A program made the translations under genes and the position numbers. A stretch of 64,000 nucleotides of DNA from an uncultured Hoeflea sp. GTDB lineage: Bacteria; Pseudomonadota; Alphaproteobacteria; Rhizobiales; Rhizobiaceae. This document shows, in pieces, positions 1 to 64,000 of the stretch. The stretch lies in contig NZ_CANMVK010000005.1 in assembly GCF_947501405.1 (NCBI RefSeq), positions 124,001-188,000 on the forward strand, read 5' to 3'. Below the pieces are notes generated by a model. The model did no database searches. It was not told where the DNA came from and saw nothing but the letters and a program-made list of their open reading frames with translations. Each line of letters starts with the position of its first letter. Within the stretch, counting starts at the first letter, position 1.

Positions 1-12
1 ATTCCCGCGCAC

Positions 13-246
13 TCATTGCAACGGATTGCCGCGGTCCAGCATCTTTGCGTAGAAGGCTGCCCGGACATCGCGCACACCGATGTTCGCCTCGGGGTTTACA
101 CCAATGTCGCGCATCAGCTTTTGATCCGGAACCTCAACATCGATGGACACGCGGGTGTCCGCTCCGGCGTTGATCCGCCGGCACAGCTTCGCCAGTTCGC
201 GAAGCCACGGCAAGCGGCCCCGCGAAACGTTTGTCGCATCGCTCAT
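13..246 (-). CDS. Small hypothetical protein, DUF1127-like C-terminal pattern
   Basis: This encodes about 77 residues. I chose the ATG at 246 because AAAGGAAAGAG sits just before it; an in-frame ATG further upstream (306) has no such site. The C-terminal half carries 'LMRDIGV', which resembles the 'MLRDIGL' core of DUF1127 proteins, small rhizobial proteins tied to RNA and phosphate metabolism, but the N-terminal half does not look like a typical DUF1127 helix. No signal peptide or membrane segment is visible. It is divergent from the LysR gene at 344, a common arrangement for a LysR target, so regulation by that protein is possible. The function is unknown and the family assignment is tentative. 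Confidence 0.6.
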   Translation of the reverse strand: MSDATNVSRGRLPWLRELAKLCRRINAGADTRVSIDVEVPDQKLMRDIGVNPEANIGVRDVRAAFYAKMLDRGNPLQ

Positions 247-343
247 AACTCTTTCCTTTTGATATGTTTTGACGTTAGTTTGACGAGTGAATGCCTGAAA
301 TTCCAACGGAATTACCGTCTGTGCCTATAAAGAGAACTTATCG

Positions 344-1276
344 ATGAAATTGTCGCGGAAGTTCCCGCTCAATGCCTTGCGGGTGTTCGAGGCTGTCGCT
401 CGCCACGGCAGCTTTTCACGCGCGGCGGTACAGTTGGGCATGACCCAGACGGCAGTGAGCTATCAGATCAAGCTTTTGGAGGATGTTCTCGGCGAGCAGC
501 TCTTCCTGCGTCAGCCACGGCAGATCGTTACCACCGATGCGGCCGAACGCATGCTGCCCAATGTCGGAAAAGCCTTCGAACTGCTTGAAGACGCCATGCT
601 GTCGGCGCGGCAGGCTTCCAACGAGACCCTGGAGATTCACTCTTCGCCGACCTTCGCCTCGCACTGGCTGGCCCGTAATCTCGGCAGTTTCCAGCTTGCC
701 TACCCGGCGATTGCCGTCAGGTTATTGCGGGTGAGCAAGATCACCGACTTCAACCGCGATCCGGCGGACATCAGCATGCGCTGGGGTGCGGGTCCCTGGC
801 CTGGACACGAATGCCACCTGCTTGGCCGGTTCTCCTATGCACCAATGCTCAGCCCGGCGCTTGCGGAAAGCGTCGGTGGTCTGAACGAGCCCCGCGATCT
901 TCTCAAATTGCCGATCATCGGCGCCCAGCAGAAATCCTGGCTGAGATGGTTTGCCGCAGCGGGCGTGAAGGAGCCGGATCTTTCAGCGCACAGGCCGCAC
1001 AATTACCTTGAGCAGGATCTTTGTGGCAATGCCGCCCTGGCCGGCCATGGCATCGCCATTCTCAATCACATCTACTTTGCCGAGGAACTGGCCAGCGGCC
1101 GGTTGATCGCGCCATTCAACCATCATTGCAGCGATGACATCGGCATCTGGCTTGTCCATCCGAAAAACCGCCGTAACGCTCCCAAGGTCAAGGCATTCCG
1201 GGAATGGGTCCGGCAGGCGGTCGCCTCCGATATGCTGCGAACCGAACCCGCGCCTGGTGAGGCTGGCTCGGACTAA
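344..1276 (+). CDS. LysR family transcriptional regulator, GcvA-like
   Basis: This 310-residue protein has the usual LysR layout. The N-terminal winged helix-turn-helix (about 5-65) includes 'LNALRVFEAVARHGSFSRAA' and 'MTQTAVSYQIKLLE'. It is followed by a periplasmic-binding-protein-like effector domain, where 'ISMRWGAG' and the Trp-rich stretch match the GcvA/AmpR branch. The ATG at 344 follows AAAGAGA. The small gene at 13-246 is divergent and shares the roughly 97-bp gap, so it is the likeliest local target. The stop codon interlocks with that of the convergent methyltransferase. The effector cannot be told from sequence; GcvA itself responds to glycine, but this branch has many functions. 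Confidence 0.9.
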   Translation: MKLSRKFPLNALRVFEAVARHGSFSRAAVQLGMTQTAVSYQIKLLEDVLGEQLFLRQPRQIVTTDAAERMLPNVGKAFELLEDAMLSARQASNETLEIHSSPTFASHWLARNLGSFQLAYPAIAVRLLRVSKITDFNRDPADISMRWGAGPWPGHECHLLGRFSYAPMLSPALAESVGGLNEPRDLLKLPIIGAQQKSWLRWFAAAGVKEPDLSAHRPHNYLEQDLCGNAALAGHGIAILNHIYFAEELASGRLIAPFNHHCSDDIGIWLVHPKNRRNAPKVKAFREWVRQAVASDMLRTEPAPGEAGSD

Positions 1277-1908
1277 GCGAGAACCTCAAAGACATGGGTG
1301 CTGACCAGCACCTCCGGCTCATCGAGCACAAAGGCTCGGAATGGAGGGCTCTGCTCCAATGGCCGCCAGGCTCCCTGCGCGGAGAGTCCGCCGATAACGC
1401 CCGCGAAGCCGCCGCTTTCGAAGATCTTGTCGCGCACGGTAAAGATCGCATGGCCGCCGGGACGGGTGATCCGGCAGAGTTCGGCAAGGCTTGAGGCCGG
1501 TGCATGCCCTTCGGTGAAGACGCCGGTCGAAAGGAAGGCTGCAAAATGATTGTCGTCCCAGGGCAGCGTCTCGCCCAGCGTTGCCTGCTTGAGTGCGGTA
1601 TAGGCGCTGCGGGTCTCTGCCACCTGCAGCATCTCCTTTGAGATATCGAGCCCCTCGATCCGCCTGTAGCCGAGCGCTGCGAGACAGGGGCCGGACAGTC
1701 CGGTGCCGCAGCCTGCGTCAAGCAAAGGCCCGTCGCCGGGCGCGACGTAACGGGCCACCCAGGCGAGAACCTGAAACGGCAGGCAGTAGCCGGCGGCCAG
1801 GGTGTCGCGGTCATAGGCTACCGCCCACGCTGCATAGGCTGCGCTCAGTTCCTCGGGCGTAGTGGCTGCATAGACCTGCGCAAGCGGATCCGGGGTCTTG
1901 TCGGTCAC
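1273..1908 (-). CDS. Class I SAM-dependent methyltransferase
   Basis: The 211-residue product has a Rossmann-type methyltransferase core. Motif I 'LLDAGCGTG' lies at about 62-70 and the acidic post-motif 'GLDISKEML' at 87-94, followed by 'RPGGHAIFTVRD' typical of motif III. The first 60 residues form a helical cap ('AYAAWAVAYDRD') often seen in small-molecule methyltransferases of the UbiE/Williams-Beuren-like group. The substrate cannot be predicted. It is convergent with the LysR gene and the two stop codons overlap within the four bases CTAA. No signal peptide is seen, so it is cytosolic. Confidence 0.85.
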   Translation of the reverse strand: MTDKTPDPLAQVYAATTPEELSAAYAAWAVAYDRDTLAAGYCLPFQVLAWVARYVAPGDGPLLDAGCGTGLSGPCLAALGYRRIEGLDISKEMLQVAETRSAYTALKQATLGETLPWDDNHFAAFLSTGVFTEGHAPASSLAELCRITRPGGHAIFTVRDKIFESGGFAGVIGGLSAQGAWRPLEQSPPFRAFVLDEPEVLVSTHVFEVLA

Positions 1909-1955
1909 GGCGCTCTCCCTACCTCGGTCAGCCTAGTGCCGCCCATTTGCAGGGG

Positions 1956-2231
1956 CTAGCGGTTCCGCTCCAGTTGCATCTGAAAATATTGCCGCTGTTG
2001 TTCGGGGATCTCCTCGATTACAACCCGACCCTGGCGCAACTGGTGCAGGAACATCGCCTCGGCGTTTGGATCACTGAACTCGAAACTCGGGTTGAGCTGC
2101 GGTGTCAGGATCGGGTCGTAAAGCCGGCCTGACTGGATCGCATCGAGCCTGCGGCCGGTGCGGTTTGAATCCGCCCAGACAACGGCCGGGAGTAAAATCA
2201 GCCCAATCAGGGCTATCAGCAACGGGCGCAT
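1956..2231 (-). CDS. Small secreted or periplasmic hypothetical protein
   Basis: This is a 91-residue protein when started at the ATG at 2231, which has AAAGGAG eight bases upstream; the ATG at 2252 has no such site. The N-terminus is a typical signal peptide (hydrophobic 'LLIALIGLILLPAVVWA', cleavage probably after the Ala before 'DSN'). The mature part is short, charged and Gln/Arg-rich at the end ('EEIPEQQRQYFQMQ') with no known domain that I recognise. It stands alone between two genes on the same strand. The function is unknown. Confidence 0.7.
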   Translation of the reverse strand: MRPLLIALIGLILLPAVVWADSNRTGRRLDAIQSGRLYDPILTPQLNPSFEFSDPNAEAMFLHQLRQGRVVIEEIPEQQRQYFQMQLERNR

Positions 2232-2472
2232 TTTCCAGGCTCCTTTGGGCAATCTTCGTATCCGGGCATGGCGCTTATGTGGGGTCGCCGTCCCGCGTCG
2301 CCAAGGGCTTTACGGATCATTCTGCGCCGTCGCATAAGTCTAAGCCCGCAAGCATCAGCCGTCCGGCAACATAGGGCCTGTTCGCGTGCATGACGTTTGC
2401 AATTGCTTGGGCCATGCACTCATGGTCCCGTGGATAGCCGACAAGCCATTCGTCCAGATGACCGGTTCGAAC

Positions 2473-3327
2473 CTACTCGTTGGTCTTTCGCCGTGGGCTG
2501 AACAGCGGCGTATCCGAGGCGCCGTTTTCGACATAGTGGATGGACGCGAGCTGGCGCATCCGCCGCATCCGGCCGGATCCGTCATATGCCAGAGCGACGA
2601 ACAGCAGCATGAAAGCTGCCAGATTGACCAGCGTCGCGATCGATACCACCAGTTGCGGCGGCTGGCCATAGGGCGGCAGCCCCGCCATGATCGCGCCGCC
2701 AGCAACTGACAGCGGATAATTGAGCACGTCGTGAAGCTCGGTGACCTGGCTTACCGGAACGCCCGCATGGGGCAGGAGCGCCAGGACCAGATCCGACGAC
2801 ACCCAAAGACATGTCGCGATGTAAATTGCGCCCACCGGAATGCTGCCAAAGAGCCGGGTTCGGGTAATTGACCCGGCAAAACCCGGCATGTGTTCCAGCT
2901 TCAGGCAAAACAGTGTGCCGAGCGCCAGCAATGGCAGGAGATCGAACAGGCTCCAGCGCGGAAAATACAGAATCGCTCCGGCAAAATCTGTTCCCCAGGC
3001 GCTGTCGAGCACGAACAGCGACGGCAGGTTGGGCAACATCAGCGACAGTGGCACCAGCCCCCAGAACATCGAGCCGATCGCCCGGCCGCGGCGTGCAAAG
3101 GCGATCACTGCGATCACTGCCGCAGCAATCAGCATCAGCGGTTTCAGCCACAGGCCCAGAACCGGTGCCGCGGCCCCGCAGATGCCGCCGCTGACACAGC
3201 CCTTGCCGGCGATCACCGGAACCAGAAACCACAATGCCTGGCCATAAAACAGTGTCGCCAGAGAATACAGACCGATGAACGCCATGAACCAGAACAGGAA
3301 TTGTCCGGAAGAAAGACTGGCAGTCAT
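2473..3327 (-). CDS. Multi-pass membrane protein of unknown function, probably stress-induced
   Basis: The product has 284 residues from the ATG at 3327, which has AAGGG seven bases upstream; a GTG at 3333 is too close to that site. It has about seven hydrophobic segments, the first at 8-28, with short loops and a basic cytoplasmic tail ending 'SPRRKTNE'. Two cysteines in 'GKGCVSGGICG' sit between the second and third segments and could form a disulfide or metal site. I recognise no family. A near-perfect EcfG-type promoter lies on the same strand about 130 bp upstream (3466-3490), suggesting general-stress control. The ABC operon further upstream is on the same strand, but the 200-bp gap and own promoter argue for separate transcription. 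Confidence 0.75.
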   Translation of the reverse strand: MTASLSSGQFLFWFMAFIGLYSLATLFYGQALWFLVPVIAGKGCVSGGICGAAAPVLGLWLKPLMLIAAAVIAVIAFARRGRAIGSMFWGLVPLSLMLPNLPSLFVLDSAWGTDFAGAILYFPRWSLFDLLPLLALGTLFCLKLEHMPGFAGSITRTRLFGSIPVGAIYIATCLWVSSDLVLALLPHAGVPVSQVTELHDVLNYPLSVAGGAIMAGLPPYGQPPQLVVSIATLVNLAAFMLLFVALAYDGSGRMRRMRQLASIHYVENGASDTPLFSPRRKTNE

Positions 3328-3465
3328 GATCACACCCTTGGGTTGTTACACCCCGATAGGCCCGAATGGGACTTAACAAAGCCTTACGCTGGGTTTCGAT
3401 TTTGAAAAAGTGTGAATTTTTTTCGTAGCTTACCAGAATTTCCAATTTGATTTTAGGGGGTTTTC

Positions 3466-3490
3466 AACGGCGCGCCGAACCTCCGGTTCC
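3466..3490 (-). promoter_or_regulatory. EcfG (RpoE2)-type general stress promoter
   Basis: Read on the minus strand this is GGAAC, 16 bases, then CGTT, followed by GAAAA. It exactly fits the alphaproteobacterial EcfG/RpoE2 consensus (GGAAC-N16/17-CGTT). Transcription would start near 3459 and run into the membrane-protein gene starting at 3327, leaving a leader of about 130 bases. Two further copies occur in the window, before carD and rpoH2. Confidence 0.75.
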
Positions 3491-3535
3491 GGCCTGGCAG
3501 TGAGCTTGTTGCACAACCATTTGGGCAAAGACCGG

Positions 3536-4372
3536 TCAGCCGCCGTTGCCGGCGGAGCGTTCCTCGTCGGCTCGGCGCAGGCGTTTTTCGAGCGCTCTGA
3601 GACCAAGCGACAGGCTCACCGTGAGCAGCAGATAAACATAGGCAACGATCGAATAGGTCTCGAAAAACCGGAACGAGCCGGACGCGTAGACCTTGCCCAT
3701 CTGCGTGAGATCGGCCACGCCGAGCACCGAGACCAGCGAGGAATCCTTGATCATGGCGATGAAATCATTGCCCAGCGGCGGCAGGATGGTGCGAATAGCC
3801 TGCGGCAGCACGATGAAGCGGAAGCGCTGCAGCCGCGTCAGCCCAAGCGCCTTGGCGGCTTCGATCTGGCCTGCATCGACGGCCAGGATGCCGGCTCGGA
3901 ACACTTCGGAAATGAAGGCCGAATAGCCGATGGTTAGCGCAATGATCGCCCGCCACAGCAGCGAGACGTCGCGCACCCGCATAGGCTCGATCCAGCCCGC
4001 CTCGATCAGTGGCGTCATGGCGAAATTCCAGGCGATCACGAAACCCGGGGCACCAACAAAGGCGATGTAGAACAGCAAGACCAGGATCGGAATCCCGCGA
4101 ATGATCTCCACGTAGAAGCGCGCGATCTGTCTGAGCGCCAGCGAATTGGATAGTCCCATGACCGCCAGCAGCAACCCGAACAGTGTGGCCAGCGTGAACC
4201 CCACCAGCGTGACGAACACGGTGATCCCCACGCCCTTGGAAACAATCGCGAAAATCTGGCTGTAGAGGTCATTGACGGCGATTTGCACCGCCAGAAACAG
4301 CGCCAGCGCACCGGCAGCGGCCAGCCACCAGGGAAAATCGCCTTTCTCCGCGGCGGGTGGCGTCAGCGCCAT
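3536..4372 (-). CDS. Polar amino acid ABC transporter permease (HisM family)
   Basis: The 278-residue inner-membrane permease starts at the ATG at 4372. The longer open frame runs into the upstream GNAT gene; a GTG at 4384 is an alternative. Features are an N-terminal hydrophobic segment, the family motif 'EIIRGIPILVLLFYIAF', and the EAA loop 'EAAKALGLTRLQRFRFIVLPQ' (cut here to the key part) that docks on the ATPase. The C-terminus is Arg-rich. It is last in an operon with a binding protein (4910-5722) and an acetyltransferase between them. No ATPase gene is present on either side, so the transporter must borrow one encoded elsewhere. The substrate is probably a polar amino acid, not resolved. 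Confidence 0.88.
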   Translation of the reverse strand: MALTPPAAEKGDFPWWLAAAGALALFLAVQIAVNDLYSQIFAIVSKGVGITVFVTLVGFTLATLFGLLLAVMGLSNSLALRQIARFYVEIIRGIPILVLLFYIAFVGAPGFVIAWNFAMTPLIEAGWIEPMRVRDVSLLWRAIIALTIGYSAFISEVFRAGILAVDAGQIEAAKALGLTRLQRFRFIVLPQAIRTILPPLGNDFIAMIKDSSLVSVLGVADLTQMGKVYASGSFRFFETYSIVAYVYLLLTVSLSLGLRALEKRLRRADEERSAGNGG

Positions 4373-4391
4373 GGGCGGACGCACCCCGTCG

Positions 4392-4913
4392 TCACAGTTC
4401 ACCGCTGTAGAAGGATGGCGCGGGACGCACAAACATCTGCTCGCTGACGCCGCCCTGCCACTGGTCCGAACTCTCTTGCTTCTCCAGTCCGAAGCCGAAT
4501 TGCTCGTAAAGCGCACGTGCGGCATCGAGACCGGCAAAGGTGGTCAGCCAGATCGGTCCGGCGGCGACACTGTCGGAATGGCTGATGGCGCGCGCCAGCA
4601 ATTGCTTGCCAAGCCCGCTGCCGCGCTCACCGTCCGAGACCACGAACCAGCGCAGATGGGCGCCCGCGTCGCCGCCGCCGCTCACATCAAGGCTGACCGA
4701 TCCGACCAGCTGCTCGCCGCGCCAGGCGGTTAGAAACAGATCCCGGTAGCGGTCGAACCGGCCGAGGAAATCGGCCATCTCCGCCGCCACCTTGGTTTCA
4801 AACGCCAGGCCGAAACCCCAGTCGCGCGCGTAGTATTCCATGTGAAGGCCGAGCACGCTTGCAAGTGCGCCCGGCTTGTATCCGGCGAACGTGATCTGCA
4901 CGGCGCCGCTCAA
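4392..4913 (-). CDS. GNAT family N-acetyltransferase inside an amino-acid transport operon
   Basis: The 173-residue product shows the GNAT fold. The acetyl-CoA-binding loop is '[16 protein letters not shown]' (Q/RxxGxG/A type), followed by '[20 protein letters not shown]', the usual beta-bulge and helix near the end. Its ATG overlaps the stop of the binding-protein gene (ATGA), and its stop lies 20 bases before the permease start, so all three are translationally linked. The acceptor is unknown; the context suggests it acetylates the amino acid or amine imported by the transporter. Cytosolic, no signal peptide. Confidence 0.85.
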
Positions 4914-5722
4914 CCGCCGAGCTTATAGTCGAGGAACCACTTCTTGTTGAGCGCGTCGATGGTGCCGTCCGCCTTCATCGCCGCAATCGCCGCATTGATC
5001 GGGGCGGCCAGTTCCGAGCCCTTGGGGAAGATGAAACCGAAATCCTCGGTGCCCATGGCTTCGCCGATCAGTTTGAGACCGCCATCAGACGCCTCGACAT
5101 AGCCTTTGCCGGCGGTGCCGTCGGTGAGCACCAGATCGACATCGCCGGTCCTGAGCGCCTGCACAGTGGCCCCGAAGGTTTCCATCAGCTTGATCCGCGG
5201 ATTCTGTTCATTGCCGTCGAGCACATTGTAGACTGCGACATAGAACGGTGTGGTGCCGGCCTGGGCGCCAATCAGCCCGTCCTCGAGCTGTGCGAAGGAT
5301 TCCGCATCGGTGAAGCGGTCTTCGTCGCCACGAACCAGCATGAACATTTCCGAACGCATATAGGGATCGGAAAAATCCACCTTCTCCATGCGCTCTTCCT
5401 TGATGGTGATCCCGGTCATGCCGATGTGGTATTGCGCATCCGAGACCGCCTGGATCATCGCGTCCCAGGAGGTGTTCTGGTACTCGACCTTGAAATTGAG
5501 CCGTTTGGCGATCTCATTCATCGCGTCATATTCCCAGCCGATCTGCTCCCCGGTCTTCGGGTCGATGAATTGCAGCGGCGGATAGGCGTTCTCGGTGACG
5601 ACCACCACTTCCTGGCCGCCCAGATCCGGTAGATCCTGGGCCTGCGCAGCGGTGGACAGGATGAGGCCGGAAAGACCGAAAGCGGCTGCGGCCGCCAATG
5701 CGGCGTGTTTGAACATGGTCAT
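4910..5722 (-). CDS. Amino acid ABC transporter substrate-binding protein
   Basis: This 270-residue periplasmic protein begins with a signal peptide ('[23 protein letters not shown]', cleavage after AQA near residue 28). The family-3 solute-binding pattern follows: '[14 protein letters not shown]', 'WDAMIQAV', '[24 protein letters not shown]' (shortened) and '[14 protein letters not shown]'. The first ATG has AGGGGA before it, which supports this start. The 'GMTGIT' segment places it with polar/arginine-glutamine binders, but the ligand is not predictable. It is first in a three-gene operon with GNAT and permease, and no ATPase follows. Confidence 0.9.
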
Positions 5723-6043
5723 GGCAATTTCCCCTATGAGGTCTCGGGACAGAACAGTCTGGCGCGGCCGAAACCGGCCGTTTAGCGCAAGTCCGTACTT
5801 TGCAATGACGCTGCATGCGCCGCAAGGGGGCGAGAGCGGATTGGTTTTGAACGCATTGGCCTGCGCCTTGCTGATTGGATGGCCGGGGCCGATCTTTTGG
5901 CGTGCGTTCGGTACAGCGTTGCGGCCGGTCTGAGATGGATTTGTGGGCTTGGCGTTTCCCTTAGCGGATCGCTAACCATATCGATTAGCGACAGTTTTAG
6001 CTTTTTCTGGCCAAATCACTCCTGCGGGTGAAGGGGAAGCAGT
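5723..6043 (+). other. Divergent intergenic region between ABC operon and diguanylate cyclase
   Basis: These 321 bases have no credible gene. They hold the leader of the binding-protein gene on the minus strand and the promoter region of the cyclase on the plus strand. The only distinct element I see is the TTAGCG-GAT-CGCTAA inverted repeat at 5961-5975, with a third TTAGCG half-site at 5985-5990. Confidence 0.6.
5961..5990. promoter_or_regulatory. Inverted repeat TTAGCG-GAT-CGCTAA plus extra half-site
   Basis: A perfect 6-bp inverted repeat with a 3-bp centre is followed by another TTAGCG starting 24 bases after the first. It ends 54 bases before the diguanylate cyclase start, a plausible operator position. 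The binding protein is unknown. Confidence 0.4.
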
Positions 6044-7522
6044 ATGACTGGTGTTGAGAGCGGGAAAAGCCGAAATCTGGCGGCCGCAATCTATCTGTGG
6101 TGCGGGCTGGTGCTGGCGGCGTTCGCGATGTCTGGCGTTCTGATCCTGACCATGGCTTGCGTGATCGCTGACGCCGCCCATCTGGAGGACGAAAGATCCC
6201 TTATCCTGCACGATGTCGAGCAGCAGATCATGATGCTGGCGCGCGATCAGGCGCAGATATCCCATTGGGATGAAGCCGTGTTGGCGTTGACCGGCCAAAT
6301 TGACCGCGACTTCGTCGAAACGGAAATCGCCGGCTGGTTGTGGGAGGATTTCGGGATCGACACCAGTGTGGTGGTTGCGCCGGACGACAGTCCGGTGGTC
6401 ATGGTTCGCCGCGACCAGGTCCTGGCACCATCTGAAGCCGGGGCTGTCATCGCCGATACGGCAGATCTGATCGAGGCGGCGCGGCAGATCTATCTCGCGC
6501 GCCGCACGAAACGGCAAGACGGTTATGTGGTGGCCGGAAATCCACTCGAGGGATCCGATCCGATCTACATCGCCGACGTTCGCCCGGTCGCGGGCCGGAT
6601 GATGTTCGTGATCGCTCAGGCGATTATTCCCGACCGCGACGCCCGGCTTGCCGACGGCCCGCCGCTGGTGCTGACGACCCTCAAGCCCGCGGCGGTCAAC
6701 TTGCTCGCGGATCTGAATGGTCACGACGATCATGGCGGTCTCGCCATCGTGGGCGCCGGTGAGATTCCCGAACACATGGCCTGGATACCGGTGGGAATCG
6801 AAGGCGATGCCCATGAGGCGTTTGCGGTGTGGGAGATGAGCTATCCGTCGGACATCATTCTGGCCCGGTCGATTGCGCCGCTTATGGGGCTGTTGATCAT
6901 TGCCGCGGCGGCGTTGCTGCTGGTGGCGCGCCGATCAAGTGCAGCACTTACCGCTCTGCAGCAAAGCGAACAAAACAACCGGTTCATGGCGCTGCATGAC
7001 GCATTGACCGAATTGCCCAACCGGGTTCACCTCGATCAGGCGCTGGAGCGGATCATCGCCGGCGGCGGCCCTGACCGGTGTGCAATCCTTTGTCTCGATC
7101 TCGACCGCTTCAAGACGGTCAATGACACCTATGGCCATCATGCCGGCGATGTGGTCATCAAGGTCATCGCACAACGCATTCAACGCATTGTGGGTGACGC
7201 GGGCATGGCGGCGCGCCTTGGCGGTGACGAGTTTATCGTGCTGCTTCATGACGCGCTCGATCACCACAGCGTACTTACGCGCTGCGAGCAGTTGATTGCC
7301 AGTGTTTGCCGACCGGTGGCCTTTGAAGGCGGATTGGCCGATGTCGGCGCAAGCATTGGTGTTGCATGGTGGCCGGACAATGGGTTGACGGCCAATGCGG
7401 TGATCCGAAGCGCCGACGAAGCCCTCTATCTTGCCAAGAAGCAGGGCGGTGCACGGGTCTGTTTCGCAGCCTCGGCAGCGCCGCACGAGAACGCAAAGAC
7501 CACAAGCCCGGTCGCCGCTTGA
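6044..7522 (+). CDS. Membrane diguanylate cyclase, CHASE4-GGDEF
   Basis: The 492-residue product has two membrane segments (about 13-38 and 281-301) flanking a periplasmic region of about 240 residues. That region carries 'ISHWDEAV', the DxxxxxWD-type CHASE4 signature. After the second segment comes a GGDEF domain: 'HDALTELPNR', 'LDLDRFKTVNDTYGHHAGD' and the active motif 'RLGGDEFIVLL'. It would make cyclic di-GMP in response to an extracytoplasmic signal. The usual RxxD inhibitory site five residues before the active motif is absent (the residues are G-D-A-G), so product feedback is probably lost. No EAL domain. The ATG at 6044 has GAAGGGGAAG before it. It is a single-gene unit. Confidence 0.92.
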   Translation: MTGVESGKSRNLAAAIYLWCGLVLAAFAMSGVLILTMACVIADAAHLEDERSLILHDVEQQIMMLARDQAQISHWDEAVLALTGQIDRDFVETEIAGWLWEDFGIDTSVVVAPDDSPVVMVRRDQVLAPSEAGAVIADTADLIEAARQIYLARRTKRQDGYVVAGNPLEGSDPIYIADVRPVAGRMMFVIAQAIIPDRDARLADGPPLVLTTLKPAAVNLLADLNGHDDHGGLAIVGAGEIPEHMAWIPVGIEGDAHEAFAVWEMSYPSDIILARSIAPLMGLLIIAAAALLLVARRSSAALTALQQSEQNNRFMALHDALTELPNRVHLDQALERIIAGGGPDRCAILCLDLDRFKTVNDTYGHHAGDVVIKVIAQRIQRIVGDAGMAARLGGDEFIVLLHDALDHHSVLTRCEQLIASVCRPVAFEGGLADVGASIGVAWWPDNGLTANAVIRSADEALYLAKKQGGARVCFAASAAPHENAKTTSPVAA

Positions 7523-7689
7523 GCCAGGCGCCTTCGGATCGCGATTACCGCCAGGCCATGACTTGATCGGTGCGGGTGGCTGCGGGCGGAAGGGTTGAGC
7601 GGGCCGCAGTGAATTTGCAAAGTCCAGCAATCAGGCTAACAACGGTGTGCGTTGAGACAAGTGCCGCAACGCACTGAGGGAGCCGTTCA

Positions 7690-8466
7690 ATGCCGCGTTT
7701 TGCCGCCAATCTGTCGATGATGTTTGCCGAATTGCCGTTTCAGGAGCGGTTTCGGGCGGCGGCGGATGCCGGGTTCGACGCGGTGGAGTTTCTGTTTCCC
7801 TATGGTCATGCGGCAACCGACATTGCCGGCTGGCGAAAAGCCGCAGGGGTCGAACAGGCGCTGTTCAATCTGCCGCCGGGCGACTGGGAGGCCGGCGAAC
7901 GTGGTCTGGCGGCGCTTCCCGACCGCCGTGCCGAGTTCGAGGAGTCTGTGGACGTGGCGCTGGCCTATGCCAAGGCGTTGGGTGCAAGTCGGTTGCATGT
8001 CATGGCGGGGATTGCCAAGACAAGCAGCCGCACGCACCGGAGCGCCTATCTGGCCGCGCTCGACTTTGCGGCGGAGGCGGCCAAGGCTCAGGATGTGACT
8101 GTGCTGATCGAGCCTATCAATCCGCGCGACATGCCGGGATATTTCTTAAATGATTTCGATCTCGCGGCCGAGCTGCTTGGCGAATTGAGCCGTGAAAACG
8201 TGAAACTGCAATTCGACATCTATCATCGGCAGGTACTTCACGGCGATGTTCTGACAGCGCTCGAGCGGATGCTGCCGCTGATCGGACATGTGCAGATTGC
8301 CGCGGTTCCCGGTCGCAACGAACCCGGCAGTGGCGAACTTGATGATTTCCGCGTGCTGCGGGCGCTTGACGATCTTGGATATGACGGCTTTGTCGGCTGT
8401 GAATACCGTCCCAAAGGCTCGACGCTGGCGGGCCTCGATTGGCGCGCGCGTTTTGAGGCGGGATGA
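7690..8466 (+). CDS. hyi: Hydroxypyruvate isomerase
   Basis: The 258-residue product is a full-length member of the xylose-isomerase-like TIM-barrel family. Visible landmarks are 'FAANLSMMF' at the start, 'GFDAVEFLFPY', 'LIEPIN' (Glu141), 'QFDIYH' (Asp176), His200 in 'IGHVQIA', and 'GCEYRP' (Glu238). The two glutamates match the catalytic/metal pair of E. coli Hyi. It interconverts hydroxypyruvate and tartronate semialdehyde; OtnI-type 2-oxo-tetronate isomerases are close relatives and cannot be excluded. GAGGGAG lies just before the ATG. No glyoxylate-pathway neighbours (gcl, glxR) are present, which is unusual for hyi. Confidence 0.85.
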   Translation: MPRFAANLSMMFAELPFQERFRAAADAGFDAVEFLFPYGHAATDIAGWRKAAGVEQALFNLPPGDWEAGERGLAALPDRRAEFEESVDVALAYAKALGASRLHVMAGIAKTSSRTHRSAYLAALDFAAEAAKAQDVTVLIEPINPRDMPGYFLNDFDLAAELLGELSRENVKLQFDIYHRQVLHGDVLTALERMLPLIGHVQIAAVPGRNEPGSGELDDFRVLRALDDLGYDGFVGCEYRPKGSTLAGLDWRARFEAG

Positions 8467-8494
8467 TCCGGCTCAAGGCATCCTTGCGGCTCGG

Positions 8495-9703
8495 TCAGCC
8501 GTCGCGCGTCGGCATATCGGCATGCCGGGTCAGGCCGGATAGCGCCAGCGCCACGGCGATCAGCAGCGGCAGGGCCAGGAAGATCCGCGCAAAGCCGGTG
8601 TGTTCGGCGATAAAGCCGATGATCGAAGGCGCCACCAGAATACCGGAATAGCCCATGAAGGTGACCACCGAGATCGCCAGCCCCTGGGGCAGGCCGGGCA
8701 GGTTGCCGGCGGCTGAGAAGGCGATGGGCACCGTGTTGGCCAGCCCCAGGCCGGTCAGGGCGAAGCCGATGACGGCCCAGCTCGACGTCGGCGCCAGACC
8801 GGCTATGGTCATGCCGAGGATCGCCAGAACCGAGGAGACGCGGAAGGTGCGCACCGCGCCGAAACGGTCGCGCACCAGGTCGCCCAAAAACCGCATCAGC
8901 GCCATGGCCGCCGAAAAGGCGCCAAAGGCCAGGCCGGACATTGCTGCGCTGGCGCCAAGCTCCTGGCGCAAATAGAGGGCGCCCCAATCGAGAATTGCGC
9001 CTTCGGGCGTCATCATGAACAGGCAGATGATGCCGGTCAGCCACACTGTGGCGCCGGCTGCCAGAAGGCCCTTTCGGGGTGCGGCGCCGTCGTGCTCCGG
9101 TCCCGGCCGGTTGGTGGCGGCAGCAGGCGGATCGGCGAGTATGCGCGGCCAGGCCAAGCCGATCGCCAGGGCAGTGATGAGGGTGGCGATGATTGAGTGG
9201 GCTGGTACACCGGGCCCGGAAATCAGCAGACCACCCAACCCAGCACCGATAACTCCGCCCAGGCTCCAGAAACCGTGGCAGGACGACATGATCGCCCGGC
9301 GTTCGTGGCGCTCGACCTCGACAGCATTGGCGTTCATCGCCACATCCATGCCGCCAATCAGACCGCCGAGCGTGAAAAGTGCAAGGGCTGCGCTCCAGAC
9401 TGAAGGCGCGAAGGTAACCAACAACAGGCTTGGCGCCGCCATCGCCGCCAACGCACGTACCACCGGCTGCGAACCACGATGGGCGATTGCCACGCCAACC
9501 AGCGCCATGGCGCACAGCGAACCGACTCCGAAGAAGACGATCATCAGGCCCAGATCACTCTCGTCGAGATTGAGCCGGGCTGCGAATTCAGGGATTTTCG
9601 GAGCCCAGCTTCCAATGAGAAAGCCGTTGGCGAGGAACATCAGCGATACGGCCAGACGGGGTCCGGTCAGCAAAGGCGGAGCCGCAGCGGGCGAATCAGT
9701 CAA
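8495..9703 (-). CDS. MFS transporter, YbjJ-like
   Basis: This is a 12-segment major facilitator of about 402 residues. The first helix holds 'SLMFLANGFLIGSWAPKIPE' and the region after helix 2 has the MFS signature loop ('VAIAHRGSQPV'). 'WGALYLRQELG' and 'GFALTGLGLANTVPIAFSAAG' match the YbjJ/FucP-like group. I prefer the TTG at 9703, which has GAGG eight bases before it; the open frame extends to a GTG at 9769 with no clear ribosome site. The substrate is unknown. It is convergent with hyi, 28 bp apart. Confidence 0.8.
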   Translation of the reverse strand: MTDSPAAAPPLLTGPRLAVSLMFLANGFLIGSWAPKIPEFAARLNLDESDLGLMIVFFGVGSLCAMALVGVAIAHRGSQPVVRALAAMAAPSLLLVTFAPSVWSAALALFTLGGLIGGMDVAMNANAVEVERHERRAIMSSCHGFWSLGGVIGAGLGGLLISGPGVPAHSIIATLITALAIGLAWPRILADPPAAATNRPGPEHDGAAPRKGLLAAGATVWLTGIICLFMMTPEGAILDWGALYLRQELGASAAMSGLAFGAFSAAMALMRFLGDLVRDRFGAVRTFRVSSVLAILGMTIAGLAPTSSWAVIGFALTGLGLANTVPIAFSAAGNLPGLPQGLAISVVTFMGYSGILVAPSIIGFIAEHTGFARIFLALPLLIAVALALSGLTRHADMPTRDG

Positions 9704-9933
9704 GGCGGCGTCCTCGTTAAATCGTTTGAAGCCTGCATACCGAGTTTGAGCACCCAGGTAAATCACCACTGGCTCCGGTCCGATCCCGGGCGCGCCGATG
9801 TGACATATTGGCTATTTTGCCCGGAGCGGCAGAAAAAGATGCCGCCGGGCCGATCAACGTGATAAGCCCCGCGCAGGCAGTTTGTGCGATCACTTTTTTC
9901 AATCGGCTGCAATAAAAATTCGGGAGACAGTGA

Positions 9934-10950
9934 ATGGCGACAGGATCAGCGCGCGACTGGGTACAGCGGTTGAAACCCTACAGGCAACCCAGCGACCGGC
10001 GCAGCGCGTTCGAAACGGTCCTCACGCTCGGTTTGCTGGTGGGCTTTTGGGCATTGATGTGGGTGGCGCTGTCTTACAGCATCATTTTGACATTGCTGTT
10101 GTCGGTTCCTGCAGCCTTGATGATGGTGCGACTGTTCATCATCCAGCATGATTGCGGCCATGGCTCGATGTTCTCGACCGCGAAATGGAACGACCGGATC
10201 GGCCGCGCGCTCGGTGTTCTGACGCTGACGCCCTACGACTACTGGCGTCGCTCGCACGCCCTGCATCACGCAAGCTCGGGCAATCTTGATCGCCGCGGCG
10301 TTGGCGACATCGATACGCTGACCGTCCGGGAATATCTGGCGCTGTCGCGTTTCGGGCGCCTGAAATACCGGCTCTACCGGCATCCGCTGGTGATGTTCGG
10401 TCTTGGGCCGGCCTTCATTTTCATGCTTGAACACCGGCTGCCGGTATCCGCACTCAAGGATGGTACGATCGGCTGGACCGGTGTCATGGTCACCAATCTG
10501 GCGATCGCCGGGATGTGGGTTGCATTGGGTATGCTGGTCGGTTTCAAAGCCTTCCTGATTATCCATTTGCCGATCATGCTGATCGGCGCGTCGATCGGCG
10601 TTTGGATGTTTTACGTCCAGCACCAGTTCAATCCGACCGAATGGGATCACAATCCCGACTGGCAGCGCGAACATGCGGCGCTGCACGGCAGCTCGTTTTA
10701 CGATCTGCCGCGGCCTTTGATGTGGGTGACGGGCAATATCGGCATTCATCATGTCCATCATCTGTCCAGCCGGATTCCATTTTACCGGTTGCCGCAGGTG
10801 CTCAAGGATTTTCCGGAGCTGGCGCAGATCGGACGGCTTACACTGTGGCAGAGCTTCCGGTGCGTGCCGCTGGCGCTGTGGGACGAAGACCGTCGGCGGC
10901 TGGTGCCGTTCCGGGCATTGCGCGGCCAGATGGCAGGCGCCGTCGCCTGA
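9934..10950 (+). CDS. Fatty acid desaturase, membrane di-iron type
   Basis: The 338-residue integral membrane protein has the three histidine boxes of the acyl-lipid desaturase/hydroxylase family: HDCGH (72-76), HALHH (108-112) and HHVHH (272-276). Hydrophobic pairs lie at about 30-70 and 180-228. This DesA/omega-3 type arrangement would introduce a double bond into membrane lipid acyl chains using oxygen and an electron donor encoded elsewhere. GGGAGA precedes the ATG. A cold-shock gene follows 250 bp downstream on the same strand, which fits a role in low-temperature membrane fluidity, though I see no shared promoter. Beta-carotene hydroxylase-like activity is a less likely alternative. Confidence 0.88.
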   Translation: MATGSARDWVQRLKPYRQPSDRRSAFETVLTLGLLVGFWALMWVALSYSIILTLLLSVPAALMMVRLFIIQHDCGHGSMFSTAKWNDRIGRALGVLTLTPYDYWRRSHALHHASSGNLDRRGVGDIDTLTVREYLALSRFGRLKYRLYRHPLVMFGLGPAFIFMLEHRLPVSALKDGTIGWTGVMVTNLAIAGMWVALGMLVGFKAFLIIHLPIMLIGASIGVWMFYVQHQFNPTEWDHNPDWQREHAALHGSSFYDLPRPLMWVTGNIGIHHVHHLSSRIPFYRLPQVLKDFPELAQIGRLTLWQSFRCVPLALWDEDRRRLVPFRALRGQMAGAVA

Positions 10951-11142
10951 GCGGCGCGGACCGAAGACACTATGCGGCGGGCAATCGCGGCGGGAGCGAC
11001 GAGTTGCGCTTTCGCTTGTGCGGGGTGTGGAAAGCGTGTATGTCTTCACCATCGATTTTGACCGGACGACTTGGTCGCGGGCCGCTTGATGCGGGCACAC
11101 GCTCAACACTTCACTTAAACTCGATGACGAACGCCTGCGCCG

Positions 11143-11160
11143 AGCGCTTTAAAGAGCGCT
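11143..11160 (+). promoter_or_regulatory. Stem-loop in the leader of the cold-shock gene
   Basis: AGCGCT-TTAAAG-AGCGCT forms a 6-bp stem with a 6-base loop, 40 bases before the csp start. Structured leaders of csp mRNAs are often temperature-sensitive; that role here is inference. Confidence 0.35.
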
Positions 11161-11199
11161 TGCGCATGCAACTACATTCATGGACACAAAGGACCTTCC

Positions 11200-11409
11200 A
11201 TGCAAACCGGTACAGTCAAATTCTACAATGATCAAAAGGGCTTCGGCTTTATCGCTCCGGACGACGGCAGCAAGGACGTTTTCGTCCACGCAACCGCTCT
11301 TGAGCGTGCTGGCATGCGCGGCCTGGCCGAAGGCCAGAAAGTGTCGTTCGACACAGCGGAAGACCGCCGCACCGGCAAGACTGCCGTTCAGAACATTCAG
11401 GCTGCCTGA
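11200..11409 (+). CDS. Cold shock domain protein (CspA family)
   Basis: The 69-residue protein is one oligonucleotide-binding fold. RNP1 'KGFGFI' and RNP2 'DVFVH' are both intact near residues 11-31, and the start '[10 protein letters not shown]' is typical. It binds single-stranded RNA and DNA and melts secondary structure; many rhizobial copies are growth-phase rather than cold regulated. AAAGGA precedes the ATG and a strong terminator follows 57 bases after the stop, so it is a single-gene unit with a structured leader. Confidence 0.95.
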
Positions 11410-11465
11410 AACGCACCTGAGAGCAGTGGCTGGCTTGGCTGGCCGTTGTGACCCGACAGACTGAC

Positions 11466-11502
11466 AACGCCCGGAAGCGCAAGCTTCCGGGCGTTTTCGT
11501 TT
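11466..11502 (+). terminator. Intrinsic terminator after csp
   Basis: A perfect 13-bp stem (11466-11478 with 11483-11495) is closed by a GCAA tetraloop and followed by TTCGTTTT. It is among the strongest hairpins in the window. Confidence 0.9.
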
Positions 11503-11611
11503 TCAGGGTCAGGGTCTTTGAAACGGTCGTTGCCGCGGTATCAGCGGCTGGCGGGCGGCGTCAATGCGGAGCCCTGGACTCCCGTGCGAGGCAGGGCCGG
11601 GCCGTTGACGC

Positions 11612-11640
11612 AAAAAAACCGGCCCCTAAAGGACCGGTTT
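11612..11640 (-). terminator. Intrinsic terminator after rpmF
   Basis: On the minus strand, AAACCGG(T)CC pairs with GG(G)CCGGTTT, with one G-T pair, and a run of seven T follows. It lies 31 bases past the rpmF stop. Confidence 0.85.
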
Positions 11641-11671
11641 CAAAATGTCGGAAAAAAGTCCGGCCTGCGGA

Positions 11672-11857
11672 TCAGGCGTTTTCCTTGGGAGTCAGCACCT
11701 GGCGGCCGCGATACATGCCGGTCTTAAGGTCGATGTGGTGCGGACGGCGCAGTTCGCCAGAATTCTTGTCCTCGACATAGGTCGGGGCCTTAAGGGCGTC
11801 GGACGCACGGCGCATACCGCGTTTGGACGGGGTGGTTTTTCGCTTCGGAACAGCCAT
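11672..11857 (-). CDS. rpmF: 50S ribosomal protein L32
   Basis: The 61-residue basic protein starts '[17 protein letters not shown]', which is diagnostic of L32, and ends '[11 protein letters not shown]', typical of the alphaproteobacterial form. That form lacks the zinc-binding cysteines. It is a structural protein of the large ribosomal subunit. In many rhizobia rpmF is followed by mtgA and a polyprenyl synthase; here a GST gene lies upstream, between it and mtgA. A terminator follows directly. Confidence 0.97.
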
Positions 11858-12034
11858 GACGGACTCCAGTTCAACATACAGGCATGATCATCGGCCGACC
11901 CACGGGCCGAAACTGACACATGCCGATTTCGGAAATTTGCCGGGCTTATACATGGCATTTTCAGATTTGACCAGCATCGAAGCGCATTTTTTTAGGCAGC
12001 GGACGTACGGGTTGTCAGCCGGTCCGGCGGGACA

Positions 12035-12682
12035 TCAGGCTTCGTCCTGCGCGACGACCCAGGGTTCGGCGCGTCCGGCGGTCTCCCACTCCTGCCAGGC
12101 CGGTAAAGACTGCATCCGCGCCATATAGTCCGCGCAGGCGCCGCTCACCGGAAGAGCATAGACATCCAGCCGGTTGACGACGGGCGCGAACATGGCATCG
12201 GCTATCGAGAAAGCGCCCAGCAGAAACGGGCCTCCGCTGTCCGCAAGGGCGTCTTCCCACAGCGTCTGAACCCGCGTCGCGTCGGCCATCAGCGCGTCGC
12301 TGGCGGCGATGGGGGAGCGCGGCCGGCGCATATTCATGGGGCAGGCCGACCGCAGTGCTCCAAAGGAGGACATCATCTCCGCGCTCATCGCCATGGCCTG
12401 GCTGCGCAGGCGCTGATCGTCGGGCCAGAGGCCGGAGGCGGGATGTTTGCGCGCGACATGATCGAGGATGGCCAGCGATTCCCAGATGGTCTGGCCTTCA
12501 TCGACAAGCACCGGCACCTTGCCGGTGGGCGAGAACTGGTTGAAGGCGGGATTGCCGGCATCCATGTCGAAGGGCACCAGTTGTTCCTCGAAGGCGATGC
12601 CTGTGACGCGCATGCCAATCCACGGGCGGAATGACCAGGATGAGTAGTTCTTGTTACCGATGTAGAGAATTGGGTCGGGCAT
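12035..12682 (-). CDS. Glutathione S-transferase family protein
   Basis: The 215-residue soluble protein has an N-terminal thioredoxin-like domain: 'ILYIGNKNYSSWSFRPW', with the Ser pair in the place of the GST active-site Ser. 'GKVPVLVDEGQTIWESLAILDHV' (key part 'VPVLVDEG...ES') is the glutathione-binding cis-Pro and Glu-Ser motif. The C-terminal half is helical, with 'FSIADAMFAPVVNRL' as the N-capping region. Substrates are unknown; roles in detoxification or oxidative stress are usual. The start ATG at 12682 is the natural family start. No operon partners. Confidence 0.9.
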   Translation of the reverse strand: MPDPILYIGNKNYSSWSFRPWIGMRVTGIAFEEQLVPFDMDAGNPAFNQFSPTGKVPVLVDEGQTIWESLAILDHVARKHPASGLWPDDQRLRSQAMAMSAEMMSSFGALRSACPMNMRRPRSPIAASDALMADATRVQTLWEDALADSGGPFLLGAFSIADAMFAPVVNRLDVYALPVSGACADYMARMQSLPAWQEWETAGRAEPWVVAQDEA

Positions 12683-12767
12683 GAAGCATCAGGCTTTCGC
12701 ATGGAGGATAGTCACGGCATCGTTTCTCGCACGCCGGACAGTGTGCAAAAAGCCAATAATTTTGACC

Positions 12768-13511
12768 TCAATCATAAAGGCATTTGATGTAGGCGCCCGA
12801 TTGCCGGGCGCGGCCCTCAATGATTCCAGCCAGCCGCCGCATGCCTTTGGACGGGTTGGCGGCGTTGCGCTTGTGCGGGTTGGGCAGCGTCACGGCGAGT
12901 AGTGCCGCCTGCCGCGCGGACAACGCCTCGGTCGTAACTCCAAAGTAGGCCTGCGCGGCGGCCTCGACGCCGTAGACGCCCGGCGCCCATTCAGCGATGT
13001 TGAGATAGATCTCCATCAGCCGCCGCTTGGTCCAGACCATGTCCATCCACATGGCCAGGGGAATTTCGAGCGCCTTGCGCAGCACCGAGCGGGTGCGTGG
13101 CAGGAACAGGTTCTTGGCGGTCTGCATGGGGATGGTGCTGGCGCCACGGGTGGCCTCGCCTTCGAGCGCGTCGTCGATCACCTTGTTAAGCTCGTCCCAG
13201 TCGATGCCGGAATGGGCGCAGAACTGCCCGTCTTCCGACATCATGACCGATTGCACCAGCACCGGAGCAATGGCGTCGAATGCCACCCATTGGCGGTCAT
13301 AGGCGCGGCCATTAGCGGTTTCGGCCAGCATCAGGGTGGAGACGGGACGGATCTGCGGCAGGCTGTAGAGCGGGATCAGCAGATAGGGCAGCACCAACGC
13401 AACCAGCAGTATCGCGAACAGCCAGCCGAAAACGCGCCTCAGCCAGGAGCGGCGGGGGCGAGAGCCGTGGCGGTTCGGATCGGCGTTGCGGGCGCGGCTA
13501 GTTCGGGCCAC
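12768..13511 (-). CDS. mtgA: Monofunctional biosynthetic peptidoglycan transglycosylase
   Basis: This 247-residue GT51 enzyme polymerises lipid II into glycan strands. An N-terminal cytoplasmic Arg-rich stretch precedes a single membrane anchor (about 27-47). The catalytic motif '[12 protein letters not shown]' carries Glu93. '[16 protein letters not shown]' (122-137) and '[14 protein letters not shown]' follow in order, and the length matches MtgA, with no transpeptidase domain. The start codon is GTG at 13511 with AGGA eight bases upstream. It is divergent from ispA, 148 bp apart. Both serve undecaprenyl or isoprenoid-linked envelope supply, and the pairing is conserved in rhizobia. Confidence 0.95.
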
Positions 13512-13659
13512 CGGGTGGGTCCTGGGTGAGAAAACTGTGGGTGGCGTCGGTCATCGCGGTGTTCTAACGGGGTTGCGCCGGCAAGACCAGAGCGGAATGG
13601 AAGGCGCGGCTGGCGTTCAGGCGTTGCGGCGCGCCCGCCGCTGTGGCAAGGGGTCGGTC

Positions 13660-14577
13660 ATGACCGGGATGAGTTCTCACAATCTGGCCGAACGTATGGA
13701 GTCGGTGGCCGTCGACGTCAGGGCAATGCTCGAAACAGTGCTCGAGCCTGCGGCGCTGGACGGCGAGATCAATCGGCCGGCGCATCTGATGGCGGCAATG
13801 CGGCACGGGGCGCTTAATGGCGGCAAACGGCTGCGGCCGTTTTTGCTGATCGAGACGGCTCGGCTGCTGGGCGCGCCGCAGGAGGCTGCGCTACGGGTGG
13901 CGGTGGCGCTCGAATGCATCCATTGCTACTCGCTCATCCATGACGATCTTCCGGCGATGGACGATGACGACCTGCGCCGGGGGCAACCGACCGTGCATGT
14001 GGCCTTTGACGAGGCGACAGCAATTCTCGCCGGCGATGCGCTGCTGACGCTGGCCTTCGACATATTGTCCGCACCGGAGACGCGGCTGCCGCCGCAGACC
14101 AAGCTCGACCTGGTCAATCATTTGGCACGCGCCGCCGGCGCCGGCGGCATGGTGGGCGGGCAGGCGCTGGATCTGCTTGCGGAAACGGCGCCGCCGGATG
14201 AGGCAGGCATTGTGCGCCTTCAGGCAATGAAGACCGGGGCGCTGCTGCGGTACGCCTGTGCGGCAGGGGCGATCACTGCGGGCGCGGACGCCGATGATGT
14301 CGCGCGGATGACCCGTTTTGGTGAAATCGCCGGCCTTGCGTTTCAGCTTGCCGACGATCTTCTTGATGTGACATCGAACGCGGCGGCGATGGGCAAGGCC
14401 ACCGGCAAGGACGCGGCGCGGGGCAAGGGCACGCTTGTTTCGGTCCACGGAATCGAGGCCACGCGGCAACGGCTTGACGGGCTTGTGGAAGAGGCGACGA
14501 CGCTGCTTGAACCTTTCGGGCCGAAGGCGCGGATGCTGACTGATGCGGCACGGTTTGTCGCCCAGCGCGACCGGTAA
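13660..14577 (+). CDS. ispA: Short-chain polyprenyl diphosphate synthase (farnesyl/geranylgeranyl type)
   Basis: The 305-residue product is an all-alpha trans-prenyltransferase. The first Asp-rich motif is DDLPAMD (95-101) and the second is DDLLD (232-236). 'GGKRLRP' near 54-60 binds diphosphate, and 'ECIHCYSLIHDD' sets chain length: the residues before the first motif are small to medium, consistent with C15 product. I chose the ATG at 13660, which follows AAGGGG; the open frame extends upstream into mtgA on the other strand. It condenses IPP with allylic diphosphates for quinone and undecaprenyl synthesis. ispG of the same pathway lies 3 kb downstream. Confidence 0.9.
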   Translation: MTGMSSHNLAERMESVAVDVRAMLETVLEPAALDGEINRPAHLMAAMRHGALNGGKRLRPFLLIETARLLGAPQEAALRVAVALECIHCYSLIHDDLPAMDDDDLRRGQPTVHVAFDEATAILAGDALLTLAFDILSAPETRLPPQTKLDLVNHLARAAGAGGMVGGQALDLLAETAPPDEAGIVRLQAMKTGALLRYACAAGAITAGADADDVARMTRFGEIAGLAFQLADDLLDVTSNAAAMGKATGKDAARGKGTLVSVHGIEATRQRLDGLVEEATTLLEPFGPKARMLTDAARFVAQRDR

Positions 14578-14693
14578 CGCCGCCCCGATTTTCCTGCCCG
14601 GCGGCCTCCGTGTTCAGGATTTCGAACCACGCCTTATACGTGTTTGTTAACCAAGTGGCGGCACAATCCGTGAAAACGGACTGCGGCACCACC

Positions 14694-17336
<2,643 letters not shown>

Positions 17337-17338
17337 CC

Positions 17339-17363
17339 TCCGGGCCAGCCAAGCCTGCCCGGA
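17339..17363. terminator. Hairpin between convergent kinase and ispG genes
   Basis: TCCGGGC and GCCCGGA form a perfect 7-bp stem with an 11-base loop, centred in the 37-bp gap. There is no T-run on either side, so termination efficiency is uncertain. Confidence 0.4.
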
Positions 17364-17373
17364 CTAGACAGAC

Positions 17374-18615
17374 CTATGCGTCCTGACCGAAGCGGTTTTC
17401 GATGTAATCGGCAACCATGGCCTGGAAATCCTGGGCAATGTTGGGTCCGCGCAGGGTCGCAGCCTTGTGGCCGTCGATGAACACGGGAGCTGCCGGGGTT
17501 TCGCCGGTTCCGGGAAGGGAAATGCCGATATCGGCGTGTTTGGATTCACCCGGCCCGTTGACGATACATCCCATTACCGCGACCTGAAGGCCTTCGACGC
17601 CGGGATATTTGTCGCGCCAGATCGGCATGTTGCGCCTCAGATCATCCTCGATGGCGCGGGCGAGCTCCTGGAACACGGTGGAAGTGGTGCGGCCGCAGCC
17701 GGGACAGGCGGCGACGACCGGCACGAACTGCCGGAAGCCCATCACCTGCAACAGCTCCTGGGCGACCACGACCTCACGGGTGCGGTCGCCGCCGGGCTCG
17801 GGGGTCAGCGAAACGCGGATGGTGTCGCCAATGCCCGCCTGCAGGACAATGCCCATGGCGGCGGAAGACGCGACGATGCCCTTCGATCCCATGCCGGCTT
17901 CCGTGAGACCCAGATGTAACGCGTGATCGGAGCGGCGGGAGAGCTCGGCATAGACCGCGATCAGGTCCTGCACCTGGCTAACCTTGGCCGACAGGATAAT
18001 GCGGTTGCGCGGCAGGCCGGTCTCTTCGGCCAGGGCGGCCGAGAGCAGCGCGGACTGGATGATTGCCTCGCGGGTCACGTCGCGGGCGCTCAGAGGTGCA
18101 CCCTTTTCGTGGTTCTCGTCCATCAGCCGGGTGAGCAGTGCCTGGTCGAGCGAACCCCAGTTGACGCCGATGCGCACGGGCTTGTCATGACGGATCGCCA
18201 TTTCGATGATCTCGATGAACTGGCGGTCTTTCTTGTCCTTGAAACCGACATTGCCCGGATTGATGCGGTATTTGGCCAGCGCCTCGGCGCAGGCCGGGTG
18301 ATCGGCGAGCAGCTTGTGGCCGATATAGTGAAAATCACCGACCAGTGGCACGTCGATACCGAGCCGTTCAAGCCGTTCCCGGATCTTCGGTACGGCGGCC
18401 GCGCTTTCGTCGCGGTCGACCGTGATGCGGACAATTTCCGAGCCGGCCCGGTGCAGCGCTGCGACCTGGGCCACGGTGGCGTCGACATCGGCGGTGTCGG
18501 TGTTGGTCATCGACTGCACCACGACCGGCGCGCCACCGCCGACGATAACCCCGCCGACATCGACGGCGATGCTGGCGCGGCGGGCTTGCGGGTCAACGAA
18601 GGGGGATGTGGTCAT
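17374..18615 (-). CDS. ispG: 4-hydroxy-3-methylbut-2-enyl diphosphate synthase
   Basis: The 413-residue enzyme makes HMBPP from methylerythritol cyclodiphosphate in the MEP isoprenoid pathway. The TIM-barrel N-terminal part includes '[22 protein letters not shown]' (key 'VQSMTNT'), and 'INPGNVG' follows. The C-terminal [4Fe-4S] domain carries the three ligands in 'CPGCGRT' and 'GCIVNGPGE'. I chose the ATG at 18615, preceded by GAGG, which gives the usual family N-terminus; an ATG at 18648 adds eleven unlike residues. It is transcribed alone, but ispA nearby supplies the next steps. Confidence 0.97.
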
Positions 18616-18780
18616 GAAAGCCTCGGATTGGTCGCCACGGTGCGCCACACGCGCCGCGGCACATTGCCGACCGTTGCGGGGCGCCTGCCTGGTGACGCCC
18701 GGCCGCAGCGGCCGCCCCGTGATGCTCTATAGCCAGATACCGGCAATTGGAAGACGCATGATGCCGCAGATCCATGCTGA

Positions 18781-19239
18781 TCAGTGTGCGGATGCCTCGG
18801 GGTTTAGCCGCCAGACCGCGCGGTTGAGCATGGCGGCTGTGGCCACCCAAAGCGCATAGGGGATAAACAGCAGCGCGGCCGTGGCCGAGATTGCACTGGC
18901 AGCGGCGATATAGGCGACAATGGTGACCAGCAGCATGCAGACATCGACCAGAGCCAGATCCATGCGCTTCAAACCGAAAAACAGCCAGGACCAGGCGGCG
19001 TTGAAGATGAACTGCAGCAGCCACAGGCCCATGGCGAGGCTGATGCCGGCTGCGGTCCAGACCAGCCAACCCGAAATGCCGATGGCAATGTAGAGCAGGC
19101 TCCAGATTAAGGGGAAGGCCCAGTTGGGTGGAGTCCAGTCGGGACGTTTGAGCGTTTCGTACCATGGACCCGGCTTGAACAGGGCGCCGCTGGCGGCAGC
19201 GGCCAGCACGAGCAAAACGATGAGGATGGCGGCGGACAA
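18781..19239 (-). CDS. tspO: TspO/MBR family tryptophan-rich sensory protein
   Basis: The 152-residue membrane protein has five predicted helices and the Trp-rich signature 'GPWYETLKRPDWTPPNW', followed by 'PLIWSLLYIAIGISGWLVW'. Bacterial TspO binds and degrades porphyrins and in Rhodobacter modulates oxygen-dependent photosystem gene expression; in Sinorhizobium it relates to nutrient stress. No tetrapyrrole genes lie beside it. It is divergent from the DUF2189 gene, across 267 bp that carry no obvious operator. Confidence 0.92.
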   Translation of the reverse strand: MSAAILIVLLVLAAAASGALFKPGPWYETLKRPDWTPPNWAFPLIWSLLYIAIGISGWLVWTAAGISLAMGLWLLQFIFNAAWSWLFFGLKRMDLALVDVCMLLVTIVAYIAAASAISATAALLFIPYALWVATAAMLNRAVWRLNPEASAH

Positions 19240-19506
19240 TTAGGGTTCTCCCGAAACGGGCAGGGGTGACAACAGGCCGGCTGTGTCAGGCGGCCCTGTC
19301 TTTGACAACAAATAGGGCTGGCAGGCTGTTTCGCCAGATCGCGCAGCAACCAGAGGCCTGAAATCACTGGGCGGGTGCAATCGGCGCAGAAAACACGCCC
19401 GCGGCGGGTATCAGCATTGCGATTGCGAACAATCAGTCGCATGATGGACAGATAGCGAGTCCTGCATGGGAGGCAGTGGATCCGCATCACGTCACGGGAG
19501 GATGAG

Positions 19507-20304
19507 ATGATCAACAACAGCACGGGAACGGCCAGTCACGGGCCGGTCGGCGCGCCGCAGATCCGGGCGGTGTCCTTTGAGGACGTGAAAGCCAGCCTTG
19601 CAGCGGGCTGGGCGGATTTCCGGGCGCAGCCGGGCTTCGGTCTGTTTTTCGGCGCCATCTACATGATTGGCGGGCTGTTGATCCTGGCGTTTTTAACCCG
19701 GATCGGTTCGCCATGGATGATCATTCCGCTGGCGATCGGCTTTCCTCTGCTTGGGCCATTTGTGGCCGTTGGCCTCTATGAGGTCAGCCGCCGCCGCCAG
19801 GCCGGCGAACCGGTGACCCGCAAGGGTGTGCTGGCGCAGGTGTTCCGTCAGCGCGAGCGGCAATTCGGATGGATGGCCTTTGTGGTGATGTTCGTCTTCT
19901 GGATCTGGATTTATCAGGTGCGGCTGCTGCTGGCGTTGTTTTTGGGCTTCAAGTCGTTTTCGAGCTGGGACGCATTTGTGCAGGTGGTGCTGTCGACGCC
20001 GGAGGGCTGGGGTTTTCTGGGCGTCGGCACGGTGGTCGGCGCGTTTCTCGCCACCGTCCTGTTTTCGACCACAGTGATGGCGCTGCCGATGCTGGCCGAG
20101 CGCGAAGTGGATTTCGTCACGGCGATGATCACCAGCATCTCCACGGTGGTGAAAAACCCGGTTCCGATGCTCGGCTTTGGTTTCATTGTCGGCCTGACGA
20201 CACTGATCGCGCTGCTGCCGGCCTTCGCCGGGCTGCTTATCGCGCTGCCGGTGTTGGGGCATGCCACCTGGCATCTGTATCAGCGGGCTTCGTCCGAGCC
20301 GTAG
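19507..20304 (+). CDS. DUF2189 membrane protein
   Basis: The 265-residue protein has about six hydrophobic segments and the family hallmark near the N-terminus: 'VSFEDVKASLAAGWADFRAQP' (key 'AGWADFRAQP') followed by 'GLFFGAIYMIGGLL'. DUF2189 proteins are annotated as cytochrome-oxidase-subunit-I-like, but the haem-ligand histidines of oxidase are absent here, so an oxidase role is unlikely. GGAGG lies just before the ATG. It is convergent with the ArsR gene, six bases apart. The function is unknown. Confidence 0.85.
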   Translation: MINNSTGTASHGPVGAPQIRAVSFEDVKASLAAGWADFRAQPGFGLFFGAIYMIGGLLILAFLTRIGSPWMIIPLAIGFPLLGPFVAVGLYEVSRRRQAGEPVTRKGVLAQVFRQRERQFGWMAFVVMFVFWIWIYQVRLLLALFLGFKSFSSWDAFVQVVLSTPEGWGFLGVGTVVGAFLATVLFSTTVMALPMLAEREVDFVTAMITSISTVVKNPVPMLGFGFIVGLTTLIALLPAFAGLLIALPVLGHATWHLYQRASSEP

Positions 20305-20310
20305 GCGAGT

Positions 20311-20640
20311 TCAGCCGCAGGAAATCTGACGGATCAGCGGCTGGCAGAGATCAGGTCTGCCGCCGCAACAATCCTCCAGCAGAAAACCCAGCAGTCCGGT
20401 AATGCCGTCGTGATGGGCATGATAGCGGACGTTGCGGCCCTGGCGCTCGCGCCGCACCAGCCCGGCCTTCAGCAAGATGCCAAGATTGGTCGACATGGTG
20501 TTCTGGCGTACACCCAGACGTTCACCGATCTCGCCCGCAGCCAGCCCTTCGGGTCCGGCAGCGACAAGCAACCGGAACACGGTGAGCCGCGTCTCCTGGC
20601 TGAGCGCGGAAAATGCATCCAGAGCCTTTTGCTGGTCCAT
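20311..20640 (-). CDS. arsR: ArsR family repressor with arsenite-type cysteine site
   Basis: The 109-residue winged-helix dimer has its recognition helix at 'VRQNTMSTNLGILLKAG' (about 44-60). The C-terminus 'DCCGGRPDLC' carries Cys91, Cys92 and Cys99, with Cys108 near the end. This layout resembles the Acidithiobacillus ArsR arsenite site (adjacent Cys pair plus one about six residues on) rather than the classical N-terminal CxC site. As(III) binding would release DNA. No arsenate reductase, ArsB/Acr3 or ArsH gene is nearby, so the targets must be elsewhere. The symbol reflects the family and site, not proven function. Confidence 0.85.
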   Translation of the reverse strand: MDQQKALDAFSALSQETRLTVFRLLVAAGPEGLAAGEIGERLGVRQNTMSTNLGILLKAGLVRRERQGRNVRYHAHHDGITGLLGFLLEDCCGGRPDLCQPLIRQISCG

Positions 20641-20732
20641 CGCCTATGGGTATTGGATGGGCGGGATCGGCGCAAGCCGGAACCGGGCTCGCCGAAGTGT
20701 TCAAACCGGCGCCGGACAGGGCGATCGGCGGC

Positions 20733-21578
20733 TCAACGGCCCGGCAGATTGTTCCAGTGAATATCCTCGAGCGCCTGCATGCGCGCCCGGGCGCTGGGTG
20801 AGTTGGCCCTGGACACGCGGTCGATCAGCGCTTCGGCGAGCGCCATCATGGTAACGCTTGAATCCCAGGTGCGGTCGGCGTCGATAACGCAGGGCAGTAC
20901 CACGCGCGCCGACCGGGCGATCGGCGAAAGCCAGGGGTCGGTGATCAGCACGATACGGGCCTTGCGTTCAACCATCAACTCGCCGAGCCGAACCAGATCG
21001 GACTGGTAGCGGCGAATGTCGAACAAGACCGCGACATCGCCAGGGCGAATGTCGAGCAACTGGTCGCGCCAGGTTGAACTCTGGCCGGCAAAGTGCCTGA
21101 CGCCTGGCCTGATGATCCTCAAATGTGCCGCCATATAGGCGGCGATGGCGTCGGTGAAGCGCCCGCCCAGCACATAACAGGCGGATTTGCTGTCTGACAG
21201 CAAATCGCAGGCCGCCTCGAACTCGCTTTCGGGCACGGCCTTCAGCGTTGCGTCGAGATTGGCCTTCAGGCTCGCGAAACTTGCCTTCAGCGCCGGATTG
21301 TCCGCCGACGGGGCGGAACTGCGAGCGCGCTCGAGCGGCGACATCAACTGCGCCTGCACATCGGAGCGCAAGGCACGCTGGAAGGCCGGGTAGGAATCAA
21401 ACCCCAGCCGCGCGGCGAAGCGCAGCACGGTGGGTGCGCTGGTGCCGGCCAGCGCCGCCAGTTCAGCAATCGTCGACAAGCCGATGCTCGGGTAATTGGC
21501 GAGGAAGGCGTGAGCAACTTTTTTTTCGGCGCTGGGCAGTCCGCCGAGCGCTGCCTGCACCTGTTCCCGAATGGCCAT
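20733..21578 (-). CDS. MurR/RpiR family transcriptional regulator of the TRAP/glutamylation cluster
   Basis: This is a 281-residue protein if started at the ATG at 21578, which has GGAG upstream; the open frame extends to 21614. The N-terminal HTH_6 domain (about 1-77) contains 'ANYPSIGLSTIAELAALAG' and 'TSAPTVLRFAARLGF'. A SIS domain follows (about 120-250, 'VLGGRFTDAIAAYMAAHL', 'GDVAVLFDIRRYQSDLV'). SIS domains usually bind phosphosugars, but those of catabolic RpiR proteins in rhizobia often act with non-sugar pathways. It is divergent from the seven-gene cluster starting at 21706, so it is the likely local regulator. Inverted repeats in the shared gap are candidate operators. Confidence 0.88.
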   Translation of the reverse strand: MAIREQVQAALGGLPSAEKKVAHAFLANYPSIGLSTIAELAALAGTSAPTVLRFAARLGFDSYPAFQRALRSDVQAQLMSPLERARSSAPSADNPALKASFASLKANLDATLKAVPESEFEAACDLLSDSKSACYVLGGRFTDAIAAYMAAHLRIIRPGVRHFAGQSSTWRDQLLDIRPGDVAVLFDIRRYQSDLVRLGELMVERKARIVLITDPWLSPIARSARVVLPCVIDADRTWDSSVTMMALAEALIDRVSRANSPSARARMQALEDIHWNNLPGR

Positions 21579-21606
21579 GATGGGTCTGCTCCGATGCATC
21601 TGATGA

Positions 21607-21645
21607 TGTAACAAAAATTACAGGATTGACATCGATTGCGCAATC
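21607..21645. promoter_or_regulatory. Candidate operators between rpiR-type gene and amine cluster
   Basis: Two inverted repeats lie in the 127-bp divergent gap: TGTAA-N6-TTACA (21607-21622) and the perfect 12-bp palindrome GATTGCGCAATC (21634-21645). The latter sits inside a wider AGGATTG/CAATCCT repeat. A TTGACA (21626-21631) with ATCAAT 17 bases on gives a plausible promoter for the plus-strand operon, so a bound regulator would overlap it. Confidence 0.5.
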
Positions 21646-21705
21646 CTAATCAATGTTACTCATTGCCATGGCGGATGCCGTGATCTCCCGGGAGCGCAAA
21701 CCAAA

Positions 21706-22500
21706 GTGCAGGACGTGGCCCTGATCGACAGTTCGGAAGCACCGGCTTTTACCGTCGCCCGCGCGGACGGCGAAAGCGATGTCGTGCTGATCTGTGAGCA
21801 TGCCTCCAATGCCATGCCGCGGGCGCTCGGTACGCTGGGGCTGGATCTGGCGGCGATGGAAAGCCACATCGCCTGGGATATTGGCGCGGCCGCGGTGGCC
21901 AGGCGGCTTTCGGTTTCGCTCGATGCGGCGCTGATCATGCAGCGGTTTTCGCGGCTGGTCTATGATTGCAATCGCCCGCCGGAGGCCGATGACGCCTATC
22001 CGGAACAAAGCGAAATCTATCAGGTTCCGGGCAATGCGGGCCTGAGCGCCAGGGACAAGGCACTGCGTGCGGAAGCGCTGTATTATCCGTTTCATGACGC
22101 AATCGATGCGCTGATCGATGGACGGCTTGCTGCAGGCCGGGATGTGGTGCTGGTTACCATTCATTCCTTCACACCTGTCTATTTCGGAAAACAGCGTGAT
22201 TGTGCGCTCGGTATTCTCCATGATGCGGATTCGCGCTTCGCCGATGCGATGCTTGAGTCGGCGCGGGAAGCTGGTTTCGAGGGCGTGCGCCGCAACGACC
22301 CCTACGGTCCGCAAGATGGTGTCACCCATACGCTCAGGAAACACGGCTTGACCCGGAAAATCGCCAACGTCATGCTGGAAATCCGCAATGATCTGATTGC
22401 CGATGAACGCGGTCAGGCCGAGTGGGCGGACCGGATCGCGGGGCTGCTGCGTCAGGCGCTTGATCGCCGGCAGCTGGCAGGAGGGCTCCGGCATGGCTGA
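21706..22500 (+). CDS. N-formylglutamate amidohydrolase-like hydrolase (COG3931 type)
   Basis: The 264-residue enzyme begins at GTG 21706, after GGGAG. The motif 'VVLICEHASNAMP' near residue 25 replaces the classical PHSG motif and marks the COG3931 subgroup. 'HIAWDIGAAAVARRLS' and 'RLVYDCNRPP' are the other conserved blocks, and 'LVTIHSFTPVY' supplies a further His. The classical enzyme hydrolyses N-formylglutamate at the end of histidine degradation, but no hut genes are here. Instead it leads an operon with a TRAP transporter, a glutamine-synthetase-like ligase and two dehydrogenases. I infer it cleaves a gamma-glutamyl or related amide formed in that route. Its substrate is unproven. Confidence 0.82.
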   Translation: MQDVALIDSSEAPAFTVARADGESDVVLICEHASNAMPRALGTLGLDLAAMESHIAWDIGAAAVARRLSVSLDAALIMQRFSRLVYDCNRPPEADDAYPEQSEIYQVPGNAGLSARDKALRAEALYYPFHDAIDALIDGRLAAGRDVVLVTIHSFTPVYFGKQRDCALGILHDADSRFADAMLESAREAGFEGVRRNDPYGPQDGVTHTLRKHGLTRKIANVMLEIRNDLIADERGQAEWADRIAGLLRQALDRRQLAGGLRHG

Positions 22501-22545
22501 TCGCCCGACACTGCCTTGTGGTTTGCATGCCCGGAGGTCGCCGGC

Positions 22546-23073
22546 ATGAGATGCGCCGAAGCCTATATCCGCATCATCGATGCGTTCAACCGGCGGGTGG
22601 GCCGGTTCGCAATGTATCTGATCTTTGCCCTGATGGGTGTGTTGTTGTGGTCGTCGGTGACCAAGTTTGCCGGCGCGCCGGCGCTTTGGACGCTCGAACT
22701 CGCGCAGTTCGTGATGGTCGCCTATTATCTGCTGGGCGGCGCCTATTCGATGCAGCTTGGCGATCATGTGCGCATGGATCTGGTCTATTCGATGTGGTCG
22801 CCGCGGCGAAAGGCGGCGATCGACGCAGTCACCGTCCTGTTCTTGCTGTTTTATCTGTGTGTGCTGTTTTATGGCGGCATCTCGAGCACCACGTATGCGA
22901 TCGAATATGGCGAGCGGGCGCATTCGGTGTGGCGGCCCTATATGTGGCCGGTCAAGCTGATCGGCGCTATCGGCATCTTCCTGATGCTGCTGCAGGCCCT
23001 GGCCGAGTTCTTCCGCGACATCCTTTATCTGCGCGGCGTAAGCGTCAATCATCATAGCGAGGCGGGCCTTTGA
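22546..23073 (+). CDS. TRAP transporter small permease (DctQ type)
   Basis: The 175-residue protein has four membrane helices (about 19-40, 48-68, 88-108 and 130-150), the standard DctQ layout. I chose the ATG at 22546, preceded by GGAGG; the open frame begins earlier at a GTG. 'LWTLELAQFVMVAYYLLGGAYSM' (key 'ELAQFVMVAYYLLGGAY') matches the second-helix signature. It partners the large permease that follows, with the stop and start overlapping (TTGA), and the binding protein at 24449. The set is a Na+-driven secondary uptake system. Confidence 0.9.
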   Translation: MRCAEAYIRIIDAFNRRVGRFAMYLIFALMGVLLWSSVTKFAGAPALWTLELAQFVMVAYYLLGGAYSMQLGDHVRMDLVYSMWSPRRKAAIDAVTVLFLLFYLCVLFYGGISSTTYAIEYGERAHSVWRPYMWPVKLIGAIGIFLMLLQALAEFFRDILYLRGVSVNHHSEAGL

Positions 23074-24404
23074 GCTACGAACTAATCGCCCTGTTCATGT
23101 TCGCCTCGATGATGGCGCTGCTGTTGACCGGCCAACGCGTCTTCGGCGTCATCGGCGCGGTGGCGGTGATTGCGGCGCTGCCATTGTGGGGCACGGGCGG
23201 GGTCGAGATCGCCTTCGCACAATCGATCAAACTGATGAAATGGTATCCGCTGCTCACGTTGCCGATGTTCATTTTCATGGGCTACATGCTGTCGGAGAGC
23301 CGCATTGCCGACGATCTTTACAGGATGTTCCATGTCTGGTTCGGCCCGGTTCCGGGCGGGCTGGCGATCGGCACCATTTTGCTGATGGTGGTGATTTCAG
23401 CGATGAACGGGTTGTCGGTGGCGGGCATGGCGATCGGCGCGACAATCGCGCTGCCGGAGCTGCTCCGGCGCGGCTATGACAAGCTGATGATTACCGGGGT
23501 GGTCCAGGGCGGCTCCAGCCTGGGAATCCTGATCCCGCCATCGGTGGTGCTGGTGCTTTACGGCATGATCGCCCGCCAGCCGGTAAGCCAGCTCTGGCTG
23601 GCTGGTGTGTTTCCCGGCCTGATGATGGCCGCGCTGTTCATCCTCTACATCGCCGTGCGCTGCAAGTTGCAGCCGCATCTGGGCCCGCCGCTTCCCAAGG
23701 CGGAGCGTGACGCGATCAGCTGGAGCGACCGCATCAAGCTGCTTCGGGCCGGCATTCTGCCCTTCATGATCTTTTTCCTGATGAACGGGCTGTTCCTGAT
23801 GGGCGTGACCAGCCTGGTGGAAAGCTCGGCTGTGGGCGCGCTGGCCTCGATGGCCGCGGCGTTGATCAAGGGACGGCTCTCCGCCGACGTGATGGAGAAC
23901 GTGCTGCGCAAGACGCTGGGCATTTCCTGCATGTTCATGTGGATCATTCTGGCGGCGCTGTGTTTCGGCGCGGTGTTTGACGGGCTCGGCGCGGTGCGGG
24001 CGATCGAGAATTTCTTCCTCGGACAGTTGGGTCTCGAGCCCTGGCACGTGCTTATCCTGATGCAGTTGAGCTTTCTGCTGATGGGTACGTTTCTCGACGA
24101 TACGGCCATGCTGGTGATTGTCGCGCCGCTCTATGTGCCGCTGGTCAAGGTGCTCGGTTTCGATCTGGTCTGGTACGGGATCCTCTACACGATCACCTGC
24201 CAGATCGCTTATATGACGCCGCCTTTCGGCTACAATCTGTTCCTGATGCGCGCCATGGCGCCGCCGGAAATCAAGCTTCGCCATATCTACCTGTCTGTCA
24301 TTCCCTTCGTCGCGGTCATGCTGCTCACTCTGGTGATCGTGATGATGTATCCGCAACTGGCATTGTGGCTGCCGGAACAGTTCCGCGGCAAACTCCAGGG
24401 CTGA
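23070..24404 (+). CDS. TRAP transporter large permease (DctM type)
   Basis: The 444-residue protein has about twelve membrane helices and forms the ion-coupled channel of the TRAP system. Landmarks are 'LLTLPMFIFMGYMLSES' near 60-75, 'GGSSLGILIPPSVVLVLYG' around 147-165, and 'LGTFLDDTAMLVIVAPLYVP'-type repeat in the second half (sequence 'MGTFLDDTAMLV'). The start codon is TTG, overlapping the DctQ stop by four bases, so translation is probably coupled. The Ser/Asp residues of 'DDTAM' differ from typical dicarboxylate DctM, but specificity depends on the binding protein. Confidence 0.92.
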   Translation: MSYELIALFMFASMMALLLTGQRVFGVIGAVAVIAALPLWGTGGVEIAFAQSIKLMKWYPLLTLPMFIFMGYMLSESRIADDLYRMFHVWFGPVPGGLAIGTILLMVVISAMNGLSVAGMAIGATIALPELLRRGYDKLMITGVVQGGSSLGILIPPSVVLVLYGMIARQPVSQLWLAGVFPGLMMAALFILYIAVRCKLQPHLGPPLPKAERDAISWSDRIKLLRAGILPFMIFFLMNGLFLMGVTSLVESSAVGALASMAAALIKGRLSADVMENVLRKTLGISCMFMWIILAALCFGAVFDGLGAVRAIENFFLGQLGLEPWHVLILMQLSFLLMGTFLDDTAMLVIVAPLYVPLVKVLGFDLVWYGILYTITCQIAYMTPPFGYNLFLMRAMAPPEIKLRHIYLSVIPFVAVMLLTLVIVMMYPQLALWLPEQFRGKLQG

Positions 24405-24448
24405 TGTGAGCAAGGCCCCTTGAGGGCAAACCAATAAAGGAGAACAGC

Positions 24449-25492
24449 ATGATCAAGAGGCGTCAATTTCTCACCAAGGCCGGCGTAGCCGGCGCGGCCG
24501 CCAGCACTGCTCTCGCGGCGCCGCCGGTGCTCGCCCAGGAGCCGATTCGCTGGCGCATGCAGACCTATGCCGGTGCGACGCTCGGCCAGTTCGTGACCCA
24601 GCCCTTCGTCGACGCCTTCAACAAGGCGGCCAATGGCGAAATGGTGATCGAGCTGTTCTTCGCCGACCAGATCGTACCGACGGGTGAATTGTTCCGCGCC
24701 ATGCAGGCCGGCACCATCGACGCGGTGCATTCGGATGATGATTCCATGGCCTCGCCGGTTGAGGTCGGCCTGTTCGGCGGATACTTCCCCTTCGCCACCC
24801 GCTCGATCCTGGATGTGCCGGTGTTGTTCGAGCAATATGGCCTCGCCGACATCTGGCGCGAAGCCTACAACGGAACCGGCGTCGTCTGGCTTTCGGCGGC
24901 CGGTCAGGATCCGTGCAACTTCAACACCAAGAAGGAAATCACCAGCATCGAGGACCTGTCAGGCCTCAAGCTCTACACTTTCCCGACCGCGGGCCGGTTC
25001 CTTACCCAGTTTGGCGTGGTGCCGGTGTCCATCCCTTACGAAGACGCGGAAGTTGCTGTGCAGACCGGCGAACTCGACGGCATGGCCTGGTCGGGTATTA
25101 CCGAGGACTACACTGTCGGCTGGGCAGATGTGACGGATTACTTCCTGACCAACAACATCTCCGGCGCCTGGATCGGTTCCTGGTTCGCCAATGAGGAGAA
25201 GTGGAACCAGCTGCCCGATCATCTCAAGCAGCTCTACATGTCGTGCATGGAGGCCGGTCACACCTACCGCAACCAGTGGTACTGGGGCGGCGAAGCCAAG
25301 CTGCGCGCCACCGGCGACAAGCTCAAGCTGCGCAATGTGCCTGCGGCGGAGTGGAAACAGGTGGAAGACGCCGCCAAGGTATTCTGGGACGAGGTTGCCG
25401 CGGAAAGCGAAACCAAGGCCAAGGTCATCTCGATCTTCAAGGAATACAACAGCGTCATCAACAGCGCCGGCTTCCCCTACGGCGAAAGCTGA
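24449..25492 (+). CDS. TRAP transporter substrate-binding protein, Tat-exported (DctP family)
   Basis: The 347-residue periplasmic protein starts with a twin-arginine signal ('KRRQFLTKAGVAGAAAS', cleavage after VLAQ or ALA near 30). The body shows DctP features: 'RWRMQTYAG', 'LFRAMQAGTIDAVHSDD', 'YFPFATRSILDVPVLFEQYGL', 'DLSGLKLYTFPTAGRFL' and 'GELDGMAWSG'. These blocks are close to the TakP/alpha-keto-acid branch. Tat export is common in this branch. AAAGGAG precedes the ATG. The ligand is not resolved; the cluster context suggests an amine or amino-alcohol, which would be unusual for this branch. A small hairpin (25513-25528) follows the stop. Confidence 0.9.
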   Translation: MIKRRQFLTKAGVAGAAASTALAAPPVLAQEPIRWRMQTYAGATLGQFVTQPFVDAFNKAANGEMVIELFFADQIVPTGELFRAMQAGTIDAVHSDDDSMASPVEVGLFGGYFPFATRSILDVPVLFEQYGLADIWREAYNGTGVVWLSAAGQDPCNFNTKKEITSIEDLSGLKLYTFPTAGRFLTQFGVVPVSIPYEDAEVAVQTGELDGMAWSGITEDYTVGWADVTDYFLTNNISGAWIGSWFANEEKWNQLPDHLKQLYMSCMEAGHTYRNQWYWGGEAKLRATGDKLKLRNVPAAEWKQVEDAAKVFWDEVAAESETKAKVISIFKEYNSVINSAGFPYGES

Positions 25493-25512
25493 TCCGGCCT
25501 GCGCATCAAACT

Positions 25513-25528
25513 CAAGCCTCCCGGCTTG
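25513..25528 (+). other. Short hairpin after the TRAP binding-protein gene
   Basis: CAAGCC-TCCC-GGCTTG is a 6-bp perfect stem, with no T-run. Such hairpins often stabilise the binding-protein mRNA within TRAP or ABC operons; whether this one does is inference. Confidence 0.35.
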
Positions 25529-25672
25529 TCCGGGGGGCGCTTTGCCGCTACAGCGCGCTCGCTTGGCCTTTTGCCAAACGTCCGCTGACAATTGTGGACC
25601 ACGTGCTTGCGTCTTTCCGGTTCGAACAGGCCGGGCCGGCGTGGGCTTTTCGATGATCGGGATCAAACGACC

Positions 25673-27037
25673 ATGGCTCAAAACCTTACCTTCGAAGCGC
25701 TCAAATCCGCCGCCGGTTCCGGCGACATCGACACCGTTCTGGTCTGCGCGGTGGACATGCAGGGACGGTTGATGGGCAAGCGTTTCCATGTCCAGAACTT
25801 TATCGAGTCAAGCCATGAGGAAACCCATTGCTGCAACTATCTTCTGGCCACGGATTTGGAAATGGCAACGCCGGACGGCTACGCCACAACCAGTTGGCAG
25901 GCGGGCTATGGCGACTATGTGATGAAGCCGGATCTTTCCACCCTGCGCCTGGTTCCCTGGCTCGAGGGGACGGCGATGGTGCTGTGCGATCTGCTTGATC
26001 ACCATACGCACAAGCCGGTGCCGCAATCGCCGCGACAGCTTCTCAAGACCCAGATCGCGCGGCTTGAGGCGCTCGGCTATCAGGCAATGATGGCGACCGA
26101 GCTGGAATTCTTCCTGTTCGAACAGAGTTTCCGCGATCTGTCGCGGTCGGGCTATCGCGAGCTGACGCCGATCTCGGCCTATAATGAGGATTACCACATC
26201 CTGCAGACCACAAAGGAAGAGGCGATCATGCGCCCGGTGCGCAATCATCTCTATGCCGCGGGCATCCCGGTCGAAAACTCCAAGGGCGAGGCGGAAACCG
26301 GACAGGAAGAACTCAACATCCGCTATTCGGAGGCGCTGTCATGCGCCGACCACCACACCATCGCCAAGCACGCGGTCAAGGAGATCGCCTGGGCCAATGG
26401 CCGGTCGGCGACGTTCCTGCCGAAATGGAACGCCAACAAGGTCGGATCATCGTCGCATGTGCACATGTCGTTATGGCAGGGCAAGACGGCCGCATTCCAC
26501 GATCCCGATCAGGCCCACGGCATGTCGGCGCTGATGCGCCATTTCATGGCCGGGCTGATCGAATACGCGCCGGACTATACCTGGTTTCTGGCGCCCTATA
26601 TCAACAGCTACAAGCGGTTCATGAAGGGCACCTTTGCACCGACACGGACGGTGTGGTCGGTCGACAACCGCACCGCCGGCTTCCGGCTTTGCGGCGAGGG
26701 CACCAAGGCCGTGCGCGTGGAATGCCGAATCGGCGGATCAGACATGAACCCCTATCTGGCGCAGGCCGCGCTGCTTGCCGCCGGGATCAAGGGTATCGAG
26801 GACAAGCTTGAACTGGCCGCGCCGACTGCGGGCGATATTTATGAAAACGCCGAGGCCCGGCATATCCCTTCCACCTTGCGTGATGCCACCGAGACGTTGC
26901 GCGGCTCAAAGATGCTGCGTGAAGCGATGGGTGATGACGTGGTCGACCATTATGTGCGCTGCGCCGAGTGGGAGCAGGAAGAATTCGACAAGGCGGTGAC
27001 CGATTGGGAAATCGCGCGCGGGTTTGAGCGGGCATGA
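25673..27037 (+). CDS. Glutamine-synthetase-like gamma-glutamyl ligase
   Basis: The 454-residue protein has the GS fold: a short N-terminal beta-grasp ('VCAVDMQGRLMGKRF') and a catalytic barrel. Metal/ATP ligands are visible in 'ATELEFFLFE' (Glu143, Glu145), 'GEAETGQEELNIRY' and 'SSSHVHMSLW'. 'APTRTVWSVDNRTAGFR' and 'VECRIGGSDMNPYLAQAALLAAG' (cut to the key part) follow. The adenylylation Tyr segment of GlnA is absent and the N-terminus lacks the GlnA ring-contact pattern. It groups with PuuA/IpuC/GlnA4-type enzymes that join glutamate to amines. Between a TRAP importer and two dehydrogenases, I infer it glutamylates an imported amino-alcohol. It is 180 bp after dctP and 118 bp before the next gene. 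Confidence 0.85.
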   Translation: MAQNLTFEALKSAAGSGDIDTVLVCAVDMQGRLMGKRFHVQNFIESSHEETHCCNYLLATDLEMATPDGYATTSWQAGYGDYVMKPDLSTLRLVPWLEGTAMVLCDLLDHHTHKPVPQSPRQLLKTQIARLEALGYQAMMATELEFFLFEQSFRDLSRSGYRELTPISAYNEDYHILQTTKEEAIMRPVRNHLYAAGIPVENSKGEAETGQEELNIRYSEALSCADHHTIAKHAVKEIAWANGRSATFLPKWNANKVGSSSHVHMSLWQGKTAAFHDPDQAHGMSALMRHFMAGLIEYAPDYTWFLAPYINSYKRFMKGTFAPTRTVWSVDNRTAGFRLCGEGTKAVRVECRIGGSDMNPYLAQAALLAAGIKGIEDKLELAAPTAGDIYENAEARHIPSTLRDATETLRGSKMLREAMGDDVVDHYVRCAEWEQEEFDKAVTDWEIARGFERA

Positions 27038-27155
27038 CAAGATCCGCCTTGGACGCCGGTGCGCCGGAGATTGCGGCGTGCGCGGACCAGGCGGCAAGCA
27101 TTATCGCACACGCGCTTTCGCAACAAAGCGGAGCGCTTATCGGGATTCTTCAAGC

Positions 27156-28532
27156 ATGACGAAAACAGTCAAACTCATCTCGCCGATCGACGGATCGGTC
27201 TATCTGGAACGCGAATGCCTGTCCCGCGAGGCAGCATTCGACGCGGCCTCCCGCGCCCGCGCGGCGCAGGCCGCCTGGGCGGCGCGACCACTTCGGGAGC
27301 GCATCGATCTGGTCATGCGGGCCAACAAGATCATCGGCGAACAAACCGATCGGATGGCCGAGGAGCTGGCCCACCAGATGGGCCGGCCGATCCGCTATGG
27401 CGGAGAATATGGCGGATTTGATGAGCGCGTGAGCTACATGGCGGACATTGCCGAGAGCGCGCTGGCACCGCTGGAAGTCGAGGACAGCGACGCTTTCAAA
27501 CGGCAGATCAAGCGGGTGCCGCATGGCGTGGTTCTGGTGGTCGCACCCTGGAACTACCCCTACATGACGGCAATCAACACCGTCGCGCCAGCGCTGATCG
27601 CCGGCAACACGGTGATCCTCAAACATGCGGCGCAAACCCTGAAAGTGGGTGAGCATCTTGCGGAAGCCTTCGCGGCCGCAGGCATTCCTGAAGATGTGTT
27701 CCAGAATGTCGTGCTTGATCACGATGCGACCTCGGATCTGATCGGCAAGCGGGCGGTCGACTTTGTCAATTTCACCGGTTCGGTTGGCGGCGGTCAGGCG
27801 ATGGAGCGGGCGGCCGCGGGCACTTTCATTCCGGTGTCGACCGAGTTGGGCGGCAAGGATCCGGGCTATGTACGCGCCGATGCCGATCTCGAGCGGGCGG
27901 TCGATACGCTGATGGATGGCGCGATGTTCAATTCCGGACAGTGCTGCTGCGGCATCGAGCGGATCTATGTGCATGAAAGCCTCTATGACGGCTTTGTCGA
28001 AAAGGCGGTTGCCTGGGTCAAGGCGATGAAGCTCGGCAATCCGCTCGATCCCGAAACCACGATGGGTCCGATGGCCAATGTGCGCTTCGCCAGGGAAGTT
28101 CGCGCCCAGATCGCCGAAGCTCTGGAAGGCGGGGCGGTGGCGCATATCCCGACCTCACCGGCAGATGATGGCGGGGCCTATATGACGCCGCAGGTTTTGA
28201 CCAATGTCAGCCACGACATGCGGGTTATGCGTGACGAGAGCTTCGGACCGGTGGTCGGCATCATGCCGGTCAAGGATGATGAGGAAGCGATCACACTGAT
28301 GAATGACTGTCAGTTTGGCCTGACCGCCTCGATCTGGACCGCGGATGCCGCGGCAGCGGAAGCCATCGGCGACCGTATTGAAACCGGCACGGTGTTCATG
28401 AACCGCTGCGATTATCTCGACCCGGCGCTGTGCTGGACCGGCTGCAAGGACACCGGCCGGGGCGCGGGTTTGTCGGTGCTGGGCTTCCAGGCGCTGACCC
28501 GTCCGAAATCCTACCATCTCAAGAAAGCATGA
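27156..28532 (+). CDS. NAD(P)-dependent aldehyde dehydrogenase
   Basis: The 458-residue enzyme is of the ALDH superfamily. Visible are 'PWNYPYMTAINTVAPALIAGN' (key 'PWNYP'), the cofactor lysine region 'TVILKHAAQT' (Lys156), 'FTGSVGGG', the general base Glu230 in 'TELGGKDP', and the nucleophile Cys264 in 'GQCCCG'. The stretch of three cysteines is unusual. I chose the ATG at 27156, which gives the family N-terminus; a longer frame overlaps the ligase gene. It ends with an ATGA overlap into the iron-type alcohol dehydrogenase, so the two oxidation steps are translationally coupled, as expected when one supplies the other's aldehyde. Confidence 0.9.
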   Translation: MTKTVKLISPIDGSVYLERECLSREAAFDAASRARAAQAAWAARPLRERIDLVMRANKIIGEQTDRMAEELAHQMGRPIRYGGEYGGFDERVSYMADIAESALAPLEVEDSDAFKRQIKRVPHGVVLVVAPWNYPYMTAINTVAPALIAGNTVILKHAAQTLKVGEHLAEAFAAAGIPEDVFQNVVLDHDATSDLIGKRAVDFVNFTGSVGGGQAMERAAAGTFIPVSTELGGKDPGYVRADADLERAVDTLMDGAMFNSGQCCCGIERIYVHESLYDGFVEKAVAWVKAMKLGNPLDPETTMGPMANVRFAREVRAQIAEALEGGAVAHIPTSPADDGGAYMTPQVLTNVSHDMRVMRDESFGPVVGIMPVKDDEEAITLMNDCQFGLTASIWTADAAAAEAIGDRIETGTVFMNRCDYLDPALCWTGCKDTGRGAGLSVLGFQALTRPKSYHLKKA

Positions 28533-29683
28533 CGCCGATGACACATGTTGCAAACTGGTCCTATCCCACCGCCGTCCGGTTTGGCGCAGGCCGGATTTCG
28601 GAACTCGCCGACGCCTGTAAGGCCGCCGGCATGTCGCGGCCGCTGCTGGTCACCGACCGGGGCCTGGCGTCGCTGCCGATCACTCTGCAGGCGCTTGATC
28701 TGCTCGAAGCGGCGGGGCTCGGCCGGGCGATTTTCGCGGATGTCGATCCGAATCCCAATGAGCAGAACCTCGAGGCGGGTGTCGCGGCGTTCAGGGCGGG
28801 TGGCCATGACGGTGTGATTGCCTTTGGCGGCGGCTCGGGCCTTGATCTGGGCAAACTGGTGGCGTTTCAGGCCGGCCAGACTCGTCCGGTCTGGGATTTC
28901 GAGGACATCGGCGACTGGTGGACTCGCGCCAACGCCGATGCGATCGCACCGATCATCGCCGTTCCGACCACGGCCGGTACCGGCTCTGAAGTGGGGCGCG
29001 CCGGGGTGCTCACCAATTCGGCCACCCATGTCAAAAAGATCATCTTCCACCCGAAACTGCTGCCGTCGGTGACGATTTGCGATCCGGAGCTGACGGTCGG
29101 CATGCCGAACATGATCACGGTCGGCACCGGCATGGACGCCTTCGCCCATTGCCTGGAAGCCTATTCCTCGCCGTTCTATCATCCGATGAGCCAGGGCATC
29201 GCGCTTGAAGGCATGCGGCTGGTCAAGGAGAACCTGCCGCTGGTGGTCGCCGACGGCGGCAACATCGCGGCCCGCGCCGAAATGATGAGTGCCGCCGCAA
29301 TGGGTGCGGTGGCCTTCCAGAAAGGGCTCGGCGCCATCCACGCGCTGTCGCATCCGGTGGGTGCGGTCTACAACACCCACCACGGCATGACCAATGCGGT
29401 GGTGATGCCGCCGGTGCTCAAGATGAACCGCCCGGTGATCGAAGACCGAATCTCGCGCGCCGCGGACTATATGGGCATTTCCGGAGGGTTTGACGGGTTT
29501 TACGATTTCGTGATCGGCCTGCGCGCCGATCTCGGCGTTCCTGACAAACTGGCCGAACTTGGCGTGGGCCGTGACCGCATGGATGAGATGGTTGCGATGG
29601 CGCTCGAAGACCCAAGTGCTGGGGGCAATCCGGTCAAGATGACAGCTCAGAACACCAAGGCGCTGTTCGAGGCCTGTCTCTGA
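28529..29683 (+). CDS. Iron-containing (group III) alcohol dehydrogenase
   Basis: The 384-residue product has the N-terminal Rossmann part with 'AFGGGSGLDLGK' (99-109) and 'PTTAGTGSEVGRAGV' (146-160). The metal-binding C-terminal part has ligands inferred by spacing with FucO: Asp203, His207, His271 and His285 in 'GMDAFAHCLEAY' and 'HALSHPVGAVYNTHHGM'. The start ATG overlaps the ALDH stop. It oxidises an alcohol with NAD, and the coupled ALDH would take the aldehyde on. In this cluster the likely alcohol is the gamma-glutamylated amino-alcohol, which is inference. Confidence 0.92.
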   Translation: MTPMTHVANWSYPTAVRFGAGRISELADACKAAGMSRPLLVTDRGLASLPITLQALDLLEAAGLGRAIFADVDPNPNEQNLEAGVAAFRAGGHDGVIAFGGGSGLDLGKLVAFQAGQTRPVWDFEDIGDWWTRANADAIAPIIAVPTTAGTGSEVGRAGVLTNSATHVKKIIFHPKLLPSVTICDPELTVGMPNMITVGTGMDAFAHCLEAYSSPFYHPMSQGIALEGMRLVKENLPLVVADGGNIAARAEMMSAAAMGAVAFQKGLGAIHALSHPVGAVYNTHHGMTNAVVMPPVLKMNRPVIEDRISRAADYMGISGGFDGFYDFVIGLRADLGVPDKLAELGVGRDRMDEMVAMALEDPSAGGNPVKMTAQNTKALFEACL

Positions 29684-29722
29684 CCGCCCGCGTTGGGCGC
29701 TGATTTGCGGGGAACCATCAAA

Positions 29723-29758
29723 CCGCCGGACAATTCCGGCCCGGCGGCGTGCTTTTTT
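29723..29758 (+). terminator. Intrinsic terminator of the TRAP/glutamylation operon
   Basis: CCGCCGG (29723-29729) pairs with CCGGCGG (29741-29747), and a run of six T follows at 29753-29758. It lies 40 bases past the last gene. Confidence 0.75.
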
Positions 29759-29785
29759 ACGTCTGATCTGGCGTGTTTTGCGAAT

Positions 29786-29807
29786 AAACGCCTTGGCCGG
29801 GCGTTTT
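29786..29807. terminator. Second terminator-like hairpin
   Basis: AAACGCC (29786-29792) and GGCGTTT (29800-29806) form a 7-bp stem with T on one side and A on the other, so it could act in both directions. Confidence 0.5.
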
Positions 29808-30046
29808 ATCATCATGCCACCACCCAGGCCTGAGCTTGTTTCAACGTGTCCGAGCAGTTGTCAGCTCTGATCACGCTAAGGTGTTGCTAAATTAGACATA
29901 ACCAGATTCCTGGCAATCCCGCTTCACCTGCACGCAGTGTGATGCCAGCCTTATGATGCGCGCCTGGAGCGGCGGGCGATCACCCGGTGTTGCAATGAAA
30001 GGTTGTCACACCTGCAAGATTTCGGGTTACACTGATGTATCGAACA

Positions 30047-30087
30047 TGGTTTGACTGCCATAAATCAGAGCGTGTCTGGTTTGACTG
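30047..30087. repeat. Direct repeat TGGTTTGACTG, 30-bp period
   Basis: TGGTTTGACTG occurs at 30047-30057 and again at 30077-30087, exactly three helical turns apart, about 230 bp before the LuxR gene. It may be a paired binding site. Confidence 0.45.
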
Positions 30088-30318
30088 GAAACAGTTTAAG
30101 TGGATGTTTTCGTGCGGAAACCTTTCGTTTTTCGGCTCTTTGGCGGTGTAACATTGTTGCAAAGAGCAGGGGACGCCGCCTCAGCGGGTTTGGTTAGGCT
30201 TGCCGCCCGCCCGGCTGTCGGTTTTCAATCGAGGCCATCCATGCATGACACGCTCTCATTCTGACCCCTTGGGATTCCGGTCAGGGATCCAACTGTTGGC
30301 TTGTTTGTGGAGAAAACT

Positions 30319-31062
30319 ATGGACATGCGTGCCGTTCTGAAGTTCCTGGAGCGTGATCCGGACGAAGACAGCGATGCCGACACCCTTCGGGCGCAGATTT
30401 CCGATGTGATCGCGGCCCTTGGATTCGATTTCTTTACCCTGGTCCGGCAACCCGGCCCGGAGAGCGACGCTGCCGATATTGTGCTGGCCGGGCAGTGGCC
30501 CAAAGGCTGGCCGGAGCTCTATGTGAAGCGCAAATACGCCACCATCGATCCGACGGTGCGCTATCTCGGCCATTGTCAAAGCGGTTTCCGGTGGCGCGAG
30601 GCGCTGGCTGCCTTCGCCAATGATCCGCATCGCAAGCGGATGGAGCGGATGATGGTCGATGCACGCCGCCACCGGCTTGAGGACGGGTATCTGTTTCCCG
30701 TTCACGGACGCCGCGGTCTCGTCGGCGTGCTCACTGTGGCTGGCCGCGTCGTGGATCTTTCGCCGTCCGAGATGGCGCTGATGGATGCGCTCGCCAAGCG
30801 CGCATTTTGGGATTTGCTGGAGGCTCGGGACCCGCAGACGCATGAGCGTTTGAGCCGCCCCGTCGTGCTGCAAATGACCAATCGTGAGAGGGAAACGCTG
30901 GAATGCCTCGGCTACGGCATGACTTCCAACGAGATGGGTGCGACCCTGGGGCTGTCCGCGCACACGGTGGATTGGTACATGAACGGCATCCAGGACAAGC
31001 TCAAGGCAAAGAACCGCCACCACGTGGTGGCGATCGCCTTCCGACTGGGATTGATTTCCTGA
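30319..31062 (+). CDS. LuxR family regulator with acyl-homoserine-lactone domain (solo)
   Basis: The 247-residue protein starts at the ATG at 30319, seven bases after GGAG. The N-terminal autoinducer domain retains the pocket residues at the TraR spacing: Trp64, Tyr68, Asp77, Pro78 and Trp92, with Gly123 near the expected place. The C-terminal GerE-type helix-turn-helix includes 'MTNRERETLECLGYGMTSNEM' (key 'NRERETLECLG') and 'LGLSAHTVDWYMNGIQDKL'. It probably senses an acyl-homoserine lactone. No LuxI synthase gene is adjacent, so it is a solo or answers a synthase elsewhere. It sits between the amine cluster and pyruvate carboxylase. Confidence 0.9.
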   Translation: MDMRAVLKFLERDPDEDSDADTLRAQISDVIAALGFDFFTLVRQPGPESDAADIVLAGQWPKGWPELYVKRKYATIDPTVRYLGHCQSGFRWREALAAFANDPHRKRMERMMVDARRHRLEDGYLFPVHGRRGLVGVLTVAGRVVDLSPSEMALMDALAKRAFWDLLEARDPQTHERLSRPVVLQMTNRERETLECLGYGMTSNEMGATLGLSAHTVDWYMNGIQDKLKAKNRHHVVAIAFRLGLIS

Positions 31063-31262
31063 GATCACCGGCGCTTTCAAGGCCAGCCGAATGATGTGAT
31101 CCGAAGCCGGCCGCAATACCGCAGTGGTCATCGCGCCCGGTAGCGGATTTACTCCGATGGCGACCGCGCCCGTGCAATTTGCACTGCAGCAAAACAGCCG
31201 CTATGGATTGGCAGCCGGGGCTGATCGCTCCCATTCCTTCCAGTCCATAGGGGAGCCTGTTC

Positions 31263-34727
<3,465 letters not shown>

Positions 34728-34940
34728 TCCGCCGGCGGCCGACCGGTGGTGGGGGCGCTGCCTTGATTCGGGGTGGTTAGCACGGGTGACGGAGATTGCC
34801 GCGCTGTGAGGGCTTGCGCGGCCGGATATCATTTCGCAATCTGCGGCTTGCGCCCGAGCGGGTGAGAAACCAATCGATTCGGGTCCGGTCTGCCGGTCAT
34901 CCGATCCCCGAAACATCGTCTATCACAAGGATTGCTTGCC

Positions 34941-35345
34941 ATGCTTGCCGCCATACCTCTGATGATCGTGCCGCTGGCGCTTTACAATCTGGTGCTGCTC
35001 GGGGTTATTGGCGGCGGCGTATCCGGCCTCGGCAGCACCGTCACCTCGCTTGAGATGATGTCGGGCGCGGTGTGGACCATGAGCCTGGGCGATTTGTTGA
35101 TCGTGATTGCGCTGGCGCTTTTGTTCATCGAAGTGCTGAAGGCCACGCGCACCGGAGCATGGTCGGTGATCGACCATATGCTCTCGATGTTTGTGTTCGT
35201 GGCGTTTCTGGTGGAGTTTCTGCTTGTCCGCGACGCCGCCACTCAAGTGTTCTTCATCCTGATGGTGATCGCCTTTATCGATGTCATCGCCGGATTTTCC
35301 GTGGCGATCCGTTCGGCCGGACGCGACGTGTCGATCGGGCTTTAA
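34941..35345 (+). CDS. Small four-helix membrane protein, unknown function
   Basis: The 134-residue protein has four hydrophobic segments (about 5-25, 45-65, 75-98 and 103-123). I chose the ATG at 34941, which has AAGGA nine bases before it, over a TTG at 34932. 'WTMSLGDLLIVIALALLFIEVLKATRTG' (key 'GDLLIVIALALLFIEVLKATR') seems characteristic and similar proteins occur in rhizobia without known function. No partner genes: it lies 213 bp after pyc and is convergent with the GlcG gene. Confidence 0.75.
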   Translation: MLAAIPLMIVPLALYNLVLLGVIGGGVSGLGSTVTSLEMMSGAVWTMSLGDLLIVIALALLFIEVLKATRTGAWSVIDHMLSMFVFVAFLVEFLLVRDAATQVFFILMVIAFIDVIAGFSVAIRSAGRDVSIGL

Positions 35346-35360
35346 GCCAACGCAGTCCGG

Positions 35361-35792
35361 TCAACCGGCATCGGCCGCATATCCGGCCGCCTCGATGCCT
35401 GCGATGGCGCAGATCTCGTCATTGTCGGATGTGTCACCTGTGATGCCCACGGCCCCGATGATTGCGCCCTTGCGGTCGCGGATCAGCACGCCGCCGGGGA
35501 CTGCGACAATCTTGCCGCCTGATACCGCCGAGAGCCCTTCAAGAAAATGCGGCCGGGTTTCAGCCTGGGCATTGAGCCAGCGCGATCCCACACCCACGGC
35601 GATGGCGCCATAGGCCTTGCCGCTGGCGATTTCGAAGCGCAGCGCGGAGGCGCCATCCTGACGCTGAAAGGCTTTGACATGGCCGCCGGCGTCGAGCACC
35701 ACCACGGCGAGCGGTTTGAGGCCGAGTTCCTTTCCTCGGGCCAGCGCCGATGTGATGATCTTGAGCGCCTTGGTGAGCGTAATATCGGTCAT
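35361..35792 (-). CDS. GlcG/HbpS family (DUF336) protein
   Basis: The 143-residue single-domain protein has the 'ALKIITSALARGKELGLKPLAVVVLDAGGHVKAFQRQDGA' family start (key 'LAVVVLDAGGHVKAFQRQDGA' shortened). 'KAYGAIAVG' and 'PGGVLIRD-KGAIIGAVGITGDTSDNDE' define the core. Members bind haem or corrinoids, act as sensors, or sit beside glycolate oxidase and other catabolic genes. Here the neighbours are a gamma-glutamyltranspeptidase-family gene, divergent across 121 bp, and a small membrane protein. No export signal is present. The exact role is unknown. Confidence 0.88.
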   Translation of the reverse strand: MTDITLTKALKIITSALARGKELGLKPLAVVVLDAGGHVKAFQRQDGASALRFEIASGKAYGAIAVGVGSRWLNAQAETRPHFLEGLSAVSGGKIVAVPGGVLIRDRKGAIIGAVGITGDTSDNDEICAIAGIEAAGYAADAG

Positions 35793-35913
35793 GTTGAATG
35801 CCTTTCAAAACAATGGCAGAAGCTGTTTGCCTTTATAGGGTTGAAGTTCGCTTGCGCGCCAGACGCCGGGCGGGCTGAACCGATAGAAAGTCTTTCTCCG
35901 GAAGGGAAACAAT

Positions 35914-37500
35914 ATGCGCCAATTCGATCTGCCCGGACGATCGCCGGTGATTGCCGAGAACGGCGTGGCCGCGACCTCGCATCCACTCGCGACATCAACC
36001 GCGATCGATGTGCTTAAGCAAGGCGGTTCGGCAGTCGATGCGGCGATCGCCGCCTCGGCAACCTTGTCAGTGGTCGAGCCCCAGATGACCGGAATTGGCG
36101 GCGATTGTTTTGCGCTGATCGCCGAGGCTGATGGGCAAGTGCACGGGCTCAACGGTTCCGGACGCTCGGCCGCACGGGCCGACGCCGGATGGTATCGGGA
36201 CAACGGCCATGACGAGATCGACGGCCGGTCCGCGCATGCGGTTACGGTTCCGGGCGCGATCAAGGCCTGGGAGGCGATGCACGACAGGTTCGGCAAGCTC
36301 GGGTTTGAGCGGCTGTTCTTGGACGCTATCCATTTGGCCGAACACGGCTATCCTGTGACCCCGCGGGTTGCCTATGACTGGAGCACGCAGGTGGAAACCC
36401 TCAGGATCGATGCGGGATGCCGTATGCATCTGCTGAAGGCGGATGAAGCGCCAAGGACCGGCGATCGCATGGTCTGCCCGGGGCTTGCCCAAACTCTGCG
36501 CCGCATTGCCAGTGAGGGCGCCCGTGGTTTCTACGAAGGCGCCATAGCCGCTGAAATCGCCGCGACAGTGAAAGCCGGCGGCGGCTTTTTGAGCGAAGCG
36601 GATCTGGCGGCGGTGCAGGCGGATTGGGTCACGCCGATCTCGGCCTCCTATGGCGGCCATGAGGTGATGGAGATTCCGCCCAACGGCCAGGGCGTCGTCG
36701 CGCTGATCCTGATGAACCTGATGACTATCCTCAACACCAAGGCCCTGCCGCATGACAGCGCCGAGCGTTATCATCTGGAGATCGAAGCAGGGCGGGTGGC
36801 CTACGCTGTGCGCGATGCGATGGTGGCGGACCCCGCGCACATGACCATCGGCACCGATGAGCTGACTTCAATGGCGTTCGCGCAATCACTGGTAGGCCAG
36901 ATCAATCCGGACCGGCGCAACGATGCGGTCAGGCTGCCGAAACTGCCAGGCTCGAACACTGTCTATCTCACCGTGGCTGATCGCGACGGCATGGCGGTGT
37001 CGATCATCAATTCGATCTACGGCACTTTCGGAAGCCAGATCATGACACCCCAAACGGGCGTATTGCTGCAGAACCGCGGCGCGGGATTCGTGCTTGCCGA
37101 GGGACATCCCAACGCTATCGGTCCATCGAAACGGCCGCTTCACACCATCATTCCGGCCATGGCTGTGAAGAACGGCAAGCCGTCGGTGTCCTTCGGCGTA
37201 ATGGGCGGCGCTTACCAGCCGATGGGCCACGCGCATGTGTTTTCCAACCTGACCGATCACGGCATGGATGCACAACAGGCGCTTGATCACGGGCGGGTGT
37301 TCTGGGGCGATGACGAGGTGCTCAACTTAGAGGCCGGCGTCTCACCCGGTGTGACCGAAGGCCTTGCAAAGCGAGGCCACACGGTGAGGGCCGCGGAGAG
37401 CCCGCTGGGCGGCGGCCAGGCGATTGTGATCGATCATGACCGCGGGTTTTTCATCGCCGGGTCTGACCCGCGCAAGGACGGTCACGCCGCAGGCTATTGA
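35914..37500 (+). CDS. Gamma-glutamyltranspeptidase family Ntn-hydrolase (YwrD/HpxW-like)
   Basis: The 528-residue proenzyme is autocleaved before the catalytic Thr349 ('GSNTVYLTVADRDGMAVS', key 'NTVYLT'). The large subunit has 'LKQGGSAVDAAIAASATLSVVEPQMTGIGGD' (key 'MTGIGGD'). The small subunit has 'SIINSIYGTFGS' and the 'GGAYQPMGH' block near the end. The motif 'EIPPNGQGVVAL' and the 'NTVYLT' start (rather than TTHxS) point to the YwrD/oxamate-amidohydrolase-like branch rather than classical glutathione-degrading Ggt. No signal peptide is seen, so it is probably cytosolic. Either gamma-glutamyl amide or oxamate hydrolysis is possible. It is convergent with phaR. Confidence 0.85.
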   Translation: MRQFDLPGRSPVIAENGVAATSHPLATSTAIDVLKQGGSAVDAAIAASATLSVVEPQMTGIGGDCFALIAEADGQVHGLNGSGRSAARADAGWYRDNGHDEIDGRSAHAVTVPGAIKAWEAMHDRFGKLGFERLFLDAIHLAEHGYPVTPRVAYDWSTQVETLRIDAGCRMHLLKADEAPRTGDRMVCPGLAQTLRRIASEGARGFYEGAIAAEIAATVKAGGGFLSEADLAAVQADWVTPISASYGGHEVMEIPPNGQGVVALILMNLMTILNTKALPHDSAERYHLEIEAGRVAYAVRDAMVADPAHMTIGTDELTSMAFAQSLVGQINPDRRNDAVRLPKLPGSNTVYLTVADRDGMAVSIINSIYGTFGSQIMTPQTGVLLQNRGAGFVLAEGHPNAIGPSKRPLHTIIPAMAVKNGKPSVSFGVMGGAYQPMGHAHVFSNLTDHGMDAQQALDHGRVFWGDDEVLNLEAGVSPGVTEGLAKRGHTVRAAESPLGGGQAIVIDHDRGFFIAGSDPRKDGHAAGY

Positions 37501-37529
37501 CGCTCGGCTTCCGGCACGGCGGCGGCGGG

Positions 37530-38123
37530 TTACGAGTCGATCGAGTTGATCTTGTCCTGCAACGCCTTGAGCTCGGCCTTCAAGTCGTCGATGTCGTTGG
37601 CGCCGCCCTTGGTCTTGTCGGTGTCTTCGGTCTTCGCGGAATGGCCCAGAGGGAAGGGCGAGAACATCTGCATCGCTTTCTGGAACATCTCGGTGTTGCG
37701 ACGAACCTGATCCTCGACCAGTTGAATGGGCAATTGCATGTTGCGGGCCATGGGATTGTCGCCGACCGCCTTGGTAAGCTGAGCGCGCATCTGCTCCTGC
37801 TGCTCGGTCAGCGCCGCCATCGAATGTTCGAGATAGCTCGGCACAACCATTTGAAGCTGATCGCCATAGTAGGAAATCAGCTGCCGCAGGAACGACACCG
37901 GCAGCAGCGTGTTGCCGGTCTTGGATTCCTGCTCGAAAATGATTTGCGTTAGCACCGAATGGGTGATGTCGTCGCCGCTCTTGGCGTCGAGAACGACGAA
38001 GTCGTCGCCCTTCTTGACCATCACCGCGAGATCGTCGAGTGTTACATAGGTGCTGGTTCCGGTATTGTAGAGACGACGATTTGCGTATTTCTTGATTGTG
38101 ACCGGGCCGCTGTTTTTCGCCAT
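37530..38123 (-). CDS. phaR: Polyhydroxyalkanoate synthesis repressor PhaR
   Basis: The 197-residue regulator has an N-terminal PHB accumulation DNA-binding domain ('VTIKKYANRRLYNTGTSTYVTLDDLAVMV', key 'KYANRRLYNT') and the second block 'DITHSVLTQIIFEQE'. The rest is helical with a Gln-rich stretch ('LTEQQEQMRAQL'). PhaR binds DNA and nascent PHB granules, derepressing phasin and phb genes when polymer forms. It is divergent from phbA. A CTGC-GAT-GCAG site, the motif reported for Paracoccus PhaR, lies in the gap, and a hairpin abuts its own ribosome site (AAGGAG). Confidence 0.95.
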   Translation of the reverse strand: MAKNSGPVTIKKYANRRLYNTGTSTYVTLDDLAVMVKKGDDFVVLDAKSGDDITHSVLTQIIFEQESKTGNTLLPVSFLRQLISYYGDQLQMVVPSYLEHSMAALTEQQEQMRAQLTKAVGDNPMARNMQLPIQLVEDQVRRNTEMFQKAMQMFSPFPLGHSAKTEDTDKTKGGANDIDDLKAELKALQDKINSIDS

Positions 38124-38137
38124 GTTGGTTCTCCTTA

Positions 38138-38155
38138 GAGGTCCCCCCGGACCTC
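38138..38155 (-). promoter_or_regulatory. phaR: Hairpin abutting the phaR ribosome binding site
   Basis: On the minus strand GAGGTCC-GGGG-GGACCTC (7-bp perfect stem) ends one base before TAAGGAG, the phaR ribosome site. It could tune translation or protect the 5' end. Confidence 0.5.
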
Positions 38156-38175
38156 GATGTCACAGTGTGAACAAG

Positions 38176-38205
38176 ACTGTAGGCGAAAACCCGGCGAATT
38201 GACAA
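38176..38205 (-). promoter_or_regulatory. Candidate sigma-70 promoter of phaR
   Basis: Minus-strand TTGTCA (38200-38205) and TACAGT (38176-38181) are separated by 18 bases and placed about 55 bases before the phaR start. Confidence 0.5.
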
Positions 38206-38466
38206 TTGGTTTGTGCAATGCGGCGGCGCGGGCGGGAGAGCCAGGCCGCCGGCGCCGCCTGATGCAGCGGGCTTTCGCAAATGCCGGTGGCAATTGCCCG
38301 GCAAAGGGCGGCTGTTTGGCCCGGCGGTCCGCTTCAGCAACGCGCGAAGTCTCCGTCTGGCAGCGTCTCGCCGCCTGTGGTGCCCGTGTTGTAACCGCAA
38401 GTCGATCGCACAAGCCCGGCGGAGCGTCAGACTATAGTTTTGTTTAAACCGATTGCATGGCGAATT

Positions 38467-38477
38467 CTGCGATGCAG
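38467..38477. promoter_or_regulatory. PhaR-type operator CTGC-N3-GCAG
   Basis: CTGC-GAT-GCAG matches the CTGCN3-4GCAG motif described for Paracoccus denitrificans PhaR. It ends three bases before TTGACA, the likely -35 of phbA, so binding would block the promoter. Confidence 0.55.
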
Positions 38478-38548
38478 CATTTGACAGGCGTGGCAAGCTC
38501 CGGCACGGTCTTGGCGATTTCTCACCATCACATGACAGGGATAGCATC

Positions 38549-39721
38549 ATGAGTTCAATCGTCATCGCAAGCGCCGCCCGAACCCCGGTCGGTTCATTCA
38601 ACGGGGCATTGTCTTCGGTCGCGGCCCATGATCTGGGCGCGGTTGCCATCAAGGCTGCGCTCGACCGCGCCGGTGTGGAACCCGGGGACGTTGATGAGGT
38701 GATTCTCGGTCAGATTCTGGCTGCTGGCCAGGGCCAGAACCCGGCGCGGCAGGCTGCGATGGCGGCCGGTATTCCGCAGGAAGCCACAGCCTGGGGCCTC
38801 AACCAGCTCTGCGGTTCAGGTCTTCGCGCTGTTGCCATCGGCATGCAGCAGATCGCTAGCGGCGACGCCAATGTGATCGTTGCCGGCGGCCAGGAATCGA
38901 TGTCGATGGCGCCTCACTCCATTCACATGCGCAATGGCGTCAAGATGGGCGGCGCGAAGATGGTCGACACCATGATGCATGACGCGCTGACCGACGCCTT
39001 CTACAATTACATGATGGGCACCACCGCCGAGAACGTGGCCAAGCAGTGGCAGCTTTCGCGCGACGAGCAGGACGCGTTTGCGGTCAACTCGCAGAACAAG
39101 GCTGAAGCCGCTCAGACCGCCGGCAAGTTCAAGGATGAGATCGCCGCCGTTACCATCAAGGGTCGCAAGGGCGACACGGTGGTCGAGGACGATGAGTACA
39201 TCAAGCACGGCGTGACCATCGAGGGAATTTCCAAGCTGCGCCCGGCCTTCGACAAGGAAGGTACGGTGACCGCCGCCAACGCCTCGGGCATCAATGACGG
39301 CGCGGCCGTGGCTGTGCTGATGAGCGAAGCCGAAGCGGAAAAACGCGGCGTTACTCCAATGGCGCGGATCGTCTCCTGGGCGACCGCCGGCGTCGACCCG
39401 CAGATCATGGGCACCGGCCCGATCCCGGCATCGCGCAAGGCGCTGGAGAAGGCCGGCTGGAGCGTCGGCGATCTCGATCTGGTGGAAGCCAACGAGGCCT
39501 TCGCAGCTCAAGCCTGCGCGGTCAACAAGGACATGGGCTGGGATCCGTCGATCGTCAATGTGAATGGCGGCGCCATCGCCATCGGCCATCCCGTCGGTGC
39601 ATCGGGCGCGCGCATCTTGAACACGCTGTTGTTCGAAATGGCCCGCCGCGACGCCAAGAAGGGTCTGGCGACCCTGTGCATCGGCGGCGGCATGGGCGTG
39701 GCGCTCTGCGTCGAGCGCTGA
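38549..39721 (+). CDS. phbA: Acetyl-CoA C-acetyltransferase (beta-ketothiolase)
   Basis: The 390-residue thiolase condenses two acetyl-CoA to acetoacetyl-CoA, the first step to PHB. The catalytic residues are Cys88 ('NQLCGSG'), His347 ('GHPVGASG') and Cys377 ('CIGGGMG'). The '[11 protein letters not shown]' region matches biosynthetic PhaA rather than the degradative FadA. I chose the ATG at 38549, preceded by AGGGA; the longer frame adds unrelated residues. phbB follows 211 bp later and phaR is divergent. The polymer synthase phbC is not in this window. Confidence 0.96.
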
Positions 39722-39798
39722 GCCTGACCGGTGCCGGCGCGCCTGCCGTGCGACCGTAAGGGGCCGCTGGGAGTTCCGGCTCTCCGTGATCTGACATT

Positions 39799-39868
39799 CC
39801 CGACCGCGTCTCGCGCGGTCGGGCGATGATAAGCCCGCCGCTGACGGAATCGCAGAGCAAGCGGCGGG
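39799..39868 (+). other. Two stem-loops in the phbA-phbB gap
   Basis: The first is a perfect 10-bp stem, CCCGACCGCG with CGCGGTCGGG (39799-39823, 5-base loop). The second pairs CCCGCCGCT (39834-39842) with AGCGGCGGG (39860-39868). Neither has a T-run, so they are more likely mRNA-processing or stability elements than terminators. Confidence 0.55.
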
Positions 39869-39932
39869 ATTGTGACACAGCGTTCCAAGTGAACGCGCGA
39901 TTTTAGCGAACAGCTCTGGGAGGAGACACAGC

Positions 39933-40658
39933 ATGAGTAAAGTGGCAGTGGTAACGGGTGGCTCGCGTGGTATAGGCGCTGCGATCTCGGTGGCGTTGAA
40001 GGAGGCCGGCTATACGGTCGCCGCCAATTACGCCGGCAATGACGAGGCAGCGGCGAAATTCACCGCGGAGACCGGGATCAAGACCTACAAATGGTCGGTC
40101 GCCGACTACGAGTCCTGCGTGGAAGGGATCAAGCAGGTCGAGGCGGATCTGGGTCCGGTTTCGGTGCTCGTTAACAATGCCGGTATCACCCGCGATGGCA
40201 TGTTCCACAAGATGACACCGCAGATGTGGAACGAGGTGATCAGCACCAATCTGTCAGGGCTTTACAACATGACCCATCCCGTGTGGGGCGGCATGCGCGA
40301 GCGCAAGTTCGGCCGGGTGATCAACATTTCTTCGGTCAACGGCCAGAAGGGTCAGGCCGGACAGGTCAACTATTCTTCGGCCAAGGCCGGCGACATCGGC
40401 TTCACCCGGGCGCTGGCCCAGGAAGGCGCGCGCGCCGGCATCACGGTCAACGCTATCTGCCCGGGCTATATCGGCACCGACATGGTCAAGGCGATCGATG
40501 AAAAGGTGCTCAACGAACGCATCCTGCCGCAGATTCCCGTAGGCCGTCTGGGCGAACCCGAAGAAATCGCGCGCTGCGTGGTGTTCCTGGCCTCAGACGA
40601 CTCCGGCTTCATCACCGGATCGACGATCTCCGCCAATGGCGGTCAGTTTTTCTCCTGA
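39933..40658 (+). CDS. phbB: Acetoacetyl-CoA reductase
   Basis: The 241-residue short-chain dehydrogenase makes (R)-3-hydroxybutyryl-CoA for PHB. The NADPH-binding loop 'VTGGSRGIG' is at 8-16, 'NNAG' at 81-84, and the catalytic triad is Ser134, Tyr147, Lys151 in 'SSVNGQKGQAGQVNYSSAKAG' (key 'YSSAK'). 'NGQKGQAGQ' is specific for PhaB within the family. GGGAGGAG precedes the ATG. It is downstream of phbA, and a strong terminator follows. Confidence 0.96.
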   Translation: MSKVAVVTGGSRGIGAAISVALKEAGYTVAANYAGNDEAAAKFTAETGIKTYKWSVADYESCVEGIKQVEADLGPVSVLVNNAGITRDGMFHKMTPQMWNEVISTNLSGLYNMTHPVWGGMRERKFGRVINISSVNGQKGQAGQVNYSSAKAGDIGFTRALAQEGARAGITVNAICPGYIGTDMVKAIDEKVLNERILPQIPVGRLGEPEEIARCVVFLASDDSGFITGSTISANGGQFFS

Positions 40659-40684
40659 CCAGCGCTTAACCCATCATACGTAGC

Positions 40685-40714
40685 AACGGCTCCTTCGGGA
40701 GCCGTTTTGGTTTT
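40685..40714 (+). terminator. Intrinsic terminator after phbB
   Basis: AACGGCTCC and GGAGCCGTT form a perfect 9-bp stem closed by a TTCG tetraloop, followed by TTGGTTTT. Confidence 0.9.
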
Positions 40715-41050
40715 GGCGAAAGCCATTTTGATGTGCACACCGTCGGATGCGTACGGGACTTGCGGTTGCTGGCATCAGCCGGGGATTTCAGGCGATACTC
40801 TGTATGGCGAAGCCGAGCTGAGTGGCTGAGCACGCAGGCGGTCCAGCTGGTCGCTGCCCTGATGCGTTGCGAGGTCGCTTTGTGCGATTTTTCGGCATCG
40901 CATCAGCGATGGCGGATCTCGGGGGAAAAGCCGGTGTCAAGAGTTCGATTTGAAGAATTGTGTTAACGCCAATCCGGATTGGGGCCGGCCGCCGGCGCGC
41001 GGACCGTGGCCATGTTGGGATGCGGATTGGGGAAACTACCACATCTAGCC

Positions 41051-41124
41051 GTGAACAAAGCGAAAACACATTCAGGTCGGTGATTCGTCGCCGATTCGTT
41101 CCGCCGCTGTTCCGAAAGTTAACG
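41051..41124 (+). repeat. Intergenic repeat, copy 1
   Basis: It begins GTGAACAAAG and ends GTTAACG. A 33-bp core at 41081-41113 differs from copy 2 (41350-41382) at one base. Each core has two GATTC sites eleven bases apart. Confidence 0.8.
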
Positions 41125-41144
41125 GGACCGGGCAAATAGCCCTG

Positions 41145-41160
41145 AGTTCGTTAACGAACT
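41145..41160. promoter_or_regulatory. 16-bp perfect palindrome AGTTCGTTAACGAACT
   Basis: The palindrome is centred on a GTTAAC between the two repeat copies. Its length and symmetry fit a dimeric repressor site, but no regulator can be assigned. Confidence 0.5.
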
Positions 41161-41319
41161 GTTTGGAATAGTTAAGAAAATCGAAACCGATGAAGGCTTG
41201 TATCCGATGAATCGGGCTGCAATCGAAAGGTTAACGCGGATGGGCGCTGTACGCCCGGTTTGGAACGCGGCGGATTCAGCATCTGGTGCCGGGGGGTGTG
41301 AGCCGCGCCATATGTTGCG

Positions 41320-41393
41320 GTGAACAAAAGCGGAATCAGGGCGAGTCAATGATTCGTCGCCGATTCGTTCCGCCACTGTTCCAAGTGTTAACG
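41320..41393 (+). repeat. Intergenic repeat, copy 2
   Basis: Same orientation as copy 1, offset by 269 bases; it too runs from GTGAACAAA to GTTAACG with small differences in the outer parts. Confidence 0.8.
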
Positions 41394-41411
41394 CCACGGC
41401 GGCCGGGGCGC

Positions 41412-41452
41412 TTGAACAGACCGGTACATTTTTCCCTGTTCGGAGCTTTTTG
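41412..41452 (+). terminator. Terminator-like hairpin without an upstream gene
   Basis: GCTTGAACAG pairs with CTGTTCGGAGC (one bulge), followed by TTTTT. As no gene precedes it for 700 bases, it may end a small RNA. Confidence 0.4.
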
Positions 41453-41598
41453 ATGTGGTAAGGCATGTCTCGTCCGGCCCGTTGGCGACGGATGAATTTG
41501 CGCGACACTGGCGCTGCCCGATTGCGGTTGCGGATGATCGTGCCGGTGTTGAATGCACGGCGCGCGATGCCGCGGCGAAGACCCTGTAACGGACACCG

Positions 41599-44500
41599 AT
41601 GCCCGCTTCCCACAGTCCAGAGCCATTGATTTTGACCGGCCGCGGAGTCACTGCCGTGCTTGGGCCGACCAATACCGGCAAAACCCATTACGCGATCGAG
41701 CGCATGGCGTCGCACTCCTCGGGGGTGATCGGCCTGCCGCTGAGGCTGCTGGCGCGCGAGGTTTATGGCCGCATGGTCGACAAGGTCGGCGCACAACACG
41801 TTTCGCTGGTCACCGGTGAGGAAAAGATCACGCCGCCCGGTGCGCGTTATTCAGTCTGCACGGTCGAGGCGATGCCACAGCAGACCAATGCGGCCTTCGT
41901 TGCCATCGACGAAGTCCAGATCGCCGGTGATCTCGAACGCGGGCATGTTTTCACCGACCGGATCCTCTCTCTGAGGGGGCGCGAGGAAACGCTGCTTCTG
42001 GGGTCGGCCACGGTGCGCGGCATTCTTGAACAATTGTTGCCAGGCATCATGATTATCGAACGGCCGCGATTGTCGGAGCTGCATTACGCCGGTTCGAAAA
42101 AGATCACACGGTTGCCGCGGCGCTCGGCGATCGTGGCGTTTTCGGCCGATGAGGTCTATGCGATCGCCGAACTTGTGCGCCGGCAGCGCGGCGGTGCGGC
42201 GGTGGTGCTGGGCGCGCTCAGCCCGCGCACCCGTAACGCCCAGGTGGAGCTCTATCAGAACGGTGATGTCGACTATCTGGTGGCGACTGACGCCATTGGC
42301 ATGGGCCTCAATCTCGATGTCGATCATGTGGCTTTCGCTCAGGAACGCAAATTTGACGGCCACACCTACCGGCAACTGACAGCCTCGGAGTTCGGGCAGA
42401 TCGCCGGGCGCGCCGGGCGACATCTGCGTGACGGCACATTCGGGGTCACCGGGCAGGTCGCACCGCTGCCCGACGAGCTTGTCGAGCGGCTCGAAAGCCA
42501 CGTCTTCGAACCGGTGCGCATCCTGCAATGGCGATCCAAGCAACTCGATTTCTCGTCATTGAAGACGCTGCAGACGAGCCTGGAGCAGGTTCCCTCGATC
42601 CGCGGCCTGACCCGCGCCCTGCCTGCGGTGGATCAGCGCGCACTTGAGCATCTGATCAATGATTTCGAAGTGCGCGATCTCGCCAGCACGCGCGACAATG
42701 TGGCGACGCTGTGGGATGTCTGTGCGCTCCCCGATTACCGCCGGATCGCGCCGGCGCAGCATGCCGATCTTATCGCCACCATCTATGGGGATCTGATCCG
42801 CCGCGGCTCCGTGAACGAGGATTTTCTGGCCGAACAGGTGCGCCGGACCGACTCCACGGACGGCGAAATTGACACATTATCGGCGCGGATCTCGCAGATC
42901 AGAACCTGGACTTATGTTTCCAACAGACCGCAATGGCTTGCCGATCCGACACACTGGCAGGAAAAGACGCGCGAAATCGAAGATCGATTGTCCGATGCGT
43001 TGCATGAAAGGTTGACGAAACGCTTTGTTGATCGCAGGACATCTGTGCTCATGAGGCGCCTGAGAGAGAACGCGATGCTCGAAGCTGAAATTAGTGTAAA
43101 CGGTGACGTCTTTGTTGAAGGTCATCATGTCGGCCAGCTGGCCGGGTTCCGGTTCGTGGCGGATGCCTCGGCGGAGGGGCCGGACGCCAAGGCGGTGATC
43201 GCCGCGGCGCAAAAGGCGCTGGCGCTGGAATTCGAGGCGCGGGCAGCACGGCTGCACGCATCGGGGAACTCTGATTTTGCGATCGGCGCGGATGGCACGG
43301 TGCGCTGGCTGGGCGATCCCGTCGCAAAGCTGGCGACCGGCGATCATGTGCTCAAGCCGCGGACGATCCTGCTTGCCGATGAGCAACTTTCAGGCGGCGC
43401 ACGTGATCTGGTGGCGGCGCGGATTGATCGTTTCGTCAATCACCACATCGCCACCGTGCTCAAGCCGCTTGACGATCTCACCCGGGCCGAGGATCTAGAC
43501 GGGCTGGCGCGTGGACTGGCATTCCGGCTTGCGGAAAGCCTTGGCATCCTGTTCCGCCGCGACGTGGCAGAGATGATCAAGGATCTCGACCAACCCGCAC
43601 GAGCGGGTTTGCGTAAATACGGGATCCGGTTTGGCGCCTACCATATCTTCATGCCTGCGCTGCTAAAGCCTGCACCGGCGGAACTGGTGACATTGTTGTG
43701 GGCGCTGGCCAATGACGGGTTTACCAAGTCGGGCTATGGCGACGTCACCCCGCTCCTGGCGGCCGGACGGACTTCGGTCGCCACCGATCCGGAAATCGAC
43801 CGCGAATTCTACCGGCTGGCAGGATTCCGGTTTCTCGGCAAGCGCGCGGTGCGTATCGACATTCTCGAGCGGTTGGCGGATTTGATCCGTCCAGCGCTGC
43901 AATGGAAGCCCGGCGCATCGACCGCACGCCCTGAAGCCGCCTATGACGGCCGCCGCTTCATCACCACAACGGGGATGCTGTCGATTCTTGGCGCGACCCA
44001 GGATGACATCGAGGAAATACTCAAGGGGCTGGGTTACCGCGCCGATGCGGTGCCCGCCGAGGAAGCGCAAGCCCATTTGGCCACGCTCGAGGCGGCCCAG
44101 GCTGAAAGCTCCTCTGATCAGGGTCCCGTGGTCGAGGTGGTGGTGTCGCGCACCGCAGCCGACCGGCCGCTGAAACCGGCTGCTGACGCCGCTGCTGCGC
44201 AGACCGCGCCGGTTGCTGAAGATGCGAATGCTGAAACCGCGACGGCGACAGGAAGCGAGACATCCGAGCCGGCGGCTGCGATTGCGCAGGAAACGGCGCC
44301 CACAAATGATGCGCCTGCCGAGCAAGAGGTAGCGACATCCGATACCAATACGGACGGCGCGGCTGAGGCCGAGCCGGCAGCAGCGCAAGAGGCCCCGGCA
44401 TCCGATACAGATTCCGGGTCTGGAGACGTTCCGGCTGCTGGCGATGCCGTACCGGCAGAGGTTGCCGATACCGCCGCGGCCGCGGATCCGACCATGCAGG

Positions 44501-44916
44501 CAGAGGCCGTCGATCAAGCTGCCGCAACCCCGGAAACCGGCGACGAGGCGGAAGCGCCGCGGCCGGTCTTGCTGTGGCGTCCCGGTGGCCGCCAGGATGG
44601 ACAACAGCGCGGGCAACGCGGTCCGCGTCATGGTGCCGGTGAAGGCCGCGGCCGCCGCGATGACGGCAAGCAGGGCAGTGGCGATGGCGAGAGCCGATCC
44701 GGCAAGGGCCATCGCGGAAAGCCGGGACATCAGGGTAAGCCCGGTGGCAAGGGCGGTTTTGGCAAGGGCGGCTCCGGAAAGGGCGGCTCGCACAAGGACG
44801 GCAGCGGAAAGGGCGGCTCACGGCCCCATGACCGGGCGCCGCGCAGGGAAAAGCCCATCGATCCGGATTCACCTTTCGCGGCTCTGGCGGCCCTCAAGGA
44901 CAAGCTGAAGAAGTAG
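41599..44916 (+). CDS. SUV3-like superfamily 2 RNA helicase with low-complexity C-terminal tail
   Basis: The 1105-residue protein has helicase motif I 'GPTNTGKT' (22-29), motif II 'DEVQ' (104-107), motif III 'GSAT' (135-138) and motif VI 'QIAGRAGR' (267-274). DEVQ with this spacing matches SUV3, the mitochondrial degradosome helicase. A middle region (about 380-830) is conserved in alphaproteobacterial 'helicase-related' proteins. An Ala/Glu-rich acidic stretch follows (about 840-985). A Gly/Lys/Arg tail with 'GKGG' repeats (about 1000-1075) then leads to a final helix 'SPFAALAALKDKLKK'. The tail probably binds RNA. The S4-domain gene follows 24 bp later, consistent with an RNA-processing unit. 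The start ATG is the only one giving the usual N-terminus. Confidence 0.9.
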   Translation: MPASHSPEPLILTGRGVTAVLGPTNTGKTHYAIERMASHSSGVIGLPLRLLAREVYGRMVDKVGAQHVSLVTGEEKITPPGARYSVCTVEAMPQQTNAAFVAIDEVQIAGDLERGHVFTDRILSLRGREETLLLGSATVRGILEQLLPGIMIIERPRLSELHYAGSKKITRLPRRSAIVAFSADEVYAIAELVRRQRGGAAVVLGALSPRTRNAQVELYQNGDVDYLVATDAIGMGLNLDVDHVAFAQERKFDGHTYRQLTASEFGQIAGRAGRHLRDGTFGVTGQVAPLPDELVERLESHVFEPVRILQWRSKQLDFSSLKTLQTSLEQVPSIRGLTRALPAVDQRALEHLINDFEVRDLASTRDNVATLWDVCALPDYRRIAPAQHADLIATIYGDLIRRGSVNEDFLAEQVRRTDSTDGEIDTLSARISQIRTWTYVSNRPQWLADPTHWQEKTREIEDRLSDALHERLTKRFVDRRTSVLMRRLRENAMLEAEISVNGDVFVEGHHVGQLAGFRFVADASAEGPDAKAVIAAAQKALALEFEARAARLHASGNSDFAIGADGTVRWLGDPVAKLATGDHVLKPRTILLADEQLSGGARDLVAARIDRFVNHHIATVLKPLDDLTRAEDLDGLARGLAFRLAESLGILFRRDVAEMIKDLDQPARAGLRKYGIRFGAYHIFMPALLKPAPAELVTLLWALANDGFTKSGYGDVTPLLAAGRTSVATDPEIDREFYRLAGFRFLGKRAVRIDILERLADLIRPALQWKPGASTARPEAAYDGRRFITTTGMLSILGATQDDIEEILKGLGYRADAVPAEEAQAHLATLEAAQAESSSDQGPVVEVVVSRTAADRPLKPAADAAAAQTAPVAEDANAETATATGSETSEPAAAIAQETAPTNDAPAEQEVATSDTNTDGAAEAEPAAAQEAPASDTDSGSGDVPAAGDAVPAEVADTAAAADPTMQAEAVDQAAATPETGDEAEAPRPVLLWRPGGRQDGQQRGQRGPRHGAGEGRGRRDDGKQGSGDGESRSGKGHRGKPGHQGKPGGKGGFGKGGSGKGGSHKDGSGKGGSRPHDRAPRREKPIDPDSPFAALAALKDKLKK

Positions 44917-44940
44917 ACATGGGCGGACAGGACGGCCTTT

Positions 44941-45333
44941 ATGGTTGAACCGGCACGGCAGCGGATCGACAAATGGCTGTTTTTTGCCCGCGTGCTCAAA
45001 TCGCGAACCCTTGCGGGCAAATTCGTCGCGTCCGGCCATGTCAGGGTCAATCGTGAGAAGATCGATCAGCCGAGTTTTCTGGTCAAGCCGGACGATGTGC
45101 TGACGCTTTCGCTGGAGCGGCGGATTCTGGTGCTCAGGATCGTCGGCTGCGGGCATCGTCGAGGCCCCGCGCCGGAGGCCCAGGCGTTGTATGAGGATCT
45201 TACTCCCAAGCCTGCGCCCAAAGGTGAGAGCGCGCCGGCGGCACAGGCCGAGCGGGAGCCCGGCGCCGGCCGGCCGACCAAACGCGACCGCCGCAAGATC
45301 GACCGTTTGCGCGCGCCGGATACCGACCATTAA
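44941..45333 (+). CDS. S4 domain RNA-binding protein (HSP15-like)
   Basis: The 130-residue protein has an S4 fold in the first 60 residues ('RIDKWLFFARVLKSRTLAGKFVASGHVRVN', key 'RIDKWLFFARVLKSR'). The tail is basic and Pro/Ala-rich. HSP15 binds stalled 50S subunits carrying tRNA and helps recycle them, and heat shock raises it. It lies 24 bp after the helicase, likely one transcript. rpoH2 is two genes further on. Confidence 0.88.
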   Translation: MVEPARQRIDKWLFFARVLKSRTLAGKFVASGHVRVNREKIDQPSFLVKPDDVLTLSLERRILVLRIVGCGHRRGPAPEAQALYEDLTPKPAPKGESAPAAQAEREPGAGRPTKRDRRKIDRLRAPDTDH

Positions 45334-45606
45334 AAGCCAGACCGGCGGCCTTTCTTGCCAAGCGGCGGGGGTTATGGGGCGCAATCTGCCAGGCGTTCGT
45401 CAGCGACCTTTGAGCGCATGGTCCGAGATATCTTGCCAAGAGCTGTCAAAGCCGGTACCTCACCGCCGTTGTTTGCGAATTCGTTGTCTTTTGGAAGATT
45501 ATTCCTTGAGCGCGGGCGCGCGGACATGAATAGACGGGTCTGTGGAAAAACAGCCCGTCCGAACGGGCCGCAAAGGCGCGCTTGCGCCGAACGCCAGGAG
45601 ACCGAG

Positions 45607-45945
45607 ATGACCTATGTGGTGACCGACAATTGCATCCGCTGCAAATTCATGGATTGCGTTGAAGTCTGCCCCGTCGATTGTTTCTACGAAGGCGAGAACA
45701 TGCTGGTGATCCATCCCGACGAGTGCATCGATTGCGGCGTGTGCGAACCTGAATGCCCGGCCGAGGCGATCAAGCCCGACACCGAACCGGGCATGGAGAA
45801 ATGGCTCGAAGTGAACACCGAATATGCCGACAAATGGCCCAACATCACCGTCAAGCGAGACGCTCCGGACGATGCCAAGGAGTTTGACGGCAAGGCAAAC
45901 AAGTTGGAGCAATACTTCTCGCCCGAGCCGGGCGAAGGCGATTGA
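45607..45945 (+). CDS. fdxA: Seven-iron ferredoxin FdxA
   Basis: The 112-residue ferredoxin carries two cluster motifs. The first is '[17 protein letters not shown]' (Cys9, 12, 17, 21, 25) and the second '[12 protein letters not shown]'. This matches the [3Fe-4S]/[4Fe-4S] FdxA of rhizobia. The C-terminal extension ('[18 protein letters not shown]') is typical. I chose the ATG at 45607, seven bases after AGGAG. It serves as a low-potential electron carrier, with partners unknown. The fdxA-carD-rpoH order is conserved among Rhizobiales. Confidence 0.96.
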
Positions 45946-46359
45946 GCCAGGGCGCCTGGTTCAAATTACTGTTGCAACGCAACAATTTGCACCGCGGCGG
46001 GCCGGCATGGTTAACCAAATATTGACAAAGTGGCGGGCGGGCTGCGTGGGTCCGCGCGCAAATCATTGATTTCCGCCATTTTTTGTGATAGATTCCATAA
46101 TACTGACATCTTCAAGGCGCCGTCAGGGCGAAACAAGAAACAAAAGCGGAAGCAAACGTCCTCCATTGCGGTGACCCCATTTCTCTCAGCCATCATGCTG
46201 TTGGAACGGCACAAGCCGCGCTTCGTTTGCCCTTTTTTGACTGGTTTCGTTGGTGCCCCGGGGGTGACAGCTGACGCGCAGTGGCGCGCGCAGGACCTGT
46301 TCGGGCAACCCCGCCCGTCTCCCAGCGTCCGATTCCGTAACAGGGAGTTTTGAACACGT
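45946..46359 (+). other. 414-bp control region before carD
   Basis: No gene is seen. It holds an EcfG-type promoter at 46203-46227, and GTTGC-AAC-GCAAC near 45973. Upstream of 46100 it is AT-rich, with a TTGACA at 46022 but no good matching -10. Confidence 0.6.
46203..46227 (+). promoter_or_regulatory. EcfG (RpoE2)-type promoter of carD
   Basis: GGAAC (46203-46207), 16 bases, then CGTT (46224-46227). The start site would be near 46234, giving a leader of about 125 bases before carD. Confidence 0.75.
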
Positions 46360-46929
46360 ATGACAACCCAGCAAAAAAAATCTTCGCAGAGACAGGGTTT
46401 CAAGACCGGTGAATCGATCGTCTATCCGGCGCATGGCGTCGGCCAGATTGTCGCCATCGAGGAGCAGGAAGTGGCCGGCCACAAGCTCGAGCTGTTCGTG
46501 ATCGATTTCGACAAGGACAAGATGCGCCTCAAGGTGCCGGTTGCCAAGGCGTCAAGCATCGGCATGCGCAAATTGTCGGAGACGGATTTCGTCGAGCGGG
46601 CCTTGAAGGTCGTACAAGGCCGCGCCCGGGTCAAGCGCACCATGTGGTCGCGCCGCGCGCAAGAATATGACGCCAAGATCAATTCCGGTGATCTGATTTC
46701 GATCGCCGAAGTGGTTCGCGATCTCTATCGTGCCGAAAATCAGCCGGAGCAATCCTATTCCGAGCGCCAGCTCTATGAAGCTGCGCTTGACCGGATGGCC
46801 CGCGAACTGGCTGCGGTCAACAAGATGTCCGACACCGAGGCGGTGCGGCTGATCGAGACCAACCTCAACAAGGGGCCTAAGCGCGGCAAGGCCAATGATG
46901 AGGACGGCGCACAGGAAGAAGCCGCCTGA
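46360..46929 (+). CDS. carD: CarD family transcriptional regulator
   Basis: The 189-residue protein has a CarD/TRCF RNA-polymerase-interacting domain at about 15-75 ('FKTGESIVYPAHGVGQIVAIEEQE', key 'VYPAHGVGQI'). A helical C-terminal domain follows, with the conserved Trp in 'MWSRRAQEYDAKINSGD'. CarD binds the RNA polymerase beta subunit and stabilises open complexes, and influences rRNA and stress transcription. An EcfG-type promoter upstream suggests stress induction. It is followed 395 bp later by rpoH2. Confidence 0.95.
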   Translation: MTTQQKKSSQRQGFKTGESIVYPAHGVGQIVAIEEQEVAGHKLELFVIDFDKDKMRLKVPVAKASSIGMRKLSETDFVERALKVVQGRARVKRTMWSRRAQEYDAKINSGDLISIAEVVRDLYRAENQPEQSYSERQLYEAALDRMARELAAVNKMSDTEAVRLIETNLNKGPKRGKANDEDGAQEEAA

Positions 46930-46955
46930 CGCCAACTTCTATCGGTAAAACTTCA

Positions 46956-46987
46956 AAACCCGGGCCGCCCCTGTGCGACCCGGGTTT
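46956..46987 (+). terminator. Hairpin after carD
   Basis: AAACCCGGG and CCCGGGTTT form a perfect 9-bp stem with a 14-base loop. The following ATTGCG is not a clean T-run, so termination may be partial. Confidence 0.5.
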
Positions 46988-47147
46988 ATTGCGTCCTCTG
47001 TTTGCCAGGACTGTCACCTGTGCGCGATTTCGGCTGATGCTGATACGGTTGTGACCGGGCTGGCAAGGCCGGGGTATGGCCTTTGTGATCCGTGGAGCGT
47101 GTTTGTTTGTCTGGCTATGAGGTTGCAGCTGATTCCACGCATCGGCG

Positions 47148-47172
47148 GGAACCATCGCCTCCTTCGTACGTT
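47148..47172 (+). promoter_or_regulatory. EcfG (RpoE2)-type promoter of rpoH2
   Basis: GGAAC (47148-47152), 16 bases, then CGTT (47169-47172), about 150 bases before rpoH2. It matches the Sinorhizobium RpoE2 consensus GGAAC-N18-TT; rpoH2 is a known RpoE2 target there. Confidence 0.85.
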
Positions 47173-47324
47173 GATCTCCGCAACAGCGGGAATCCGTTCG
47201 GCTCTCGCGCGCGTGTGCACTGCCCGGTCAGGTCAAGGGCCGATCACATTGATGTCATCGCCCGTGATGATCCGAATTCCGGCCAACGGCGTAACATGAG
47301 GAGAACAAAGATCAGGAGGCCGTT

Positions 47325-48188
47325 ATGACAGCGACAACCGCAAATCGGAACATGGTACGCGCGGCCATGGCGGCACCCTATCTTGAACGCGGCGAGGAGC
47401 ATGACCTCGCGGTGGCCTGGAAAGACCATAAAGACCAGGATGCGCTGAACAAAATCACCATGGCGCATATGCGGCTGGTGATTTCAATGGCGGCCAAATT
47501 CCGCAATTTCGGGTTGCCGATGAACGATCTCATCCAGGAGGGTCATGTCGGGCTGCTCGAGGCTGCGTCGCGGTTCGAGCCCGAGCGCGATGTGCGGTTC
47601 TCCACCTATGCGACCTGGTGGATCCGGGCGTCGATCCAGGACTACATCCTGCGCAACTGGTCGATCGTGCGCGGCGGAACAAGCTCGGCGCAGAAGGCAT
47701 TGTTTTTCAATCTGCGGCGTTTGCGGGCGCGACTGGCGCAGGGCGATCCGACACTTACCGACAGCGCGATCCATCGTCAGATCGCCGATACATTGGGTGT
47801 TCGCGTCAAGGACGTGGCGGTGATGGATGTGCGGCTGTCGGGCTCGGATTCCTCGCTCAATGCACCGATGTCGGATGGCGAATCCGGCGCATCCTCGGAC
47901 CGGATGGATTTTCTCAAAAGCGAAGAGCCGCTGCCCGACGAACAGGTGTCGGTGATGATTGACGAAGAGCGGCGCAATTCCTGGCTTGGCGATGCGCTGC
48001 GCACGCTCAATCCGCGCGAGTTGCGCATCATCCGCGAGCGGCGGCTGGCCGAAGACGGTGCCACGCTGGAAGCGCTTGGCACGGCGCTGGGCATTTCCAA
48101 GGAGAGGGTGCGGCAAATCGAAAATCGCGCTCTCGAGAAGCTGCGCGTTGTGCTGTCGAGCCAGACACCGGAAATCGCCAGTCTCTGA
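47325..48188 (+). CDS. rpoH2: Heat-shock-type sigma factor RpoH2
   Basis: The 287-residue sigma-32 family factor has region 2 'NDLIQEGHVGLLEAASRFEPERDVRFSTYATWWIRASIQDYIL' (key 'DLIQEGHVGL' and 'STYATWWIR'). The RpoH box shows as 'QKALFFNLRRLR', and region 4 carries 'LGISKERVRQIENRALEKLR' (20 residues). The box variant and the acidic insert 'SGSDSSLNAPMSDGE' fit the RpoH2 paralogue rather than RpoH1. It is upregulated by EcfG in Sinorhizobium, and an EcfG promoter is present here. It ends convergent with the M48 protease. Confidence 0.93.
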   Translation: MTATTANRNMVRAAMAAPYLERGEEHDLAVAWKDHKDQDALNKITMAHMRLVISMAAKFRNFGLPMNDLIQEGHVGLLEAASRFEPERDVRFSTYATWWIRASIQDYILRNWSIVRGGTSSAQKALFFNLRRLRARLAQGDPTLTDSAIHRQIADTLGVRVKDVAVMDVRLSGSDSSLNAPMSDGESGASSDRMDFLKSEEPLPDEQVSVMIDEERRNSWLGDALRTLNPRELRIIRERRLAEDGATLEALGTALGISKERVRQIENRALEKLRVVLSSQTPEIASL

Positions 48189-48278
48189 CTTCAGGTCCTT
48201 GGTCCATCGGTTCCGGAGCCGGGCTTCTGCGCCGCCCGGAAGCCCGGGCGAGCACCAAGACCAGGTGCGGCGCCAGTT

Positions 48279-48329
48279 AATGCATGTCGCGCTCAATTGG
48301 ATTCAATTGAGTGATAACGTACATGCATT
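48279..48329. other. Nested inverted repeat between rpoH2 and the M48 gene
   Basis: An outer 9-bp pair, AATGCATGT (48279-48287) and ACATGCATT (48321-48329), encloses the 20-bp palindrome CTCAATTGGATTCAATTGAG (48292-48311). It may be a structured RNA 3' end or an operator. No T-run follows. Confidence 0.6.
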
Positions 48330-48342
48330 CTTTCAAAGTGTT

Positions 48343-48378
48343 ACAGCGCCGCGCATCCGATTGGATGCGCGGCGCTGT
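48343..48378. terminator. 16-bp perfect hairpin between convergent rpoH2 and M48 genes
   Basis: ACAGCGCCGCGCATCC pairs exactly with GGATGCGCGGCGCTGT around a GATT loop. It is very stable and lies 9 bases past the M48 stop. There is no T-run, so it may act as a bidirectional 3'-end stabiliser or a Rho-linked terminator. Confidence 0.6.
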
Positions 48379-48387
48379 AGTCATTGT

Positions 48388-49914
48388 CTATCTGTCGCTG
48401 ACGATCTTGACCTTCTGGCCCGGACTCAATGTCGCGCCCGGCGGCAGTGCGTTGAGCAGGCGGAACAGCTCCACCTTGCGATCGACACCGCGCATTCGGG
48501 CCGCCAGCGAACCTACGGTGTCGCCTTGGGAAATCGTCACGATGCGAATCCGCAGCGGCTCAAGTGAGCGGATCTCGCTTGCCGACATCTTGCGAAAGCT
48601 GGACCGGACCACCGACGCGGTGGCGTCGAGCTCGTTGCTGCCATTCGGCGCGGCGGTCAGGAACCTGTAGATCCGGTCCTTGAGCCGGATCACGGTGATG
48701 TCAAAATCCCATTTGTCGGCCCTGGCGCGTGCCGTGGCCGCCGACAGGCCGCCAATGCGGGTCTGACGGATAGAGCTTTCGTCCAGACCCGTAACCCATC
48801 CGCTGGCGATGTACTCGGCTAGCGACTGTCGCCCGGTGATTGTCACGCCATCGAAGCGGATCGCCAGATCGCGCGGGCCGGTGGCGTGGACGGCGTCGGC
48901 GTTGTTGTCGATCTTGAAGCCGGGAGGAACCGAAAAGCGGATGCCGAGCACCGGATGCAGGAAATCGGTGCCCCGGACATACCCCTCATTGGGGCTGTCG
49001 CCGAACAACAGCCCGTTAATGCCAGAAAGATAGTAGTCGCGGCCGCGGTCGCCCACGCCCTCAGGCCCGAATGCCCTGGCGTGGCTCTTGGCCAGTTCCA
49101 CCCGCTGCGGCGCATTGGGGTGGCTTGCAAGAAAATCGAGGCTGGCGTCGGTGTCCGGGTCCACGGCATTGAAGCGCTGATTGGCGTTCATGGATTCAAG
49201 GAATCGGGCGGCGGCAAAGGGATCGTACCCTGCCTGGCCGAGCATCCGGACGCCGATGACATCGGCCTGAAGCTCCTGATTGCGGGAAAAGGCGGCGAGC
49301 GAAAGCTTGCCGCGGGCCACCACCTGACGTCCGGCGAGCGAATTGGAAAACAGCTCCTCGGCCACCTGGCCGGCCAGTTCGACTTCCTGCTCCCGGCGCT
49401 GGCGCTCCAGCCCGTGATTGGCTGTAACATGAGCCATTTCATGGGACAGGACCGCGGCAACCTCGGAGGCGTCGTTGGCCAGCGCCAACAGGCCGCGGGT
49501 AACGTACAGATAGCCGCCGGGCAGTGCAAAGGCGTTGACCGCAGGGGAGTTTAACACCGTGATGCGGTAGGCCTGCTTCGGGTTTTCCGACACCAGTGTC
49601 AGCGCGCCGACGATACGGGCCACCAGCCGTTCGGTCTTGGGGTCGCGAAACTCGCCGCCATAGCTGGCGATGATCCGCGGATGCTCGCGGGCGCCGATGC
49701 GGGTGCGCGGATCGGAGGCTGCGGCTTTTTCGGCGGTCTGCGGCGTATCAGAGGGGGTGAGGCTGGGTTCGTAGAAGTCGACGCCCAGCGTCTGGCAGCC
49801 CGCAAGCGTCAGCGCGGCACCCAATAGTGCAACGCTTGCCAGCGGCGCCGTACGCCGGCGCGGCGTAGCCCGGGGGGCAGTCAAGCTATCAAGGGGCGCT
49901 GCGGTTTTGGCCAT
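48388..49914 (-). CDS. M48 family metalloprotease lipoprotein with LysM domain
   Basis: The 508-residue protein starts at the ATG at 49914. The signal peptide ends in the lipobox 'LTLAGC' (Cys40), so it is a lipoprotein. The zinc motif HEMAH (158-162) is followed by the third ligand Glu further on ('QELQADVIGVRML'). The C-terminal 50 residues are a LysM domain ('VTISQGDTVGSLAARM', 'LNALPPGATLSPGQKVKIV') that binds peptidoglycan. Related to the outer-membrane quality-control protease BepA, but with LysM in place of TPRs. Likely envelope stress role. It is convergent with rpoH2. Confidence 0.93.
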   Translation of the reverse strand: MAKTAAPLDSLTAPRATPRRRTAPLASVALLGAALTLAGCQTLGVDFYEPSLTPSDTPQTAEKAAASDPRTRIGAREHPRIIASYGGEFRDPKTERLVARIVGALTLVSENPKQAYRITVLNSPAVNAFALPGGYLYVTRGLLALANDASEVAAVLSHEMAHVTANHGLERQRREQEVELAGQVAEELFSNSLAGRQVVARGKLSLAAFSRNQELQADVIGVRMLGQAGYDPFAAARFLESMNANQRFNAVDPDTDASLDFLASHPNAPQRVELAKSHARAFGPEGVGDRGRDYYLSGINGLLFGDSPNEGYVRGTDFLHPVLGIRFSVPPGFKIDNNADAVHATGPRDLAIRFDGVTITGRQSLAEYIASGWVTGLDESSIRQTRIGGLSAATARARADKWDFDITVIRLKDRIYRFLTAAPNGSNELDATASVVRSSFRKMSASEIRSLEPLRIRIVTISQGDTVGSLAARMRGVDRKVELFRLLNALPPGATLSPGQKVKIVSDR

Positions 49915-50140
49915 TGTCCGGGTCTGCGTTCGGTTGGATCCCTGCCGGAACGGAGGCATTGGAGCATCGGGCGCCGGGGCGGAGGTGCGGTTTGTCTATC
50001 GTACTTCGCCGCTTATCTCCAGTGGCAAACGCAGGCGACCAAATTGTGGCACGGGTCATGATCGGTCGCCGCCGACCTATCCAGGACGCGCCTGACAGCT
50101 CGCGAAACCTCAACGCAATGGTTGAGCTTCATCCATGAGA

Positions 50141-50884
50141 TCACTCGGTTGGCACGTGGTCCGGGTCAGAGGAGCGGCCAAGATAGGCGTCGAGCGCGGG
50201 CAGGTCGCGGCGTTCAAAGAAACCCGGGGCGGGTGTGTCCGCGGCGATCCGGCCGCTGGCGATGAAGAGAATCTCGTCGGCTGCGGCGCGGGCCTCATCC
50301 GGATCGTGCGTTACCATCAGCACGGTGGCGGCAACATCGGCGCGGATTTCGAGCATGAGGGCCAGCATGTCGGCCGCCAGCCCGGGGCCGAGCCCGTCGA
50401 AGGGTTCGTCGAGCAGTAAAAGCGGCCGCCGGCGCGCGAAGGCGCGGGCCAACGCCACCCGCTGGCGTTCCCCGCCCGAAAGCGTCGAGGGAAGGCGAGG
50501 GCCGAAGCCCTCGAGATCAACGCGTTCAAGCGCTGAGTCCACGGTCGCCCAGCCGGAGGCGTCGAGCCGCAAGGCAGGATCGAGGCCGAGCCCGATATTG
50601 GTGCGGATATCGAGATGGGGGAACAAATTGTTGTCCTGGAACACCATGGAAATGCCGCGCTGCGCCGGCGGCAGATGGTTGACGATCTCGCCGTGTATCC
50701 GGATCTCTCCGCGCGCGGGCGTGAGAAAGCCTGCGGCGAGATTGAGCAACGTCGATTTGCCCGCGCCGGATGGCCCGAGAATTGCGGTGACACTGCCCGG
50801 CGCGCGCGCGAAGCTGAACTCTGCGCTCAGATTGCCGATGCCGTAAGCAGCATTCTCAAAGGCGATTGCGGGCTTATTGCTCAT
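50141..50884 (-). CDS. thiQ: Thiamine ABC transporter ATP-binding protein
   Basis: The 247-residue ABC ATPase has Walker A 'GPSGAGKS' (37-44), Q-loop 'VFQDNNLFPHL', signature 'LSGGERQRVALARAF' near 135 and Walker B 'LLLLDEPF'. Its start overlaps the permease stop (ATGA). It energises uptake of thiamine and its phosphates by ThiBP. It is third in the thiBPQ operon under the TPP riboswitch. Confidence 0.95.
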   Translation of the reverse strand: MSNKPAIAFENAAYGIGNLSAEFSFARAPGSVTAILGPSGAGKSTLLNLAAGFLTPARGEIRIHGEIVNHLPPAQRGISMVFQDNNLFPHLDIRTNIGLGLDPALRLDASGWATVDSALERVDLEGFGPRLPSTLSGGERQRVALARAFARRRPLLLLDEPFDGLGPGLAADMLALMLEIRADVAATVLMVTHDPDEARAAADEILFIASGRIAADTPAPGFFERRDLPALDAYLGRSSDPDHVPTE

Positions 50885-52515
50885 GCTCGGTCATTCCCAT
50901 CGCGGCGGCCGAGCCGGTCGGCCAATAGAATAAGCGCCATGGTCGTGCCCCCCAGGAGCAACGCCAATCCGGCGGCGTCGTCTGTGCGGTAACTGCCCAG
51001 CTTCTGGTAGAGCAGCCATGGCAGGGTCATGATGCGGTCGCTGCCAAACAGTGCGATGGCGCCGAGATCGCCCAGCGAAAGCGCCAGGGCGAACACGAAG
51101 CCGGTCGTCAAAGGCAGCGCCATGGCGGGCAGATCGACCTGGCGGATGCGGTTGAAGCCAGTAACGCCCAGGGACAGCGCCAGACGGCTGTTGCGGGCCA
51201 TGGCCGTACGGTGCGCGGGCTCCAAAACCCGCATGACAAAGGGCAGCGCCATTAATGCATTGATGACAATGATCGCCGCCAGGGGCGCAAACAACTGCCC
51301 CGCGCCGCCGCCAAGCATCAAGAACCAGCCGGCGCCCAGCACCACCGGCGGGGCGAGCAAGGTCAGGGAACCCGCCGCGCCCGAGCTGGCCGACAATAAC
51401 CCAAGCGCTGCGGTGTCCGCGGGCTCTCCAGCGGAATGGCGTGCTCTTATCAACAGGCTGGACAAGGCGGTGGCAAGTGTTGCGGACACCAAGCCGATGC
51501 CGAGGCTGGTCGCGGTGGCGCGCCAGAACAGCGGATCGGTGAGCAGGCGGGGCAGATCGGCGACCAGACCAGCGCCAATCACCGCGGCCATCGGGCCAGC
51601 CACGAACAGCCCTGAAAGTCCGATCAGAACCGCATCCGACAGCACTTGAAACCCGCCCTGCGCATCGGGCCGGGCGCTGCCTCCACCCTTGGTGTCGCCG
51701 GGATCGGCAGGGGCCGCGATCAGTTTGAGCGCAGCCATGATGGTGAGCGTCAGGGCGACCTGGATCGTGGAAAGAAGCACCGCGCGGCCGGGTGCGAAAT
51801 CAAAGCGCAGCGCCTGATAGATCGCCACTTCGAGTGTGGTGGCGGCGGGGCCGCCACCCAGCACCAGCACCAGCGTAAAGGATGTGGCGCATAGCATGAA
51901 CACCAGGCCGGCGGCTCCGGCCACGGATTTGCGCATTGCCGGCCATTCGATCAGCCGGAACAAGGTCCATCCCTTCAGCCCGAGATTGGCGGCAGTCTTC
52001 CAGTATTCCGGCGGAAGCCGCTCCAGCGTCGGCAGGATCAGCCGTGTCGCCAGCGGCAGGTTGAAAAACACATGCGCAAGCAGAATGCCGGTCAAACCGT
52101 AGATCGAAAACGGGGTTTCGATGCCAAACAACGCAAGCCCCTTGTTGGCGACGCCGTTGCGGCCCCAGATTTCGATCAGGCCCAAGGCAGCAACCAGCGG
52201 CGGCAGCCCGAGCGGCAGGGCAAACAGGTTGATAAGGCCGCGACGCCCGAAGAATGCCGGACGCCGGGCCAGAGCGCGGGCCAGCGGAACCGCCAGCGCA
52301 ACGCTCAGCAAAGTTGAAAGCCCGGCCTGCAGTAAAGTGAAGCGGGTGATCCGCCAGAGATAATCTCCCTGACCCGGGCCGAGCCCAGCGCCAAGCCCGG
52401 CATCGGCACCATAGGCGACCATCACCGCAATCGGCACGGCCAAGGCCAGGCCGATAGCCAGGAGAGCGGCAACGCCACCCGAGCGCGCAGCGCGGTGTTC
52501 GGCCCGGGTCAGCAT
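50881..52515 (-). CDS. thiP: Thiamine ABC transporter permease
   Basis: The 544-residue permease is a tandem of two transmembrane domains, about twelve helices in total, as usual for ThiP. Each half has an EAA-type loop: 'LPPEYWKTAANLGLKGWTLFRLIEWP' (key 'AANLGLKGW') and 'ALSLGVTGFNRIRQVDLPA'. It lies 7 bases after thiB and overlaps thiQ by four bases. It forms the inner-membrane channel for thiamine. Confidence 0.94.
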   Translation of the reverse strand: MLTRAEHRAARSGGVAALLAIGLALAVPIAVMVAYGADAGLGAGLGPGQGDYLWRITRFTLLQAGLSTLLSVALAVPLARALARRPAFFGRRGLINLFALPLGLPPLVAALGLIEIWGRNGVANKGLALFGIETPFSIYGLTGILLAHVFFNLPLATRLILPTLERLPPEYWKTAANLGLKGWTLFRLIEWPAMRKSVAGAAGLVFMLCATSFTLVLVLGGGPAATTLEVAIYQALRFDFAPGRAVLLSTIQVALTLTIMAALKLIAAPADPGDTKGGGSARPDAQGGFQVLSDAVLIGLSGLFVAGPMAAVIGAGLVADLPRLLTDPLFWRATATSLGIGLVSATLATALSSLLIRARHSAGEPADTAALGLLSASSGAAGSLTLLAPPVVLGAGWFLMLGGGAGQLFAPLAAIIVINALMALPFVMRVLEPAHRTAMARNSRLALSLGVTGFNRIRQVDLPAMALPLTTGFVFALALSLGDLGAIALFGSDRIMTLPWLLYQKLGSYRTDDAAGLALLLGGTTMALILLADRLGRRDGNDRA

Positions 52516-52522
52516 TTCCGGG

Positions 52523-53533
52523 TCAGCGGCTCATGGCGCCCAGCCATTCCTCGATCCAGGCTGCGCGGCTTTGAGCCACCTCGCCGGGAGTGAACAGGAA
52601 GCTCTTTTCGGGGCTGACCAGGGTTTCGAAAGCCTCGGGCAACGGTTCTGAGACGGCCGCCGCCGGCAGCATCCAGTTGTGGGTCGGAATGTGGTTCTGA
52701 AAGCCCGGCGTCATCATGAAGTCCAGGAACTGGCGGGCCAGATCGGCCTCGGGCGCATTGGCGAGCAAGCCTGCCACCTCGATCTGCAGATAATGGCCCT
52801 CTTCAAATTCGGCGGCGCGGTAGCGGTCGGTTTCCTCGACCACCAGGTGATAGGCCGGCGAGGTGGTGTAGGAGAGCACCATCGGCGCTTCGCCCGAGGT
52901 GAACAGCCCGTAGGATTCCGACCAGCCAGGGGTCACGGTGAGCACCCGGCCGGAAAGCTGTTCCCAGGCTGCGGCCGCGTCATCGCCATAAACCGACTTG
53001 ATCCAGAGCAACAGCCCTAGGCCCGGGGTGGAGGTGCGCGGATCCTGGATCACGATCTTCTCGTCTGCGTTGCCCTCGACCAGGTCCTTGAGGCTTGCCG
53101 GCGGCGTGGTGATGCTATCGCTGTCATAGATGACGGCGAAATAGCCGTAATCATAGGGAATGAAGACATCATCGGAGAAGTCGCGGGGAACACTGATGGC
53201 GCCGGTGTCGAGGCCGTGGGCCGCGAACAGGCCGGTGGCCTTGGCCTCGGCGATCAGATTGGTGTCGAGCCCCAGCACCAGGCTGGCCACTGCATTCTCG
53301 CCTTCAAGCTTGAGGCGGTTGAGAAGCGCCACGCCGTCGGCGACGCCGACCCAATTGAGATCGCAGCCGCATTCGGCCTCAAAGGCCGCCTCGATCTTCG
53401 GCCCCGGGCCCCATTCGGCGACGAAGCTTTCATATGTGTAGACGGTCAGCGTCTTGTCGGCAGCCGTCGCGGGTTGGGCGATGAGCGGGGCGGCAGCCAT
53501 GAGAGCTGCGGGAATAAGCCATGATTTGCGCAT
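52523..53533 (-). CDS. thiB: Thiamine-binding periplasmic protein
   Basis: The 336-residue protein starts with a signal peptide ('[20 protein letters not shown]', cleavage after TAA). The mature part begins '[19 protein letters not shown]', the ThiB hallmark, and '[17 protein letters not shown]' and '[10 protein letters not shown]' follow. The stretch '[11 protein letters not shown]' and Trp/Tyr residues line the thiazolium pocket in relatives. AGGAGG precedes the ATG but is sequestered in a hairpin after the TPP riboswitch. Confidence 0.95.
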
Positions 53534-53537
53534 TGTT

Positions 53538-53575
53538 CGCGCCTCCTTTTGTTATCAAAAACAGGAATAGGCGCG
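53538..53575 (-). promoter_or_regulatory. Hairpin masking the thiB ribosome binding site
   Basis: On the minus strand CGCGCCT pairs with AGGCGCG, and CCT further in pairs with AGG. The AAGGAGG of thiB is thus inside the stem. It is the likely expression platform of the TPP riboswitch (translational control). Confidence 0.65.
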
Positions 53576-53590
53576 TAACCAGCGTCTAAT

Positions 53591-53676
53591 CCCTCCGCCG
53601 GTACAAACCGGATCAGGTTCTTCGGGTTGGCGTTAAGCCTCTCAGCCCGGCCTGACGCCGGGCACCCCGTTAGAGC
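53591..53676 (-). promoter_or_regulatory. TPP riboswitch (THI element)
   Basis: Reading the minus strand gives the conserved order GGGGTGCCC, GGCTGAGAGG, GAACCTGATCCGG and TACCGGCGGAGGGA. These are the diagnostic parts of the thiamine pyrophosphate aptamer. It precedes thiBPQ, so TPP would shut down thiamine import. Confidence 0.95.
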
Positions 53677-53743
53677 AAGTCCAGACATAGAATTTCTCAC
53701 CGGCGCTGGCAAGTGCGGCGAAAGCTGCTATTGGCTGTGCGCG

Positions 53744-54421
53744 ATGAAATCTGAACTGACATTTGCGGTGCTGCTTGGCGGCGCCCTGACGGCCGACGCC
53801 CGGGTTCGAAGCCTGACCGCCGGGGTTCGGGCGATCGCTGCTGATGGCGGCATGGCGCATGCCCTTACGCTGAGCCTCGATCCCGAGTTGTGGGTCGGCG
53901 ATTTTGACTCCGCGCCCGCGGATTTGCTGGTCCGGTACGACAACGTTCCGCGAATGCCGTTCCCTGCGGAGAAAAATTTCACCGACGGTGAGCTGGCGAT
54001 CGAGCAGGCGATTTTGCGTGGCGCGACCCGGCTGGTTCTGGTCGGCGCATTTGGCGGCGAGCGTACCGATCATGGGTTGCTGCATCTCCTGCAGGCGGTC
54101 AGCCTCGCCGAACGCGGGCTTGATGTGATGCTGACTTCTGGCGAGGAAGAGGCCTATCCGCTGTTGCCCGGCGTGCATACGTTTAATCTGCCGGCGGGCT
54201 CGCTGTTTTCCGTGCTGGGACTGGAGCCGCTCATCGGTCTTTGTCTGGAGGGCGTGAAGTATCCGCTGGACAATGCCGACATCGGTTTCGGCAGTTCGCG
54301 AACCTTATCGAACATCGCCGGGTACGAGAGCAGGGTGGAAGCCGCCGGCGGTGTGCGCGTCCATTTGAACTCGGGACGGGCCCTGCTTCTGGCCCGGCCC
54401 CACGATTTTTCCGGAAGTTGA
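53744..54421 (+). CDS. thiN: Thiamine pyrophosphokinase
   Basis: The 225-residue enzyme converts thiamine to TPP with ATP. Landmarks are 'IAADGGMAHAL' (30-40), 'WVGDFDSAP' with the metal aspartates, 'PAEKNFTDGELAI' and 'GAFGGERTDHGLLHL'. The C-terminal beta domain ('GLCLEGVKYPLDN') closes the active site. I chose the ATG at 53744 because the longer frame runs through the riboswitch. It is divergent from thiBPQ across 67 bp: one side imports thiamine, the other activates it to the riboswitch ligand. Confidence 0.93.
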   Translation: MKSELTFAVLLGGALTADARVRSLTAGVRAIAADGGMAHALTLSLDPELWVGDFDSAPADLLVRYDNVPRMPFPAEKNFTDGELAIEQAILRGATRLVLVGAFGGERTDHGLLHLLQAVSLAERGLDVMLTSGEEEAYPLLPGVHTFNLPAGSLFSVLGLEPLIGLCLEGVKYPLDNADIGFGSSRTLSNIAGYESRVEAAGGVRVHLNSGRALLLARPHDFSGS

Positions 54422-54423
54422 GC

Positions 54424-56262
54424 ATGGCGCCACCAATTCTCAAGCTTGACGATATCGGGCTGTCCTTTGGCGGCTCGCCTCTGCTCGACGGCGCCGAGCT
54501 GCAGGTGGAGCCGGGTGACCGGATCTGCCTGGTCGGCCGCAACGGTTCGGGCAAATCGACGTTTCTGAAAATTGCCGCGGGGATGGTCGAACCGCAGACC
54601 GGCGAGATCTTCCGGCATCCGTCAGCCACCATTCGCTATCTGCCGCAGGACCCGGATTTCGAAGACCATACAACAGTGCAAGCCTATGCCGAGGCCGGGC
54701 TTGGTCCCAGTGATGATCCGCATAGGGTGAGTTATCTGCTCGCGCATCTGGGACTGGACGGCGAAGCCGATCCGCAGCTGCTGTCCGGCGGCGAGGCGCG
54801 ACGGGCGGCGCTGGCCCGGGTGCTGGCGCCGGAGCCCGATATCTTGCTGCTCGATGAGCCGACCAACCATCTCGATCTGCCGACCATCGAGTGGCTGGAA
54901 GGAGAGCTGACGCGCAGCCGCAGCGCGCTTTTGGTGATTTCGCATGACCGGCGGTTTTTGGAACGGGTGAGCCGGGCCACGGTCTGGCTGGATCGCGGCC
55001 GGGCTCTGCGGCTGGACAAGGGGTTTGCGCATTTTGAAGCCTGGCGCGATGAGGTGCTGGAAGCTGAAGAGCTGGAGCAGCACAAACTCGGCCGCGCCAT
55101 CGAGCGCGAGGAGCACTGGCTCCGCTACGGTGTGACGGCTCGGCGCAAGCGCAATATGCGGCGGCTGTCGCAGCTCAAGACCATGCGCGCCGAACATCGC
55201 GGCCACACCGGCCCGCAGGGGCGGATCAGCGCAAAGGCCAGCGAAGCCCGCGATTCCGGCAAGCTGGTGATCGAAGCAGAGGCGATTGCCAAGCAGTTCG
55301 CGGCAACACCGGTGGTCCGGGATTTCTCGATCAAGATCAATCGCGGGGACTGCATCGGTATTGTCGGCCCCAATGGCGCGGGCAAGACGACGCTGCTCAA
55401 GATGCTGATTGGTGAACTTGCGCCGGACAGCGGTTCAGTCCGGCATGGCACCAAGCTTGATGTTGCGGTGCTCGACCAGCGTCGTGATGTGCTCAATCCG
55501 GATGAGACGCTGGCGCATTATCTCACCGACGGGCGCGGCGACAGCCTGATCGTCAATGGCGAGGCCAAGCATGTCACCGGCTACATGAAGGATTTTCTGT
55601 TCCAGCCCGAGCAGGCCCGGACCCCGATCCGCAACCTGTCGGGTGGCGAGAAGGCGCGGCTCGTGCTGGCGCGGATCCTGTCGCGGCCATCGAACCTGCT
55701 GATCCTCGATGAACCGACCAATGATCTTGATATGGAAACGCTGGACCTGTTGCAGGAACTGGTGGCTTCCTATTCCGGTACGGTGATCCTGATCAGCCAC
55801 GACCGCGATTTTCTCGATCGTACCGTGGGCTCGGTGCTGGCTCCGGCGGATCCGCTTACGCCGGACGGGCGATGGATCGCCTATGCCGGCGGCTATTCCG
55901 ACATGCTGGCGCAACGCGGCCAGGCGTCCCGGGACGCAAAGGCCGGCAAAACGCCACCAGCCTCCCGCGCGGCGGGGACGGAAAAGCAGGCGGCAACGAC
56001 GCCCCGCGAGGGGTCGCGCAAACTCTCCTACAAGCAGAAATTCGCGCTTGATACGCTGCCCGGCAAGATCGAGGCGGCACAGCAAAAGCTGGCGGCGATT
56101 GAGGCCGATATGGCCGATCCGGCGTTGTTTGCCACGGATCCGAACGGCTTTGCCGCGCGCGCCGAGACACTTTCCGCGCTCAGGAACGATATTGAGGCGA
56201 TGGAAGGCGAGTGGCTGGAGCTCGAGATGCTGCGCGAGGAGATCGAGGCCGGACGAAGCTGA
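54424..56262 (+). CDS. uup: ABC-F family ATPase, Uup type
   Basis: The 612-residue soluble protein has two ABC domains. The first has 'GRNGSGKS' and 'LSGGEARRAALARVL' with 'DEPTNHLD'. A linker rich in basic and Glu residues (about 235-290) follows. The second has 'GPNGAGKT', 'LSGGEKARLVLARIL' and 'DEPTNDLD'. The C-terminal coiled coil (about 530-612) binds nucleic acid and is typical of Uup. No membrane parts. ABC-F proteins act on ribosomes, and Uup affects transposon excision and replication. The start ATG is two bases after the thiN stop, so the genes are coupled. Confidence 0.92.
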   Translation: MAPPILKLDDIGLSFGGSPLLDGAELQVEPGDRICLVGRNGSGKSTFLKIAAGMVEPQTGEIFRHPSATIRYLPQDPDFEDHTTVQAYAEAGLGPSDDPHRVSYLLAHLGLDGEADPQLLSGGEARRAALARVLAPEPDILLLDEPTNHLDLPTIEWLEGELTRSRSALLVISHDRRFLERVSRATVWLDRGRALRLDKGFAHFEAWRDEVLEAEELEQHKLGRAIEREEHWLRYGVTARRKRNMRRLSQLKTMRAEHRGHTGPQGRISAKASEARDSGKLVIEAEAIAKQFAATPVVRDFSIKINRGDCIGIVGPNGAGKTTLLKMLIGELAPDSGSVRHGTKLDVAVLDQRRDVLNPDETLAHYLTDGRGDSLIVNGEAKHVTGYMKDFLFQPEQARTPIRNLSGGEKARLVLARILSRPSNLLILDEPTNDLDMETLDLLQELVASYSGTVILISHDRDFLDRTVGSVLAPADPLTPDGRWIAYAGGYSDMLAQRGQASRDAKAGKTPPASRAAGTEKQAATTPREGSRKLSYKQKFALDTLPGKIEAAQQKLAAIEADMADPALFATDPNGFAARAETLSALRNDIEAMEGEWLELEMLREEIEAGRS

Positions 56263-56413
56263 GGGCGGACCCGGATTTCAGAGGTCCGTTCCCGTGTCGC
56301 AGTGTCAAAGGCCCCGGGATCTCCCCGCCAAGAGCAAGCCCGGGGCCGGTCCCCTACGAAATCCGGCCTGTCAGCTCCCGTCGAGCCTAGGTTCGCGCGC
56401 GGGGTGATCCGGG

Positions 56414-56788
56414 TTAGGCGGCCTTGGTCACCGAAGAGATGACGAATGTGTGCAATTCGTCTTCGCCGTGATCGCGGATCGAGATGTATTCGCCGGTCTT
56501 GAAGACGTGGTTTGAGAGCCGGAACCCGGTTTCGTCGTCATCGTCGTCGGCGGGATCGTAATCGAATGCCCAGCCCACTTTGGGGTGATGGACCAGATAG
56601 CCCAGTTCCGAACGCTCGCCATCCCAGAACCGCATCACGGTGGAGGAGGACGGAGACTTCTCCCACTCCGCCTTGTCGAGATGGCCATCGGCGTCGAGCG
56701 GCGCATGGATGTCGTAGCCCCGGTGGACATTGCCTTCGGGGAATTCCTTGTTGCGGGCCATGACAAGGTGGATGTGATAGAGCGACAT
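56414..56788 (-). CDS. Conserved hypothetical protein, acidic middle
   Basis: The 124-residue protein starts at the ATG at 56788, seven bases after GGAG; the open frame extends to 57001 without a ribosome site. It has 'MSLYHIHLVMARNKEFPEGN' and 'LGYLVHHPKVGWAFDYDPADDDDDE', with five Asp in a row, and ends 'GEDELHTFVISSVTKAA'. A compact beta-rich fold is likely and no family is known to me. It has no signal peptide. It is divergent from moxR. Its function is unknown. Confidence 0.8.
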   Translation of the reverse strand: MSLYHIHLVMARNKEFPEGNVHRGYDIHAPLDADGHLDKAEWEKSPSSSTVMRFWDGERSELGYLVHHPKVGWAFDYDPADDDDDETGFRLSNHVFKTGEYISIRDHGEDELHTFVISSVTKAA

Positions 56789-56984
56789 ATTGGTCTCCAT
56801 TTGATGCGTATTGAATGTGTTGACCCCATCGTGTCCCGGCTTGGTCCACCGTGCCTTGATCTGGCGCAAACCCGCGGCTGTGGGTCGGTTCCGGTGTTTC
56901 GGGTTGCGCCGGCGCTCTACATATGGTGTTGAGATGACCAGATTTTGAGATGCTCCGCCCCCGGCGCGGACGCGTGGAGGGCGA

Positions 56985-57827
56985 ATGCAGTTTGAAGGCA
57001 CATCGGCCTATGTGGCCGACAAGGATCTGACCGTCGCGGTCAATGCGGCGATCCGGCTGGAACGGCCGCTTCTGGTCAAGGGCGAACCGGGCACCGGCAA
57101 GACCGAACTTGCCCGGCAGATTGCATCGGCGCTCGAGCTCGATCTGATCGAATGGTCGGTCAAATCCACCACCAAGGCGCAACAGGGACTTTACGAATAT
57201 GACGCGGTCAGCCGTCTGCGCGACAGCCAGCTCGGCGATGACCGGGTCAATGACGTGGCCAATTACATTCGCCGCGGCAAATTGTGGGAGGCCTTTGCGG
57301 CTGACAAAAAGACGGTGCTGCTGATCGACGAGATCGACAAGGCTGATATCGAATTTCCGAATGACCTTCTGCAGGAACTCGACCGGATGGAGTTCTTTGT
57401 CTACGAGACCGGCGAGACCGTGCAGGCGCGGCAGCGGCCGATCGTGATCATCACTTCCAACAATGAGAAGGAACTGCCGGACGCGTTTTTGCGCCGCTGC
57501 TTCTTTCACTACATCCGGTTTCCGGAAATGGAGACGCTGCAGCGCATCGTCGACGTACATTATCCCGGCATCAAACAGGCTCTGGTGCGCGAGGCGCTGA
57601 CCCAGTTCTACGCGATCCGCGACACGGCGGGTCTGAAGAAGAAGCCTTCGACCTCGGAAGCGCTCGACTGGATCCGGCTTCTGGTGTCCGACGATGTGGA
57701 GCCTGAAACGCTGCGCGGCGATGCCAGGAACGCGCTGCCGAAACTGCACGGGGCGCTGCTCAAGAATGAGCAGGATGTGCATCTGTTCGAGCGGTTGGCG
57801 TTTCTGGCGCGGCAACGCGGCGGATGA
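56985..57827 (+). CDS. MoxR family AAA+ ATPase
   Basis: The 280-residue ATPase has Walker A 'GEPGTGKT' (33-40), Walker B 'VLLIDEIDKAD' (111-121), sensor 1 'IVIITSNNEKELPDAFLRRC' (key 'ITSNNEKELPDAFLRR') and a C-terminal lid. GGAGG precedes the ATG. MoxR proteins work with VWA proteins as chaperones for metal-enzyme or complex assembly. A matching VWA gene lies at 60430. The usual adjacency is broken by five genes here, including metA. The next gene overlaps by four bases. Confidence 0.93.
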   Translation: MQFEGTSAYVADKDLTVAVNAAIRLERPLLVKGEPGTGKTELARQIASALELDLIEWSVKSTTKAQQGLYEYDAVSRLRDSQLGDDRVNDVANYIRRGKLWEAFAADKKTVLLIDEIDKADIEFPNDLLQELDRMEFFVYETGETVQARQRPIVIITSNNEKELPDAFLRRCFFHYIRFPEMETLQRIVDVHYPGIKQALVREALTQFYAIRDTAGLKKKPSTSEALDWIRLLVSDDVEPETLRGDARNALPKLHGALLKNEQDVHLFERLAFLARQRGG

Positions 57828-58231
57828 GCGATCCTGAAAGAGCGACGGCTTGCCTGCGCAAGCAGTACCATTTCCGCCCGAGTCCCAACGGGCTCTACGC
57901 CTGGAATGTCGGCCGGCTGATCGAGCTTGCGCGAGGACTTCCGGTTATCGAGATTCCTTTGCTCAACATTGCCGAGATTGATGAATTGTGGTGGTTTCAA
58001 ACCGATGATGATCGGCCAACGCCGCGGTCCCTGGCGCAGCATTTCCTGCTTGTCGAAAAGGTGGACCTAAGCTTTCCGATTTTGCTTTGCCCGCAGGGGC
58101 GAGTCATGGATGGCATGCATCGCATTGTAAAAGCGCTTGTTTCCGGGGCCGAGACGATTTCGGCGACCCGGCTAGAGGAGATGCCGTCGCCTGATCACGT
58201 CGATGTTCAACCGGCTGATCTCTCGTATTGA
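57824..58231 (+). CDS. Hypothetical protein with ParB/Srx-like fold
   Basis: The 135-residue protein overlaps the MoxR stop (ATGA). The C-terminal part 'FPILLCPQGRVMDGMHRIVKALVSGAETI' (key 'GRVMDGMHRIVKAL') matches the ParB/sulfiredoxin signature 'G-x-V-x-D-G-x-H-R', which binds nucleotide in relatives. The N-terminal part is unique. It is not a chromosome-partition ParB: the DNA-binding middle domain is missing. It is coupled to MoxR translation, so it may regulate or be acted on by MoxR. The catalytic role is unknown. Confidence 0.75.
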   Translation: MSDPERATACLRKQYHFRPSPNGLYAWNVGRLIELARGLPVIEIPLLNIAEIDELWWFQTDDDRPTPRSLAQHFLLVEKVDLSFPILLCPQGRVMDGMHRIVKALVSGAETISATRLEEMPSPDHVDVQPADLSY

Positions 58232-58275
58232 TGCAAGCAGCGTTGACCGCCGCGTCTACGCTGCTTATCCTGAAA

Positions 58276-58326
58276 CCGTGGTGATTTGGCCGGCCGGCTT
58301 GCAGCCACGTTAAACAACTCGCTAAA
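58276..58326 (+). promoter_or_regulatory. SAM-II riboswitch
   Basis: CGTGG and CCACG form the first stem, and the sequence GTGATTTGGCCGGCCGGCTT with TTAAACAACTCGCTAAA gives the pseudoknot. It fits the metA (SAM-II) aptamer of alphaproteobacteria and precedes metA. Confidence 0.93.
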
Positions 58327-58352
58327 GGGCCGACGGGAGACCTCCCACCGGA

Positions 58353-58383
58353 CCGGCAGCGTGTTTTCGCGAGCCGGTTTTTT
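58353..58383 (+). terminator. Terminator between the SAM-II riboswitch and metA
   Basis: CCGGC (58353-58357) pairs with GCCGG (58373-58377), with further pairing inside, followed by TTTTTT. It could be the expression platform: SAM binding would favour termination before metA. Confidence 0.7.
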
Positions 58384-58400
58384 GTTGGAGTTTGAACATC

Positions 58401-59345
58401 ATGCCGATCCGTATTCCCGATGGCCTTCCCGCCCGCGATGTGCTGGTGAGGGAGGGCGTGCAGATCATGGATGAATCCATTGCCGTAAGGCAGGACATCC
58501 GCCCCTTGCATATCGGGCTGTTGAATCTGATGCCCAACAAGATCGCCACGGAGACGCAGATTGCGCGGCTGGTAGGCGCTTCGCCGCTCCAGGTCGAGTT
58601 GACACTGGTGCGGATCGGCTCGCACGCGGCAAAGAACACGTCCGAAGATCATCTGATCAATTTCTACCACACCTGGGATGAGGTGAAGCACCGGAAGTTC
58701 GACGGTTTCATCATCACCGGTGCGCCGATCGAGACGCTGCCCTTCGAGGACGTGACCTACTGGAAGGAGCTTGAGGAAATCCTCGACTGGACCACCACCC
58801 ATGTGCATTCGAGCTTCTTCGTGTGCTGGGGGGCCATGGCGGCGGCATGGCATTTCCACCGGGTGCCGAAGCGGGCGCTTGCGGAAAAGGCGTTCGGGGT
58901 TTACCGGCACCGCAATCTCAACCCGGCCTCACCCTATCTGATGGGATTTTCCGATGATTTTCAGGTCTCGGTGTCGCGCTGGACCGAAGTGCGGCGTGAG
59001 GATCTGACACCGGATTTCGACGTGCTGATGGAGAGCGACCAGACCGGGCTGTGCCTGCTGCATGAGGCCTTCGCCAACCGCCTCTATATCTTCAATCACA
59101 TCGAATATGATTCAGGCACATTGGCTGAGGAGTATTTCCGTGACGTCGGCGCGGGAAAACCGATCCTGCCGCCTGAGAACTATTTTCCCGAAAACGATCC
59201 TGACAATCCTCCGCAAAACCGCTGGCGCAGCCATGCGTTTTTGCTGTTTGGAAACTGGATCAACCAAGTCTACCAGACCACGTCCTTCAACATCGAACAC
59301 ATTGGAAACGGCCGGGCGGCCGAAAAGGCGGAGGAAACGCTGTGA
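58401..59345 (+). CDS. metA: Homoserine O-acyltransferase MetA (predicted acetyl-CoA type)
   Basis: The 314-residue enzyme acylates homoserine for methionine synthesis. The catalytic Cys142 ('FFVCWGAM'), His233 and Glu235 ('NHIEYD') correspond to Cys142, His235 and Glu237 of E. coli MetA. The specificity residue is Glu111 ('GAPIETL'). In Bacillus MetA a Glu here selects acetyl-CoA; E. coli has Gly and uses succinyl-CoA. I therefore expect homoserine O-acetyltransferase activity. I chose the ATG at 58401; the TTG at 58392 sits against the GGAG. It is controlled by a SAM-II riboswitch and terminator. The next gene overlaps its stop. Confidence 0.95.
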
Positions 59346-59806
59346 CCACTAAACTGGAAATCCGGCCGCTGACCGCGGGTGACGAAGCGGTCTGGCGCAG
59401 GCTTTGGACCGAGTATCTGGAGTTTTACAATTCCGGTGTCGATGAAGAGGTCTATCAGACAACGTTCACGCGGCTGCTGGGCGATCACACACCAGGCGCG
59501 GTTTCGTTTTACGAGCCACGTGGTTTGCTTGCGGTAGTGGATGGCGAACCGGTCGGGCTGGTGCATTACTTCTATCACCGGCACTGCTGGAAGCTGGAGC
59601 ATGTCTGCTATCTGCAGGATCTCTATGCCTCACCAAAGGCGCGTGGCACCGGCGTGGGCCGGGCGTTGATCGAGGCAGTATATCAGCGCGCCGACGAGGA
59701 CGGGTGCCCGAGCGTCTACTGGATGACGCAGGAGTTCAACGAGACCGCCCGCAAGCTTTATGATCGCATCGCCACGCTGACGCCGTTTATCAAATACAGC
59801 CGGTAG
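59342..59806 (+). CDS. GNAT family N-acetyltransferase
   Basis: The 154-residue protein starts with a GTG overlapping the metA stop. The acetyl-CoA loop is '[17 protein letters not shown]' (near 98-114), followed by '[17 protein letters not shown]' (Asn and Tyr near the active site). It probably acetylates an amino group on a small molecule. Its translational coupling to metA, under SAM-II control, suggests a link with methionine or SAM metabolism, which is inference. Confidence 0.88.
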
Positions 59807-59921
59807 GGCCCGTCAGCGCCGACCCCCGAGGCCCGGCCGCAAACTGGCCCGCCGGGCAATATTGTGACAGACTTGCCGGCGTTGGATCGATGAGCCCGCC
59901 AGCCCGGGAGCGGCTGTCACC

Positions 59922-60365
59922 TTGGTGCGCGAGGACAGGACATTCGAGAAACTGGTGATCGGCGCGATCGCGCTGGCGGGTATGCTGTTGGCGATCGGCT
60001 GGCTGACCCGTGAGGATCCCGCGGAAAAACCCTATCTTCGGATCGCCGGTGGCGGATTCATCTACAACTACCGCGTGGCAGACGTGTTTTATGGCTTTAC
60101 CGCCTATGTGCTCAAGCCACTGCCGGTGGAAACCAGGCTGCATGCCCGCAGTGTCAAATACGGCATACGGTCACCCAGCGTGCGCGGCGTTAAGGCCGGC
60201 CGGCCCTACAGGGTTTCGATCAGGATCGTCGACTATACCAGAACCCAGGTGATCTGGTCGGATGAGCGGGATTATGTCAGCCAGATCGACGACATGGTCG
60301 TGCCGGACAAGCCGTTGACAGTCGGTCCCGGCTACCATCCGAATCCGGATCTTGTTGATGGTTGA
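59922..60365 (+). CDS. Small membrane-anchored hypothetical protein
   Basis: The 147-residue protein has one N-terminal membrane helix (about 10-26) and a beta-rich periplasmic domain ('GGFIYNYRVADVFYGFTAYV', 'PYRVSIRIVDYTRTQVIWSDERDYVSQID'). The likely start is TTG at 59922, after GGGAG; a GTG at 59925 is an alternative. It is 64 bp upstream of the VWA gene, on the same strand. I do not recognise the family. Confidence 0.7.
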   Translation: MVREDRTFEKLVIGAIALAGMLLAIGWLTREDPAEKPYLRIAGGGFIYNYRVADVFYGFTAYVLKPLPVETRLHARSVKYGIRSPSVRGVKAGRPYRVSIRIVDYTRTQVIWSDERDYVSQIDDMVVPDKPLTVGPGYHPNPDLVDG

Positions 60366-60429
60366 AACCTGCCCTTGTTAGCGGCCGGCAGGCTGGCAAC
60401 AGCCAGCATAAGCCGCTAAGGTCGCGGGT

Positions 60430-61614
60430 ATGTTTCTGCCGTTTTTTCTCGAACTCAAAGCCGCCAAAGTGCCGGTCTCGCTGCGCGAATACCTGACCCT
60501 TATCGAGGGGATGGAGGCGGGGCTGACCCTCTATGACGTGGAAGGTTTCTACTATCTCGCCCGCACAGCGCTGGTCAAAGACGAGCGCCATATCGATCGC
60601 TTCGATCAGGTGTTTTCACATTACTTCCGGGGGCTCGAGGCGGTTGCCGGTGAAGACGGTATCGATTCGCGCAATCTGCCCGAGGAGTGGCTTCGGCGGA
60701 TGGCGGAGAAGCATCTTACCGAGGATGAGAAAAAGCTTATTGAAAGCCTCGGCGGATTCGACAAATTGATGGAGACGCTCAAGCAGCGGCTGGAAGAGCA
60801 GCAAGGGCGCCATCAGGGCGGCTCGAAATGGATCGGAACCGCGGGCACATCGCCGTTCGGGGCCTATGGCTACAATCCCGAGGGCGTGCGCATCGGGCAG
60901 AATGAAAGCCGGCACCGCCGGGCGGTCAAGGTCTGGGACAAGCGCGAGTTCAAGAACCTTGATGACACGGTCGAGCTCGGCACCCGCAATATCAAGGTGG
61001 CGCTGAGGCGGCTGCGGCGCTGGGTCCGCGAGGGCGCGGCCGAAGAATTCGATCTTCCGGGCACCATTCAGGCAACAGCGGAGCACGGTTGGCTCGATGT
61101 GAAGACCCGCCCCGAGCGCCGCAACGCGGTCAAGCTTTTGATGTTCTTCGACGTCGGCGGATCGATGGATGACCATATCCGCGTGGTCGAAGAGCTGTTT
61201 TCCGCCGCAAGCGCCGAGTTCCGCCACATGGAGTATTTCTACTTCCACAATTGCCTTTACGAGGGGGTCTGGCGCGACAACCGCAGGCGCCGGCAGGAGC
61301 AGTTGCCGACGGCGGAGATCCTGCGGACCTACGGGTCCGATTACCGGGTGATCTTTGTTGGCGACGCGGCGATGAGCCCCTACGAGATCGTCGCAGCCGG
61401 CGGATCGGTGGAGCACTGGAACGAAGAACCCGGGCAAGTGTGGCTGACTCGTATGCTTGACCATTTCCACAAGGTGGCCTGGCTCAACCCGACACCTGAG
61501 GCGCATTGGGGCTATACCCATTCCACCGCGCTGATCAGGCATCTGTTTTCAGACAGGATGTTCCCCATGACCTTGTCGGGCCTGGAGGCCGCCACACGGC
61601 AATTGACGCGCTGA
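60430..61614 (+). CDS. VWA domain protein (CoxE-like), likely MoxR partner
   Basis: The 394-residue protein has an N-terminal helical region, then 'GYNPEGVRIGQNESRHRRAVKVW' (key 'GYNPEGVRIG'). A von Willebrand A domain starts near 236 with the metal site 'DVGGSM' (Asp241). The DxGxS form is complete. Such VWA proteins work with MoxR ATPases, and the MoxR gene lies 2.6 kb upstream. No signal peptide. AAGG precedes the ATG. Confidence 0.9.
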   Translation: MFLPFFLELKAAKVPVSLREYLTLIEGMEAGLTLYDVEGFYYLARTALVKDERHIDRFDQVFSHYFRGLEAVAGEDGIDSRNLPEEWLRRMAEKHLTEDEKKLIESLGGFDKLMETLKQRLEEQQGRHQGGSKWIGTAGTSPFGAYGYNPEGVRIGQNESRHRRAVKVWDKREFKNLDDTVELGTRNIKVALRRLRRWVREGAAEEFDLPGTIQATAEHGWLDVKTRPERRNAVKLLMFFDVGGSMDDHIRVVEELFSAASAEFRHMEYFYFHNCLYEGVWRDNRRRRQEQLPTAEILRTYGSDYRVIFVGDAAMSPYEIVAAGGSVEHWNEEPGQVWLTRMLDHFHKVAWLNPTPEAHWGYTHSTALIRHLFSDRMFPMTLSGLEAATRQLTR

Positions 61615-61714
61615 CAAAAGCCTGTGCGTACCGGCCCGGCGGCTTGCGCTGGCAAGCGATTGGAGCCATGCATCATGCCCGACAGGTTCACGATCACTTC
61701 AGGAGGCGCTGGCT

Positions 61715-62725
61715 ATGGCGGTTGAGGCATTCGGGCAGACTGAGGATGGCGATGTCGTTCACCGGGTGACGCTTCAGGGCGGCGGGCTCACGGCAAGGAT
61801 CATGAGTTGGGGCGCGACGCTGCAGGATCTCAGGCTTGAAGGTCATGCTGCCCCCCTCACACTGGGATTTGACCGGTTCGAAAGCTATCCGGCGCACTCG
61901 CCCTATTTCGGCCAGACCCCTGGCCGTCACGCCAATCGCATTGCCGATGGCCGGTTTTCGCTCGACGGGGTCGCCTATCAGCTTGAACGCAACGAAAACG
62001 GCATCACCCACCTGCATGGCGGCAGCGCCGGCATCGGCAAGCGGCTGTGGCGGCTGGATGCGGAAGGTGACGACTTCGCGGTGTTTTCGATCGTCGATCC
62101 CGACGGGCAGTCGGGCTATCCCGGCACTATGAAAGTGGAAGCGCGTTATGAGCTGCGTCCGGGCGGTTGCCTGGCCATCACCTATACCAGCGTCACCGAC
62201 CGGCCGACGCTCGCCAACATCGCCCATCACAGCTATTTCAATCTCGATGGCAGCGACTCCATTCTGGATCACGAACTGATGATCGCCGCCGATCAGTACC
62301 TGCCGGTCGACGAGCGCCAGATCCCCACCGGCGCAATTGTCGCGGTAGCCGGCACAGAGTTCGATTTTTGCGAGATGCGACCGATCCGGCGCGGCGGAGC
62401 AGATGGCCAGGTCGTCTATGATCACAATTTCTGTCTGGCGCGGGAGCGCGGCGCGGTGCGTACGGTGGCGCTGGCGCGGTCGCTCAAATCGGGTATTGCG
62501 ATGGAGCTGCGCACCGGTGAGGCGGGCGTTCAGTTTTATGCCGGCCATAAGATAAAGCCTTCAATTAACGGGCTTTCCGGCAGGCCCTACGGCGTGCATG
62601 CAGGCTTTTGTCTTGAAACCCAGAGCTGGCCCGACAGCCCCAATCATCCCGGCTTCGCGCAAGCCGTGCTCAGGCCCGGTGAGACACTGGTGCAACACAG
62701 CGAATATATCTTCCTGCGCGATTGA
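61715..62725 (+). CDS. galM: Aldose 1-epimerase (mutarotase)
   Basis: The 336-residue beta-sandwich enzyme interconverts sugar anomers. Conserved blocks are 'TPGRHANRIADGRFSLDG' (key 'GRHANRI'), 'THLHGG', 'NIAHHSYFNLDGS' (catalytic His) and 'GFCLETQSWPDSPNHP' (catalytic Glu). GGAGG precedes the ATG. It lies 100 bp after the VWA gene and 120 bp before a second TRAP transporter, which may carry a sugar or sugar acid. Confidence 0.93.
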   Translation: MAVEAFGQTEDGDVVHRVTLQGGGLTARIMSWGATLQDLRLEGHAAPLTLGFDRFESYPAHSPYFGQTPGRHANRIADGRFSLDGVAYQLERNENGITHLHGGSAGIGKRLWRLDAEGDDFAVFSIVDPDGQSGYPGTMKVEARYELRPGGCLAITYTSVTDRPTLANIAHHSYFNLDGSDSILDHELMIAADQYLPVDERQIPTGAIVAVAGTEFDFCEMRPIRRGGADGQVVYDHNFCLARERGAVRTVALARSLKSGIAMELRTGEAGVQFYAGHKIKPSINGLSGRPYGVHAGFCLETQSWPDSPNHPGFAQAVLRPGETLVQHSEYIFLRD

Positions 62726-62751
62726 ACATCTCGTGGCCGAATCATCCGGTC

Positions 62752-62801
62752 TTGACATGCGCAGCGAAATAGAAGCCCATAGGCAAGTCTTATATAAGAC
62801 T
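62752..62801 (+). promoter_or_regulatory. Candidate promoter and GntR-like palindrome before the second TRAP operon
   Basis: AGTCTTATATAAGACT (62786-62801) is a perfect 16-bp palindrome 43 bases before the dctQ start. A TTGACA (62752-62757) lies upstream, which would put the palindrome over the transcription start, as for a repressor. The -10 is not clear. The TATATA core resembles operators of GntR-family regulators of sugar-acid genes. Confidence 0.55.
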
Positions 62802-62844
62802 CGCAGAACCGCTGTGGTTGCCGGCTTGGGGGAGGACCTAGACC

Positions 62845-63432
62845 ATGACAGTGATTTTGGCGCTGCTGAGACCGCTTACGCATCTCAACACGTTGCTCTT
62901 GCGACTGGGGCGCAACGTCGCCTGGGTGGCGATGGGGCTGATGGTGCTGATCATCATGCTTCAGGTGTTTTTCCGCTATATTGTCGGCAATGCCTTAGCC
63001 TGGCCCGATGAGGGCGCGCGGTTTCTGATGCTGTGGATGACGGCGGTGATTGCGCCGACCGCCTATCGTTGGGGCGGGTTCGTTTCCATCGAAATGGTCA
63101 AGGATCTGCTGCCGGCCCGGGTTGGCGCGTTGCTCGGGCTGGCGCTGCTGCTGGTGTCGCTGGTGGTGCTGGTTTACGGCTTCCGGCTCGGACTCAACCA
63201 CATCAACTCGGGTTGGCTGTTCGCTTCGTCATCGCTCAAGTTGCCGCTCGAATTCCTCGGGCTGGGGCTGATACGGATCAAGCTTGCATGGATGTACATG
63301 TCGCTGCCGGTCGGCCTGTTTTTGATGATCCTGGTCAATCTGGAGCTGTGCCTGAAGGCGGTCGCGCATCTGATCGATCCGGATGCGGAGCTTCCCGAAG
63401 ACCATGATCAAGTCATTGTAGCGGTGGAGTAA
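62845..63432 (+). CDS. TRAP transporter small permease (DctQ type), second system
   Basis: The 195-residue protein has four membrane helices (about 27-49, 65-85, 95-118 and 150-172). 'FFRYIVGNALAWPDEGARFLMLWMTAV' (key 'WPDEGARFLMLW') is the DctQ signature. GGGAGGA lies ahead of the ATG. It is followed three bases later by the large permease gene. The upstream galM hints at a sugar-related substrate, but the binding-protein gene is beyond the window. Confidence 0.9.
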   Translation: MTVILALLRPLTHLNTLLLRLGRNVAWVAMGLMVLIIMLQVFFRYIVGNALAWPDEGARFLMLWMTAVIAPTAYRWGGFVSIEMVKDLLPARVGALLGLALLLVSLVVLVYGFRLGLNHINSGWLFASSSLKLPLEFLGLGLIRIKLAWMYMSLPVGLFLMILVNLELCLKAVAHLIDPDAELPEDHDQVIVAVE

Positions 63433-63435
63433 GTC

Positions 63436-64000
63436 ATGCTGTTTTTCTTTCTGCCGCTGTTTCTGATTTTTCTGATGATCGGCCTGCCGGTGTTTTTCGG
63501 CATGCTGGCTGCCCCCGGTTTTCTGCTGTGGCTCAATGGCCAGGAGCGTGACATCGCGCTGCTTTATCGCAACGTCTACACAGGCATGGATTCATTCCCG
63601 TTGATGGCGATCCCGTTCTTCATGCTGGCGGGCGAGTTGATGAACCGCGGCGGCATTACCATGCGCATCGTCGAGTTCAGCCAGGCGATGATCGGCCACC
63701 TCAAGGGTGGGTTGGCGCATGTCAACATTCTCTCGTCCATGCTGTTTGCCGGGCTGTCCGGTTCGGCGGTGGCCGATGTGTCGGCGCTCGGATCGATGCT
63801 GATCCCGGCGATGGAGAAGAATGGGTACACGCGGAAATTCGCAGCCGCCGTCACCGCCGCCTCATCGGTGATCGGCCCGATCATTCCGCCGTCCGGCATT
63901 ATGATCATCTATGCCTATGTGATGGGCGAATCGGTTGCAGCGCTGTTTCTGGCGGGCATCGTGCCGGGCGTGCTGATTGGGCTTTCGCTGATGGCGGTGG
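63436..64000 (+). CDS. TRAP transporter large permease (DctM type), partial
   Basis: The gene starts with ATG at 63436 and runs off the window, leaving 188 residues of a protein normally about 430 long. The first 188 residues include 'GLPVFFGMLAAPGF', 'MDSFPLMAIPFFMLAGELMNRGG', 'SGSAVADVSALGSMLIPAM' and 'GPIIPPSGIMIIYA', all standard for DctM. It is frame-intact to the end. Confidence 0.92.
   Translation, partial: MLFFFLPLFLIFLMIGLPVFFGMLAAPGFLLWLNGQERDIALLYRNVYTGMDSFPLMAIPFFMLAGELMNRGGITMRIVEFSQAMIGHLKGGLAHVNILSSMLFAGLSGSAVADVSALGSMLIPAMEKNGYTRKFAAAVTAASSVIGPIIPPSGIMIIYAYVMGESVAALFLAGIVPGVLIGLSLMAV

Follow-up and report, generated by a model that had tools for sequence, protein, structure and literature searches.

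A probable ethanolamine utilisation operon of the gamma-glutamylation type in an uncultured Hoeflea

Here, we describe a set of eight genes in a 64,000-nucleotide stretch of DNA from an uncultured Hoeflea sp. (the window), which we read with high confidence as an operon for ethanolamine utilisation of the Eto, or gamma-glutamylation, type. In the region 20733-29758, ORFs and a Pfam search bear out the original prediction: an RpiR gene diverges from a run of seven genes, all on the + strand. The latter encode, in order, a PF05013 hydrolase, TRAP Q, M and P components, a glutamine synthetase (GS)-like ligase, an aldehyde dehydrogenase (ALDH) and an iron-type alcohol dehydrogenase (ADH), so that PF00120, PF00465, PF00171 and PF05013 all occur together. 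Also present, as had been claimed for the last two genes, is an ATGA overlap at 28529-28532, where the translations place the ALDH stop over the ADH start. Gene content, gene order and the family of the binding protein are what the sequence itself indicates; the enzyme steps set out below would follow by analogy with published orthologous operons.

Ethanolamine would be imported by the TRAP transporter, composed of a small permease (EtoV-type; DctQ, PF04290; 22516-23073), a large permease (EtoW-type; DctM, PF06808; 23070-24404) and a putative ethanolamine-binding protein (EtoX-type; DctP; 24449-25492). The GS-like protein (25670-27037, longest ORF from 25592; PF00120, Gln-synt_C), a predicted ethanolamine gamma-glutamyl ligase, would join ethanolamine to glutamate at the expense of ATP, giving gamma-glutamylethanolamide. 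The iron-type ADH (28529-29683, start read from the translation; PF00465 and PF25137), as gamma-glutamylethanolamide dehydrogenase, would oxidise the alcohol group to an aldehyde, which the ALDH (27156-28532, longest ORF from 27024; PF00171, Aldedh), a putative gamma-glutamyl-acetaldehyde-amide dehydrogenase, would carry on to gamma-glutamylglycine. Finally, the PF05013 hydrolase (21706-22500; Pfam E 1.7e-45), a predicted gamma-glutamylglycine amidohydrolase (GGAH-type), would release glycine and glutamate, and the glutamate tag would thus be recycled. This scheme of import, gamma-glutamylation, two oxidations and amidohydrolase release had been foreseen from the gene set; it is well supported by homology and very probably right. 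A further point in its favour is that matches to glycine decarboxylase were found.

Ethanolamine is the likely substrate, because the closest solved structure to the binding protein is 4UAB (E 2.6e-143; runner-up, 8e-17), which is Csal_0678 of Chromohalobacter in complex with ethanolamine, according to the available text of PMC12410723. Csal_0678 lacks an equivalent of Arg-147, as stated in the accessible part of PMC4646407. In the window's protein, the position equivalent to Arg147 of carboxylate-binding TRAP proteins is taken by Tyr176, as it is in 81 of 81 aligned rows, and Glu219 is kept in all 81 as well, these rows having been picked by similarity to the query and therefore not being independent. 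Glu219, which would be the acidic residue that meets the amine, corresponds to Glu220 of 4UAB only probably, since there is an offset of 3 between the number 220 and the index along the chain sequence. It is also possible that the same pathway serves another or a broader amino-alcohol, with 2-aminopropanol (alaninol), 3-aminopropanol or serinol yielding alanine, beta-alanine or serine-like products. Longer chains could suit the enzymes, and 4XF5, which we take to hold 2-amino-1-propanol, has the same chain sequence as 4UAB. Set against this are the Kd of 7.9 uM for ethanolamine given for the orthologous EtoX of Phaeobacter MED193 in the available text of PMC10132767, and the Pfam results, which link none of the eight genes to the handling of alanine, beta-alanine or serine. 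We consider such a substrate very unlikely. Of the options originally put forward, ethanolamine to glycine is backed by the 4UAB match and by the operon in PMC10132767, whereas 3-aminopropanol, isopropanolamine and serinol find no support here and may be side substrates.

The generic Pfam names of two of the enzymes, PF05013 and PF00120, would equally suit a histidine/formylglutamate or plain nitrogen-assimilation cluster, consisting of a true N-formylglutamate deformylase, a true glutamine synthetase and a TRAP importer of keto acids. However, the hydrolase scores 21.8 bits against the HutG deformylase equivalog model, for which the cut-off is 278.75, the ligase lies under the cut-offs of all 4 NCBIfam ligase models that it matched, the GS models included, and the TRAP protein without the carboxylate Arg argues against keto-acid import. 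We give this reading next to no chance. The hydrolase's closest solved relative is 2ODF, Atu2144 (E 8e-83), which a Rhizobium copy of the operon matches at E 3e-93; our guess is that Atu2144 is the Agrobacterium hydrolase of the same operon. PF05013 has 4 matches in the window's own genome, the operon hydrolase and three others, and these three count as a point against our reading. The ligase, for its part, matches 5DM3 at E 3.6e-222. At the position of the ammonium-binding Asp of GS, 38 of 72 aligned ligases have D; the 72 are the window's ligase and those of 71 loci, from 72 that gave a match (the truncated L021 was omitted, and the weak paralogue in L042 was kept); of three paralogues in the window's own genome, one was alignable.

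The ligase also resembles gamma-glutamylputrescine synthetase (217.5 bits), as would be expected of a Puu-like polyamine route in which putrescine is glutamylated, oxidised and freed as GABA, but the cut-off of that model, 650, is far above this score. Puu is defined by an FAD amine oxidase (PuuB-type) and a class I glutamine amidotransferase (PuuD-type), and Pfam matched neither family among the eight genes. Putrescine is further opposed by the ADH, which implies a substrate bearing a hydroxyl, and by the binding protein, which belongs to an ethanolamine family. A polyamine route is thus extremely unlikely. On family cut-offs we reject a Puu-like route, a HutG-like hydrolase and a plain glutamine synthetase, and we dismiss the Eut ammonia-lyase pathway for want of EutB: the window's own genome (assembly 99.99% complete) gave 0 matches, and the E. 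coli control was detected.

The ethanolamine reading is accompanied by wide conservation of the locus. In 57 of 80 homologous loci the full set of eight is present within 8.6-9.9 kb, with order and strands as in the window, and because order and strands are kept in this way the gene set is not due to chance. The genome survey suggested in the original prediction thus did recover the same cluster. Against our reading, some loci split the set. TRAP genes stand without nearby enzymes in L017, L035, L042, L051, L056 and also L081 (a short contig); RpiR, hydrolase and TRAP occur without the enzymes in L024 and L029; and TRAP plus enzymes occur without hydrolase and RpiR in L025, L058, L078 and L079. 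The flanks of loci lacking enzymes or hydrolase (20 ORFs from 9 of 14 loci) held no ethanolamine-specific family, a weak survey, since the flank ORFs are longest frames and some are wrong; the TRAP genes of L017 and L079 were overridden. The flank of L058 holds a zinc ADH. On pSymB of S. meliloti, an amino acid permease occupies the TRAP position; it had no match to ethanolamine-specific NCBIfam models and therefore gives no information on the substrate. On one Aminobacter plasmid, the regulator, hydrolase and enzyme genes adjoin annotated beta-hydroxyaspartate-cycle genes, which would fit an outflow through glycine and glyoxylate. In four annotated plasmid records, ligase and hydrolase are named only glutamine synthetase and N-formylglutamate amidohydrolase.

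The likely regulator of the operon is the RpiR/MurR-type protein (Pfam HTH_6 and SIS) encoded at 20733-21614 on the - strand; its true start is perhaps the ATG at 21599, not the TTG at 21614. Of the 80 homologous loci, 65 have an RpiR match that runs opposite to the other genes. Within the whole window, TGTARYNNNNRYTACA has a single match, at 21607-21622, where the inverted repeat TGTAACAAAAATTACA conforms to TGTA-N8-TACA. This pattern recurs exactly in 24 of 66 RpiR/hydrolase intergenic regions (shuffled mean 0.05) and, with at most one mismatch, in 40 of 66 (shuffled mean 2.15); it is lacking from 26 of the 66, and in some relatives it is doubled 44 bp apart. We therefore regard TGTA-N8-TACA as a likely RpiR operator, and the divergent RpiR would probably control the operon through the site at 21607-21622. 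Searches of a collection of open papers brought up no work on an operator for this regulator, and a sigma-70 scan gave no promoter near the RpiR/hydrolase gap. At the other end, the terminator said to bound the unit is weak. A possible hairpin with a T-run lies at 29723-29758 (+ strand), and 29715-29765 does fold (-16.8 kcal/mol, z -1.95), but 8 of 200 shuffles fold equally well, the best fold puts the T-run inside the loop of a second hairpin, and the hairpin was not among the results of a terminator consensus scan.

One gene of the operon appears to have a separate history. The window's ALDH is at 84% to that of Marivita lacus, versus 64-68% to those of six Hoeflea/Pseudohoeflea loci, and an ALDH tree with an AU test (p-AU 2.3e-68) agrees with a different origin. 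It looks as though a copy of Marivita type has taken the place of the operon's own ALDH gene. Neither such a replacement nor the TGTA-N8-TACA repeat was met in the literature we found on the pathway. Taken together, we think it rather likely that this operon swaps single parts in place, here a Roseobacteraceae Marivita-type ALDH with its neighbours kept, and that the family RpiR uses the 16-bp operator, doubled in some relatives as above, which would define an RpiR subfamily sensing ethanolamine or a gamma-glutamyl intermediate.

In the sea, ethanolamine derived from the headgroups of phospholipids serves as a source of nitrogen. Ocean data put the share of bacteria with etoX at about 5 to 10% (PMC10132767). 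A further operon copy aids the annotation of ligase and hydrolase genes, and the predicted operator offers a direct handle for testing the RpiR regulator.

Among known systems, the E. coli Puu pathway has a GS-like ligase, gamma-glutamyl intermediates and an ALDH, as in the window; it differs in its polyamine substrate and in using an amine oxidase and the PuuD hydrolase, not an Fe-ADH and PF05013. The Eut ammonia-lyase pathway has the substrate in common, but its chemistry is different. A gamma-glutamylation pathway for ethanolamine in Chromohalobacter salexigens was reportedly described by Vetting et al. in 2015 and Gerlt in 2016, which we know through other papers. In the available text of PMC9397018, the C. 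salexigens ethanolamine pathway comprises PF00120, PF00465, PF00171 and PF05013, the four enzyme families of the window, and this organism also has the orthologous binding protein 4UAB/Csal_0678. The GlnA4 route of Streptomyces coelicolor likewise begins with gamma-glutamylethanolamide, and release by a member of the formylglutamate-amidohydrolase family was proposed (PMC6529630). It differs in its regulator, etuRI (figure legend), and in another putative transporter, with no TRAP mentioned in the accessible text; two other entries in the legend are orf2, a short-chain dehydrogenase, and orf5, a glutamine amidotransferase. A close parallel is the Eto operon MED193_10021-10056 of Phaeobacter sp. 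MED193, where consecutive locus tags cover RpiR, GGAH, EtoV, EtoW, EtoX, ligase, ALDH and ADH (Westermann et al. 2023, PMC10132767). Five proteins of this set were up on phosphoethanolamine, and the evidence consists of binding and proteomics, eto mutants not being reported in the available text. Because that paper describes the same eight gene kinds, with the TRAP importer and this hydrolase family among them and ethanolamine binding measured, the original claims of novelty and of no characterised example fail; the enzyme families appear in PMC9397018 as well. The pathway and gene order are already published, and the window appears to be another copy of a known, widely shared operon. With the MED193 operon it shares the same gene order (read there from locus tags and legend), RpiR at one end and an ethanolamine-binding TRAP protein (in the window, a prediction from sequence), whereas the window's ALDH belongs to a lineage different from that found in the window's nearest relatives.

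The gene cluster is a real and well-conserved operon, already described elsewhere, and its function was correctly guessed in the original prediction. Open reading frames and Pfam families confirm its layout: an RpiR-family regulator gene is divergent from seven co-directional genes (21706–29683), which encode a PF05013 hydrolase, DctQ, DctM, DctP, a GS-like ligase, an aldehyde dehydrogenase (ALDH) and an iron-type alcohol dehydrogenase (Fe-ADH). The translations place an ATGA overlap between the last two genes at 28529–28532. A terminator had also been proposed to bound the cluster. A hairpin and T-run are indeed present at 29723–29758; but the fold is only modestly better than shuffled sequence, the T-run lies in a second loop of the best fold, and the consensus scan output contains no terminator there, so we rate this element as plausible only.

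The best solved relative of the ligase is 5DM3 (E 3.6e-222), which we take to be a neighbouring Chromohalobacter protein. For the binding protein (DctP), it is 4UAB (E 2.6e-143; runner-up, 8e-17). One report describes 4UAB as Csal_0678 in complex with ethanolamine, which Glu220 and aromatic residues keep in place (PMC12410723), and another describes Csal_0678 as lacking the Arg through which TRAP proteins bind carboxylates (PMC4646407). The position of this Arg is Tyr176 in the window protein and Phe in 4UAB. Tyr176 is identical in 81/81 aligned rows (window plus 80 loci), as is Glu219, the likely counterpart of Glu220, chosen because no Glu in the printed stretch lies closer to 220 (offset 3; next Glu 14 away). 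This relationship to 4UAB, together with the published parallel operons, leads us to judge the predicted ethanolamine-type gamma-glutamylation very probably correct. In its own genome, no other sequence comes close to the window ligase (runner-up, 31% identity). The hydrolase family is matched four times in this genome and EutB not at all, in a search for it whose control worked. Glycine decarboxylase was found; hence, glycine has an outlet.

A search of named genomes returned at least 594 stretches, at least 582 of them encoding a relative. Among the best 80 of these, 57 have the full set of eight genes, with order and strands as in the window, within 8.6–9.9 kb. Seven of the remaining 23 loci meet a contig end on the side of the missing genes (L012, L021, L033, L040, L059, L069, L076); the ALDH match of L033 is a 29% paralogue elsewhere. 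Five loci have TRAP genes without nearby enzymes (L017, L035, L042, L051, L056), as appears to be the case for L081, on a short contig. L024 and L029 contain only RpiR, hydrolase and TRAP genes. Hydrolase and RpiR are absent from L025, L058, L078 and L079, where the sequence covered reaches some 3 to 7 kb beyond TRAP on the upstream side, and ALDH is absent from L031 and L039. Of the last two loci, L074 has no Fe-ADH match and L065 no RpiR match. The binding protein is encoded, at E <= 1e-40, by 36 of 289 sampled genomes of the class.

Compared with six Hoeflea/Pseudohoeflea loci, the window binding protein shows 89–92% identity and the ligase and Fe-ADH 82–90%, whereas ALDH (27156–28532) shows just 64–68%, its top match being Marivita lacus (84%). 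Hydrolase identity is likewise low (59–71%), yet its best matches remain Hoeflea. In 36-row quick trees, which include 35 loci hand-chosen from the 80, window ALDH forms a group of support 99 with four Marivita-type rows; a constraint joining it to the six, a group defined after the identities were known, is rejected (p-AU 2.3e-68). The binding-protein tree puts the window next to four Hoeflea rows, with support 88 but no star. Its starred set has support 95 and nine rows beside or including the window, of which six are Hoeflea/Pseudohoeflea. The simplest reading of these sequence comparisons is that ALDH is of foreign, Marivita-type origin and would have been replaced in place as a single gene, the binding protein, ligase and Fe-ADH matching Hoeflea. 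We met no such replacement in the literature found on the ethanolamine operon. A similar swap, of the ligase, is hinted at in Nitratireductor (L007, L046), with 64–65% identity to the window for ligase versus 81–89% for binding protein.

Among 72,556 plasmid records, ligase-ALDH-ADH DNA has 92 matches (22 over at least 80%) and the binding protein 17 at E <= 1e-60; these 17 include 10 of the 15 records listed for the enzyme-gene DNA. Two of the other five are S. meliloti pSymB, with an amino acid permease at the TRAP position, and Aminobacter pMET3, with no transporter there; it thus seems that the enzyme genes stay together and the importer can be exchanged. On pMET3, typed as conjugative, annotated bhcR and bhcABCD (beta-hydroxyaspartate cycle; L133, 11014–16345) adjoin the RpiR-hydrolase-ligase-ALDH-ADH set. 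On Marinovum pMaD4, an annotated spermidine/putrescine-type ABC transporter (L130, 10037–13954) lies directly 3′ of a complete eight-gene set.

The motif TGTA-N8-TACA, picked after being noticed in the window, is exact in 24/66 RpiR/hydrolase intergenic regions (shuffled mean 0.05) and present with at most one mismatch in 40/66 (shuffled mean 2.15); these regions, which include the window and short stretches of both flanking genes, are related and so are not independent trials. Other spacers tried, in the range 3 to 13, give no exact occurrence in the 66. The site is missing from 26, including that of L005, among the closest relatives of the window, and eight have a second site 44 bp away. A single predicted operator (21607–21622) lies in the window; allowing up to 2 mismatches from this form, its genome adds one more site. 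RccR, an RpiR-family regulator, is reported to have a similar site of 15 bp (PMC5489143); we found no operator work pairing RpiR with ethanolamine. Elsewhere in the window are a SAM-alpha riboswitch (58268–58345, plus strand; 80.4 bits versus a gathering score of 36) and a TPP riboswitch (53573–53679, minus strand; 68.1 versus 54.3).

The original prediction held the TRAP importer and the use of this hydrolase family for release to be new. Both are already in print, as descriptions of Phaeobacter, Chromohalobacter and Streptomyces make clear (importer, PMC10132767; hydrolase, PMC10132767, PMC9397018, PMC6529630). In Phaeobacter sp. MED193, phosphoethanolamine raises five of the eight proteins, and EtoX, which also rises in the absence of phosphate, has a Kd of 7.9 uM for ethanolamine; for C. 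salexigens and A. tumefaciens, the same text credits the pathway to an earlier study (PMC10132767). The Chromohalobacter pathway is labelled an in silico prediction in PMC6529630, which proposes the same release step for Streptomyces. C. salexigens shares all four enzyme families with the window, its table giving PF00120, PF00465, PF00171 and PF05013 (PMC9397018). MED193 has the same eight gene kinds as the window, in an order taken from consecutive locus tags: RpiR, gamma-glutamylglycine amidohydrolase, EtoV, EtoW and EtoX, followed by ethanolamine gamma-glutamylase, aldehyde dehydrogenase and alcohol dehydrogenase (PMC10132767).
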